This document shows, in pieces, positions 1-32,756 of a DNA stretch of 32,756 nt (position 1 is the stretch's first letter; every line of letters begins with the position of its first letter). This DNA comes from a virus. The position numbers and the translations under genes were made by a program. The stretch is taken from positions 1 to 32,756 of the IMG/VR virus record IMGVR_UViG_3300042691_017034; one strand, given 5' to 3'. A model generated the notes under the pieces. It had not been told where the DNA came from. It searched no databases and saw only the letters and a list, made by a program, of their open reading frames with translations.

Positions 1-899
1 TAACTGGTTTTCAAATCGCGGGCGGGGCTGGAACTGCTTATTCGGCTGCCATTGATAAGTGCGAAGGTTCGGTGATTTATAACGGCGTTATTTTGCAGAG
101 TAACGCAGACAAGTGCATTGTTTCAGGCTGCTATTTTGAGGGGGGCGACGGCGGTGTCGGCGTCAACAATCTTGGCGATTATAACACTATACGAGATAAT
201 CTTTTCTTTGCTGGCTTTGCGACCGTTATCCAAGACCTAGGCACAAGCAACAAAGGAACGCTAATCGAAGGTAATCTTATCGGTATTGGCGATACGGTTA
301 ATGGCAAAGGCGTTGCCATAGCCAGCAGCGCGGCTTTTGGTGGGTTCAACAAAAACGTAGTGAATAACTCGATTGCGTATACCGCAGGGACGGCTGGCGT
401 TAAGGGTATTCAACTTGCGGGCACGGAACCTCGCGTAAACATTTCAGGTAACTCATTTGACCCGAGGGGCGACTGGACTGGCGCAGGAACTGTTAAAATT
501 GACGATCAAAGCACTGATGGCGGCCCGTCAGGGGTAATTACGCAGCAAAATGGTGCTTATGAAATCCCTGTTTTGGCTCGTGGTGCGCTGTCTCTATTTT
601 TGCCTGCGGCAGCGTTGACTCAAGCGGACGTATCGTCAAACATATTGACCATCCCCAACGGCAGCTATTTTCCTGTTACGGCCGCATCCCCGGTGACCGT
701 CAATCGTTTTAACGCCGGTAATTTAACAGGTCGAATTATCGTTATGCGGACAACGAACGCGAACATGACGTTTGCCGACACAGCGTATAACCAGTTGGCA
801 GGTGGCGTGTCCTTCACTGGGCCGGGCACCATCACCTTCTTTGTAGAAAAAATCGGTTCCGACGACTACGCGTATGAACTTTGCCGAACTGTTTTTTAA
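1..899 (+). CDS. Tailspike, C-terminal part (5' end cut by window edge)
   Basis: The frame is open from base 3 and ends at TAA 897-899. It gives about 299 residues rich in Gly, Asn, Val and Ile, with irregular repeats such as SGCYFEGG and NTIRDNLFF that are typical of a right-handed beta-helix (pectate-lyase-like) tailspike. The last ~110 residues look like a separate beta-rich trimerisation or receptor domain. The GTG at 72 is internal, not a real start. The other half of such a protein lies at the right edge (32063-32756), and the two frames are compatible if the ends are joined. A direct join would make an unusually short helix, so a middle portion is probably missing. The lysis genes follow. 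Confidence 0.75.
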   Translation, partial: TGFQIAGGAGTAYSAAIDKCEGSVIYNGVILQSNADKCIVSGCYFEGGDGGVGVNNLGDYNTIRDNLFFAGFATVIQDLGTSNKGTLIEGNLIGIGDTVNGKGVAIASSAAFGGFNKNVVNNSIAYTAGTAGVKGIQLAGTEPRVNISGNSFDPRGDWTGAGTVKIDDQSTDGGPSGVITQQNGAYEIPVLARGALSLFLPAAALTQADVSSNILTIPNGSYFPVTAASPVTVNRFNAGNLTGRIIVMRTTNANMTFADTAYNQLAGGVSFTGPGTITFFVEKIGSDDYAYELCRTVF

Positions 900-1006
900 C
901 CGAGATTGCCAGCGTACAAATGTGCATCATAAATTAGTCCAGTTCTTTCATTGGAATAATTGTATGCTATTAGTGCCGAATTGGTAGTAAGTGCCTGGGG
1001 GTTTCT

Positions 1007-1315
1007 GTGGCGGATTTGAATGTTTTTTCCGTTAAGCTGGATATGCTTCACAGTGATGTGGTGGACATGAAAACGGCCCTGGGCGAACTATCGAAGGCGA
1101 TCACTAAGCTTGCGCTTGTTGAAGAGCGTCAGGCCCAGACTGCTGATGCGCTTGAGCGTGCGTTTAAGGCTATCGGAAAGATCGAGGATCGGCTGTCTAC
1201 GTTAGAGCAGGCTGCCCCTAAATCCAAGGAAACCAGCGCCTGGGTTGATCGCTTCGTATTGGGCGCTGTTGTCCTGATTACCGGGTTCATTGGGACTAAG
1301 TTGGGTTTGCTATGA
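1007..1315 (+). CDS. XhlA-like coiled-coil membrane protein of the lysis cassette
   Basis: This is a GTG-start protein of 102 residues. Residues ~5-70 form heptad-rich coiled coil (KLDMLHSDVVDMK, KIEDRLSTLEQAA). Residues ~80-100 form one transmembrane helix (FVLGAVVLITGFIGTKL) at the extreme C terminus. This topology matches the XhlA family of phage lysis-associated proteins, which sit at the cytoplasmic membrane. It overlaps the endolysin start by 4 bases (ATGA), so the two are probably translationally coupled. The sequence just upstream is only G-rich (gggggtttct), so the GTG start is likely rather than certain. A protein of the same shape could instead be an antiholin. Confidence 0.6.
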   Translation: MADLNVFSVKLDMLHSDVVDMKTALGELSKAITKLALVEERQAQTADALERAFKAIGKIEDRLSTLEQAAPKSKETSAWVDRFVLGAVVLITGFIGTKLGLL

Positions 1316-1704
1316 GTATTGTTCTGGGACAGCGTTCGCTTTCTAGGCTGGAAGGTGTGCATCCAGATTTGGTGCGTGTGGTCAAGAAGGCCGCAGCGAT
1401 TTCCTCTTTGGACTTTACCGTTCTGGAAGGACTACGAACCCAAGAGCGTCAGAAGCAATTGCTTGGACTTGGCGCTACCAAAACTATGAACTCACGCCAT
1501 CTAACCGGACACGCGGTTGATTTGGCCCCTATGGTTGGCGGCACAGTACGTTGGGATTGGCCGCTGTACCATCAGCTTGCTGTTATCGTAAAGGAAGCAG
1601 CTAAGGCTGAAAACGTCCCGATCCAATGGGGTGGGGACTGGCGCACCTTCAAGGATGGCCCGCATTGGGAACTGCCTTGGAAGGTATATCCGAAAGGAAA
1701 ATGA
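1312..1704 (+). CDS. Endolysin, M15-family peptidoglycan peptidase
   Basis: This 130-residue protein has the complete M15 (VanY / L-alanyl-D-glutamate endopeptidase) signature. Residues 61-70 read SRHLTGHAVD, giving zinc ligands H63 and D70. Residues 106-119 include WGGDW and then D115-G-P-H118-W, giving the catalytic acid and third zinc ligand. The spacing resembles the phage T5 endolysin. The enzyme should cut the peptide stems of peptidoglycan at lysis. There is no signal peptide, so release to the periplasm would need the adjacent holin. It sits between the XhlA-like gene (4-base overlap) and the holin (1-base gap). A second, different M15 domain occurs in the ejection-protein region at 28922-29287. 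Confidence 0.92.
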   Translation: MSIVLGQRSLSRLEGVHPDLVRVVKKAAAISSLDFTVLEGLRTQERQKQLLGLGATKTMNSRHLTGHAVDLAPMVGGTVRWDWPLYHQLAVIVKEAAKAENVPIQWGGDWRTFKDGPHWELPWKVYPKGK

Positions 1705-1705
1705 T

Positions 1706-1879
1706 ATGAACAAAGAGCAACTCTTCGGAATCATCCGCACCGTGGCCGCTTTTGGCTTTGGCTATCTCTCGGCCAAGGGCACGATCGATGGTGCAACGGC
1801 TGAGGCTCTGGCTGGCGCTGTGGCGACCATTGGCGTTGCCGTGTGGTCGGTGGTCAGTAAGAAGAAGCTGGAAGCGTGA
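1706..1879 (+). CDS. Small holin, two transmembrane segments
   Basis: This is a 57-residue protein starting at the ATG at 1706, preceded by a good ribosome site (gaaaggaaaatgat). A longer frame upstream overlaps the endolysin and is not needed. It has two hydrophobic helices, about residues 5-24 (LFGIIRTVAAFGFGYLSAKG) and 30-50 (AEALAGAVATIGVAVWSVV). They are joined by a short turn and followed by a basic tail (SKKKLEA). Size, two helices, the G-T-I-D turn and position after an endolysin match the Pam3-gp28-type holins. It would form the membrane lesion that releases the endolysin. Its end overlaps the GTG of the next gene by 4 bases. Confidence 0.8.
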   Translation: MNKEQLFGIIRTVAAFGFGYLSAKGTIDGATAEALAGAVATIGVAVWSVVSKKKLEA

Positions 1880-2103
1880 TCAAGTTCCTGACGGCCTTGC
1901 TAGGCATGATCGAGAAGGTGTTTGCCTATCTCGATCAACGCCATTGGAAGCAGCAGGGCCGTCAGGAAGCCGTCAAGGAGATGAACGATGCCATCAATCG
2001 CCAGATCGAACTTGGTGAGGCTGCTGTCAGCGTTCCTGATCCTGAGCGTGACGAGCGGCTGCGCAACCGCTTTGACCGGAGTCGAGGCTATCCCGAAGAA
2101 TAG
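1876..2103 (+). CDS. Inner-membrane spanin (Rz-like)
   Basis: This 75-residue protein starts at a GTG that overlaps the holin stop. Residues 1-18 (MIKFLTALLGMIEKVFAY) are an N-terminal hydrophobic segment. The rest is a charged helical region (QQGRQEAVKEMNDAINRQIELGEAA), as expected for a periplasmic coiled coil anchored in the inner membrane. A lipoprotein gene is embedded in another frame inside it (1988-2230), which is the classical Rz/Rz1 arrangement. Sequence similarity to lambda Rz is not visible, so the call rests on topology and gene context. It should partner the o-spanin to fuse inner and outer membranes at the last step of lysis. Confidence 0.65.
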   Translation: MIKFLTALLGMIEKVFAYLDQRHWKQQGRQEAVKEMNDAINRQIELGEAAVSVPDPERDERLRNRFDRSRGYPEE

Positions 2104-2230
2104 CTATTGCTCCATTGCCAAGCCTATCAGCTACGATAGCGCCAAGGATACACCGGAAACGGTGAAGCAGATCGAGCAGCATAATAGCAAGTATGTCTGC
2201 GCCTGCGAGAACGACTGTCCTAAGCCTTAA
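1988..2230 (+). CDS. Outer-membrane lipoprotein spanin (Rz1-like), embedded start
   Basis: This 80-residue protein starts inside the i-spanin gene in another frame and ends 127 bases beyond it. Residues 1-25 form a lipoprotein signal: basic start (ARSNLVR), hydrophobic core (LLSAFLILSV), then T-S-G-C with the acylated cysteine at residue 25. The T at -3 is a little unusual. The mature part is about 55 residues with three further cysteines (YCSIA, YVCACEN, NDCPKP), so disulfides are possible. Rz1 proteins are usually proline-rich, but this one is only mildly so. It ends 11 bases inside the opposite-strand dCTP deaminase gene, where the two large transcription units converge. Confidence 0.72.
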   Translation: MPSIARSNLVRLLSAFLILSVTSGCATALTGVEAIPKNSYCSIAKPISYDSAKDTPETVKQIEQHNSKYVCACENDCPKP

Positions 2231-2765
2231 TCCCCGACACGCTGGAATCTCCATTGTAGCGTCCTTTAGAGGCATAGGAGGCTTCGGTTGGCACTGGCTC
2301 ATGCTTGAAGAACACCATCTGTCCTATGGGGTCTCCTGGGCGAATCCTGATGGCATGATGCTTGGTCATGTTCTTGAGTTCGAGCGTTAGCACCGATCCG
2401 TTCCAGCCAGCATCACACCAGCCAGCATTCATATGCTCTAGGCCAATGCGCGCCATGCTGGATTTAAGCTTGTATTCTGCGCTTATGTTGTCTGGCAGAT
2501 TAAATACCTCAACGGACTGAGCAAGGATAAATTCACCGGGACGCAGCAGCCAGCCTTTTTCGTCCATGATATGCTCTCGGAAGCTGAGAGACTTTCGCGC
2601 TCGGTAATCAACTTCCCAATCGTGTGCTTTCCAAGGGATGTCCTCCCAAAGGATCTTATCGCCAAGGTGGATGTCAATTGATGCTGCGTTGATTGCCTTA
2701 TGATAGACTGGACTGATTACCTGATCCTTGACGATCTGCACCAGTTCATTGTGGCTGATTAGCAT
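2220..2765 (-). CDS. dcd: dCTP deaminase / dUTPase family
   Basis: This is a 181-residue protein. Family motifs are clear: ASIDIHLG (28-35), LKSSMARIGL (100-109, the substrate loop serine and arginine), DAGWNGSVLTLEL (118-130) with the catalytic-type E129, and a C-terminal lid-like segment KGRYNGDSS (167-175). The family deaminates dCTP to dUTP and/or cleaves dUTP. In a phage this supplies dUMP for thymidylate or keeps uracil out of DNA. The start has a good ribosome site (ccggagagatcaATG). The gene overlaps the upstream XRE gene by 20 bases and is the last gene of the leftward unit. Whether it is mono- or bifunctional cannot be told here. Confidence 0.88.
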   Translation of the reverse strand: MLISHNELVQIVKDQVISPVYHKAINAASIDIHLGDKILWEDIPWKAHDWEVDYRARKSLSFREHIMDEKGWLLRPGEFILAQSVEVFNLPDNISAEYKLKSSMARIGLEHMNAGWCDAGWNGSVLTLELKNMTKHHAIRIRPGDPIGQMVFFKHEPVPTEASYASKGRYNGDSSVSGIKA

Positions 2766-2994
2766 TGATCTCTCCGGTTGAATCTAGGCCAAGGAGGAAG
2801 TTAACGGATTCCCCTAGTGTCTCGGCCATGACAAGAATAAACATTAGGCTTGGGTTAGGCCGCTGGCCCTTTATCACGCGCCGTATGTATGTTTCGCTGA
2901 AGCCTGATTTTTTGGCTATCGCTGAGAATGACATATATTTGCGCTTGCGTTCTAATGCCTGAGCCAGCCTGCTGGCAAAAATCTGCGGAATCAT
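2746..2994 (-). CDS. XRE/Cro-CI family helix-turn-helix regulator
   Basis: This 82-residue protein has a clear helix-turn-helix at about residues 20-55. SFSAIAKKSGFSETYIRRVI forms the two recognition helices, followed by the R-P-N-PSL turn and a hydrophobic helix (MFILVMAETLGESVNFLLG). Size and fold match small phage Cro-like repressors with no peptidase domain, so it is not a LexA-type cI. It is translationally coupled to the 54-residue gene upstream (ATGA overlap). It lies at the distal end of the leftward unit beside dCTP deaminase, not next to a divergent promoter, so its operator is not obvious. Confidence 0.82.
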   Translation of the reverse strand: MIPQIFASRLAQALERKRKYMSFSAIAKKSGFSETYIRRVIKGQRPNPSLMFILVMAETLGESVNFLLGLDSTGEINANQPQ

Positions 2995-3155
2995 TCGCCT
3001 TCATCCATATGCAACGAGACTTTGAATTTTTTGCCATGCCAGGTAAACCAGAATACGCCGATATGATCCGGGATAAACAGGCGCAGCTTATCAGCGTCAT
3101 CTAGTATCCGCTTGCCTAGATCGCTGATTAGCTCATCTCGATCTTTCAATTCCAT
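2991..3155 (-). CDS. Hypothetical 54-residue phage protein
   Basis: The start is the ATG at 3155, chosen because it overlaps the preceding stop as ATGA; a longer reading upstream overlaps the previous gene. The protein has an acidic helical N-terminal half (MELKDRDELISDLGKRILDDADK) and a C-terminal beta-like half (IGVFWFTWHGKKFKVSLHMD). No family was recognised. It belongs to a chain of very small overlapping leftward genes between SSB and dCTP deaminase. That position in many phages is used for host-takeover or anti-defence factors, but nothing in the sequence shows such a role. Confidence 0.6.
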   Translation of the reverse strand: MELKDRDELISDLGKRILDDADKLRLFIPDHIGVFWFTWHGKKFKVSLHMDEGE

Positions 3156-3436
3156 CACCCTTCCCCCACGATCTTGGCCAGGTCGAGGGCGCGAATTGCT
3201 TCGCGCAAGGTTCGCCGGGTCCACTGACCAACAGTTTCGCATTCGCCCGACGGCGTCTTACTTGGCGCAACGGTTGCCGCCGCCTCAAGCGCCAACCGCG
3301 CGCCTTCCAGCTTGCCGCGTTGGTATGCTGCGATGCGGTGGCGGGCAACATGACGAGCAAGCGCAGCCTTTTCGTGCGTGGACAGCCATGCGTGGTCAAC
3401 AATGTCCCGATCTTCCTGCGTCACTTCAACCATCAT
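3155..3436 (-). CDS. Hypothetical 93-residue helical protein
   Basis: This 93-residue protein is almost entirely predicted helix and rich in Ala, Arg and Glu (KAALARHVARHRIAAYQRGK, LEGARLALEAAATVA). It has a single cysteine (GECETVGQW). It is linked by 4-base ATGA overlaps to the genes on both sides, strong evidence that the frame is real and the starts correct. A ribosome site aaaggacgc precedes the ATG. No family or catalytic motif was recognised. The start might also be the second methionine, residue 2. Confidence 0.6.
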   Translation of the reverse strand: MMVEVTQEDRDIVDHAWLSTHEKAALARHVARHRIAAYQRGKLEGARLALEAAATVAPSKTPSGECETVGQWTRRTLREAIRALDLAKIVGEG

Positions 3437-3714
3437 GCGTCCTTTCCAAAGCGCTGCTCAATCTGCCGCGCGTAGTAACCGGGGTAGTTGTCGCTGGTCC
3501 TGCCGTGCTGCTGGACGCGCAACCACTCCACCACATCGGCAATCGCCTGCTGGTAGCGCTTGTCGCCGTAGTCGCGGATTGTTGGAAGCATCCGTGCGGC
3601 GATGCATCGACGTTCCTCAATGCAGGTTTCACTCGCACGGACATCTATTTCAACGTCATAGGCAAGGCCATGCTCAATGGCCCGCGCCAGTTCGTTAATC
3701 AGTTCGTCACTCAT
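3433..3714 (-). CDS. Hypothetical 93-residue protein
   Basis: The N terminus is MSDELINELARAIEHGLAYD. The rest is helical with two cysteines (ETCIEERRCIAARM) and a tyrosine/arginine-rich tail (DNYPGYYARQIEQRFGK). The start is preceded by aaaggatcgcag, a good ribosome site, and the stop overlaps the next ATG. No family was recognised. The paired C-x6-C is too little to call a metal site. It is part of the coupled chain of small leftward genes. Confidence 0.6.
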   Translation of the reverse strand: MSDELINELARAIEHGLAYDVEIDVRASETCIEERRCIAARMLPTIRDYGDKRYQQAIADVVEWLRVQQHGRTSDNYPGYYARQIEQRFGKDA

Positions 3715-3946
3715 CTGCGATCCTTTCGAGTTCGGCGCTGACGGCTAAGATTGGAAAGCCTGTATCCGAGTCAATAAGGTGCGGCGGACAGTAATCTTCA
3801 TTCATACAATGTGGACGTGATGTTTCGCTGCCCCACCTGCTGCCTGTCCAGCAGGTATTTTTAATTGGAAATCCGTTACGGCAAATCATGCGCCGATCAA
3901 TGTATGCGCTACATGGCCCCCGCGCGATTGTCGCTGCGTCAGTCAT
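3707..3946 (-). CDS. Hypothetical cysteine-rich 79-residue protein
   Basis: The start is the ATG at 3946, preceded by ggagccaagcc; an extension upstream would overlap the previous gene by over 100 bases. The protein has five cysteines (GPCSAY, RMICRNG, NTCWTG, PHCMNEDYCPPH), suggesting a small metal-binding or disulfide-held fold. The C terminus is helical (AVSAELERIADE). No known family was recognised. Its ribosome-site and start segment is almost identical to the one 270 bases away in front of the next gene (3939-4217); see findings. It overlaps the following gene by 8 bases. Confidence 0.55.
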   Translation of the reverse strand: MTDAATIARGPCSAYIDRRMICRNGFPIKNTCWTGSRWGSETSRPHCMNEDYCPPHLIDSDTGFPILAVSAELERIADE

Positions 3947-4217
3947 GGCTTGGCTCCGGGCGGTAGGCGATGCGAATAATTGTAGCCAGTGATCGCACGA
4001 TTTCGGCGCGGATATCTTCGTCGATATTGGCGAAGCCGTGTTTGATCCCGCCGCGATCATTCAAATCTGCCAGAACGCCACGGGCTGCATGGTGAGCCCA
4101 ATCAAGCGGAGTGGGTGGATTTTCCCCATCACCATCCCACCACTTATCCGGCGCGTCATACGGGTATTTGCTACCACGTTTCAGCGTATGTTCTGCGATC
4201 TGCTCAGGCGTCAGCAT
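3939..4217 (-). CDS. Hypothetical 92-residue phage protein
   Basis: The start chosen is the ATG at 4217 with ribosome site gaggagccaagcc; an in-frame upstream extension has no comparable site. The sequence begins MLTPEQIAEHTLKRGSKYPY and is followed by a Trp/Asp/Gly-rich loop (DKWWDGDGENPP). The C-terminal half is helical (DWAHHAARGVLADLNDRGG, DIRAEIVRSLATIIRIAY). It resembles no family I can name. Its stop region overlaps the next start, as in the rest of this gene chain. Confidence 0.58.
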   Translation of the reverse strand: MLTPEQIAEHTLKRGSKYPYDAPDKWWDGDGENPPTPLDWAHHAARGVLADLNDRGGIKHGFANIDEDIRAEIVRSLATIIRIAYRPEPSHD

Positions 4218-4642
4218 GGCTTGGCTCCTCGAGTGCGAGTGAGATGCTTTGGCAAACAATCCAACGCCTCTCGCAGCGCCTTCTCCCGCTCCTCCGCAGC
4301 GCGCAGGGCTTCGGTCAGGCGGGTGATTTCGGCGTCACTGGCGCGGGTGTTCCATGCGGCGATGGCTTCGGCTCTCCATGCCGCATCATCACTCAAATCA
4401 TATCCGGTGCGAACCTCTAGGCATGAAGGCTCATAATGCGCCCACTTGTCGCCTTGGTTTATGGCGAGCGTGGCGCATTGCTCACTGCAAAACGGGCACG
4501 GCTTCAATTCACTCTGCATCACTGCCTCCTGCGGGCGGGGTGTGGGCTGCATCGCTGCTCGTTTTATTTGGCCGCGAGCGTCTTCAGATTTCTGCTTGTC
4601 TCTCTCAACGAGTTCGCGCCACGATAATGGTCCGTGCGTCAT
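4211..4642 (-). CDS. Lar-like restriction-alleviation zinc protein with C-terminal coiled coil
   Basis: This is a 143-residue protein. Residues ~46-100 form a Lar-type domain: LKPCPFCSEQC, then a cysteine at PSCLEV, then the closing motif AEAIAAWNTRA, which is the usual Lar family ending. The known Lar proteins relieve type I restriction by modulating host modification and restriction enzymes; that role is inferred here from similarity only. The C-terminal ~35 residues are a coiled coil (LTEALRAAEEREKALREAL) not found in short Lar proteins. The start overlaps the previous stop as ATGA. A second candidate start is the methionine just before QSELKPCPFC. Confidence 0.7.
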   Translation of the reverse strand: MTHGPLSWRELVERDKQKSEDARGQIKRAAMQPTPRPQEAVMQSELKPCPFCSEQCATLAINQGDKWAHYEPSCLEVRTGYDLSDDAAWRAEAIAAWNTRASDAEITRLTEALRAAEEREKALREALDCLPKHLTRTRGAKPC

Positions 4643-4836
4643 GCGTTGGTGTCCTTATCTTGCGCGCGGAGAGCGGCTTTGGCTTGGTCAACGTAATGGA
4701 CCCATTCAGTGTTGACGCGCTGCTCCACAACGCCGTCAGCGTCCCCCATGCGCACTTCGGGGTCTGCGCGACACATCGCCCGCGCTACCTTCTCGATCTG
4801 GTTCGTGTCGGTTCCTTCGGTCGGTGACGCGCTCAT
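4639..4836 (-). CDS. Hypothetical 65-residue protein
   Basis: This reads from the ATG at 4836, preceded by gatcggggaggcggggga; upstream frame extension overlaps the previous gene. It has a short polar N terminus, then a helical body (NQIEKVARAMCRADPEVRMG, VEQRVNTEWVHYVDQAKAAL). The pattern E-K-V-A-R-A-M-C followed by W-x-x-Y-x-x-Q-A-K-A-A-L resembles short helical proteins common in alphaproteobacterial phages and prophages, whose function is unknown. It is coupled at both ends by 4-base overlaps. Confidence 0.6.
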   Translation of the reverse strand: MSASPTEGTDTNQIEKVARAMCRADPEVRMGDADGVVEQRVNTEWVHYVDQAKAALRAQDKDTNA

Positions 4837-5297
4837 TCCCCCGCCTCCCCGATCTTGCGCCACTCGTAGCCACGGGCTTGCATGGCGGCGCGGAGTGCGT
4901 CTGCACCATCGACGCAACCGGCGAAGCCCACCGGCAAACTAGCGAAAGCCTCCACCAGCGGGTCGGGGTCGGGCGCGGGGAGGATGAAGGGGGCGAGGCG
5001 TGATCTCATTGGGCCAGTCTTGGCAAATCCCCGCGCTTCGAGATCGCCATCCACAAGCAGTGCAGCCTCACTAAACCGCTCCGCCTGTTCCCGCAGTTCT
5101 GCGGCGTGGCGGGCTTCGGTGGCTGCTTCGCGTTCGATGGCGCGGCAGAGGGCTTCAGTCGTCGTCACAGCGCGGGCAATTACCTCAAACGGCGGATGAT
5201 CTCGCTCGGCGGCGATTTCATTCACCAGCGCCAGCGCTTTTGCTTCGGTGTCGGTCATTGGGGTTCTCCTTGGCGCGGGCGAGGGCGGCGTTTCCAT
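4833..5297 (-). CDS. Hypothetical 154-residue helical protein
   Basis: Two starts are possible. ATG at 5297 overlaps the previous stop (TAATG) and has gaggagcaagcata before it. ATG at 5258 (141 residues) has aaggagaacccc before it. The body is alpha-helical and Glu/Ala-rich (TTEALCRAIEREAATEAR, HAAELREQAERFSEAALL). It is followed by a C-terminal part ending in GYEWRKIGEAGE. No family was recognised. The coiled-coil-like centre suggests oligomerisation. Confidence 0.58.
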   Translation of the reverse strand: METPPSPAPRRTPMTDTEAKALALVNEIAAERDHPPFEVIARAVTTTEALCRAIEREAATEARHAAELREQAERFSEAALLVDGDLEARGFAKTGPMRSRLAPFILPAPDPDPLVEAFASLPVGFAGCVDGADALRAAMQARGYEWRKIGEAGE

Positions 5298-5467
5298 TAT
5301 GCTTGCTCCTCATCAATTTTGCCCATTGGCTGTTCAGCCACCTGTCGCACAATGTCGAGCGCCCACGCCACGCGTTTGTCGTGCGGGTGCCAGCCTGCCC
5401 ATTCAGGATCGCGGTTGGCGCGCTCAAGAATGCACAGCGCGCGGATTGCCAGCTCCATCTCTTTCAT
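5297..5467 (-). CDS. Hypothetical 56-residue protein
   Basis: The start is the ATG at 5467, which overlaps the preceding small gene's stop (ATGA) and has the strong ribosome site ggagggtgttcaa. An ATG further upstream would overlap a better-supported small gene. The sequence MKEMELAIRALCILERANRD is helical; WAGWHPHDKRVAWALDIVRQ follows. It resembles short helical phage proteins of unknown role. It ends one base into the next start. Confidence 0.6.
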   Translation of the reverse strand: MKEMELAIRALCILERANRDPEWAGWHPHDKRVAWALDIVRQVAEQPMGKIDEEQA

Positions 5468-5607
5468 TTGAACACCCTCCGCGCATCCGGCAGCAGATCC
5501 TTGGTCTGGCAGGTCTTGCGTAAACAACCACGCACACCAGCAACGCTAATCTCTGCATTGCAATGCTCACACCAGATTGGCGGATACTTGATCTTTTTCT
5601 TAGACAT
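5464..5607 (-). CDS. Small zinc-ribbon-like protein, 47 residues
   Basis: This short gene fills the space between two neighbours. The ATG at 5607 overlaps the upstream gene's stop and its TGA at 5464-5466 overlaps the next ATG. The N terminus is basic (MSKKKIKYPP). Four cysteines follow, C13-x2-C16 (WCEHCNAE) and C28-x4-C33 (GCLRKTC), a plausible single zinc site. The tail is basic (DARRVFK). The layout recalls small RNA- or DNA-binding zinc proteins such as Mu Com, but no homology is claimed. Confidence 0.6.
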   Translation of the reverse strand: MSKKKIKYPPIWCEHCNAEISVAGVRGCLRKTCQTKDLLPDARRVFK

Positions 5608-5761
5608 CAAGAAACTCTTCCATGTGCGTGATCTTTACGATCTGCATTTTAATCCCAATGCGCTTCTCAGCTTTAAGCCGCTCTTCCTTGGCGCGTGCTA
5701 GAGTGTCGTAAGCAAATACTCTGGCGTTGCGGTTAGTACGGACTTCATAGGTAACGTGCAT
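5600..5761 (-). CDS. Hypothetical 53-residue basic protein
   Basis: The start is the ATG at 5761 with strong ribosome site ggagggctaag; a longer upstream frame overlaps the neighbouring gene. The protein is short and alternates beta and helix (MHVTYEVRTNRNARVFAYDT, LARAKEERLKAEKRIG, KMQIVKITHMEEFLDV). The pattern resembles tiny phage proteins of one strand-helix-strand unit. No function was recognised. It overlaps the next gene's start by 8 bases. Confidence 0.6.
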   Translation of the reverse strand: MHVTYEVRTNRNARVFAYDTLARAKEERLKAEKRIGIKMQIVKITHMEEFLDV

Positions 5762-5771
5762 CTTAGCCCTC

Positions 5772-6026
5772 CTACTCGCGTGACATGTCGTAGCGATAAT
5801 CACCATAGGATGCCTGCTCATCCTCGTAGTCATCATCTACGCGATCAAAGCATTCCTGAATGAATGCTTTGTCCTGTTCTGCGGTGGTTTCAATCTCATT
5901 GCCATCAAGCGTAACGCTAATCAGCTCGACATCAACGTCACCAAAGCACTTAGTTGCGCGGTATTCGACCAGAACATCTACGTCCTCGTCGTTGATTGTG
6001 ATGGTCGTATAAAAGCTGCTAAACAT
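5772..6026 (-). CDS. Hypothetical acidic 84-residue protein
   Basis: This is a strongly acidic protein. The N-terminal half is beta-rich (SSFYTTITINDEDVDVLVEY, GDVDVELISVTLDGNEI). The C-terminal half is a very acidic helix and tail (CFDRVDDDYEDEQASYGDYR). The ribosome site aataggagaaagca precedes the ATG. It is the first gene after promoter 6068-6095 and a leader hairpin. Small, highly acidic early phage proteins can be DNA mimics, but no specific family is recognised and that is only a suggestion. Confidence 0.68.
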   Translation of the reverse strand: MFSSFYTTITINDEDVDVLVEYRATKCFGDVDVELISVTLDGNEIETTAEQDKAFIQECFDRVDDDYEDEQASYGDYRYDMSRE

Positions 6027-6043
6027 TGCTTTCTCCTATTGGC

Positions 6044-6056
6044 GGGCCATCGGCCC
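6044..6056 (-). promoter_or_regulatory. Small leader hairpin
   Basis: A 5-bp GC stem (GGGCC / GGCCC) with a 3-base loop lies in the short leader between promoter 6068-6095 and the ribosome site of the 84-residue gene. It has no T-run, so it is not an intrinsic terminator. It may stabilise the transcript's 5' end. Confidence 0.4.
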
Positions 6057-6060
6057 TGAT

Positions 6061-6087
6061 GCGGCTAGGTATAAACAGCCCAGCCGC
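6061..6087. repeat. Inverted repeat around the -10 element
   Basis: GCGGCT at 6061-6066 and AGCCGC at 6082-6087 form a perfect 6-bp inverted repeat with a 15-base centre that contains the -10 element TATACC of the leftward promoter. It could be an operator for a dimeric repressor, or one more case of the promoter-in-hairpin layout seen at 6546-6592 and 13850-13903. Confidence 0.45.
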
Positions 6088-6095
6088 ATTGTAAA
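6068..6095 (-). promoter_or_regulatory. Leftward promoter TTTACA-N16-TATACC
   Basis: On the minus strand, TTTACA at 6095-6090, a 16-base spacer and TATACC at 6073-6068 lie about 40 bases upstream of the 84-residue gene. An identical pair of hexamers with the same spacing occurs at 6592-6565, which raises confidence in both. The element is sigma70-like but deviates from TATAAT at the last two positions. Confidence 0.5.
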
Positions 6096-6104
6096 GCACT
6101 TTTT

Positions 6105-6542
6105 TCAGTCTGACGCCATTTTTCGGATTTTCCCTTTGTATCTTGGGCTATTAACACCAAGCCGATTGCGGCAATAAGCAACAAACCCTGGCATATTAAG
6201 GTTTTCCTTTTGGGTTCCCCATTTAAGGTTTTCTGGACGATTATCAGTTGCATCCTCATTAAGGTGTATCACAACAGCATTGGGGAATGGGGCTAAGCCA
6301 TAAAATGCCTCACATACCGCGCGATGCACTTTAATATTTCCGAAAAATTTATTGTAAGCCCCCATGTAGCAATGACGGGCAGTTTTGCTGGCTTTAATTT
6401 TACAGCCGTAAACAGGCTTTGTTTTATATTCTCTTATCCCACCATTCGGCATCCTAGCCTTTCTAGGTGGAAACCATATGCGACCAAAATTGCTGGCTTT
6501 TAGGCCAGGGTAACTAGGAACGTCTTTCCATACTTCTTGCAT
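6105..6542 (-). CDS. NUMOD4/HNH homing endonuclease
   Basis: Reading starts best at the ATG at 6542, because the preceding codons ATG-GAG-GTG-ATG form the ribosome site itself (GGAGGTGATG); starts at 6545 and 6554 are alternatives. The N terminus EVWKDVPSYPGLKASNFGRI is a NUMOD4 DNA-binding motif. The C-terminal half, with KVHRAVCEAFYGLAPFP, VIHLNEDATDNRPENLKWGT and the following helix, is an HNH_3 nuclease. Such free-standing enzymes cut phage DNA to spread their own gene and bring no known benefit to the phage. It has its own promoter (6565-6592) and a ribosome-site-hiding hairpin, and sits between SSB and the small-gene chain. Confidence 0.88.
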   Translation of the reverse strand: MQEVWKDVPSYPGLKASNFGRIWFPPRKARMPNGGIREYKTKPVYGCKIKASKTARHCYMGAYNKFFGNIKVHRAVCEAFYGLAPFPNAVVIHLNEDATDNRPENLKWGTQKENLNMPGFVAYCRNRLGVNSPRYKGKIRKMASD

Positions 6543-6545
6543 CAT

Positions 6546-6588
6546 CACCTCCATTAGAAATGACGGTATATCAAATCTAATGGAGGTG
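6546..6588 (-). promoter_or_regulatory. Shine-Dalgarno-sequestering hairpin before the HNH gene
   Basis: A perfect 13-bp inverted repeat, CACCTCCATTAGA (6546-6558) and TCTAATGGAGGTG (6576-6588), has a 17-base loop. On the minus-strand RNA the downstream arm contains the gene's GGAGGTG ribosome site, so folding hides it. The -10 of the local promoter lies in the loop and the upstream arm lies in the promoter spacer. Only RNA that starts further upstream can therefore fold this way. Confidence 0.75.
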
Positions 6589-6592
6589 TAAA
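6565..6592 (-). promoter_or_regulatory. Leftward promoter TTTACA-N16-TATACC for the HNH gene
   Basis: TTTACA at 6592-6587, a 16-base spacer and TATACC at 6570-6565 match the promoter at 6068-6095 exactly in both hexamers and spacing. Transcription would start near 6558-6560, at the inner end of the ribosome-site arm, giving RNA without the complementary arm. Confidence 0.55.
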
Positions 6593-6597
6593 GGCTA

Positions 6598-6626
6598 CCA
6601 AGCGGCTTTCGCCTGTCGTGGCTTGG
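6598..6626 (-). terminator. Hairpin between SSB and the HNH gene (weak terminator candidate)
   Basis: CCAAGC (6598-6603) pairs with GCTTGG (6621-6626) around an inner GGC/GCC stem closing a 4-base loop (GAAA on the minus strand). It lies just after the SSB stop. There is no T-run downstream, so it may only pause polymerase or stabilise the SSB message. Confidence 0.35.
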
Positions 6627-6631
6627 CAGCC

Positions 6632-7018
6632 TCAGTCAAAAGGGATTGAATCGTCCAGATCATCCTGTTGTGGCGCAAACTCTCGGCGCAGTTCCTGATT
6701 GTTCGGATCAACTGGCTTGCGATCCCCAGGCGTTCCCAGCACCGTCACGTTATCGGCGCGGCACTGAAGATAGGTTTTGCCGTTGTGTTCGCGCGTGGAC
6801 ATTTCCCCAGTGACAGCAACCTTGCTGCCCTTGCGAAGTAGATTGGCTAGTCCGCGAGAACCTTCGCCCCAGCGTGTAACATCAATCCATTGCGTTGTGC
6901 GCTTTTCGCCATAACCCACGTTGACGGCCACGCTAAACGAGCAGCGGCCCTTTCCGCTCTGGCTTTCCTTATATTCGGCATCGCGTCCAAGCGTGCCTGC
7001 GAGAGAAAGGTTCAGCAT
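6632..7018 (-). CDS. ssb: Single-stranded DNA-binding protein
   Basis: This 128-residue protein has an OB-fold at about residues 1-100 (NLSLAGTLGRDAEYKESQ, CSFSVAVNVGYG, TTQWIDVTRWGEGSRGLANL, GSKVAVTGEMSTREHNGKTY). It is followed by a disordered linker and the canonical acidic tip DDLDDSIPFD that recruits replication and repair partners. It is shorter than host SSB (about 150-180 residues), as usual for phages. Ribosome site ggagtaataag. It is grouped with the ERF annealing protein, exonuclease and NinB, so it likely serves phage recombination and replication. Confidence 0.95.
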   Translation of the reverse strand: MLNLSLAGTLGRDAEYKESQSGKGRCSFSVAVNVGYGEKRTTQWIDVTRWGEGSRGLANLLRKGSKVAVTGEMSTREHNGKTYLQCRADNVTVLGTPGDRKPVDPNNQELRREFAPQQDDLDDSIPFD

Positions 7019-7022
7019 CTTA

Positions 7023-7259
7023 TTACTCCATCCCTAGTGCGTTCATGTAGGCTTCAAGCACGGCTTCCATTTCCTGGCGTTCATCAGCGCGCATTTTACG
7101 CAGCTTGATCACCTGACGCAGGATCTTCTTATCGTAGCCAGTCGATGCTGCCTCCGAATAGACATCCTTGATGTCCTCGCTGATAGCCTTCTTTTCCTCT
7201 TCAAGCCGCTCAATCCGCTCGATCAGCAGGCGCAGGCGATCATCGGTTGTCTCAGTCAT
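7023..7259 (-). CDS. GapR-family (DUF2312) DNA-binding protein
   Basis: Start at the ATG at 7259 with ribosome site aggagaagaaaa; a longer upstream frame lacks one. This 78-residue protein is nearly all coiled-coil helix ([20 protein letters not shown], then [20 protein letters not shown]) followed by [16 protein letters not shown], the signature of DUF2312. The Caulobacter member GapR is a nucleoid protein that clamps overtwisted DNA ahead of forks and stimulates topoisomerases. The family is characteristic of alphaproteobacteria and their phages, so it is the best host clue here. The phage copy may manage supercoiling during its own replication or interfere with host GapR. Confidence 0.85.
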
Positions 7260-7455
7260 TTTTCTTCTCCTGTAATTTGGCACTAACTTCTTTGCCAAGT
7301 TTGGTGAGTGTTCCTATTGCTCCAGGCTCCCGCAGTCCCTTGTTAACGAGTGCGCGATCTAACTGGGTGCTACCTTCATAGTTTTGATAGAATCCGTATT
7401 TCAGGAACCAGCGCTGCGGCTTGGTCAGGTTTTTGATGATGTAATCAATCTGCAT
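7252..7455 (-). CDS. Hypothetical 67-residue protein
   Basis: This is a small basic protein starting [20 protein letters not shown], with the ending [18 protein letters not shown]. The pattern 'L-T-x-x-Q-R ... L-D-x-x-L-x-x-K-G-L ... L-T-x-L-G' looks like a winged-helix-type fragment, found in many small phage proteins without known function. The start overlaps the end of NinB by 11 bases, and the gene overlaps the GapR-like start by 8 bases. Confidence 0.6.
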
Positions 7456-7828
7456 AAACCTCGCTCCATTTTACGCTGTGCTGTGCGCCATAGGAATAGA
7501 TCAGCTCGATCAAATCACTCATCTGAGCCTTGGTTAGCCTGGATGAGCTAAACCCAGTTGGAAACGGTCTGCCATCCAATCCCATCTCAAAGGCTGTTTC
7601 GTGGCCTAGCGCGTTCATGAACAGGCACTTCCAGACCTCTGGCGTATGCCTTCTTCCTTCAGGCTTGGCGCGGCTAACATCTGATAGCATAGCCCACATC
7701 TTCGCATTGGCTTCCAAACTGCGAGTTGCTGGACTAATTTTTACAACAGCATCTACAGGGGCTTTATCAATCAAGCCTTTAGCAAATGCTCTTTGCATTT
7801 CCCCTCGAAGGATTACAGTTTGGCTCAC
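7445..7828 (-). CDS. ninB: NinB-family recombination mediator
   Basis: This 127-residue protein carries the NinB pattern: RSLEANAKMWAMLSDVSRA, the W-K-C-L-F-M-N-A-L-G helix, and the C-terminal SSRLTKAQMSDLIELIYSYG. Lambda NinB (Orf) binds single-stranded DNA and SSB and replaces RecFOR in Red-dependent recombination. Here it sits with ERF, the exonuclease and SSB in one unit, which fits that role. The start overlaps the end of the following HNH gene by 4 bases. Confidence 0.85.
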   Translation of the reverse strand: MSQTVILRGEMQRAFAKGLIDKAPVDAVVKISPATRSLEANAKMWAMLSDVSRAKPEGRRHTPEVWKCLFMNALGHETAFEMGLDGRPFPTGFSSSRLTKAQMSDLIELIYSYGAQHSVKWSEVYAD

Positions 7829-8307
7829 TGGCCTTCCTCTATTTTATTCTTGCAATTATTCCCATGTCGCCAATTTGGATTAGCGCTTCCATAACGTTTG
7901 GATGATCGCTTTTTGCGAACCATATCAGCCATATTATCGCTATTGTTTCCAAGAAACAGATGTTGTGGATTAACGCATGATGGATTGTCACATCTATGCA
8001 AAACCATAACACCTAAAATATCTGCACCGTAATGCATGGTGAATGATAATCTATGAGCTAGAACCTCTCCTCCAGCTGAAGAAAATCTACCATATCCTTT
8101 TTTATCTTTATATCCTGTCCACTCAATGCACCCGTTTTCTAATATATTTGTTTTTTCTACAAAAGTTTTCCAAATTGGCTTAACTGACCTATTTCCAAGA
8201 TAGCAAGCGCGATTGCAGAATTGACGTGAATTCCAATCTCTTTCGCCTTCGCCCTTTTTACGATTAAGGATGTCTCCACATTTAATGCAGCGCCGCTCAT
8301 TTTTCAT
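7825..8307 (-). CDS. HNH endonuclease with N-terminal zinc finger, probably homing type
   Basis: The start chosen is the ATG at 8307, about 9 bases after aagga; the ATG at 8316 is directly against that site. It encodes 160 residues. The N terminus holds a treble-clef-like C-x2-C ... C-x3-C unit (RCIKCGD, FCNRACYLG). The centre has GCIEWTGYKDKKGYGRF and AHRLSFTMHYG. The HNH core is VLHRCDNPSCVNPQHLFLG with following helix NSDNMADMVRKKR, an HNH_3 homing-type nuclease. The gene is visibly more AT-rich than its neighbours and lies between NinB and another HNH gene, which suggests recent arrival. Confidence 0.82.
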   Translation of the reverse strand: MKNERRCIKCGDILNRKKGEGERDWNSRQFCNRACYLGNRSVKPIWKTFVEKTNILENGCIEWTGYKDKKGYGRFSSAGGEVLAHRLSFTMHYGADILGVMVLHRCDNPSCVNPQHLFLGNNSDNMADMVRKKRSSKRYGSANPNWRHGNNCKNKIEEGQ

Positions 8308-8629
8308 TGCGAACATTCCTTATTTCTGCAGCTTTAGGACTTGCTTTGCAAAAAGCATCAATCAGAGCCTCTACATCACGTCCTTTCCAAAATGTGCGCT
8401 CTCCGATTTCATGCTGTCTCCTATGGCAATCGCAACATAGACTTACCGTTCTATAATCATCTGGGCGCTGACCCATGCCAGCACCGCTTCCCATACGCAC
8501 ATGAGCAACCTGAATGTTCACCTCGCTATCGCAGTTGCAGCAAGCATGGCTGCGAACAAAGTTGCAATGCGCTGGTGACTTCCACCTGGATGCACGCTTG
8601 GCTTTCTTAGGAATCCGCCGAGGTAACAT
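8297..8629 (-). CDS. HNH nuclease of the phage recombination unit
   Basis: This 110-residue protein has an HNH/treble-clef core: HACCNCDSEVNIQVAHVR, then GMGQRPDDYRTVSLCCDC and HRRQHEIGERTFW. The two CxxC pairs and the AH ... CH ... QH residues form the metal-bound nuclease site. This type (RSH-x-C-C-x-C, AHVR, CHRRQH) is common beside NinB and SSB in phages, where a NinG- or RusA-like role in processing recombination intermediates is usually proposed. That role is inference. The N terminus is basic (LPRRIPKKAKRASRWK). Unlike the neighbouring gene its composition matches the genome. Confidence 0.8.
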   Translation of the reverse strand: MLPRRIPKKAKRASRWKSPAHCNFVRSHACCNCDSEVNIQVAHVRMGSGAGMGQRPDDYRTVSLCCDCHRRQHEIGERTFWKGRDVEALIDAFCKASPKAAEIRNVRNEK

Positions 8630-8708
8630 TTTTCCAGTACCTTTCCCTGCGTTCTTGCGTAAATTGAGCCAGTCGGCGCTTCCGATAATCAGGATCAGGC
8701 CGCATCAT
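8607..8708 (-). CDS. Possible 33-residue basic peptide
   Basis: An ATG at 8708 (or 8705), in a different frame inside the end of the exonuclease gene, opens a frame of 33 codons ending at 8607-8609. It covers the 65-base gap before the HNH gene. The product is very basic (PDPDYRKRRLAQFTQERRER) with a W-K ending. Amino-acid content looks coding rather than random, but the ribosome site is weak and no family is recognised. Confidence 0.4.
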   Translation of the reverse strand: MMRPDPDYRKRRLAQFTQERRERYWKNVTSADS

Positions 8709-9354
8709 CTTCTGGAGCCGCCTCACCGCGAGCCATTGCTTGAAGTGCTTCAACATCGCTTTTCACTCCTTCCAGAAATTCAATTACACCAGCTTCAAGT
8801 TCTGCGATCTTTGCGTTGTCTCGCTCAACCCGCTTCACGAAAAGCTGCAGGCCATTGCCAAGCCGGGGATCATAGCTAACGAAGTCGCACCACTGCCGGC
8901 CAGTGCAGACCATCTGCCATTGCATCTGATAGATGTATTTCGTCGAGATCTTGCCGGTCTTCAGCGTCTCAATATGCGTGGAGCTATTAGGACACTTAAT
9001 CTCGACTAGCCCAGCATTGCCGACAAGGCCGTCAGGGCTTGCGTGAGAGCCTTCGATAGATGGATGCCTAATTAGGCCAACCTGAGTGACGAATTCGCCT
9101 GTATGGGCTTCGTAGGCCATTCTAGCAGCATCCTCGTTATCAATCCCGTGCTGCATAGGACCGGACTTGTAGCCATCCTCTTGAACACCAGTGAGCCTTT
9201 CAACCACTAGCTTAGCGCGAAGGTTGGTGCTGGTTGCCCCCGGTGTCTTACCATCCTTTAGTTTGGAGAGGGCATCAGCGATTGCCGATGCCCCCAGACT
9301 TCCGCAGCGGGCCGCGTACCATTCGTCAGTGCGCTGTTCGATATTCTCGGTCAT
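8695..9354 (-). CDS. Lambda-type (YqaJ) recombination exonuclease
   Basis: This 219-residue protein contains the full exonuclease core. QRTDEWYAARCGSLGAS (7-23) is at the N terminus. D108 is in SPDGLVG. E118-I-K120 is in LVEIKCP, with the D-x9-E-x-K spacing of lambda exonuclease D119/E129/K131. KYIYQMQWQMVCTGRQWCDF (139-158) is the usual following helix. It degrades one strand of double-stranded ends 5' to 3', exposing single strands for the ERF protein encoded next to it. The start overlaps the ERF stop (ATGA). The C-terminal ~40 residues form an acidic coiled coil not essential to the core. Confidence 0.92.
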   Translation of the reverse strand: MTENIEQRTDEWYAARCGSLGASAIADALSKLKDGKTPGATSTNLRAKLVVERLTGVQEDGYKSGPMQHGIDNEDAARMAYEAHTGEFVTQVGLIRHPSIEGSHASPDGLVGNAGLVEIKCPNSSTHIETLKTGKISTKYIYQMQWQMVCTGRQWCDFVSYDPRLGNGLQLFVKRVERDNAKIAELEAGVIEFLEGVKSDVEALQAMARGEAAPEDDAA

Positions 9355-9920
9355 GCCTTCACCTTCTTTTCAAGCACAGCCACCGCAGCGGCATATTTCT
9401 CAGGGGTGAGTTCCGTCAGAGCCTGAACCTTGTAATGGCCGCAAAGGGCAATCGTATCGGTTCCTGTGTCGTCTATCAGGCGCTGGAGCAGTGCGATCTG
9501 ATCGCTACTAACCTTAGAAGGCTTCTTGGCTGATCCACCTGCAACTGCGGCATTGCCATCATCGTCTTCGGTCGGAACCGCAAAGGCAGTGACAAGCGCA
9601 TATCGGCGCGCATAAGTCAGAGCCGATCCGTAAGCCTGAGCATCGTTCTTGTTGGACGGGACAAACAGAACTCCCATGCTCCACTTGGCTCCGCTGGCGT
9701 GATGAAGGATCGTCTCAATTGAGACCCCCCCGTCAGAAGGGCGCGGGCATTGGGTGAAGAACAGACCATGCTTAACAAGGTGAGGCTTAATCGCGTCGAT
9801 AACACTAGTCAGGTCTGCGTACTTGCTCTTGAAGTGCGGATTGCTGGCCGACTTAGTGGCAGCTTCAATCTCGGCAAATGCTTTAGCGTAAGCTGATGCG
9901 AGAGTGGTTTCTTCGCTCAT
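9351..9920 (-). CDS. erf: ERF-family single-strand annealing protein
   Basis: The start is the ATG at 9920 with ribosome site aaggagaataca; the upstream frame extension overlaps the zinc-ribbon gene and is not used. This 189-residue protein has the ERF core: YAKAFAEIEAATKSASNPHF, KYADLTSVIDAIKPHLVKHG, the YGSALTYARRYAL motif and VPTEDDDGNAA. The P22 Erf protein forms rings that anneal homologous single strands and circularise the phage genome by recombination between terminal repeats. With the exonuclease and SSB this makes a complete annealing system, which fits a terminally redundant, headful-packaged genome. Confidence 0.92.
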   Translation of the reverse strand: MSEETTLASAYAKAFAEIEAATKSASNPHFKSKYADLTSVIDAIKPHLVKHGLFFTQCPRPSDGGVSIETILHHASGAKWSMGVLFVPSNKNDAQAYGSALTYARRYALVTAFAVPTEDDDGNAAVAGGSAKKPSKVSSDQIALLQRLIDDTGTDTIALCGHYKVQALTELTPEKYAAAVAVLEKKVKA

Positions 9921-9930
9921 TGTATTCTCC

Positions 9931-10143
9931 TTATGCGAAACGTGGAAATAGCTTGTTGAGATTGATAACCGACTTCCAATCCCGCTCTGCGAGAATGTTG
10001 CCGATCTTCTCAGCCAGCAATTCGTGATAGTTTGAATGCGCGTAACCAGCGTGAATGATCGCCTCCGCTGCATCGCAGGCTGGGCAGGAATCAAACATAT
10101 CGGTCAATTCAAACGCGCAGATAGTGCAATGATCGTGTGCCAT
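9931..10143 (-). CDS. Small zinc-ribbon protein, first leftward gene
   Basis: Start at the ATG at 10143 with strong ribosome site ggagggccat; the open frame extends far upstream but across the control region. The 70-residue product has two CxxC knuckles near the N terminus (HCTICAFE, SCPACD), likely one zinc site. A helical tail follows (YHELLAEKIGNILAERDWKS). As the first gene of the leftward unit it could be a regulator, but no family is recognised. Confidence 0.7.
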   Translation of the reverse strand: MAHDHCTICAFELTDMFDSCPACDAAEAIIHAGYAHSNYHELLAEKIGNILAERDWKSVINLNKLFPRFA

Positions 10144-10168
10144 ATGGCCCTCCGTTGTTGTGCTGCTC

Positions 10169-10196
10169 ACTTTAATCAGGGCTAGACATATGTAAA
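10169..10196 (-). promoter_or_regulatory. Leftward promoter candidate TTTACA-N16-TAAAGT
   Basis: On the minus strand TTTACA (10196-10191) is followed after 16 bases by TAAAGT (10174-10169). The -35 is the same as in the promoters at 6068-6095 and 6565-6592, but the -10 is weaker. It would drive the leftward unit beginning at 10143. Confidence 0.45.
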
Positions 10197-10198
10197 GC
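10181..10198. promoter_or_regulatory. Operator-like palindrome in the divergent region
   Basis: GCT-AG-ACATATGT-AA-AGC is an 18-bp imperfect palindrome with a perfect 8-bp centre (ACATATGT). It overlaps the -35 elements of both divergent promoter candidates, so a dimeric regulator bound here, perhaps the adjacent HTH protein, would control both directions. Confidence 0.5.
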
Positions 10199-10211
10199 TC
10201 TTTTGTATGAG
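10183..10211 (+). promoter_or_regulatory. Rightward promoter candidate TAGACA-N17-TATGAG
   Basis: TAGACA (10183-10188), a 17-base spacer and TATGAG (10206-10211) lie 27 bases before the first rightward gene. The -35 matches 5 of 6 and the -10 matches 4 of 6 of the sigma70 consensus. Confidence 0.45.
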
Positions 10212-10237
10212 GGGCCAACATTTTTTTAGGAGAACGT

Positions 10238-10447
10238 ATGACTAGATCTGAAAAAGCCGTAGGAAAGCTGTGTGGCCGCGCTGCGGAGTACCGCATCAAA
10301 ATGACTGAACTATCTGACGTTTCCGGGGTAACTAGGGTTACCCTTTCCAACTGGCGAGCTGGTCGAACCGTTCCCATGCTGGAGCAGTTCCTGGCGGTTG
10401 AGGAAGCGTTGGAAACCATCATCGCGGACAAGGTTAGTGTCAGCTAA
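10238..10447 (+). CDS. Cro-like helix-turn-helix regulator
   Basis: This 69-residue protein has helices RAAEYRIKMTELSDVSG and VTRVTLSNWRAGRTVP (about 15-45), a typical helix-turn-helix, plus a C-terminal helix (LEQFLAVEEALETIIAD). It is the first gene of the rightward unit and lies beside the palindrome at 10181-10198, its likely target. Ribosome site tttaggagaacgt is strong. It is closer in size to Cro or small XRE proteins than to CI, and there is no peptidase domain. The end overlaps the next gene by 11 bases. Confidence 0.78.
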   Translation: MTRSEKAVGKLCGRAAEYRIKMTELSDVSGVTRVTLSNWRAGRTVPMLEQFLAVEEALETIIADKVSVS

Positions 10448-10796
10448 AGCTAGGCGCTTTGGCCGCAACAAATATGGTGCGAAGAAAACCTTCTGCACGC
10501 ATGGTCACAAGCATGACAGTAAGCGCGAGGCGCAGACCTGCGACCAGCTACACCTGAGGCTTTATGCTGGCGAGATAACAAATCTTGTCCAGCAGCCTCA
10601 GTTCTGGTTCGTGATCGATGGCAAGCAATTGAAGCACCGCAATGGTAGGCGTGTCGGCTATCAGGGGGACTTTTCATTTATTGAGAACGGACGCAAGGTG
10701 GTGGTCGATGCGAAGGGGTTTGCCGCGAGAGATTGGCCGCTTCGCCGTGCAATCTTTGAAGCACTGTTTCCAGACTGGGAGCTAAAGGAAGTTTGA
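10437..10796 (+). CDS. DUF1064 nuclease-like protein
   Basis: The start chosen is the GTG at 10437, giving 119 residues; an upstream frame overlaps the regulator. RNKYGAKKTFCTHGHKHDSK near the N terminus is followed by EAQTCDQLHLRLYAGEI, QPQFWF, GYQGDFSFIENGRKVVVDAK and RRAIFEALFP: the DUF1064 pattern. The D-F ... V-D-A-K arrangement is a PD-(D/E)XK-like nuclease site. Proteins of this family occur in phage replication regions and may be structure-specific endonucleases. The reaction has not been shown for this one. Confidence 0.8.
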   Translation: MSAKARRFGRNKYGAKKTFCTHGHKHDSKREAQTCDQLHLRLYAGEITNLVQQPQFWFVIDGKQLKHRNGRRVGYQGDFSFIENGRKVVVDAKGFAARDWPLRRAIFEALFPDWELKEV

Positions 10797-10797
10797 A

Positions 10798-10983
10798 ATG
10801 GGCAGACCACGCACAAGAACCGGAATTGATTTGCTGGAATACCGAGTGAAGATCCTTCCAATCCAGCTAGAGCGCGCCAGGAAGCGCGTTGAGCATCTAG
10901 AGGCAGAAGCACTACGGTTAGGTCTAAAGGATCTGATAAATGACAAGACCAAAAGCAGCTCCAGCAAGATGGCCGTATCTTGA
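10798..10983 (+). CDS. Hypothetical 61-residue coiled-coil protein
   Basis: It begins one base after the DUF1064 stop. MGRPRTRTGIDLLEYRVKIL is followed by a helix (PIQLERARKRVEHLEAEALR) and a Ser/Lys-rich tail. It overlaps the next small gene by 44 bases. Ribosome site is modest (aaggaagtttgaa). No family was recognised. Confidence 0.5.
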   Translation: MGRPRTRTGIDLLEYRVKILPIQLERARKRVEHLEAEALRLGLKDLINDKTKSSSSKMAVS

Positions 10984-11086
10984 GCATCGTACGATGGCCG
11001 AGGTACTGAAGCGCGAAGCTCACTGTAAAATGATGACCGATCGGATGCGTCAAAAGAGGCTTTTAATGCGGTCGGAGTTAGGGTAA
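10940..11086 (+). CDS. Hypothetical basic 48-residue protein
   Basis: ATG at 10940 with a good ribosome site (aaaggatctgataa). The product is rich in Arg, Lys and Met (MTRPKAAPARWPYLEHRTMA, then MMTDRMRQKRLLMRSELG). It overlaps the previous gene and ends just before the leftward terminator at 11085. No family was recognised. The high basic content could mean nucleic-acid binding. Confidence 0.5.
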   Translation: MTRPKAAPARWPYLEHRTMAEVLKREAHCKMMTDRMRQKRLLMRSELG

Positions 11087-11131
11087 AAAAAAGACCGGGG
11101 AGCGCGGTAGGCAAGTGCGCTCAACCCGGTC
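11085..11131 (-). terminator. Strong intrinsic terminator, leftward orientation
   Basis: GACCGGG (11093-11099) pairs with CCCGGTC (11125-11131), and inner GAGCGC (11100-11105) pairs with GCGCTC (11117-11122). That gives 13 bp with a 2-base bulge and an 11-base loop. On the minus strand the hairpin is followed by eight T (11092-11085). For rightward transcription there is no T-run, so it should act only leftward, although no leftward gene lies upstream of it. Confidence 0.75.
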
Positions 11132-11163
11132 GAATTGCCATAGGCTAAAAGGGAGCCGTTGAC

Positions 11164-11214
11164 GTGAAACGTAATACACGCTTGAATTCCGTAAAGCAAG
11201 GCTTTGCGTCATGA
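11164..11214 (+). CDS. Possible 16-residue leader peptide before the initiator gene
   Basis: A GTG at 11164 with a good ribosome site (aagggagccgttgac) opens 16 codons (VKRNTRLNSVKQGFAS). The TGA overlaps the ATG of the replication initiator. Such an arrangement can couple translation. It may also be chance. Confidence 0.3.
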   Translation: MKRNTRLNSVKQGFAS

Positions 11215-11879
11215 GCATCAAACTCATGACAGCCGTCTGGGCGCGAGAGGATCTGACTTCAACACAGAAGTTAGTTCTGCTGGCTTTAGCTGATTGGTCA
11301 AATGATGAAGGGCTATCATGGCCATCCATTGACCAGCTTATGAAAAAATCATCCCTTAAAAAACGAGCGGTCCAGATTACCATTAGATCTTTAGAGGAAT
11401 CTGGGTTTGTGAGGCGTGAAGAAGTTACCGGAAAAGGTAATAGATACTGGATTATACTACCGGTGCACCAAATGCACCCCTGCACCACATTCACCCCTCC
11501 AGTGCATCAAATGCACCCCACCCCTGCATCAAATGCACCCAATACATCAGAGATACATCAATTAACCACCAAGGATATTAAGAGGGAACTTCCTGGTTGG
11601 ATGCCAGAAGATGCTTGGGATGGTTGGCTTGAGATGCGAAAGGCCAAACGCAAGCCAATGACAACTAGAGCATGGAATCGAGCAATCGCTCGTTTGGAAG
11701 CCATGCTGGTATGCGGACAGGACATAGCTGAGGTTCTGGATCGTAGCACAATGAACGGATGGACTGACCTTTACGAAATTAGGGAACAGAACAATGGTAA
11801 AGCAATTAGGGGAGCTTCTCCCGACCGCCGCAGCAGCCTTGCAAGAGCAATCGACGAAGGACTCGACTTCCTTGGCTGA
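11211..11879 (+). CDS. Replication initiator, lambda O-like, winged HTH
   Basis: This 222-residue protein has an N-terminal winged helix (LTSTQKLVLLALADWSND, WPSIDQLMKKSSLKKRAVQI, RSLEESGFVRREEVTGKGNR) like HTH_36 replication proteins. A low-complexity linker (about residues 84-115, VHQMHP repeated) is encoded by four iterons. The C-terminal domain (GWMPEDAWDGWLEMRKAKRK) is of the type that contacts partner proteins. Lambda O likewise binds iterons lying inside its own gene and hands the origin to P and DnaB. Function is inferred from this architecture and the following gene. Confidence 0.78.
   Translation: MSIKLMTAVWAREDLTSTQKLVLLALADWSNDEGLSWPSIDQLMKKSSLKKRAVQITIRSLEESGFVRREEVTGKGNRYWIILPVHQMHPCTTFTPPVHQMHPTPASNAPNTSEIHQLTTKDIKRELPGWMPEDAWDGWLEMRKAKRKPMTTRAWNRAIARLEAMLVCGQDIAEVLDRSTMNGWTDLYEIREQNNGKAIRGASPDRRSSLARAIDEGLDFLG
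11464..11541 (+). repeat. Four iterons, probable replication origin
   Basis: Four 17-base repeats TGCAYCAAATGCACCCC lie at 11464-11480, 11481-11497 (degenerate: CACATTCAC), 11503-11519 and 11525-11541 (last base A). Start-to-start spacings are 17, 22 and 22. Each contains the dyad TGCA-N5-TGCA. AT-rich sequence with two ATACATCA copies follows immediately, as expected of an unwinding element. The number, size and place inside the initiator gene parallel lambda ori. Confidence 0.7.
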
Positions 11880-12264
11880 CGAGATCGCGCGCAAAAAACA
11901 TTTCCTGCAAATCTTTCGCCGCTGGGAAGCTCTGTTCAAGCGTGCTGACAAGGGGGACATTCAGGCGGAAAAGTGGCTAATCGCTGATTACTTCAAGTCG
12001 CTTGGGCATTTGTCCGAGGTTGGCTTGGAAGCCTTGACCGATGAGCTGAAAAAGCGTTGTATCTTTTTCCCGACGATCAAGGAATGCCTAGAGATCACTA
12101 ACCCTAGACGATATGACTATGGGAATCCGTTTTACCGCCTGCGGCATTTGCAAGGCGGTGATCCAAAGATGATCGCAGCACCTGAAAAGCAGAATACTAG
12201 GATGCTTGCTCATATCCAAGAGCAGCGCCAGATCGCATTTGAGGAGTCGGATGCCAGCGAATAA
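11794..12264 (+). CDS. Possible helicase loader (lambda P-position)
   Basis: This 156-residue protein starts at the ATG at 11794 with ribosome site agggaacagaaca, overlapping the initiator by 86 bases; a TTG near 11872 is a weaker alternative. It has a helical middle (ARKKHFLQIFRRWEALFKRA, GDIQAEKWLIADYFKSLGHL) and the phrase LTDELKKRCIFFPTIKECLE, which resembles the small N-terminal domains of helicase-loading proteins. Position directly after an O-like initiator supports a lambda P analogue, but similarity is not strong. No Walker motif is present, so it is not a DnaC/DnaI-type ATPase. Confidence 0.55.
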   Translation: MVKQLGELLPTAAAALQEQSTKDSTSLADEIARKKHFLQIFRRWEALFKRADKGDIQAEKWLIADYFKSLGHLSEVGLEALTDELKKRCIFFPTIKECLEITNPRRYDYGNPFYRLRHLQGGDPKMIAAPEKQNTRMLAHIQEQRQIAFEESDASE

Positions 12265-12439
12265 TGGGCGCAAACCACCACACGAGCTGGTTGATATTAA
12301 GCTACGCAATGGCTTGGTTGTTCGAAACGTCGAGCCAGACAAGTGGAGGTGGAAACCATGGCCTGATGGGGAAAGCGCAGGGGATATTGTGATCTGGCAG
12401 CCAGCAGGATTATTGAGGCGCTGGGATGGAAAAAAATAG
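12251..12439 (+). CDS. Hypothetical 62-residue phage protein
   Basis: Start at the ATG at 12251 with ribosome site tgaggagtcgg. The protein has a tryptophan-rich beta-like core (LVDIKLRNGLVVRNVEPDKW, RWKPWPDGESAGDIVIWQPA) ending in a basic tail. This pattern is common in small phage proteins next to replication genes; no function is known. It overlaps the previous gene's end by 14 bases. Confidence 0.65.
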   Translation: MPANNGRKPPHELVDIKLRNGLVVRNVEPDKWRWKPWPDGESAGDIVIWQPAGLLRRWDGKK

Positions 12440-12444
12440 CGAAA

Positions 12445-12465
12445 GTGTAAAAAGGGGCTTTACAC
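12445..12465. promoter_or_regulatory. Perfect dyad GTGTAAA-N7-TTTACAC with -35-like arms
   Basis: GTGTAAA (12445-12451), a 7-base centre and TTTACAC (12459-12465) form a perfect inverted repeat in a 92-base gap. Its right arm contains TTTACA, the -35 hexamer of three leftward promoters. A rightward -10 17 bases on is poor (TAAGGA). It may be an operator, a hairpin, or both. Confidence 0.45.
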
Positions 12466-12531
12466 CACTGCAAAGCGGATTTAAGGATAGTGCATCAACA
12501 GGGCGAATCGCCCGCCAACAGGATAAAGCAG

Positions 12532-12702
12532 ATGACTGAGATCCGCGCAAACTACTACCGAGTCAAGGGCCGCAGCGAAATGGACCTTCATTACATCGGT
12601 CAGAACGGAAAGCCGTTTAAGGTTGAAACGCTTTATCCAGCCAGTAAAAAAGAGGCTCGCCGCATTGCTTATGAACTAGGTGCGATTGAGTGGAACTTTT
12701 AA
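12532..12702 (+). CDS. Hypothetical 56-residue protein
   Basis: The start chosen is the ATG at 12532 with ribosome site aggataaagcag; a GTG at 12490 in frame lacks one. MTEIRANYYRVKGRSEMDLH, then GKPFKVETLYPASKKEARR and a helical ending (IAYELGAIEWNF), suggests a small beta-alpha fold. No family was recognised. A UUCG-loop hairpin follows the stop within two bases. Confidence 0.58.
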   Translation: MTEIRANYYRVKGRSEMDLHYIGQNGKPFKVETLYPASKKEARRIAYELGAIEWNF

Positions 12703-12703
12703 C

Positions 12704-12717
12704 GGGGCTTCGGCCCC
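12704..12717 (+). terminator. UUCG-tetraloop hairpin, terminator-like
   Basis: GGGGC-TTCG-GCCCC is a perfect 5-bp stem with a TTCG loop right after the stop at 12702, followed by atccttttgg. The T-run is short, so termination is probably partial. A similar UUCG hairpin follows the coat gene (21415-21436). Confidence 0.5.
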
Positions 12718-12736
12718 ATCCTTTTGGAGAATAAAC

Positions 12737-12850
12737 ATGACCATTAAAGAACTCTGGAACACCATGCCACGCAGCGAAAAGATAGGTGGATTTGTCTTTG
12801 CGATTGGCTTCCCCATCCTTCTGACAGCCTTTGCGGTGATCCTGCCATGA
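12737..12850 (+). CDS. Small membrane protein, 37 residues
   Basis: ATG at 12737 with ribosome site ttggagaataaac; TGA overlaps the next ATG. The N terminus is polar (MTIKELWNTMPRSEKIG) and one transmembrane helix follows (GFVFAIGFPILLTAFAVILP). It is coupled to the secreted Rap1a/Tai-like gene, so the two may act together at the inner membrane. No family was recognised. Confidence 0.6.
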   Translation: MTIKELWNTMPRSEKIGGFVFAIGFPILLTAFAVILP

Positions 12851-13182
12851 AAAAGCATCTGATGATTATCGGCGCACTGCTCGCCGCAACCCCAGCCGAA
12901 GCACGAGTCGTAACTGACGATGGAAACGAGCTTCTAGAAGTCTGCACAAGGGACGATTACTTCAGTCAGGGCTATTGCCTTGGGTACATTCGTGCGCTCT
13001 CAGATGGCGTGGATATGGTTCTATACACTGGCAACCAAAAGATTTGCTATGGCGACAACGTAACCATCGGCCAGATCCGTGACGTTGTGATTGATTACGT
13101 TAAGCGCAATCCCGCCAAGCGCAATAAGAACGCGATGGTTCTGGTATCGTGGGCATTGGCAGAAGCATGGCCGTGTCAATGA
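12847..13182 (+). CDS. Secreted Rap1a/Tai-like protein
   Basis: This 111-residue protein has a Sec signal peptide: KKH, a hydrophobic core (LMIIGALLAA) and cleavage after T-P-A-E-A at about residue 19. The mature part has C33, C44, C67 and C110 (LLEVC, GYCLGYI, KICYGDNVTIGQIRDVVIDY, AWPCQ), the pattern of Rap1a/Tai proteins. In bacteria these are periplasmic immunity proteins against type VI secretion amidase effectors. In a phage the natural guess is an inhibitor of cell-wall amidases or of competing lysis or ejection enzymes, but this is inference. The small membrane gene is coupled upstream. Confidence 0.7.
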   Translation: MKKHLMIIGALLAATPAEARVVTDDGNELLEVCTRDDYFSQGYCLGYIRALSDGVDMVLYTGNQKICYGDNVTIGQIRDVVIDYVKRNPAKRNKNAMVLVSWALAEAWPCQ

Positions 13183-13400
13183 GAATTCGCAGCGGTAAAG
13201 ACCTAAAGCGCGCACGTAAAATTCTCGGCTGGACGGTAAACGATCTAGCCGATTCTCTTCGCCTATCTCCAGGAACAGGCAATCGTTCCATTCGCCGCAT
13301 GGAATCTGGTGACTCTCATGTCACTGGCCCTATCGCAGTGGCAACAGAAGCATTTTTAGCAGGATTTATCCCCGAAGATGATGAGGAATACGATGATTGA
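13179..13400 (+). CDS. XRE-family helix-turn-helix regulator
   Basis: The start at 13179 gives 73 residues and overlaps the previous stop (ATGA); 13167 is the alternative. SGKDLKRARKILGWTVNDLA, then DSLRLSPGTGNRSIRRMESG, form a classical helix-turn-helix in which SPGTGNRSIRRME is the recognition part. The C terminus is acidic (PEDDEEYDD). This compact protein, with the HTH at the N terminus, is similar to phage and plasmid regulators. A partner operator is not obvious, but the switch promoter at 13850 lies about 450 bases downstream. Confidence 0.7.
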   Translation: MRIRSGKDLKRARKILGWTVNDLADSLRLSPGTGNRSIRRMESGDSHVTGPIAVATEAFLAGFIPEDDEEYDD

Positions 13401-13725
13401 CGATCAAAGCGAACCAGGATCGTGGAAGGATGCTCTGCAATGGCGCGAGAAGATCGGATCGCACAAGATGTATTTGCATCCAGATAATGAACACGCAAAC
13501 TTTAAGCAGGTTGGCGGAGATCATTATACCAGCAAGGCAATCCAACCTTGGGACGCAATGCAATCCTGGATGCCTGATTTTCAATTCATAGGCTTTCTGC
13601 GCGGAAACGCCATCAAGTATCTCGCCCGCGCTGGCGCAAAGGGATTAGCCCTAGAGGATTACAAGAAGGCCCAGCACTATCTGGATAAACTGATTGAAGT
13701 GATAGAGGGAAATGAAAATGATTGA
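13393..13725 (+). CDS. DUF3310 protein
   Basis: The ATG at 13393 with ribosome site tgaggaatacg gives 110 residues. The C-terminal ~65 residues hold the DUF3310 pattern: VGGDHYTSKAIQPWD, FQFIGFLRGNAIKYLARAG and LEDYKKAQHYLDKLIEVIE. DUF3310 proteins are frequent in phages and are sometimes annotated as nucleotide kinases, but I see no Walker motif, so function is open. It overlaps both neighbours (13400 and 13718) as expected in a coupled unit. Confidence 0.82.
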   Translation: MIDDQSEPGSWKDALQWREKIGSHKMYLHPDNEHANFKQVGGDHYTSKAIQPWDAMQSWMPDFQFIGFLRGNAIKYLARAGAKGLALEDYKKAQHYLDKLIEVIEGNEND

Positions 13726-13846
13726 TATTATCCTACAGGCAATCATGATCATTGGCGCATTCACTGCAGGCTATGGCATCTGCCAGCTACGTCATCCCGC
13801 AATTAAGCGCGATAAGCGCGGGCGGTTTACGAAGCGTAAGAGCTGA
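13718..13846 (+). CDS. Small membrane protein, 42 residues
   Basis: ATG at 13718 with ribosome site gagggaaatgaaa; the previous stop overlaps. A single transmembrane segment (IDIILQAIMIIGAFTAGYGI) is followed by a basic cytoplasmic tail (AIKRDKRGRFTKRKS). The G-R-F-T-K-R ending resembles many tiny phage membrane proteins. No function was recognised. It ends three bases before the switch promoter. Confidence 0.6.
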   Translation: MIDIILQAIMIIGAFTAGYGICQLRHPAIKRDKRGRFTKRKS

Positions 13847-13849
13847 CAC

Positions 13850-13878
13850 TTGAGGCTTCCATTAAAGTCGGCTATAAA
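13850..13878 (+). promoter_or_regulatory. Rightward promoter TTGAGG-N17-TATAAA
   Basis: TTGAGG (13850-13855), a 17-base spacer and TATAAA (13873-13878) precede the ParB-like gene. The elements match sigma70 consensus at 4/6 and 5/6 with ideal spacing. Transcription would start near 13885, inside the loop of the hairpin below. Confidence 0.6.
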
Positions 13879-13903
13879 AACGCCACCAGACCTTAATGGA
13901 AGC
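13855..13903 (+). promoter_or_regulatory. Shine-Dalgarno-sequestering hairpin before the ParB-like gene
   Basis: GCTTCCATTAA (13855-13865) and TTAATGGAAGC (13893-13903) form a perfect 11-bp inverted repeat with a 27-base loop. The right arm holds the ribosome site GGAAG for the ATG at 13908. The left arm lies in the promoter spacer, so RNA started at the local promoter lacks it, while read-through RNA can fold and block translation. Confidence 0.72.
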
Positions 13904-13907
13904 TGAG

Positions 13908-14456
13908 ATGACACCGAAGATTGAAACGCGCCTAGTCGCAGACCTCATTCCCTACGCCTCTAACAGCCGCACGCACTCCGATGCGCAGGTGGCTCAGATC
14001 GCAGCCAGCATCAAAGAATTTGGCTGGACCAATCCAATCCTCATCGATGGCGATAACACCATCATCGCAGGGCATGGTCGTTTACTGGCTGCACGCAAGC
14101 TGGGCATGGAGGAAGTTCCTGCCATCATCCTCGATCATCTCTCCAAAGCCCAACAGCGCGCACTGGTGATTGCTGATAACCAACTGGCGCTCAATGCTGG
14201 CTGGGACATCGATATGCTGAAAGCGGAGATAGAGGATCTGAAGCTAGAAGATTTCGATCTTGGCTTGCTTGGGTTTGATGATAAATTTCTGGATGATATT
14301 TTTAATGATGAGTTGCCAGAACAAAAAGAAGCAGATGAACAATCTGTCGATGCTGTTTTTGAAGTTGCCGTCACTTGCAAAAATGAAGAAGAACAAGAAC
14401 GCGTGTTTGAAATGCTGACAACGGAGGGATTCCAATGCCGCATTTTGACCATGTAG
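13908..14456 (+). CDS. ParB-like nuclease-fold protein paired with an ABC-GNAT protein
   Basis: The start chosen is the ATG at 13908, because GGAAGctgag is its ribosome site; the in-frame ATG at 13896 lies inside the hairpin arm. The first ~110 residues are a ParB N-terminal domain: LVADLIPYASNSRTHSDAQV, NPILIDGDNTIIAGHGRLLA (with G-H-G-R) and AQQRALVIADNQLALNAGWD. The C-terminal ~70 residues are acidic helical sequence ending EEEQERVFEMLTTEGFQCRI. In many phages this ParB domain is fused to a DNA methyltransferase; here the following gene encodes an ABC-ATPase/acyltransferase. It may direct DNA modification or act as a sequence-specific DNA binder. The two genes overlap by 22 bases. Confidence 0.82.
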   Translation: MTPKIETRLVADLIPYASNSRTHSDAQVAQIAASIKEFGWTNPILIDGDNTIIAGHGRLLAARKLGMEEVPAIILDHLSKAQQRALVIADNQLALNAGWDIDMLKAEIEDLKLEDFDLGLLGFDDKFLDDIFNDELPEQKEADEQSVDAVFEVAVTCKNEEEQERVFEMLTTEGFQCRILTM

Positions 14457-15529
14457 TTAAAACAAAATACGAACCGTCATTTCGCACCGCAAAAGTGGTG
14501 GGTATGTTTGATGTTCCGGTTGAAGATACATTAACCAAAAAATGGTCGGTCAATATGCCCATTGAAGGCATGGACTGGAATGTGGGCTTGATTGTTGGGG
14601 CTTCTGGTTCTGGTAAAACAACAATCGCAAAGCGAGCCTTTGAGGACAGTTTCTTTTTCACTGGTCATGAATGGGGAAGCACAAGTTTCCTGAATGATTT
14701 TGATAAGAACTTAGACATTAAGCAGATCACTGATAGTTTGAGCCATGTAGGGTTTGCATCACCGCCTGCATGGCTTTTGCCATATCATTGTTTGTCAAAT
14801 GGTCAGAAGTTTCGAGCTGATCTTGCCCGTGCCATTTTGGAAACCAATGACACATTGGTCTTTGACGAATTTACTTCGCTTGTGGATCGCACAGTCGCCA
14901 AAATAGGCAGTTATGCGGTGCAGAAATTTGTTCGGAAAATGAAGCGGCAATTCGTCGCGGTCACTTGTCACTATGACGTTGCGGAATGGCTTGAACCTGA
15001 CTGGATATATGACGTTTCGACAATGGCCTTTGACCGGAGGCGTCTTCAACGACCATCAATCGAAGTCCAGATACAGCGCGTCCATCATTCCATCTGGGGG
15101 ATATTCAAAGGCCATCATTATTTGAGCGCAGACTTAAACAAGGCCGCAAAAATATATCTCGCCACCATTGAAGGTGAGCCAGCGGCAATGACTGCAATTT
15201 TGCCGTTTCCGCATCCGCGCGTTAAAAATGTATGGAAGGAACATCGCACCGTTGTCTTGCCGGATTATCAAGGCTTCGGGCTTGGTAATCGATTAAGCGA
15301 ACACGTTGGCGACTTACTGCTGCGTGAAGGCAAAAGATATACAAGCGTGACCTCGCATCCGGCCATGATCCATTATCGCGCAAAATCAAAAAAATGGATT
15401 ATGAAGCGCGGGCCAAGCAGAGTATCACCTCCTGGCAAAACAAGTAAAACGCAACAGCGCGAAAGTATGTCTGTAAATCGCTTAACTGCATCTTTTGAAT
15501 ATATGGGGAATCAAAGTGCCTCACGTTAA
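14435..15529 (+). CDS. ABC-type ATPase fused to a GNAT (Mom-like) acyltransferase
   Basis: This 364-residue protein has two domains. Residues ~45-200 form an ABC ATPase: Walker A GASGSGKT (55-62), signature LSNGQ (120-124), Walker B LVFDEF (141-146) and the switch histidine H179 (VTCHYDV). There are no membrane helices, so it is not a transporter. Residues ~210-330 form a GNAT-type acyltransferase with HHYLSADLNKAAKIYLA, PFPHPRVKNVWKEHRTVVLP and the acyl-CoA loop Q279-G-F-G-L-G284. The GNAT fold is that of Mu Mom, which modifies adenine in DNA. The ATPase could act as a DNA clamp or motor that delivers the transferase. Substrate and acyl group are unknown. Confidence 0.8.
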   Translation: MPHFDHVVKTKYEPSFRTAKVVGMFDVPVEDTLTKKWSVNMPIEGMDWNVGLIVGASGSGKTTIAKRAFEDSFFFTGHEWGSTSFLNDFDKNLDIKQITDSLSHVGFASPPAWLLPYHCLSNGQKFRADLARAILETNDTLVFDEFTSLVDRTVAKIGSYAVQKFVRKMKRQFVAVTCHYDVAEWLEPDWIYDVSTMAFDRRRLQRPSIEVQIQRVHHSIWGIFKGHHYLSADLNKAAKIYLATIEGEPAAMTAILPFPHPRVKNVWKEHRTVVLPDYQGFGLGNRLSEHVGDLLLREGKRYTSVTSHPAMIHYRAKSKKWIMKRGPSRVSPPGKTSKTQQRESMSVNRLTASFEYMGNQSASR

Positions 15530-15917
15530 GCTAACCGCAAAGCAGGAAGCGTTCTGCCAAGGCATTGCTGATGGTCTGGGTCAGGCTGATGCGTATCGCG
15601 CAGCTTATGATGCTGAGGACATGAAAGAGAACAGCGTTTACGTCCAAGCGTCAAAGTTGATGAAAAACCCTAAGATCAGCCAAAGAATTGCTGAGTTGAA
15701 ATCACAGGTCCAAGAAAAGCAGCTCTGGTCCCGTGAGATGTCCGTCAAGGCTTTGGTGCAGGCTTACCGCGAAGGCTCTGGCTCGGTGAAGGTTGCGGCA
15801 GTCAAAGAACTCAACGCGATGCACGGATACAACGAGCCTGCTAAACTAAGCATCAATGGGAACTTGGTTCATAAAGTCGTCCGTCAGGTGATTGATGACG
15901 CAAACGCTGACGATTAA
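15516..15917 (+). CDS. Terminase small subunit
   Basis: The start chosen is the GTG at 15516 with site atggggaatcaaa, giving 133 residues; a TTG at 15495 is possible. KLTAKQEAFCQGIADGLGQA and YRAAYDAEDMKENSVYVQAS form the Terminase_2-type helix-turn-helix, followed by a coiled coil (KISQRIAELKSQVQEKQL) and a C-terminal region that likely contacts the large subunit. It would recognise the packaging start site. It overlaps the end of the ABC-GNAT gene by 14 bases and the start of the large subunit by 23. Confidence 0.88.
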   Translation: MPHVKLTAKQEAFCQGIADGLGQADAYRAAYDAEDMKENSVYVQASKLMKNPKISQRIAELKSQVQEKQLWSREMSVKALVQAYREGSGSVKVAAVKELNAMHGYNEPAKLSINGNLVHKVVRQVIDDANADD

Positions 15918-17121
15918 GACACCGCGCTGGTTTAAGCCGTTCCTCAAGCCCAGCCGCTATAAGGGCGCGCATGGTGGGCGTGGCTCTGGCAAGTCACACG
16001 CCTTTGCCGAGGCGGTCATCGAGGCGCACGTGATGGACCCGAAGCGCCGCACGGTCTGCGTGCGCGAGATCCAGAAGTCCTTGGCGCAGTCGGTTAAGCG
16101 CCTCCTCGAACTAAAGATCGAGCAGCTGGGCGTGCAGTCCTATTTCGAGATCCAAGAGAGCCAGATCAAATCACGGCATGGCGATGGGCTGATCATCTTC
16201 CAAGGGATGCAGAACCACACCAGCGACTCCATCAAGTCGCTTGAAGGCTATGACTGCGCTTGGGTGGAAGAAGCGCAAAGCCTCTCCCAGCGCAGCCTCG
16301 ACTTGCTCCGACCAACTATCCGCAAGCCAGACTCGGAACTGTGGTTCACCTGGAACCCTAATCAGGCCAGCGATCCCGTTGATGTGCTGCTGCGTGGTGA
16401 TAGGCCACCGCCTGATGCGATTGTGCGCGAGGTCAATTATCAAGACAATCCTTGGTTTCCTGACGTTCTCAAGGCGGAGATGGAATATGACCGAGCGCGA
16501 GATCCTGACAAATACAAGCACGTTTGGCTGGGTGGATACGTTTCGAATTCTGAGGCGCGCGTATTTCGCAACTGGCGCATCGAGGAATTCGAGGCTCCTG
16601 CAGATGCGACCCATCGCTTTGGCGCGGACTGGGGTTTTGCTTCTGATCCTACCGTGCTTATTCGCTGTCACATTGTTGGCCGCACTCTTTTCGTGGATCA
16701 TGAAGCCTATCGTGTCGGCTGTGAGATCGTTGATACGCCAAACTTATTCCTGACCGTTCCAGAGGCTGAGAAGTGGCCGATCGTGGCTGATAGCGCCAGG
16801 CCAGAGACGATCAGCCATATGCAGCGCAACGGCTTTCCTAAGATCATGCCAGCCGTAAAGGGTCCGAAGTCAGTCGAAGAAGGAATTGAATGGCTCAAGT
16901 CGCATGACATTGTGGTGCATCCACGCTGCACGCATACGATCGATGAACTTACCTGCTACAGCTACAAGACCGATCCCTTGACAGGGCAAATCTTGCCAGT
17001 TCTTGCAGATCGTGATAACCATATCATTGACGCACTTCGCTATGCTTGCGAGGCCAGCCGACGCGCAGCACCTAGAAAGGCTGTCGAGGTAAAGCCTCTG
17101 GCAACGATGAACAGGTGGTAA
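15895..17121 (+). CDS. Terminase large subunit (Sf6/PBSX-like)
   Basis: From the ATG at 15895 there are 408 residues. The ATPase domain has Walker A GGRGSGKS (27-34), the adenine-binding RYKGAHGG, Walker B AWVEEA (122-127) and coupling motif FTWNPN. The C-terminal nuclease has conserved acids in FGADWGFASDP, VADSARPETI and DRDNHIIDALRYA. The order and spacing match Shigella phage Sf6 gp2 and Terminase_3. It pumps DNA into the procapsid and makes the headful cut. A GTG or ATG further upstream is not needed. Confidence 0.95.
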   Translation: MTQTLTIKTPRWFKPFLKPSRYKGAHGGRGSGKSHAFAEAVIEAHVMDPKRRTVCVREIQKSLAQSVKRLLELKIEQLGVQSYFEIQESQIKSRHGDGLIIFQGMQNHTSDSIKSLEGYDCAWVEEAQSLSQRSLDLLRPTIRKPDSELWFTWNPNQASDPVDVLLRGDRPPPDAIVREVNYQDNPWFPDVLKAEMEYDRARDPDKYKHVWLGGYVSNSEARVFRNWRIEEFEAPADATHRFGADWGFASDPTVLIRCHIVGRTLFVDHEAYRVGCEIVDTPNLFLTVPEAEKWPIVADSARPETISHMQRNGFPKIMPAVKGPKSVEEGIEWLKSHDIVVHPRCTHTIDELTCYSYKTDPLTGQILPVLADRDNHIIDALRYACEASRRAAPRKAVEVKPLATMNRW

Positions 17122-19200
17122 ATGGCTCGACTGACTAGGGAACAACGACTCGCAGGCGTTCATTCGCAAGCAATGCGCGAGTTCGATATTGTGCAGTCAG
17201 CCATGCGAGATGTTCGCCTGCAGTGCCTTCAAGATCGCCGCTTCTACTCTATCGCTGGCGCGCAATGGGAAGGCCCGCTTGGCGACCAGTTCGAGAACAA
17301 GCCACGCTTCGAGGTCAATAAGATCCACCTCAGCGTTATCCGCATCATCAACGAATACCGCAACAACCGCATTACTGTTGATTTCGTCTCCAAGGACGGC
17401 AGCAACAACGACAAGCTGGCTGAAACCTGCGATGGTCTTTACCGCGCTGACGAGCGTGATAGCGGCGCTGAAGAAGCCTATGACAATGCTTTTGAGGAAG
17501 CGGTAGGCGGTGGATTTGGTGCATGGCGTGTCCGTAACGTCTATGAAGATGACGAGGACGATGAGAACGAGCGTCAGCGCATTCGCTTTGAGCCGATCTA
17601 TGACGCAGACTCGTCGGTGTTCTTTGACCTAGACGCAAAGCGCCAAGACAAGGCTGATGCCAAGTATTGCTTCGTCCTCTACTCGATGACCCGCGATGCC
17701 TACATTGCTGAGTGGAACGATGACCCAGCAACCTGGCCGAAGGAAATCCACCAGTACGAGTTCGACTGGCTAACGCCTGACGTTGTTTACGTTGCTGAAT
17801 ACTACAAGGTTGAGGAAGTGCGCGAGACTGTTCGCATCTTCCAGACGATTGATGGTGTTGAAGAGCGTTACACTCAGGCTGACTTTGACGCTGACGAAAC
17901 GCTTGAGGAAACTCTGGCTGCTGTCGGCACCATTGAGGTTCGCCAGAAGCGCACAAAGCGCCGCAAGGTTCGCAAGTACATCATGAGTGGTGGCGGTGTC
18001 CTTGAGGATCTGGGCCACATCGCTGGCAAGAACATCCCTATCGTGCCGGTCTATGGCAAGCGGTGGTTTGTTGATAACGTCGAGCGCTGCATGGGGCATG
18101 TGCGCCTAGCCAAAGATCCGCAGCGCCTCAAGAATATGCAGCTGTCCAAGTTGGGTGAGATCAGCGCGCTTTCGTCCGTTGAGAAGCCAATCCTTGTTCC
18201 TGAGCAGGTTGCAGGCCATCAGATCATGTGGGCCGAGGACAACCTTCGGAACTATCCGTATCTGCTGGTTAACCCTGTCACTGGCCCGAATGGTGAATCG
18301 CAGATCAGTGGCCCGGTAGCTTACACCAAGTCCCCTGCCATTCCGCCTGCTATGGCTGCTCTGCTGCAGCTTACCGAGCAGGACATGGCTGAGATCCTCG
18401 GCAATAACCAGCAGGCTGACAAGATGGTCAGCAACATCTCTGGCAAGGCTGTCGAGATGATCCAGCAGCGTCTGGATATGCAGACGTTCATCTACATGAG
18501 CAACATGGCTAAGGCTATGCGCCGTTGTGGTGAGATATGGCTGTCAATGGCTAAGGATATTTACGTCGAGGAAGGCCGTAAGATGAAGGCCATCGGCGCT
18601 ATGGAGGAAGTCCAGTCTGTTGAGTTGATGAGGCCTATCATTGACCAAGAGACTGGCGAACTGACTTACGAGAACGATCTCAGTAAGGCCACGTTTGACG
18701 TAGCGGTTGATGTTGGCCCATCCTTCGCCAGTAAACGTGACGCAACTGTTCGCGCCCTTACCGGCATGATGCAGGTAACGTCTGATCCGACTACGCAGCA
18801 GGTTCTGCAGGCGATGGCGATCATGAACATGGATGGCGAAGGCATCGATGAGGTGCGCGAGTTCTTCCGCAAGCAGATGGTGCAGATGGGCGTAATCCAG
18901 CCCACTGAGGAAGAACAGATGGCTATGATGGAGGCCATGATGGCTCAGGGCCAGCAGCAAGATCCGCAGTCCATGTACCTGATGGCAGCAGCGCAGGAAG
19001 CTCAAGCCAAAGCTATGCAGGCGCAGGCTAACACCGAATACAGCCTGGCACGCGCCGAAGAGACAAAAGCCAAGACGATGGAGACGCTCTCCAACATCGA
19101 CATCGATCAGCGCAAGGCTGCTATCGAGACGGCTGAAAAGATTGGGGCTGCTCTCCAGCCTCCGATGAATGCGGTTCCACCCACCGCGCAATTTGGGTGA
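17122..19200 (+). CDS. Portal protein, P22 gp1-like
   Basis: This 692-residue protein begins directly after the terminase stop. The N-terminal half has QWEGPLGDQFENKPRFEVNK, VIRIINEYRNNRITVDFVSK and a wing-like region, as in P22 gp1 (725 residues). The C-terminal ~90 residues are a long Gln/Met/Ala-rich helix (MMEAMMAQGQQQDPQSMYLM, AAAQEAQAKAMQAQANTEYS) corresponding to the barrel helix that sits inside the head. It forms the twelve-fold DNA gate of the capsid. The start follows the preceding stop with no gap. Confidence 0.94.
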   Translation: MARLTREQRLAGVHSQAMREFDIVQSAMRDVRLQCLQDRRFYSIAGAQWEGPLGDQFENKPRFEVNKIHLSVIRIINEYRNNRITVDFVSKDGSNNDKLAETCDGLYRADERDSGAEEAYDNAFEEAVGGGFGAWRVRNVYEDDEDDENERQRIRFEPIYDADSSVFFDLDAKRQDKADAKYCFVLYSMTRDAYIAEWNDDPATWPKEIHQYEFDWLTPDVVYVAEYYKVEEVRETVRIFQTIDGVEERYTQADFDADETLEETLAAVGTIEVRQKRTKRRKVRKYIMSGGGVLEDLGHIAGKNIPIVPVYGKRWFVDNVERCMGHVRLAKDPQRLKNMQLSKLGEISALSSVEKPILVPEQVAGHQIMWAEDNLRNYPYLLVNPVTGPNGESQISGPVAYTKSPAIPPAMAALLQLTEQDMAEILGNNQQADKMVSNISGKAVEMIQQRLDMQTFIYMSNMAKAMRRCGEIWLSMAKDIYVEEGRKMKAIGAMEEVQSVELMRPIIDQETGELTYENDLSKATFDVAVDVGPSFASKRDATVRALTGMMQVTSDPTTQQVLQAMAIMNMDGEGIDEVREFFRKQMVQMGVIQPTEEEQMAMMEAMMAQGQQQDPQSMYLMAAAQEAQAKAMQAQANTEYSLARAEETKAKTMETLSNIDIDQRKAAIETAEKIGAALQPPMNAVPPTAQFG

Positions 19201-19216
19201 GTTTACGGGGTAATGT

Positions 19217-20083
19217 ATGCAAATGGCAGATACGGAGTTTGATACCGAGATCGAAACTCTCGAAGTCGAAACGGAAGAAGTTGCAGAAGCTACGGATGAG
19301 ACCAATGCCATCCAGGCTGATGAGCTGACCGAAGAAGGCGATGAGGAAGCAGACGAGGTAATCATCTCCATTGGTGAGGAAACGCCGCCTCAAGAGGAAG
19401 AAGTCCGCGCGCCTGAGTGGGTGCGCGAGTTGCGTAAAGCCAACCGGGAAAAAGAACGTAAGATCCGCGAACTCGAAGCCAAGCTAAACGCCACTGCAAC
19501 TGAGACCAAGCCGGTTGCACTGGGACCGAAGCCCACGCTCGAAAGCTGTGATTACGATTCTGATGAGTACGAGAATAAGCTTGCTGATTGGTATGAGCGG
19601 AAACGTGAAGCCGATGCAGCCGAAGCCGAAGCTGAAGCCCAGCGAGATGCTGAAGCTAAAGCGTGGCAGGATAAGCTGGCATCCTATGAGAAGGCGAAAG
19701 CCTCACTCAAGGTGCGTGACTACGAGGACGCAGAAGCTTTTGCTCTGGATACCTTCAACGTGACGCAGCAGGGGATTGTCCTTCAAGGCTCAGATAACCC
19801 CGCGTTGATTATTTACGCGCTCGGCAAGAACACAAAGCGTGCCAAGGAACTTGCCTCGATCACTGACCCCGTGAAGTTTGCCTTTGCGGTAGCGAAACTG
19901 GAGACGCAGTTGAAAGTATCAAACCGTAAGGCAGCAGCCTCACCGGAGCGCACGATTGCCAGTGGCGGCACTCGTTTGTCTGGTGCGGTAGACTCAACCC
20001 TTGAACGGCTGCGTGCCGAAGCTGAAAAGTCTGGAGACTATACAAAAGTTCTCCAGTATAAGCGGCAGAAGCGCAACGCCTGA
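19217..20083 (+). CDS. Scaffold protein
   Basis: This 288-residue protein is highly acidic at its N terminus (TEIETLEVETEEVAEATDET). It has a coiled-coil middle (WVRELRKANREKERKIRELE, READAAEAEAEAQRDAEAKA) and a basic C terminus that ends EKSGDYTKVLQYKRQKR, the type of tail that binds coat protein in P22 gp8. It is placed between portal and coat as in P22. It directs coat assembly and leaves the head before packaging. Start at 19217; the ATG at 19223 is an alternative. Confidence 0.85.
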   Translation: MQMADTEFDTEIETLEVETEEVAEATDETNAIQADELTEEGDEEADEVIISIGEETPPQEEEVRAPEWVRELRKANREKERKIRELEAKLNATATETKPVALGPKPTLESCDYDSDEYENKLADWYERKREADAAEAEAEAQRDAEAKAWQDKLASYEKAKASLKVRDYEDAEAFALDTFNVTQQGIVLQGSDNPALIIYALGKNTKRAKELASITDPVKFAFAVAKLETQLKVSNRKAAASPERTIASGGTRLSGAVDSTLERLRAEAEKSGDYTKVLQYKRQKRNA

Positions 20084-20106
20084 ACCAACTTTGAAGGATA
20101 GTTAAA

Positions 20107-21402
20107 ATGTCTAATGCTTTTTCGAAGGAAGAACGCGTAGCGTTTGAAAACCTGCTCGAAGGCTTCCAGGATGCTCTGGTTCTTTCGCGCAACGTGTCGG
20201 TCTACAATACCGATCAGACCATGATGGAACGCGCTCGTGACACCATTTGGCGTCCGATGCCGTACATTGCCCAGTCGATCTCGACCACTCCGGGTACTGC
20301 CATCCCGGCTTATCAGAACATGACGCAGCTGTCGGTCCCTGCGACCCTCGGTTACTCGCAGACTGTTCCTTGGACCATGACCACCCTTGAACTGCGTGAC
20401 GCACTTCAGGAAGGTCGCCTTGGTGAATCGGCCAAGCAGAAGCTGGCTTCGGACATCAACGTGGCCATCATGAACACGGCTGCTGCTCAGGGTACGCTGG
20501 TTGTCCCGACCTCGGCATCGAACGGTTCGTATGATGATATCGCTCTGTGCGATAGCATCATGAACGAGCAGGGCGTGCCGAACTATGATCGCTTCCTCGG
20601 TCTTTCGAGCCGCGATTATAACGGTCTGGCTGGCAACATCGCTGGTGCGGCTGCTGCTGCTACTCGCTCGTTCGGTGGCGATAAGTCCAACCGTGCGTTC
20701 GAGCGTAGCTATGTTGGTCCGGTTGCTGGTTTCGAAACCTACAAGTTCGACTATGCCAACCGCATCGCAGCTTCGACTGCCGCTGGTATCACCATTGACA
20801 CGACTGATGCCAACATTGTCGAGTATGTGCCGCAGGCAACCTCGACCACTGTTGGTGGTCAGATCAACGTAGACAACCGTTATCAGCAGGTAACGCTGTC
20901 CAGCGTTGTTGGTGTGAATGTTGGCGATGCCTTCACGATCGACGGTATCGAAGCCGTCCATCACATCACCAAGGGTAGCACTGGTGAACCGAAGACCTAC
21001 CGCGTTATCGCGCTGGTTGGTGGCGGTGGTAACGATGTTATCATCTCGCCCCCGATCATCTCGGCTTCGGGCCTGGCTCCGACCGATGCGGAACTGCAGT
21101 ATAAGAACTGCGAACTGGTCTCGGCTAATGCTGCTGCTCCGGTGACGTTCCTGAATACCGCTGCTGCGAACATCAACGTGTTCTGGCAGAAGGACGCTCT
21201 GGAAATCCTGCCGGGTCGTTACGCTGTTCCTTCGGACGCTGGTGCTGCTATCATGCGCGCTTCGACCGATCAGGGCATCGAACTGGTCATGCAGAAGTTC
21301 TACGACATTGATTCGATGACGATCAAGTATCGCCTTGATACGCTCTTCGGTGTTGTGAACAAGCAGCCGGAAATGTCGGGCATCCTGCTCTTTGGGCAGT
21401 GA
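20107..21402 (+). CDS. Major coat protein, P22 gp5-like
   Basis: This 431-residue protein is about the size of P22 gp5 (430). SVYNTDQTMMERARDTIWRP, the DNRYQQVTLSSVVGVNVGDA beta-strand region and NVFWQKDALEILPGRY correspond to P22 coat features (D-N-R-F-A-T-V-T-L and N-V-F-W-A-D-D-A-I). Fold is HK97-like with an inserted I-domain in the middle. Strong ribosome site gaaggatagttaaa and a UUCG hairpin after the stop fit a highly expressed gene. Codon choice is noticeably uniform, for example repeated TCG and CTG. Confidence 0.94.
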   Translation: MSNAFSKEERVAFENLLEGFQDALVLSRNVSVYNTDQTMMERARDTIWRPMPYIAQSISTTPGTAIPAYQNMTQLSVPATLGYSQTVPWTMTTLELRDALQEGRLGESAKQKLASDINVAIMNTAAAQGTLVVPTSASNGSYDDIALCDSIMNEQGVPNYDRFLGLSSRDYNGLAGNIAGAAAAATRSFGGDKSNRAFERSYVGPVAGFETYKFDYANRIAASTAAGITIDTTDANIVEYVPQATSTTVGGQINVDNRYQQVTLSSVVGVNVGDAFTIDGIEAVHHITKGSTGEPKTYRVIALVGGGGNDVIISPPIISASGLAPTDAELQYKNCELVSANAAAPVTFLNTAAANINVFWQKDALEILPGRYAVPSDAGAAIMRASTDQGIELVMQKFYDIDSMTIKYRLDTLFGVVNKQPEMSGILLFGQ

Positions 21403-21414
21403 TGAACGGGGGGA

Positions 21415-21436
21415 GGGGAGGGCTTCGGCTCTCCCC
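21415..21436 (+). terminator. UUCG-tetraloop terminator after the coat gene
   Basis: GGGGAGGGC-TTCG-GCTCTCCCC is a 9-bp stem (one G-T pair) with a TTCG loop, 13 bases after the coat stop, followed by TTTA. The short T-run suggests partial termination, which would raise coat over the downstream tail genes. The leading stretch is also purine-rich. Confidence 0.65.
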
Positions 21437-21457
21437 TTTACCTCTTAGGAGTAAGTG

Positions 21458-21646
21458 ATGGCAAAGAAACCAACCAAAGCTGCCGCCAAGATCGCTAAGG
21501 TGATGGGCGAATATAAGGCTGGAAAGCTGCACGCTGGGGTTAATCCAAAGGGACCGAAAAAGGCTCCTATGGCTAAATCTCGCAAGCAGGCCATTGCCAT
21601 CGCTCTCAGCGAAGCCGGTGTGGCTCGCAAAGGAAAGAAGAAGTGA
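21458..21646 (+). CDS. Small basic protein, DUF6496-like
   Basis: The ATG at 21458 with ribosome site aggagtaagtg gives 62 residues, almost all Lys, Ala and Gly. KIAKVMGEYKAGKLHAGVNP and KSRKQAIAIALSEAGVARKG give the DUF6496 pattern as I recall it. A role is unknown; the strong positive charge suggests nucleic-acid binding inside or near the head. It follows the coat terminator and overlaps the next gene by one base. Confidence 0.7.
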   Translation: MAKKPTKAAAKIAKVMGEYKAGKLHAGVNPKGPKKAPMAKSRKQAIAIALSEAGVARKGKKK

Positions 21647-21978
21647 TGCACTTCCCTGCACCTCTTTATCGCGTCCCTGGCCCCTATCGTAAGGGCCGTG
21701 GCCTTAAAACTTACTGCGTTGCTGGCGCTAAGGATCAGGCGCAGTATGACGCGATGATCGCTAACGGCTGGTTCCCGTCTTACGAGGAAGCCGTTGCTGG
21801 CAAGATTGCCGCCAGCATTATCGAGGCTGCTGAAGCTTTCGAAGATGCTGTGGATGATGTTTCTGGGCCGACCCGCGAGGAACTTGAGCAGAAGGCCGAG
21901 GAACTTGGAGTCAGCTTTAACAAGCGCACCAGCGACAAGAAGCTGGCCGAGCGCATCGCTGCCGCTCTGGAGGGCTAA
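21646..21978 (+). CDS. Hypothetical head-region protein with C-terminal HeH/Rho-N-like unit
   Basis: This has 110 residues from the ATG at 21646 (a GTG at 21643 is possible). The N-terminal half is small and basic (APLYRVPGPYRKGRGLKTYC). The middle is Ala/Glu-rich. The last ~35 residues (TREELEQKAEELGVSFNKRT, SDKKLAERIAAAL) form the helix-extended-helix unit seen in HeH/LEM or Rho-N domains, which binds nucleic acid or protein. The position between coat and the gp4-like gene suggests a head-completion or decoration role. Confidence 0.65.
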   Translation: MHFPAPLYRVPGPYRKGRGLKTYCVAGAKDQAQYDAMIANGWFPSYEEAVAGKIAASIIEAAEAFEDAVDDVSGPTREELEQKAEELGVSFNKRTSDKKLAERIAAALEG

Positions 21979-21980
21979 TC

Positions 21981-22460
21981 GTGGGATATACCAAGCGCCA
22001 GTTCGTTACCGGAGCCTTTGAGGAAATCGGGCTTGCGGATTATGTGTTCGATCTCTCGCCTGAACAGCTTGAGAGCGCATTACGGCGCTTGGATGCCATG
22101 ATGATGGAGTGGAATGCTCAGGGCATTCGCTTGGGCTATCCGATTGCCAGCAGTCCGCAGGATAGCGATCTAGATACTGAGACTGGAACGCCTGACAGCG
22201 CATGGGAAGCGGTAATCACCAATCTCGCTATTCGCATTGCTCCAGGATACGGCAAGACCGTCTCGCCTGACACCAAGATGCTGGCAAAGAATGCGTACAA
22301 CATCCTGCTGCAGCGCGCCACCTTCCCGCTTGAGCAGCAGCTTCCTGGAACCATGCCATCTGGTGCCGGTAACAAGCCGTGGTGGTATGATAATCCGTTC
22401 CTACAGCAGCCGGTTGATCCGGTGGATTCCGGCCCTGAAGGCCCGATAGAGTGGAGTTAA
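21981..22460 (+). CDS. Tail accessory factor, P22 gp4-like
   Basis: This 159-residue GTG-start protein (ribosome site tggagggctaatc) is close to P22 gp4 (166). It begins GYTKRQFVTGAFEEIGLADY. EQLESALRRLDAMMMEWNAQ, ITNLAIRIAPGYGK and SPDTKMLAKNAYNILLQ then form the helical bundle that binds twelve-fold beneath the portal. P22 gp4 extends the portal channel and provides the site for gp10. No muramidase motif was checked. Confidence 0.88.
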   Translation: MGYTKRQFVTGAFEEIGLADYVFDLSPEQLESALRRLDAMMMEWNAQGIRLGYPIASSPQDSDLDTETGTPDSAWEAVITNLAIRIAPGYGKTVSPDTKMLAKNAYNILLQRATFPLEQQLPGTMPSGAGNKPWWYDNPFLQQPVDPVDSGPEGPIEWS

Positions 22461-22464
22461 GTTA

Positions 22465-22791
22465 ATGCCGACGATCAACCAGCTTCCGCTAATCACGCAG
22501 CTTTCGGGCGGTGATAATATCGTTCTCTGGGTTCCTAACCAGGGTGATAGCCGCCGTTCCTCGATCACCACGCTGATCCAGTATATCCAGAATAACTTTG
22601 GCGATGTTGTCTGCACCTCGGTTCGCACGCAGCCGACCACCTTCGCCCAGCTTCCTAATGCTGTTGGCAATACCGGAGCGCGTGCATTCATTACTGATTG
22701 CAACACCTCTACGTTTGCTGCTGCTGCCGCTGGTGGTGGTGCTAACTTCGTGCCGGTCTATAGCGATGGCACTGATTGGCGAGTCGGCTAA
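22465..22791 (+). CDS. Neck or tail structural protein, 108 residues
   Basis: The N terminus MPTINQLPLITQLSGGDNIV has a repeating beta pattern seen at the head-binding ends of phage tail proteins. The C terminus (TFAAAAAGGGANFVPVYSDG, then TDWRVG) is the common Y-S-D-G-T-x-W-R ending of small tail-fibre-like proteins. It overlaps the next gene by one base (taATG). It may be an accessory fibre or adaptor. The exact role is unknown. Confidence 0.65.
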   Translation: MPTINQLPLITQLSGGDNIVLWVPNQGDSRRSSITTLIQYIQNNFGDVVCTSVRTQPTTFAQLPNAVGNTGARAFITDCNTSTFAAAAAGGGANFVPVYSDGTDWRVG

Positions 22792-23075
22792 TGAAAAAGG
22801 ACTCTCGGCTTACCCGAGCTGGTGTTGCTGGCTATAACAAGCCAAAGCGCACGCCTGGGCATCCGAAGAAGTCTCATATTGTCGTGGCTAAGGTTGGCGA
22901 CAAAGTGAAAACAATCCGCTTTGGTGAGCAGGGTGCAAAGACCGCTGGCAAGCCAAAAGCTGGAGAGTCCGAAGCGATGAAAAAGAAGCGTGCATCATTT
23001 AAAGCTAGGCACGCGAAGAACATTGCTAAAGGCAAAATGAGTGCGGCCTATTGGGCTGACCGTGAAAAGTGGTAA
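22791..23075 (+). CDS. Basic protein, DUF6321-like
   Basis: The start is the ATG at 22791, overlapping the previous stop; an upstream frame in the preceding gene is not used. This 94-residue basic protein has SRLTRAGVAGYNKPKRTPGH, PKKSHIVVAKVGDKVKTIRF and RASFKARHAKNIAKGKMSAA, ending AYWADREKW. I recall this as DUF6321, frequent in phages, function unknown. A nucleic-acid-binding role would fit the charge. Confidence 0.7.
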   Translation: MKKDSRLTRAGVAGYNKPKRTPGHPKKSHIVVAKVGDKVKTIRFGEQGAKTAGKPKAGESEAMKKKRASFKARHAKNIAKGKMSAAYWADREKW

Positions 23076-23098
23076 GATAGGCTAAAGGAGTTTTTGAG

Positions 23099-23398
23099 AT
23101 GGCCAACATTGAACCTTTTGATCCCGCGTATGGCCGAGGCTTTACGGTTTCCCCCGGTGTTGCTTCTGCATCGACAACGATCCCGGTTGGCACCATGTCG
23201 CTGTGCTTGACCAGCCGCAACTCTGTTGAATGCTATGTTCGCATTGGCTCTGGCTCTGTGACTGCAACGACTGCTGACTATCTGGTTCCGCCTAATGGTC
23301 AGGTGACGATTGCCAAGTTCCGAGACCATGACACCATTGCTTATATCGCGCCTGCTGGTGGCGGATCTCTGCATATCATTCCGGGTGAGGGCTTCTAA
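23099..23398 (+). CDS. Small beta-sandwich virion protein
   Basis: This 99-residue protein has strong ribosome site aaaggagtttttgag. Alternating beta-strands (GFTVSPGVASASTTIPVGTM, NSVECYVRIGSGSVTATTAD, GQVTIAKFRDHDTIAYIAPA) suggest a small beta-sandwich, as found in head-decoration or tail-tube proteins. The stop overlaps the next ATG (taATG). The exact place in the virion cannot be told. Confidence 0.6.
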   Translation: MANIEPFDPAYGRGFTVSPGVASASTTIPVGTMSLCLTSRNSVECYVRIGSGSVTATTADYLVPPNGQVTIAKFRDHDTIAYIAPAGGGSLHIIPGEGF

Positions 23399-23532
23399 TG
23401 GCATTCCTGCTCACGCGCCTTCGCACCCGCCTGCGTTTCTTTAACGTAGATGGCGGTCCTGTTCCCGGCGCGCTGCTTCAGGAAAATGGAGACTTTCTCC
23501 TGCTTGAAGATGGTGGCTACATCCTTCTGTAA
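23398..23532 (+). CDS. Tiny virion-region protein, 44 residues
   Basis: A 44-codon frame fits exactly between the preceding gene (stop overlaps as taATG) and the gp10-like gene. The N terminus is basic (MAFLLTRLRTRLRFFNVDGG). The C terminus has the repeated acidic-hydrophobic motif FLLLEDGGYILL, seen in many phage tail-region proteins. No function is known. Confidence 0.62.
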   Translation: MAFLLTRLRTRLRFFNVDGGPVPGALLQENGDFLLLEDGGYILL

Positions 23533-23542
23533 CGGATAAATC

Positions 23543-24955
23543 ATGGTTCAGATCCCGATCCTAAACGGCATCTATACAGACAATGGGCCGGACTTTCGCA
23601 CGTCCTACCCTGTCAACATGGTGCCTGTCCCTAAAGGAAATGGGATCAGCGAAGGCTTTCTGCGTCCTGCTGATGGCATTGTTGCAAACGGATCTGGCCC
23701 TGGTGTTGATCGCGGTGGCATAAACTGGAACGGCGTATGTTATCGCGTGATGGGATCAAAGCTCGTCACCGTTGCGCAAAATGGCGCTGTCACGGTTCTT
23801 GGGGACGTTGGTAACAATGGCCTGCAGGTATCGATGGATTATAGCTTTGACCTGCTGGCAATCGCGTCAAACGGCAATCTGTTCTATTGGAATCCAGCAA
23901 CCTCAACCTTGACGCAGAACACCGATCCAGATCTGGGCGTTGTCCTCGATGTGGTCTGGGTCGATGGCTACTTCATGACCACTGACGGCGAATTTCTTGT
24001 CGTTACTGATCTGAACAATCCACTCTCTGTTAATCCGCTCAAGTATGGATCGTCAGAAGTTGACCCAGATCCAGTGGTGGCTTTGGTTAAGCTTCGCAAT
24101 GAGATCTATGCGATCAACCGCAACACGATTGAAGTGTTCGATAACGTAGGCGGCGATCTATTCCCGTTCCAGCGCATTGATGGCGCGCAGATCCAGAAGG
24201 GTGGTTTTGGTACGCAGGGATGCTGCGTCTTTGTTGAGACTGTTGCCTTCATCGGTAGTGGCCGCAATGAATCACCTGGCATCTACATGGGCGCAAATGC
24301 CACTGCGACCAAGATCAGCACGCAAGAGATTGACGAGATCCTGCTTGGCTACACTGAAGCGCAACTTGCTCTTGTTAAGCTTGAGGCTCGTAACGATAGA
24401 GCGCACCAGCATCTGTATGTGCATCTGCCTGACCGCACGCTGGTCTTTGACGCAGCAGCTACGCAGGAAATGGGCCAGCCTGTTTGGTTCACACTGACCA
24501 GCAGTCTTGTCGACTTCTCCAAGTATCGCGCACGTAACTTTGTCTGGGCTTACGATAAGTGGCTGTGTGGAGATCCTGACAGCAGCGCAGTTGGCTATCT
24601 GGACAATGAGATCTCAACGCACTGGGGGCAGAAGGTGCGCTGGGAGTTTGGCACAACGATTGTCTACAACGAGGGCCGAGGCGCGATCTTCTCTGAACTG
24701 GAGTTGGTTGGCCTGACTGGCCGCGTGGCATTTGGTGTCGATCCAACTATCAGCACCAGCTACTCTGTAGATGGCGAGAATTGGAGCCAGCAGAAGTTCA
24801 TCAAGGCTGGGGCTATAGGACAGCGCCAGAAGCGTCTTGTGTGGTTCCAACAGGGCTGGATGCGTAACTGGCGTATTCAGCGTTTCCAAGGCACCTCAGA
24901 CGCGCATATCGCTTGCGCTAGGCTAGAGGCTAAGATCGAGGCTCTGGCTTTCTAA
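23543..24955 (+). CDS. Tail accessory factor, P22 gp10-like (packaged-DNA stabilisation)
   Basis: This 470-residue protein is almost the length of P22 gp10 (472). The start IPILNGIYTDNGPDFRTSYP, NMVPVPKGNGISEGFLRPAD and the blade-like repeats of a beta-propeller (SYDFDLLAIASNG-type strands and GYFMTTDGEFLVVTDLNN) identify it. The C-terminal strands are YSVDGENWSQQKF. It forms the hexamer between gp4 and the tail needle and keeps DNA in the head. It abuts the next gene at TAATGG. Confidence 0.9.
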   Translation: MVQIPILNGIYTDNGPDFRTSYPVNMVPVPKGNGISEGFLRPADGIVANGSGPGVDRGGINWNGVCYRVMGSKLVTVAQNGAVTVLGDVGNNGLQVSMDYSFDLLAIASNGNLFYWNPATSTLTQNTDPDLGVVLDVVWVDGYFMTTDGEFLVVTDLNNPLSVNPLKYGSSEVDPDPVVALVKLRNEIYAINRNTIEVFDNVGGDLFPFQRIDGAQIQKGGFGTQGCCVFVETVAFIGSGRNESPGIYMGANATATKISTQEIDEILLGYTEAQLALVKLEARNDRAHQHLYVHLPDRTLVFDAAATQEMGQPVWFTLTSSLVDFSKYRARNFVWAYDKWLCGDPDSSAVGYLDNEISTHWGQKVRWEFGTTIVYNEGRGAIFSELELVGLTGRVAFGVDPTISTSYSVDGENWSQQKFIKAGAIGQRQKRLVWFQQGWMRNWRIQRFQGTSDAHIACARLEAKIEALAF

Positions 24956-26232
24956 TGGCCCAGGCTCCCGTCTCCAGAAAGCTGGGGCTTACACGAGATC
25001 AGTTAGCTGCGTTCCTGCAAGATCACGAGCAGATCAGGCAGTTTGAAAACCTGTTCGCGCTGGTCGATGCCGAGGTTGCCCCTAATGCTGTTACGGAAGC
25101 CACGATCTTGGCTGGAAGTGCTGATGCTAGGGCGCAGCAGGCTCTAGATACCTTAGAGCGCATGACCAATGCCCTAGAGGCTCTGGCTGCTGCACCAGCG
25201 ATCCAGAGCAATAATTCTGCGGTTACGGATTACATTGATCTTAACCGCCTAGCACCATTTCTAAACGCTGATGGTCGCCTTGGCTGGAACGCGCTCGATA
25301 ACACGATGAACATCGGCCATGCTGATGGCGTTGTGCAGCAAGTCGGCCAAGAAGTTTATATGCGGGTAGTCAATAAGACTGGCTCTCCAATCCCCAATGG
25401 AACGGCTGTCGGTTTTGCTGGCGTAAATGGATTGGTGCGAATTGAGATCGCTCCATACTTGGCTGATGGTAGCGCACCTAATCTTTACTTTATTGGTGTT
25501 TCTACGCAGGACTTGGATGATGATGAAGTCGGCTTTGTCACGATCTATGGCCGCGTTAGCGACATTGATACAACCGGAACGCCTGTTGGCGAAGTTTGGG
25601 CTGTAGGAGATCTGCTCTGGGCGCATCCTACTATTGCCGGTGCGCTGACCAAGGTAAAGCCTACTGCTCCTGACAACGTAGTGTCTGTGGCTGCTGTCCT
25701 AGCTGTCGATGCCACTGCTGGGCAAATCATGGTTCGCCCAACAATTGAGTTGAATAAGAACTATGGGGTATTCTCTGACAGTTCACCAACTCAAACGCTT
25801 GGAGCCATTTACACTCCGCAAGCCATTACGTTTGACACCACTGACATCGCAAGCGGCGTATCGCGTGGCACTCCGACATCCCAGATTGTTGTTGCCGAAA
25901 GCGGTCTCTATCAGTTTTCGTTTTCTGCTCAGTTTGAAAGCGGAAGTGCGTCAACCAAGAGGATTTGGATATGGCCGCGCATTAACGGCAATGATGTAGC
26001 TAATAGCAATTCCGAAGTAACGATTAGTGGCGCTGGCACGACATTGGTTGCCTCATGGTCTTGGACGCTATCAATGACAGCAGGCCAATACTTTGATATG
26101 GTGTTTGCGGCTGATGATGTAGGGGTTACGCTTGTATCCAAAGCCGCTCAAGTTGGCGCTAACGGTACAGCCGCATTTGCGCGTCCGGCAGTGCCTTGCA
26201 TTATCTTGGAAGTGGCAGAGGTTCAGCAATAG
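24955..26232 (+). CDS. Tail fibre or needle-position protein with TNF/C1q-like C terminus
   Basis: This 425-residue protein lies where P22 encodes the tail needle gp26. The N-terminal ~85 residues are helical (GLTRDQLAAFLQDHEQIRQF, RAQQALDTLERMTNALEALA), giving a coiled-coil stalk. The middle (NKTGSPIPNGTAVGFAGVNG) is a beta-rich head-fibre-like repeat. The last ~150 residues look like a jelly roll (SGLYQFSFSAQFESGSASTK, then GQYFDMVFAADDVGVTLVSK), as in the TNF-like knob of the Sf6 needle. It could be the needle with a receptor-binding knob or a fibre. It is longer than P22 gp26 (233). Confidence 0.65.
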   Translation: MAQAPVSRKLGLTRDQLAAFLQDHEQIRQFENLFALVDAEVAPNAVTEATILAGSADARAQQALDTLERMTNALEALAAAPAIQSNNSAVTDYIDLNRLAPFLNADGRLGWNALDNTMNIGHADGVVQQVGQEVYMRVVNKTGSPIPNGTAVGFAGVNGLVRIEIAPYLADGSAPNLYFIGVSTQDLDDDEVGFVTIYGRVSDIDTTGTPVGEVWAVGDLLWAHPTIAGALTKVKPTAPDNVVSVAAVLAVDATAGQIMVRPTIELNKNYGVFSDSSPTQTLGAIYTPQAITFDTTDIASGVSRGTPTSQIVVAESGLYQFSFSAQFESGSASTKRIWIWPRINGNDVANSNSEVTISGAGTTLVASWSWTLSMTAGQYFDMVFAADDVGVTLVSKAAQVGANGTAAFARPAVPCIILEVAEVQQ

Positions 26233-26241
26233 GAAATCGAC

Positions 26242-26577
26242 ATGGCAGTCACGGTTAAAACTCTGATCCCGTCCAAGGAAGCTGAGGACACTCAGACCAC
26301 GCAATATACTGCGGTGAATTGCCGTGCGATCATTGATAAGTTCACTGCGACCAACACCAGCGCAGCAAATGAGACTATCAGCGTTAACTTGGTAGCCAAT
26401 GGCGATGTTGCTGGGAGCGCCAATCTGATTGTTGATACGCGATCAATCGCGCCAAATGAGACCTATACCTTCCCTGAGTTGGTTGGTCAGGTTCTTGATG
26501 CTGGAAGCTTCATTTCTTCCATTGCTAGTTCACCAAACACCTTGACCATTCGTGCCTCAGGCCGGGAGATCGTATGA
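26242..26577 (+). CDS. Small beta-rich virion protein
   Basis: This 111-residue protein is built of alternating strands (AVTVKTLIPSKEAEDTQTTQ, RAIIDKFTATNTSAANETIS, NLIVDTRSIAPNETYTFPEL). It forms an immunoglobulin-like beta-sandwich common in small phage accessory proteins. It lies between the needle-position gene and a cysteine-rich protein, and its TGA overlaps the next ATG. No specific role was recognised. Confidence 0.6.
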   Translation: MAVTVKTLIPSKEAEDTQTTQYTAVNCRAIIDKFTATNTSAANETISVNLVANGDVAGSANLIVDTRSIAPNETYTFPELVGQVLDAGSFISSIASSPNTLTIRASGREIV

Positions 26578-26978
26578 TGAAAAAGCCTATGTTCATGGTT
26601 GAAGGATTCGCTGGTCTGGAAATCAGCAAGCCTTTCCTGACCGCTGCCGAAAACAAGAAGAACACGCAGATCGCAATTGACGATTGGATGCTCGGCCCTG
26701 AGAATCCAACCAATGAGCGTGGTGCCAATGCACCTTACTGGCGCGCCCTTGGTAAAGCCATGCGAGTAGATGAAACGGAAGCTCGTCGCCGCCGTTGTTC
26801 GAATTGTAATTACTATAAGAATGACACGCTAACTCAGGCAAAGATGGAGCGTATCCCATGGAACGAGTGGGATGTGAATGCAGGGTTTCGCGGCCTTTGC
26901 GAGAAGCTTAATTTTATCTGTCACGACCTCCGTTCTTGCCAAGTTTGGGAGGAAAGGGAATTTGAATCTGAAGATTAA
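26574..26978 (+). CDS. Cysteine-rich virion-region protein, 134 residues
   Basis: The N terminus is MFMVEGFAGLEISKPFLTAA. Two cysteine clusters follow: RRCSNCNYYKN and GLCEKLNFICHDLRSCQVWE. The C-x2-C with later C-x7-C and C-x4-C spacing suggests a metal site (zinc or iron-sulfur). It starts at ATGATG overlapping the previous stop. No homologue is named; metal binding is inferred from cysteine spacing. Confidence 0.6.
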   Translation: MMKKPMFMVEGFAGLEISKPFLTAAENKKNTQIAIDDWMLGPENPTNERGANAPYWRALGKAMRVDETEARRRRCSNCNYYKNDTLTQAKMERIPWNEWDVNAGFRGLCEKLNFICHDLRSCQVWEEREFESED

Positions 26979-27042
26979 CTGTGATAGGGTAAAGCTACCG
27001 AGCGTCATTGAGCAGCCGGTGGCTCACCTTAAAGGGGTTTGA

Positions 27043-27504
27043 ATGACGCAGGATGGCTCACCAAAATACTGGCTCAGGCGGAACTTCACCGAGACGCTCA
27101 GTCTTTCGGAAGAAGCCTCTGATTGGCTGATTGCGCTTTGGGAAGTCATTCAGCTTTTTGATGATGTGGCAGACAAAGATCCAATTGACCGTGATGAATT
27201 AGATATGGTCATCTGGAATGCACTGGTCGGAATGCCTGCTAATTTATTTTACCAGCGCAACATTCATATTTTAACGCCTTTACTCAGCATTATGGTTTTG
27301 AAGTGGAAGGCATCTGACACTGTAGAGCGTAATGGAGAAGCTTGCGCCACCAGCTTTGTTTGGCGCGCTGGATATTATGATCTGGTCTTGGCTACCGTTC
27401 AGCTTGAACATGGCGCACAGGCCGCAATGGATATAGGCCATGCTGTGCTGAAGCTTTATGGCGAAAGCCTGGAGGATTACATGAAGGAAATGCAAGATGC
27501 CTGA
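27043..27504 (+). CDS. Helical protein in the gp14 position, with DDxxD-like motif
   Basis: This 153-residue protein is almost all helix: EEASDWLIALWEVIQLFDDV, ADKDPIDRDELDMVIWNAL, LTPLLSIMVLKWKASDTVE. The acidic stretch FDDVADKD sits at the end of a helix as in isoprenoid synthase-fold proteins, but no second metal motif is clear. In P22, gp14 (a head/ejection-related gene) lies here before gp7. The name is positional only. It overlaps the gp7-like gene by 8 bases. Confidence 0.6.
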   Translation: MTQDGSPKYWLRRNFTETLSLSEEASDWLIALWEVIQLFDDVADKDPIDRDELDMVIWNALVGMPANLFYQRNIHILTPLLSIMVLKWKASDTVERNGEACATSFVWRAGYYDLVLATVQLEHGAQAAMDIGHAVLKLYGESLEDYMKEMQDA

Positions 27505-28189
27505 TCCTATCAGTGCAGTCATTGGTGGTGTAGCAACGCTGGGATCATCCGTTATTGGTTCTAGTGCGGCTAAATCCGCTGGTGCGGCTCAAGAACGTGC
27601 TGCCATGCTTGGAGTTGAAGAGCAGCGCGCAGCACGCGAGGAAACTCGCCGCCTTTTGCAGCCTTATGTATCTGCTGGGGATCCAGCCCTACAGGCTCTG
27701 ATGGGTGCCTTAGGATTGCGTGGCCCAGAGGAGCAAGCTGCATTTGTTTCTCAGCAGGAACAGAGCCCAATTTTTCAGGCATTGGCTCGGCAGGGTGAAG
27801 AAGCCATGTTGCAGCAGGCATCTGCGACTGGTGGATTGCGCGGCGGAAACCTTCAAGGTGCGCTGGCCCAGTTCCGTCCTGCACTGCTCAATCAGTTCCT
27901 TGAACAGCAGTATAGCCGCCTTGGTGGATTGACTACGCTCGGTCAGCAATCTGCTGCTGGGGTTGGTTCCGCTGGTATGCAATCTGCTACCAATATCGGA
28001 AACTTGCTTGGTCAAGCTGGTCAGGCTCAGGCTGGTGCGGCTCTTGGATCTGCCCAAGCATGGGGACAGGGCCTTAGTGGATTGGCTCAGATCGGTGGCA
28101 TACTTGCGGGAAGATCAGGCGGCGGAAACCTTGGCCGATTAGTTCCTGATGTGACATCAACCATCTCTGCAAATCCGAGTATTTTCTAA
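27497..28189 (+). CDS. DNA ejection protein, P22 gp7-like
   Basis: This 230-residue protein is close in length to P22 gp7 (229). The N terminus (PISAVIGGVATLGSSVIGSS) is a hydrophobic amphipathic stretch followed by AAKSAGAAQERAAMLGVEEQ. The central glutamine-rich helices and C-terminal Gly/Ala repeat (GQAGQAQAGAALGSAQAWGQ) fit a protein ejected with the DNA to cross the periplasm. It directly abuts the next ejection gene at TAATGG. The second-to-last part has a Gly-rich loop (GRSGGGNLGRL). Confidence 0.82.
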   Translation: MPDPISAVIGGVATLGSSVIGSSAAKSAGAAQERAAMLGVEEQRAAREETRRLLQPYVSAGDPALQALMGALGLRGPEEQAAFVSQQEQSPIFQALARQGEEAMLQQASATGGLRGGNLQGALAQFRPALLNQFLEQQYSRLGGLTTLGQQSAAGVGSAGMQSATNIGNLLGQAGQAQAGAALGSAQAWGQGLSGLAQIGGILAGRSGGGNLGRLVPDVTSTISANPSIF

Positions 28190-28977
28190 TGGCTGGACCA
28201 TATGATTATTCGATAAATGTCCCAAACCCAGTTGCTGGGTTTTTGCAGGGTGTTCAGGTCGGGCAGGCGGTTCGCCAGCAAGAAGCTGAAAGGCTGCAAG
28301 CGGAGCAGAAAAAGCAGTTAGAAGCTGCATTCCTTCAGGATATTCGCGGCGCAATTCAGAACCCTACGCCAGAGCGTTGGCAGGAACTTTATGCCAAGCA
28401 TCCTATGATGTACGAGCAGATTTCAGCCATTCGCAAAGGCACCGCCCCAGCAACTGCCAATCTGTTTACCAATACCGCATTGAAGGTTCTGCAGTTTGAT
28501 GCGCTTGGCGATGTTGAAGGTGCTGCAAAGCAGGCTGAGGACGCTGCTGCTGCGGCCACTGCAAGCGGTATGACTGAGGAAGCTCAGAAGCTTACAGACA
28601 TGGCTACCACCTATCGTCGTATGCAGGCTGATCCTACGCAGCGCCGTGGTGCTGTTGCTGGCCTTTTGGCGGTTTATGCCACGCCAGAGCAGTACGACCG
28701 AATCAGTAAGGTTTACGGTTTTGATATGCCAGCGCCTCTGGCTGAATATCAGGCGCGTCTCCGCAAGGATGGTAAAGAAGCTGCTGACACATGGTGGAAG
28801 CTAGAGAGTGGCAAGTTCCTCACAACTGATGATGCGTTTATCAATGTTGAGGAATATCTTAAGCGCGGCGGCCCAATTACTGGAGCACCAGCGCCCAAAG
28901 GTGTTACCTTCACCCCTGTAAAAGCACCGGAAGGAGGTCAGACGGCAAAACCGTCTGGTAACTTTCAAGGGAAGTGA
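28189..28977 (+). CDS. DNA ejection protein, gp20-like, likely frameshifted fusion
   Basis: This 262-residue protein has the position and composition of P22 gp20. Helices include VPNPVAGFLQGVQVGQAVRQ, EAERLQAEQKKQLEAAFLQD and KQAEDAAAAATASGMTEEAQ. It is shorter than P22 gp20 (471). Right at its end the frame +1 is open for a further ~106 codons and encodes an M15-like peptidase domain (next entry), so the full-length product may be a fusion of about 365 residues made by frameshifting. The last codons are PSGNFQGK, stop TGA 28975-28977. Confidence 0.8.
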   Translation: MAGPYDYSINVPNPVAGFLQGVQVGQAVRQQEAERLQAEQKKQLEAAFLQDIRGAIQNPTPERWQELYAKHPMMYEQISAIRKGTAPATANLFTNTALKVLQFDALGDVEGAAKQAEDAAAAATASGMTEEAQKLTDMATTYRRMQADPTQRRGAVAGLLAVYATPEQYDRISKVYGFDMPAPLAEYQARLRKDGKEAADTWWKLESGKFLTTDDAFINVEEYLKRGGPITGAPAPKGVTFTPVKAPEGGQTAKPSGNFQGK

Positions 28978-29287
28978 CATTGATCCGATTGGTGATCTTG
29001 GAAAGCTTGGATTCACTCCGACCAGTGGGTTCAGGACGCAGAGACATCAAGAGGCATTGCGAGAGCAGGGATTAACGCAAACCAAGACTGGGGCACATCC
29101 TAAGGGTGATGCTTTAGATTTTATGCCTCCTAGAGGTATGAACATTAATCAAGCGATGCAGATTATACGGCAACGCTATCCTGGTGCTAGAGTTGCTCCT
29201 AGCAACAAAGGTGCAATTCATGTAACCTTGCCTGGATGGGGCAAGGCCCCTGATGTTAGCGGTTCTCGCCGCAGATATGGTGATTGA
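28922..29287 (+). CDS. M15 peptidase-like domain, +1 frame after gp20-like gene
   Basis: A frame open from 28922 to TGA 29285-29287 contains no ATG, GTG or TTG before TTG 29057, yet the coding signature begins upstream of it. DLGKLGFTPTSGFRTQRHQE is followed by the M15 motif H-P-K-G-D-A-L-D (H-x2-G-x-A-x-D) and a second histidine in GAIHVTLPG. The S-G-F-R-T motif is part of the family and lies before TTG 29057. It probably forms the C-terminal domain of the preceding ejection protein by +1 frameshift (for example on TTT-C at 28963-28966). Otherwise it is a broken gene or a one-base sequencing error. It could locally open peptidoglycan during DNA entry. Confidence 0.65.
   Translation, partial: KHRKEVRRQNRLVTFKGSDIDPIGDLGKLGFTPTSGFRTQRHQEALREQGLTQTKTGAHPKGDALDFMPPRGMNINQAMQIIRQRYPGARVAPSNKGAIHVTLPGWGKAPDVSGSRRRYGD
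28931..28957 (+). promoter_or_regulatory. Perfect Shine-Dalgarno followed by a 7-bp hairpin
   Basis: AAGGAGGT (28931-28938), a full complement to the 16S anti-Shine-Dalgarno, is followed at once by CAGACGG (28939-28945), loop CAAAA and CCGTCTG (28951-28957), a perfect 7-bp stem. It lies inside the gp20-like gene, 6-18 bases before the likely shift site, and no start codon sits at initiation distance. It may slow ribosomes to promote frameshifting. Confidence 0.55.
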
Positions 29288-29289
29288 AT

Positions 29290-32010
29290 ATGGCTGAACA
29301 GTATCAGGAAGGCGAAGTTCTCAAGGGCAGCGATGGCAAGACGTACATCGTTGTCGGCGGCGTTCCTCGTGAGCAGGTGTCTGCTCCAGCCATAGAAGGC
29401 GGTGTTTATCGTTTGCCAACTTCTCCGCAGAAGGCTGCTAAAGAAGAGCGTGAAGCGGCTGGAGAAGAACGCGCACAGCGCGGTGAACAGCGTGCCATTG
29501 AAAGCACCGCGTTTGACCAGATTGGAAAGATCCGCACTGAATTTCTTGGTATCCCAGAGGTTAAAGAATTTCGCGGCGTTCTGAACTCAACGCGCCAGAT
29601 CATTGGTCTTGCTCAACGTGAAGGTTCTCCTATGGGGGATCTTGGCTTGATCTTTTCCTATATGAAAACGCTTGATCCTGGCTCTGTGGTTAGGGAAGGT
29701 GAACAGGCAAATGCGCAGAATGCCGCTGGCGTTCCAGAGCGTATCCGCAACTATTATAACCAACTTATTGCTGGTGAGCGTCTATCGCCTGAGCAGCGCG
29801 CTGACATGGCTAATACTGCCATCAACATCTACAACACGCGCAAAGTAGGTTATGAAGATCTTGCCAATACCTATCGTGGATTGATGGGCAATCTTGGCGC
29901 TAACCCTGATGAGCAGGGTATCACGCTTGCTCCTGCTCTTGAGTTTGGCGCAAAGCCAGGTGAGCAACCTCCTGCTCCCGGCGCTCCATCCCAGTTTGGT
30001 GCGCCGCGCATTGAAGTGGCAAAGGGTGAGGCGTTCTCAACTGAGCAAGACTTCAAGCGCCGCCAAGATAGCGCAGAAGCGTGGGCTGCAACGCAGGGTC
30101 TGCCGTTTGATCAGGCACTGGCTCAGTTCAATGCTACCATGCAGGCTAAGGGATATGGACCTGCTGGCAAAGAGACGATTGACGTTCTCCAGTGGTGGGA
30201 ACAGAACAAGCCTGGAGATCGTGGCGCTGTTGTTTGGGAACTTCCGGCCACTGGTAAGCGTGAAGGCGGTGCGCCTGGTCAGGTGGCGGCTGCTGGATCT
30301 GCTCTTCTCACTGGATACACTGGCGGTCTTGCAGAAGAGGTTGTTCAGCAGTTTAGCCCTGAGGCGGCTGCGAAGCTTGAAGCTGCCAAGCAGTATGGCC
30401 GCGAGGAATATCCTGGGACCACGTTAACTGGCGAAGTTATTGGCGGTCTACTTTCACCATTGACTAGGATTGGCCCAAGCGGAACTGTTGCTGGTGAGGC
30501 AGTACGCGCCGGAACCTATGGCGGTATCTCTGGTTTTGGTGAGGCCGCGCCTGATGCTGGTATTTCTGAACGTATTCTTCCTGCAATTGCCGGTGCAACA
30601 ATCGGGGGAACAACTGGTGCTGCAGCGCAGCGTTATGTCACTCCTGCTGTCACTGAATTTACAGAACGCTTTGTCGCACCAGTAGTTCAGCGCGGTATGA
30701 CTCCAGCTACGCAGCAGGCTATTCCAGCCGCTGAACAGGCTGGCATTCCGCTGCTCACCTCTGACATCATGAAGCCTCGCACATGGTTTGGGCGGTGGAC
30801 GCAGGAAACGCTTGAGAAGGTTCCAGTGCTTGGGACTGGTGGCGCTCGTTCTACCCAGCGTGAAGCGCGTGAAGCTGCTATCACCAAGCTATATGATGAT
30901 TTCCAAGCTGGCGCTCCTGAGATTGATGACATCACCAAGGACTTCCTAAAGGTGCGTGGCGAGCAGATTGGTAATCTAACGCGCCAAAAGACTGAGGTTC
31001 TGAATAAGGTCTCTGGTACACCTGTCGATGTTACCGATACGCTTGCTGTAATTGACTCTGGTATTGCTAAGTATGGCAGTCTTGAAAGCTATCAGCCATT
31101 GATCGCCAAGTTGCAGTCGTTCCGTAACGACCTGCTATCTGGTGACATGACCAAGATCGAACTGACGCGCAAAGCTATTGGCGATGCGCTCGGTGATGAT
31201 ACGCTTAAGCCGGTTTCAACTGAACTGAAAAAGATCGTTGGCGACATCTATCCTGCTCTGCGTCAGGATATGGGCCGTCACATCCAGAAGTTTGGTGAGG
31301 CTGGTGACTTTGCAAAGTGGCGCTCTGCCAATGAGCAGTTGTCAGACTTCGCAACGGATCTTGAAACTTCGACCATTCGCCGCGTTCTCACTAAGGGTGA
31401 GGCAACGCCAGAAGAGGCTCGTGCGCTTCTGTTCAGCCGTAATCGCAGCGATGTGCAGAAGCTGTTCAACAGCCTTAGTGAAGATGGAAAGCGCAATGCT
31501 CGTGGCCTGATCATTCAGGATATGGTTGAGAAAGCTGGCGGTATTGAAAACCTCAGCCCAGCACGATTTACCCGCGAATTGAAGAATGCTGGAAAGAAGA
31601 TTGGTGTTGCCTTTGATGCTGCAGATGCTGATCGCTTGACTGGTCTGCTTCGCGCCCTCCAATTCACGCGCCGTGCAGATCAGGCTGGTGTCACTACTCC
31701 TACTGGTCAGGCATTGATTCCGCTTCTTGCTGGTGGCCTTGGTGGTGCCAGCGCATATTTTGTACCTGGGGCAACTGGTGCTGCTGGCGCTCTTCTTACG
31801 ACTGCCATCGCTGGCGCTCGTATGTATGAGAGCAAGGCAGTAAAGAACATCTTGGTTGCATTGTCTCGCACCGCTCCGGGCAGCAAGGCAGAACAGAACG
31901 TCCTTTCCAGCCTTGCGCGAGTCCTATCTCAGCAGGCAGGTCAGGAAGGTGGTGAGGCTGGTCGCGCTGTTAGTGAGGAGATGGCTCCTCCCAAGGTTCC
32001 AACGCAATGA
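29290..32010 (+). CDS. Large DNA ejection protein, P22 gp16-position
   Basis: The ATG at 29290 gives 906 residues (a TTG at 29284 is in frame); the ribosome site is weak, so coupling to the preceding frame is likely. The N-terminal ~330 residues are soluble and helical. The middle has Gly/Ala-rich hydrophobic stretches (AAAGSALLTGYTGGLAEEVV; AGATIGGTTGAAAQRYVTPA). A last membrane-like segment is at about 805-840 (LIPLLAGGLGGASAYFVPGA). Such amphipathic and hydrophobic segments suit a protein ejected to form the trans-envelope channel. It is longer than P22 gp16 (609) and I saw no clear transglycosylase motif, which may instead be supplied by the M15 domain upstream. Confidence 0.82.
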   Translation: MAEQYQEGEVLKGSDGKTYIVVGGVPREQVSAPAIEGGVYRLPTSPQKAAKEEREAAGEERAQRGEQRAIESTAFDQIGKIRTEFLGIPEVKEFRGVLNSTRQIIGLAQREGSPMGDLGLIFSYMKTLDPGSVVREGEQANAQNAAGVPERIRNYYNQLIAGERLSPEQRADMANTAINIYNTRKVGYEDLANTYRGLMGNLGANPDEQGITLAPALEFGAKPGEQPPAPGAPSQFGAPRIEVAKGEAFSTEQDFKRRQDSAEAWAATQGLPFDQALAQFNATMQAKGYGPAGKETIDVLQWWEQNKPGDRGAVVWELPATGKREGGAPGQVAAAGSALLTGYTGGLAEEVVQQFSPEAAAKLEAAKQYGREEYPGTTLTGEVIGGLLSPLTRIGPSGTVAGEAVRAGTYGGISGFGEAAPDAGISERILPAIAGATIGGTTGAAAQRYVTPAVTEFTERFVAPVVQRGMTPATQQAIPAAEQAGIPLLTSDIMKPRTWFGRWTQETLEKVPVLGTGGARSTQREAREAAITKLYDDFQAGAPEIDDITKDFLKVRGEQIGNLTRQKTEVLNKVSGTPVDVTDTLAVIDSGIAKYGSLESYQPLIAKLQSFRNDLLSGDMTKIELTRKAIGDALGDDTLKPVSTELKKIVGDIYPALRQDMGRHIQKFGEAGDFAKWRSANEQLSDFATDLETSTIRRVLTKGEATPEEARALLFSRNRSDVQKLFNSLSEDGKRNARGLIIQDMVEKAGGIENLSPARFTRELKNAGKKIGVAFDAADADRLTGLLRALQFTRRADQAGVTTPTGQALIPLLAGGLGGASAYFVPGATGAAGALLTTAIAGARMYESKAVKNILVALSRTAPGSKAEQNVLSSLARVLSQQAGQEGGEAGRAVSEEMAPPKVPTQ

Positions 32011-32062
32011 CCTTTCCAAGCTCAGTAATTTCTGGCATAACGCCATCCAAGGAGTTTGATTG

Positions 32063-32756
32063 ATGGCCCTTACTCAGGTCACTGGACCTTATCCGATCTT
32101 CACGGATCTAGACGGGTCGCCGCTTGATGACGGCTACCTGTATATTGGTGCTGTCAACCAAGACCCTGAGACGAATCCGATCCAGGCTTACTGGGATAGC
32201 AACCTGACGATCCCGGCCACTCAGCCGATCCGCACGAACAATGGCTATGCGTGGCGCAATGGTACGCCTGGGCTGATCTATACCGCTGGTCAGTTCTCGA
32301 TCACGATCCGCAACAAGAAGAACGAGTTCGTCCTTTATAGCCCTGTTGGCTACGGATTCGATCCCGGTGCTGTCTCTGCGTCTGTGGTAAAGAACGACTT
32401 CACTGGCGACGGCGTTGAAACAGATTTCACGCTGTCCTCGGCACCCAGCACTAAGCTGGCAACCAACGCATTTATCAATGGCGTGTATCAGGAAAAAGAT
32501 AGCTACACGCTTGCCGGTAACGTAATTACCTTCTCGGTCGCTCCCCCGCTGAATAGCAGCATTGAGATCATGACCAATGAGACGGGTGTTATCAATTCAA
32601 CGAATGCCAGTCTGGTTAGCTATACTTTAACTGAACCTGGTGCTGTTCAACAGACTGTTCAGTCGCGTCTTGAGCAGTATATTTCCGTCAAAGATTTCGG
32701 CGCTGTTGGCGACGGCGTAGCGGACGACACTGCGGCAATTCAGGCCGCTGTGAACA
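32063..32756 (+). CDS. Tailspike, N-terminal part (3' end cut by window edge)
   Basis: The ATG at 32063 with ribosome site ccaaggagtttgattg opens a frame that runs to the window edge (231 codons). Residues 1-110 resemble the P22 tailspike head-binding domain: GPYPIFTDLDGSPLDDGYLY, IGAVNQDPETNPIQ and YTAGQFSITIRNKKNEFVLY. A linker domain (FTGDGVETDFTLSSAPSTKL) follows, then VKDFGAVGDGVADDTAAIQA, the start of the pectate-lyase-type beta-helix. The rest of such a protein is at the left edge (1-899). It is the receptor-binding and probably polysaccharide-degrading tail component. Confidence 0.88.
   Translation, partial: MALTQVTGPYPIFTDLDGSPLDDGYLYIGAVNQDPETNPIQAYWDSNLTIPATQPIRTNNGYAWRNGTPGLIYTAGQFSITIRNKKNEFVLYSPVGYGFDPGAVSASVVKNDFTGDGVETDFTLSSAPSTKLATNAFINGVYQEKDSYTLAGNVITFSVAPPLNSSIEIMTNETGVINSTNASLVSYTLTEPGAVQQTVQSRLEQYISVKDFGAVGDGVADDTAAIQAAVN

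Follow-up and report, generated by a model that had tools for sequence, protein, structure and literature searches.

The locus studied here raises the question of how a domain that lies beyond the stop codon of a phage DNA ejection gene, in the +1 frame and with no usual start codon ahead of it, might come to be translated. The DNA analyzed (the window, i.e., the whole stretch of 32,756 bases) is an IMG/VR virus record with a P22-like structural module, and its relevant features are collected in Table 1. An ORF located between a gp7-like gene and a DNA transfer protein gene, and thus at the gp20 position, encodes a 262-aa protein that had no significant Pfam or PHROG match of its own; its role as a P22-like injectosome or ejection protein is suggested by synteny between the gp7-like and gp16-like genes and by the annotations of phages Pam1 and VSN-002 given below. 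An earlier sequence-only reading had claimed that the +1 frame following the gp20-like stop encodes an M15-like domain and that this frame contains no ATG, GTG or TTG from 28922 until inside the domain. Both claims were confirmed, since from 28922 the +1 frame meets no stop until the TGA at 29285-29287, its first ATG, GTG or TTG comes not before 29057, and the stretch 28964-29284 yielded a model with an M15 fold. The explanation that we favor, with a probability of roughly 0.88, is a programmed +1 frameshift in which a slip of tRNA-Phe, stimulated by a Shine-Dalgarno (SD)-like motif and a hairpin, would provide some of the ejection protein with a C-terminal peptidoglycan-cutting domain.

Table 1. 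Features of the window that bear on the proposed frameshift.
Feature	Position	Strand	Details
Virus record (IMG/VR)			32,756 bases
Portal, coat and stabilisation proteins			P22-like structural module of the window; Pfam
P22 gp7-like DNA ejection protein gene	27497-28189	+	Pfam P22_gp7 E 9e-10; phrog_598 E 4.5e-36
0-frame ORF, ejection protein at gp20 position	28189-28977	+	262 aa; C-terminal end ...GGQTAKPSGNFQGK*
0-frame stop	28975-28977	+	TGA
Internal SD-like motif	28931-28938	+	AAGGAGGT; GGAGG core 28933-28937
Upstream hairpin	28939-28957	+	arms 28939-28945 (CAGACGG) and 28951-28957 (CCGTCTG); loop of 5 (CAAAA)
Putative +1 slip site	28963-28966	+	TTTC; P-site UUU to UUC
+1-frame extension	28964-29287	+	107-aa domain of predicted M15 fold, then stop 29285-29287 (TGA)
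Predicted frameshift product P0003	28189-29287	+	365 aa; translated with TTTC as one Phe
DNA transfer protein gene at gp16 position	29290-32010	+	phrog_770 E 6e-68; likely ATG 29290

Modeling of the 107-aa domain with AlphaFold2 on 33 sequences gave a pLDDT of 94.9. When the model was compared with known structures using VIA-align, the first 38 rows were all M15 peptidases or Hedgehog domains, the best being LysECD7 with a Z of 7.1 (3.2 Å over 91 residues), a value which is below 8 but comes with uniform rows that agree with the sequence motif. Foldseek found no match below 1e-3 for this model and, by itself, returned noise for an earlier model from a shallow alignment. On the basis of the model, the window domain is predicted to have the M15/Hedgehog fold. 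Its score against Pfam M15_3 (PF08291) was sub-threshold (14.8 bits vs. a gathering score of 23.2; E 0.03), while five other extensions carried by the cassette described below pass the gathering score. H45, D52, and H86 are invariant in the 33 sequences and, by motif, are the likely zinc ligands. M15 enzymes usually carry an acid three residues before the last His; several of the cassette-borne M15_3 extensions have Asp at this H-3 position (GDHIH), and the window type has G or N. Because this acid is lacking, a wall-cutting activity is, for the window's own domain, something that we infer.

Given that the window is a metagenomic virus record and that the domain forms an in-frame fusion in phage VSN-002, the offset could in principle stem from a mistake in sequencing or assembly, or from a fused gene that broke recently. 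Using the window domain as query, 75 homologous IMG/VR loci were obtained, with 60-82% identity for nearly all of them. The results showed that at 74 of the 75 loci the domain is offset by +1 relative to the upstream ORF, the upstream stop falling within a few codons of the site, although the loci share kinship and therefore these and the other locus counts given here are not independent. At the one remaining locus (L076, contig IMGVR_UViG_3300021430_000027), the match covers just the C-terminal 67 residues. Since the +1 relation is kept in 74 of 75 loci, a one-base sequencing error is excluded. In addition, more than 100 cassette-bearing contigs show this offset, as do one cultured phage and one bacterial genome, the protein sequence of the +1 domain is conserved, and the arms of the hairpin covary; an error or a broken gene is thereby refuted for the family, and we regard it as an exceedingly improbable account of the locus. 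When more divergent loci were added, the same +1 picture was obtained with one exception, the single contig IMGVR_UViG_3300031951_002967 (L122/L140), which is the only relative with a -1 offset and has no hairpin cassette. There the domain lies in the -1 frame at CCC CCT TTC GGG GGG TAA, where C_CCT_TTC fits the pattern of a -1 slippery heptamer and a change of one base in the C run gives an in-frame fusion. This contig represents either a one-base error in the C run that hides such a fusion or a switch to -1 frameshifting.

That a full SD-like sequence and a 7-bp hairpin sit just upstream of the 0-frame stop had also been noticed in the sequence-only reading, and both were recovered at the positions given in Table 1. 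The two arms form an exact inverted repeat of 7 bp (fold z = -2.9), which may be prolonged by a U-G pair between U28938 and G28958. The order in the window is AAGGAGGT, CAGACGG-CAAAA-CCGTCTG, GTAAC, TTTC, and then the TGA. A loose pattern of this cassette occurred once in the window vs. 0.6 occurrences expected and, therefore, the window by itself proves little. The comparison of relatives defined the general form GGAGG - stem - loop - stem - 5 nt - TTTY, shared by all members except L122/L140, with TTTY always placed 5 nt after the stem. GGAGG is invariant in the alignments of two classes, A and B, and one relative has GGGGG instead. Class A has one base, then a 7-bp stem with either a loop of 5 (25 nt from GGAGG to TTT) or a loop of 8 (28 nt), and class B has an 8-bp stem with a GNAA tetraloop (25 nt from GGAGG to TTT).

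The sequences of the stems vary widely yet remain paired (CAGACGG, CCGGCTG, CCGACGC, CAGGCGG, GTGGCA, CACCAGCG, CGCTAGCA, and others). Paired cells made up 98.4% of the class-A alignment, with two-sided changes at 4 of the 7 pairs, and 100% of the class-B alignment, with such changes at 7 of the 8 pairs. None of 500 class-A shuffles was as high in either cells paired or covariation score, and sliding of the partner arm abolished the pairing, except that some of it was left at -3 and +3 for class B, it being understood that shuffling and sliding both leave shared ancestry in place. A wide-spacer control gave 90 matches at spacer 4, which are probably class-A hairpins picked up in the register of class B. 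Stem changes this extensive in both registers are difficult to account for unless pairing is under selection. Together, its conservation, its constant spacing, and the covariation mark the cassette as a conserved cis-acting element, with a stimulatory role that is predicted from its sequence. A nascent-peptide signal is unlikely as a general cause, because the 0-frame peptide before the site changes along with the hairpin (GGQTATPSGN, GGGGSNATSN, and GGSGGNVTGG).

To find the cassette irrespective of what it is attached to, IMG/VR was scanned with the class-A DNA cassette only, using no protein information, and 111 stretches were obtained. Of these, 110 were read, and in every one an ORF ends at the cassette while a wall-hydrolase-like domain follows in the +1 frame, with the proviso that the pattern fixes part of the stem sequence and its matches are not independent lineages. 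Two further patterns, for another class-A stem and for a class-B stem, added 2 and 9 contigs, and all 11 have M15 or SLT domains in the +1 frame. Thus, throughout these collection-wide scans, the element was found only where a wall-hydrolase-like domain follows in the +1 frame. The cassette geometry was also sought in sets of 385 and 398 alphaproteobacterial genomes; each set gave a single match without an obvious perfect stem, and these were taken as chance. A phage collection searched at the DNA and protein levels with the window's own sequences gave no match, because the M15 domain of the known isolates is of another type. One 50.8-kb contig (IMGVR_UViG_3300035670_000305) holds two differing copies of cassette and M15 domain about 37 kb apart (L072 and L073), as though the contig combined two related phage genomes, fused or side by side.

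Among named phages, the cassette is present in cyanophage Pam1 (ON014753) at the end of Pam1_14, which is annotated as 'DNA/protein translocase of injectosome'; the cassette there reads GGAGG-T-CAGGCGG-CTCCC-CCGCCTG-CTGGC-TTTT. The next annotated gene there, Pam1_15 (L370, ON014753.1, 5130-5279), is a hypothetical protein drawn from an internal ATG and corresponds to a truncated +1-frame M15-like tail. The cassette was likewise found in the genome of Pelagerythrobacter marinus and, with a further stem, in another Sphingomonadales genome (L195). Comparison with homologues in which the domain is fused in frame had been proposed as a check, and such homologues exist. In Sphingopyxis phage VSN-002 (MZ127829) the same domain type is fused in frame and without a cassette to gp41, annotated as 'DNA/protein translocase of phage P22 injectosome'; by its sequence, this fusion is a natural control that ties the domain to the ejection protein. 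More distant relatives of the domain lie within open frames of 1500-1650 aa in Sphingomonadales genomes, and the three of these frames that were scanned match the internal virion protein family phrog_6651. One such internal virion protein of 1610 aa (L209:1439-6271) carries a staphylococcal nuclease domain (PF00565) at its N terminus and an M15-like domain at its C terminus. Because the +1 relation is kept in 74 of 75 loci and in-frame fusions occur both in VSN-002 and in these 1500-1650-aa virion proteins, a virion ejection protein that would carry a wall-cutting tip is the best reading of the locus.

These data also bear on internal initiation, by which the GGAGG would recruit ribosomes to a non-canonical +1-frame codon and the domain would be made as a separate small protein. 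A strong SD-like motif does stand ahead of the domain, most class-A members have a CTG at -8 in the +1 frame, and Pam1_15 has been annotated as an ORF starting at an internal ATG. However, the CTG lies base-paired inside the 3' stem arm and is absent from most class-B members, which have other codons at other positions; no start is conserved across clades, and one member has no ATG, GTG, TTG, or CTG at all. What is conserved among the homologues is a pair of ORFs in +1 overlap whose downstream frame has no conserved start of its own. Internal initiation would moreover leave unexplained the invariant TTTY, the 0-frame stop that is always near, the fixed distance from hairpin to TTT, and the fusion in VSN-002, and we consider it quite unlikely.

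With regard to where the frame changes, two shift-prone sites had been proposed for the window, TTT-C at 28963 and GGG-A at 28969. The former stood, since TTTY is present in all 109 distinct relatives (fourth base C in 101 and T in 8), and the latter was rejected as a shift site, as it is not conserved across the relatives. Elsewhere in these 0-frame genes, Phe is encoded by TTT at 552 of 910 codons (61%). Re-pairing of the P-site tRNA by +1, from UUU to UUC or UUU, is possible at all 109 sites, and by wobble rules the GAA anticodon of tRNA-Phe pairs better with UUC than with UUU. In 109 of 109 relatives a 0-frame stop is reached 3-33 nt past the first T of the site, i.e., 0-10 sense codons later. 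Within one genome the frames overlap by tens of nucleotides, and other places such as GGG-A could then be considered for ribosomal slippage, as could slippage during transcription. Across the members, though, the latest opening of the +1 frame is at -29 and the earliest 0-frame stop at +3 relative to the site; the frame change is therefore confined to approximately the stretch from GGAGG to TTTY, where only TTTY is invariant. The site also has just three or four T and contains no long homopolymer. Taken together, a frame change made during transcription, or by ribosomes at another place than TTTY, is very unlikely.

Under the favored programmed frameshift at TTTY, the following sequence of events is proposed. 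On entry of UUU into the P site, the SD-like motif would pair with the anti-SD and the hairpin would refold just behind the E site; tRNA-Phe would then slip from UUU to UUY and the ribosome would continue in the +1 frame, while ribosomes that do not shift would stop at once and yield the short form. The base of the stem would lie 5 nt before UUU (4 with the U-G pair), near the E site, and GGAGG would lie flush on the other side of the stem, so that the hairpin, once refolded and perhaps in a stack with the SD-anti-SD helix, could take the role that the SD plays in prfB. A sub-population of the ejection protein would thus bear a C-terminal tip, namely a peptidoglycan hydrolase joined through a linker rich in Gly, Ser, and Thr, and this tip may open the wall during DNA injection. 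An internal SD acts in +1 shifting at 3 nt from the site (PMC5009743), and an engineered hairpin placed upstream beside the site is reported to stimulate +1 shifting in a 70S system and to mimic an internal SD (PMC6321510, PMC3639245). Against the proposed mechanism stands the linear distance from SD to site, which at 25 or 28 nt differs from the 3 nt reported for +1 stimulation (PMC5009743); with the hairpin left out, the distance from GGAGG to UUU is 5-6 nt, near but not equal to the prfB spacing. A second point against it is the codon after TTT, which is TGA or TAA in only 7 of 109 relatives and mostly CAA or CGC, that is, neither a stop nor obviously slow. Sites with TTT-T mostly have the 0-frame stop directly after UUU, as in prfB; a stricter rule, that a stop always follows TTT-T, is broken by Pam1 (TTT TCG) and was weakened to 'mostly'.

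Several known systems resemble the cassette in part. With RF2 (prfB) it shares the upstream internal SD-like motif, the +1 slip of a single P-site tRNA on a U-rich codon and the nearby 0-frame stop and, in a few members, a stop directly in the A site (TTT TGA, TTT TAA). In contrast to the cassette, prfB has no hairpin, has its SD 3 nt from CUUU and serves autoregulation of RF2 (PMC12421855, PMC5009743), whereas the cassette has a hairpin between SD and site, UUU-Y, mostly a sense codon in the A site, and an ejection protein plus domain as its product; the two prfB-type features, an SD at 3 nt and a stop directly after the shift codon, are lacking in the window. Engineered upstream hairpins, studied in yeast and in 70S extracts, similarly refold beside the site, act like an SD-anti-SD duplex, and favor +1 slippage (PMC3639245, PMC6321510), but those are designed reporters while the cassette hairpin is natural, covarying, and joined with a flush GGAGG. 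The 5' stem loop of T4 gene 60 has likewise been proposed to pull the mRNA forward from behind the ribosome (PMC5009743), although gene 60 involves a 50-nt bypass and a nascent-peptide signal and the cassette a 1-nt shift with a 0-frame peptide that varies. The +1 frameshifts of Listeria phage PSA and the Ig-like extensions of phages also give two products from a structural gene through recoding at its 3' end (PMC5009743), with PSA using proline CCC sites in capsid and tail genes and the cassette using UUU-Y in an ejection gene to which wall hydrolases are added. A UUU-C slip site read +1 is also known from influenza A PA-X (UCC_UUU_CGU), where the ribosomes are eukaryotic and no stimulators are evident (PMC5009743), unlike the strong conserved 5' element on a bacterial mRNA seen here. 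Finally, the internal virion protein of phrog_342 with its endolysin domain also places a wall-cutting domain on a protein ejected before the DNA, but hydrolases of this type sit in frame on every copy, whereas at the cassette loci the domain would be optional through recoding.

By BLAST, the extensions of the 109 distinct relatives fall into five clusters, namely M15-like types that include the window's and the Pfam M15_3 members, a second M15-like type of 92-93 aa, two clusters of SLT transglycosylases (Pfam SLT up to E 7e-10) that match phrog_342, and one with similarity to the phrog_873 'endolysin'. Of the upstream proteins, 104 of 109 belong to one family by single linkage, some pairs being very different. 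Therefore, the wall hydrolases that follow this one signal are unrelated, while the ejection proteins ahead of it resemble each other. Internal SDs, hydrolases in virions, and +1 frameshifting by phages have each been described before, and a search of an open-access subset of the literature found no earlier report of this frameshift or element, or of interchangeable hydrolases on ejection proteins. We lean toward the view that the cassette is an undescribed class of natural +1 element, an SD-anti-SD duplex flush with a refolding hairpin that drives UUU-Y slippage, and that it serves as a joint for swappable hydrolases with a fixed ratio of armed to unarmed protein in the virion. Many short-tailed phages, Pam1 included, appear to use one conserved +1 signal near the end of a DNA-injection gene. 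If this is correct, short-tailed phages would tune the share of ejection proteins with a wall-cutting tip by ribosome slippage, and the cassette would offer a natural, covarying, and dissectible upstream hairpin that promotes +1 frameshifting, a type so far studied in engineered reporters. It is recognizable enough to reveal hidden virion hydrolases missed by gene callers, here in more than 100 phage contigs, and as a cultured phage carrying it Pam1 makes it directly testable.

The position of the extension stop suggests one further role for the shift. In the window 2 nt separate this stop from the likely ATG that follows it, that of the gp16-position gene (29285-29292), and in several relatives it overlaps the ATG of the next gene (TAATG, TGATG); the 0-frame stop of the window lies more than 300 nt from that ATG. 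Ribosomes that have shifted and reached the extension stop may accordingly also feed translation of the gp16-position gene. That the shift is real but mainly regulatory, with termination beside the next start coupling translation of that gene and the extension being secondary, is improbable, since coupling alone is insufficient to account for an extension that is a conserved folded domain and, in all of its alternative forms, wall-hydrolase-like. The two roles, coupling and the addition of a hydrolase by the programmed frameshift, may coexist. With respect to the genes preceding the extension, two loci have a phrog_6121 virion structural protein gene two before the +1 domain (L128:2438-3313 and L131:2594-3439) that ends in a Pfam Peptidase_S74 intramolecular chaperone-like domain, which is unexpected at the gp7 position.
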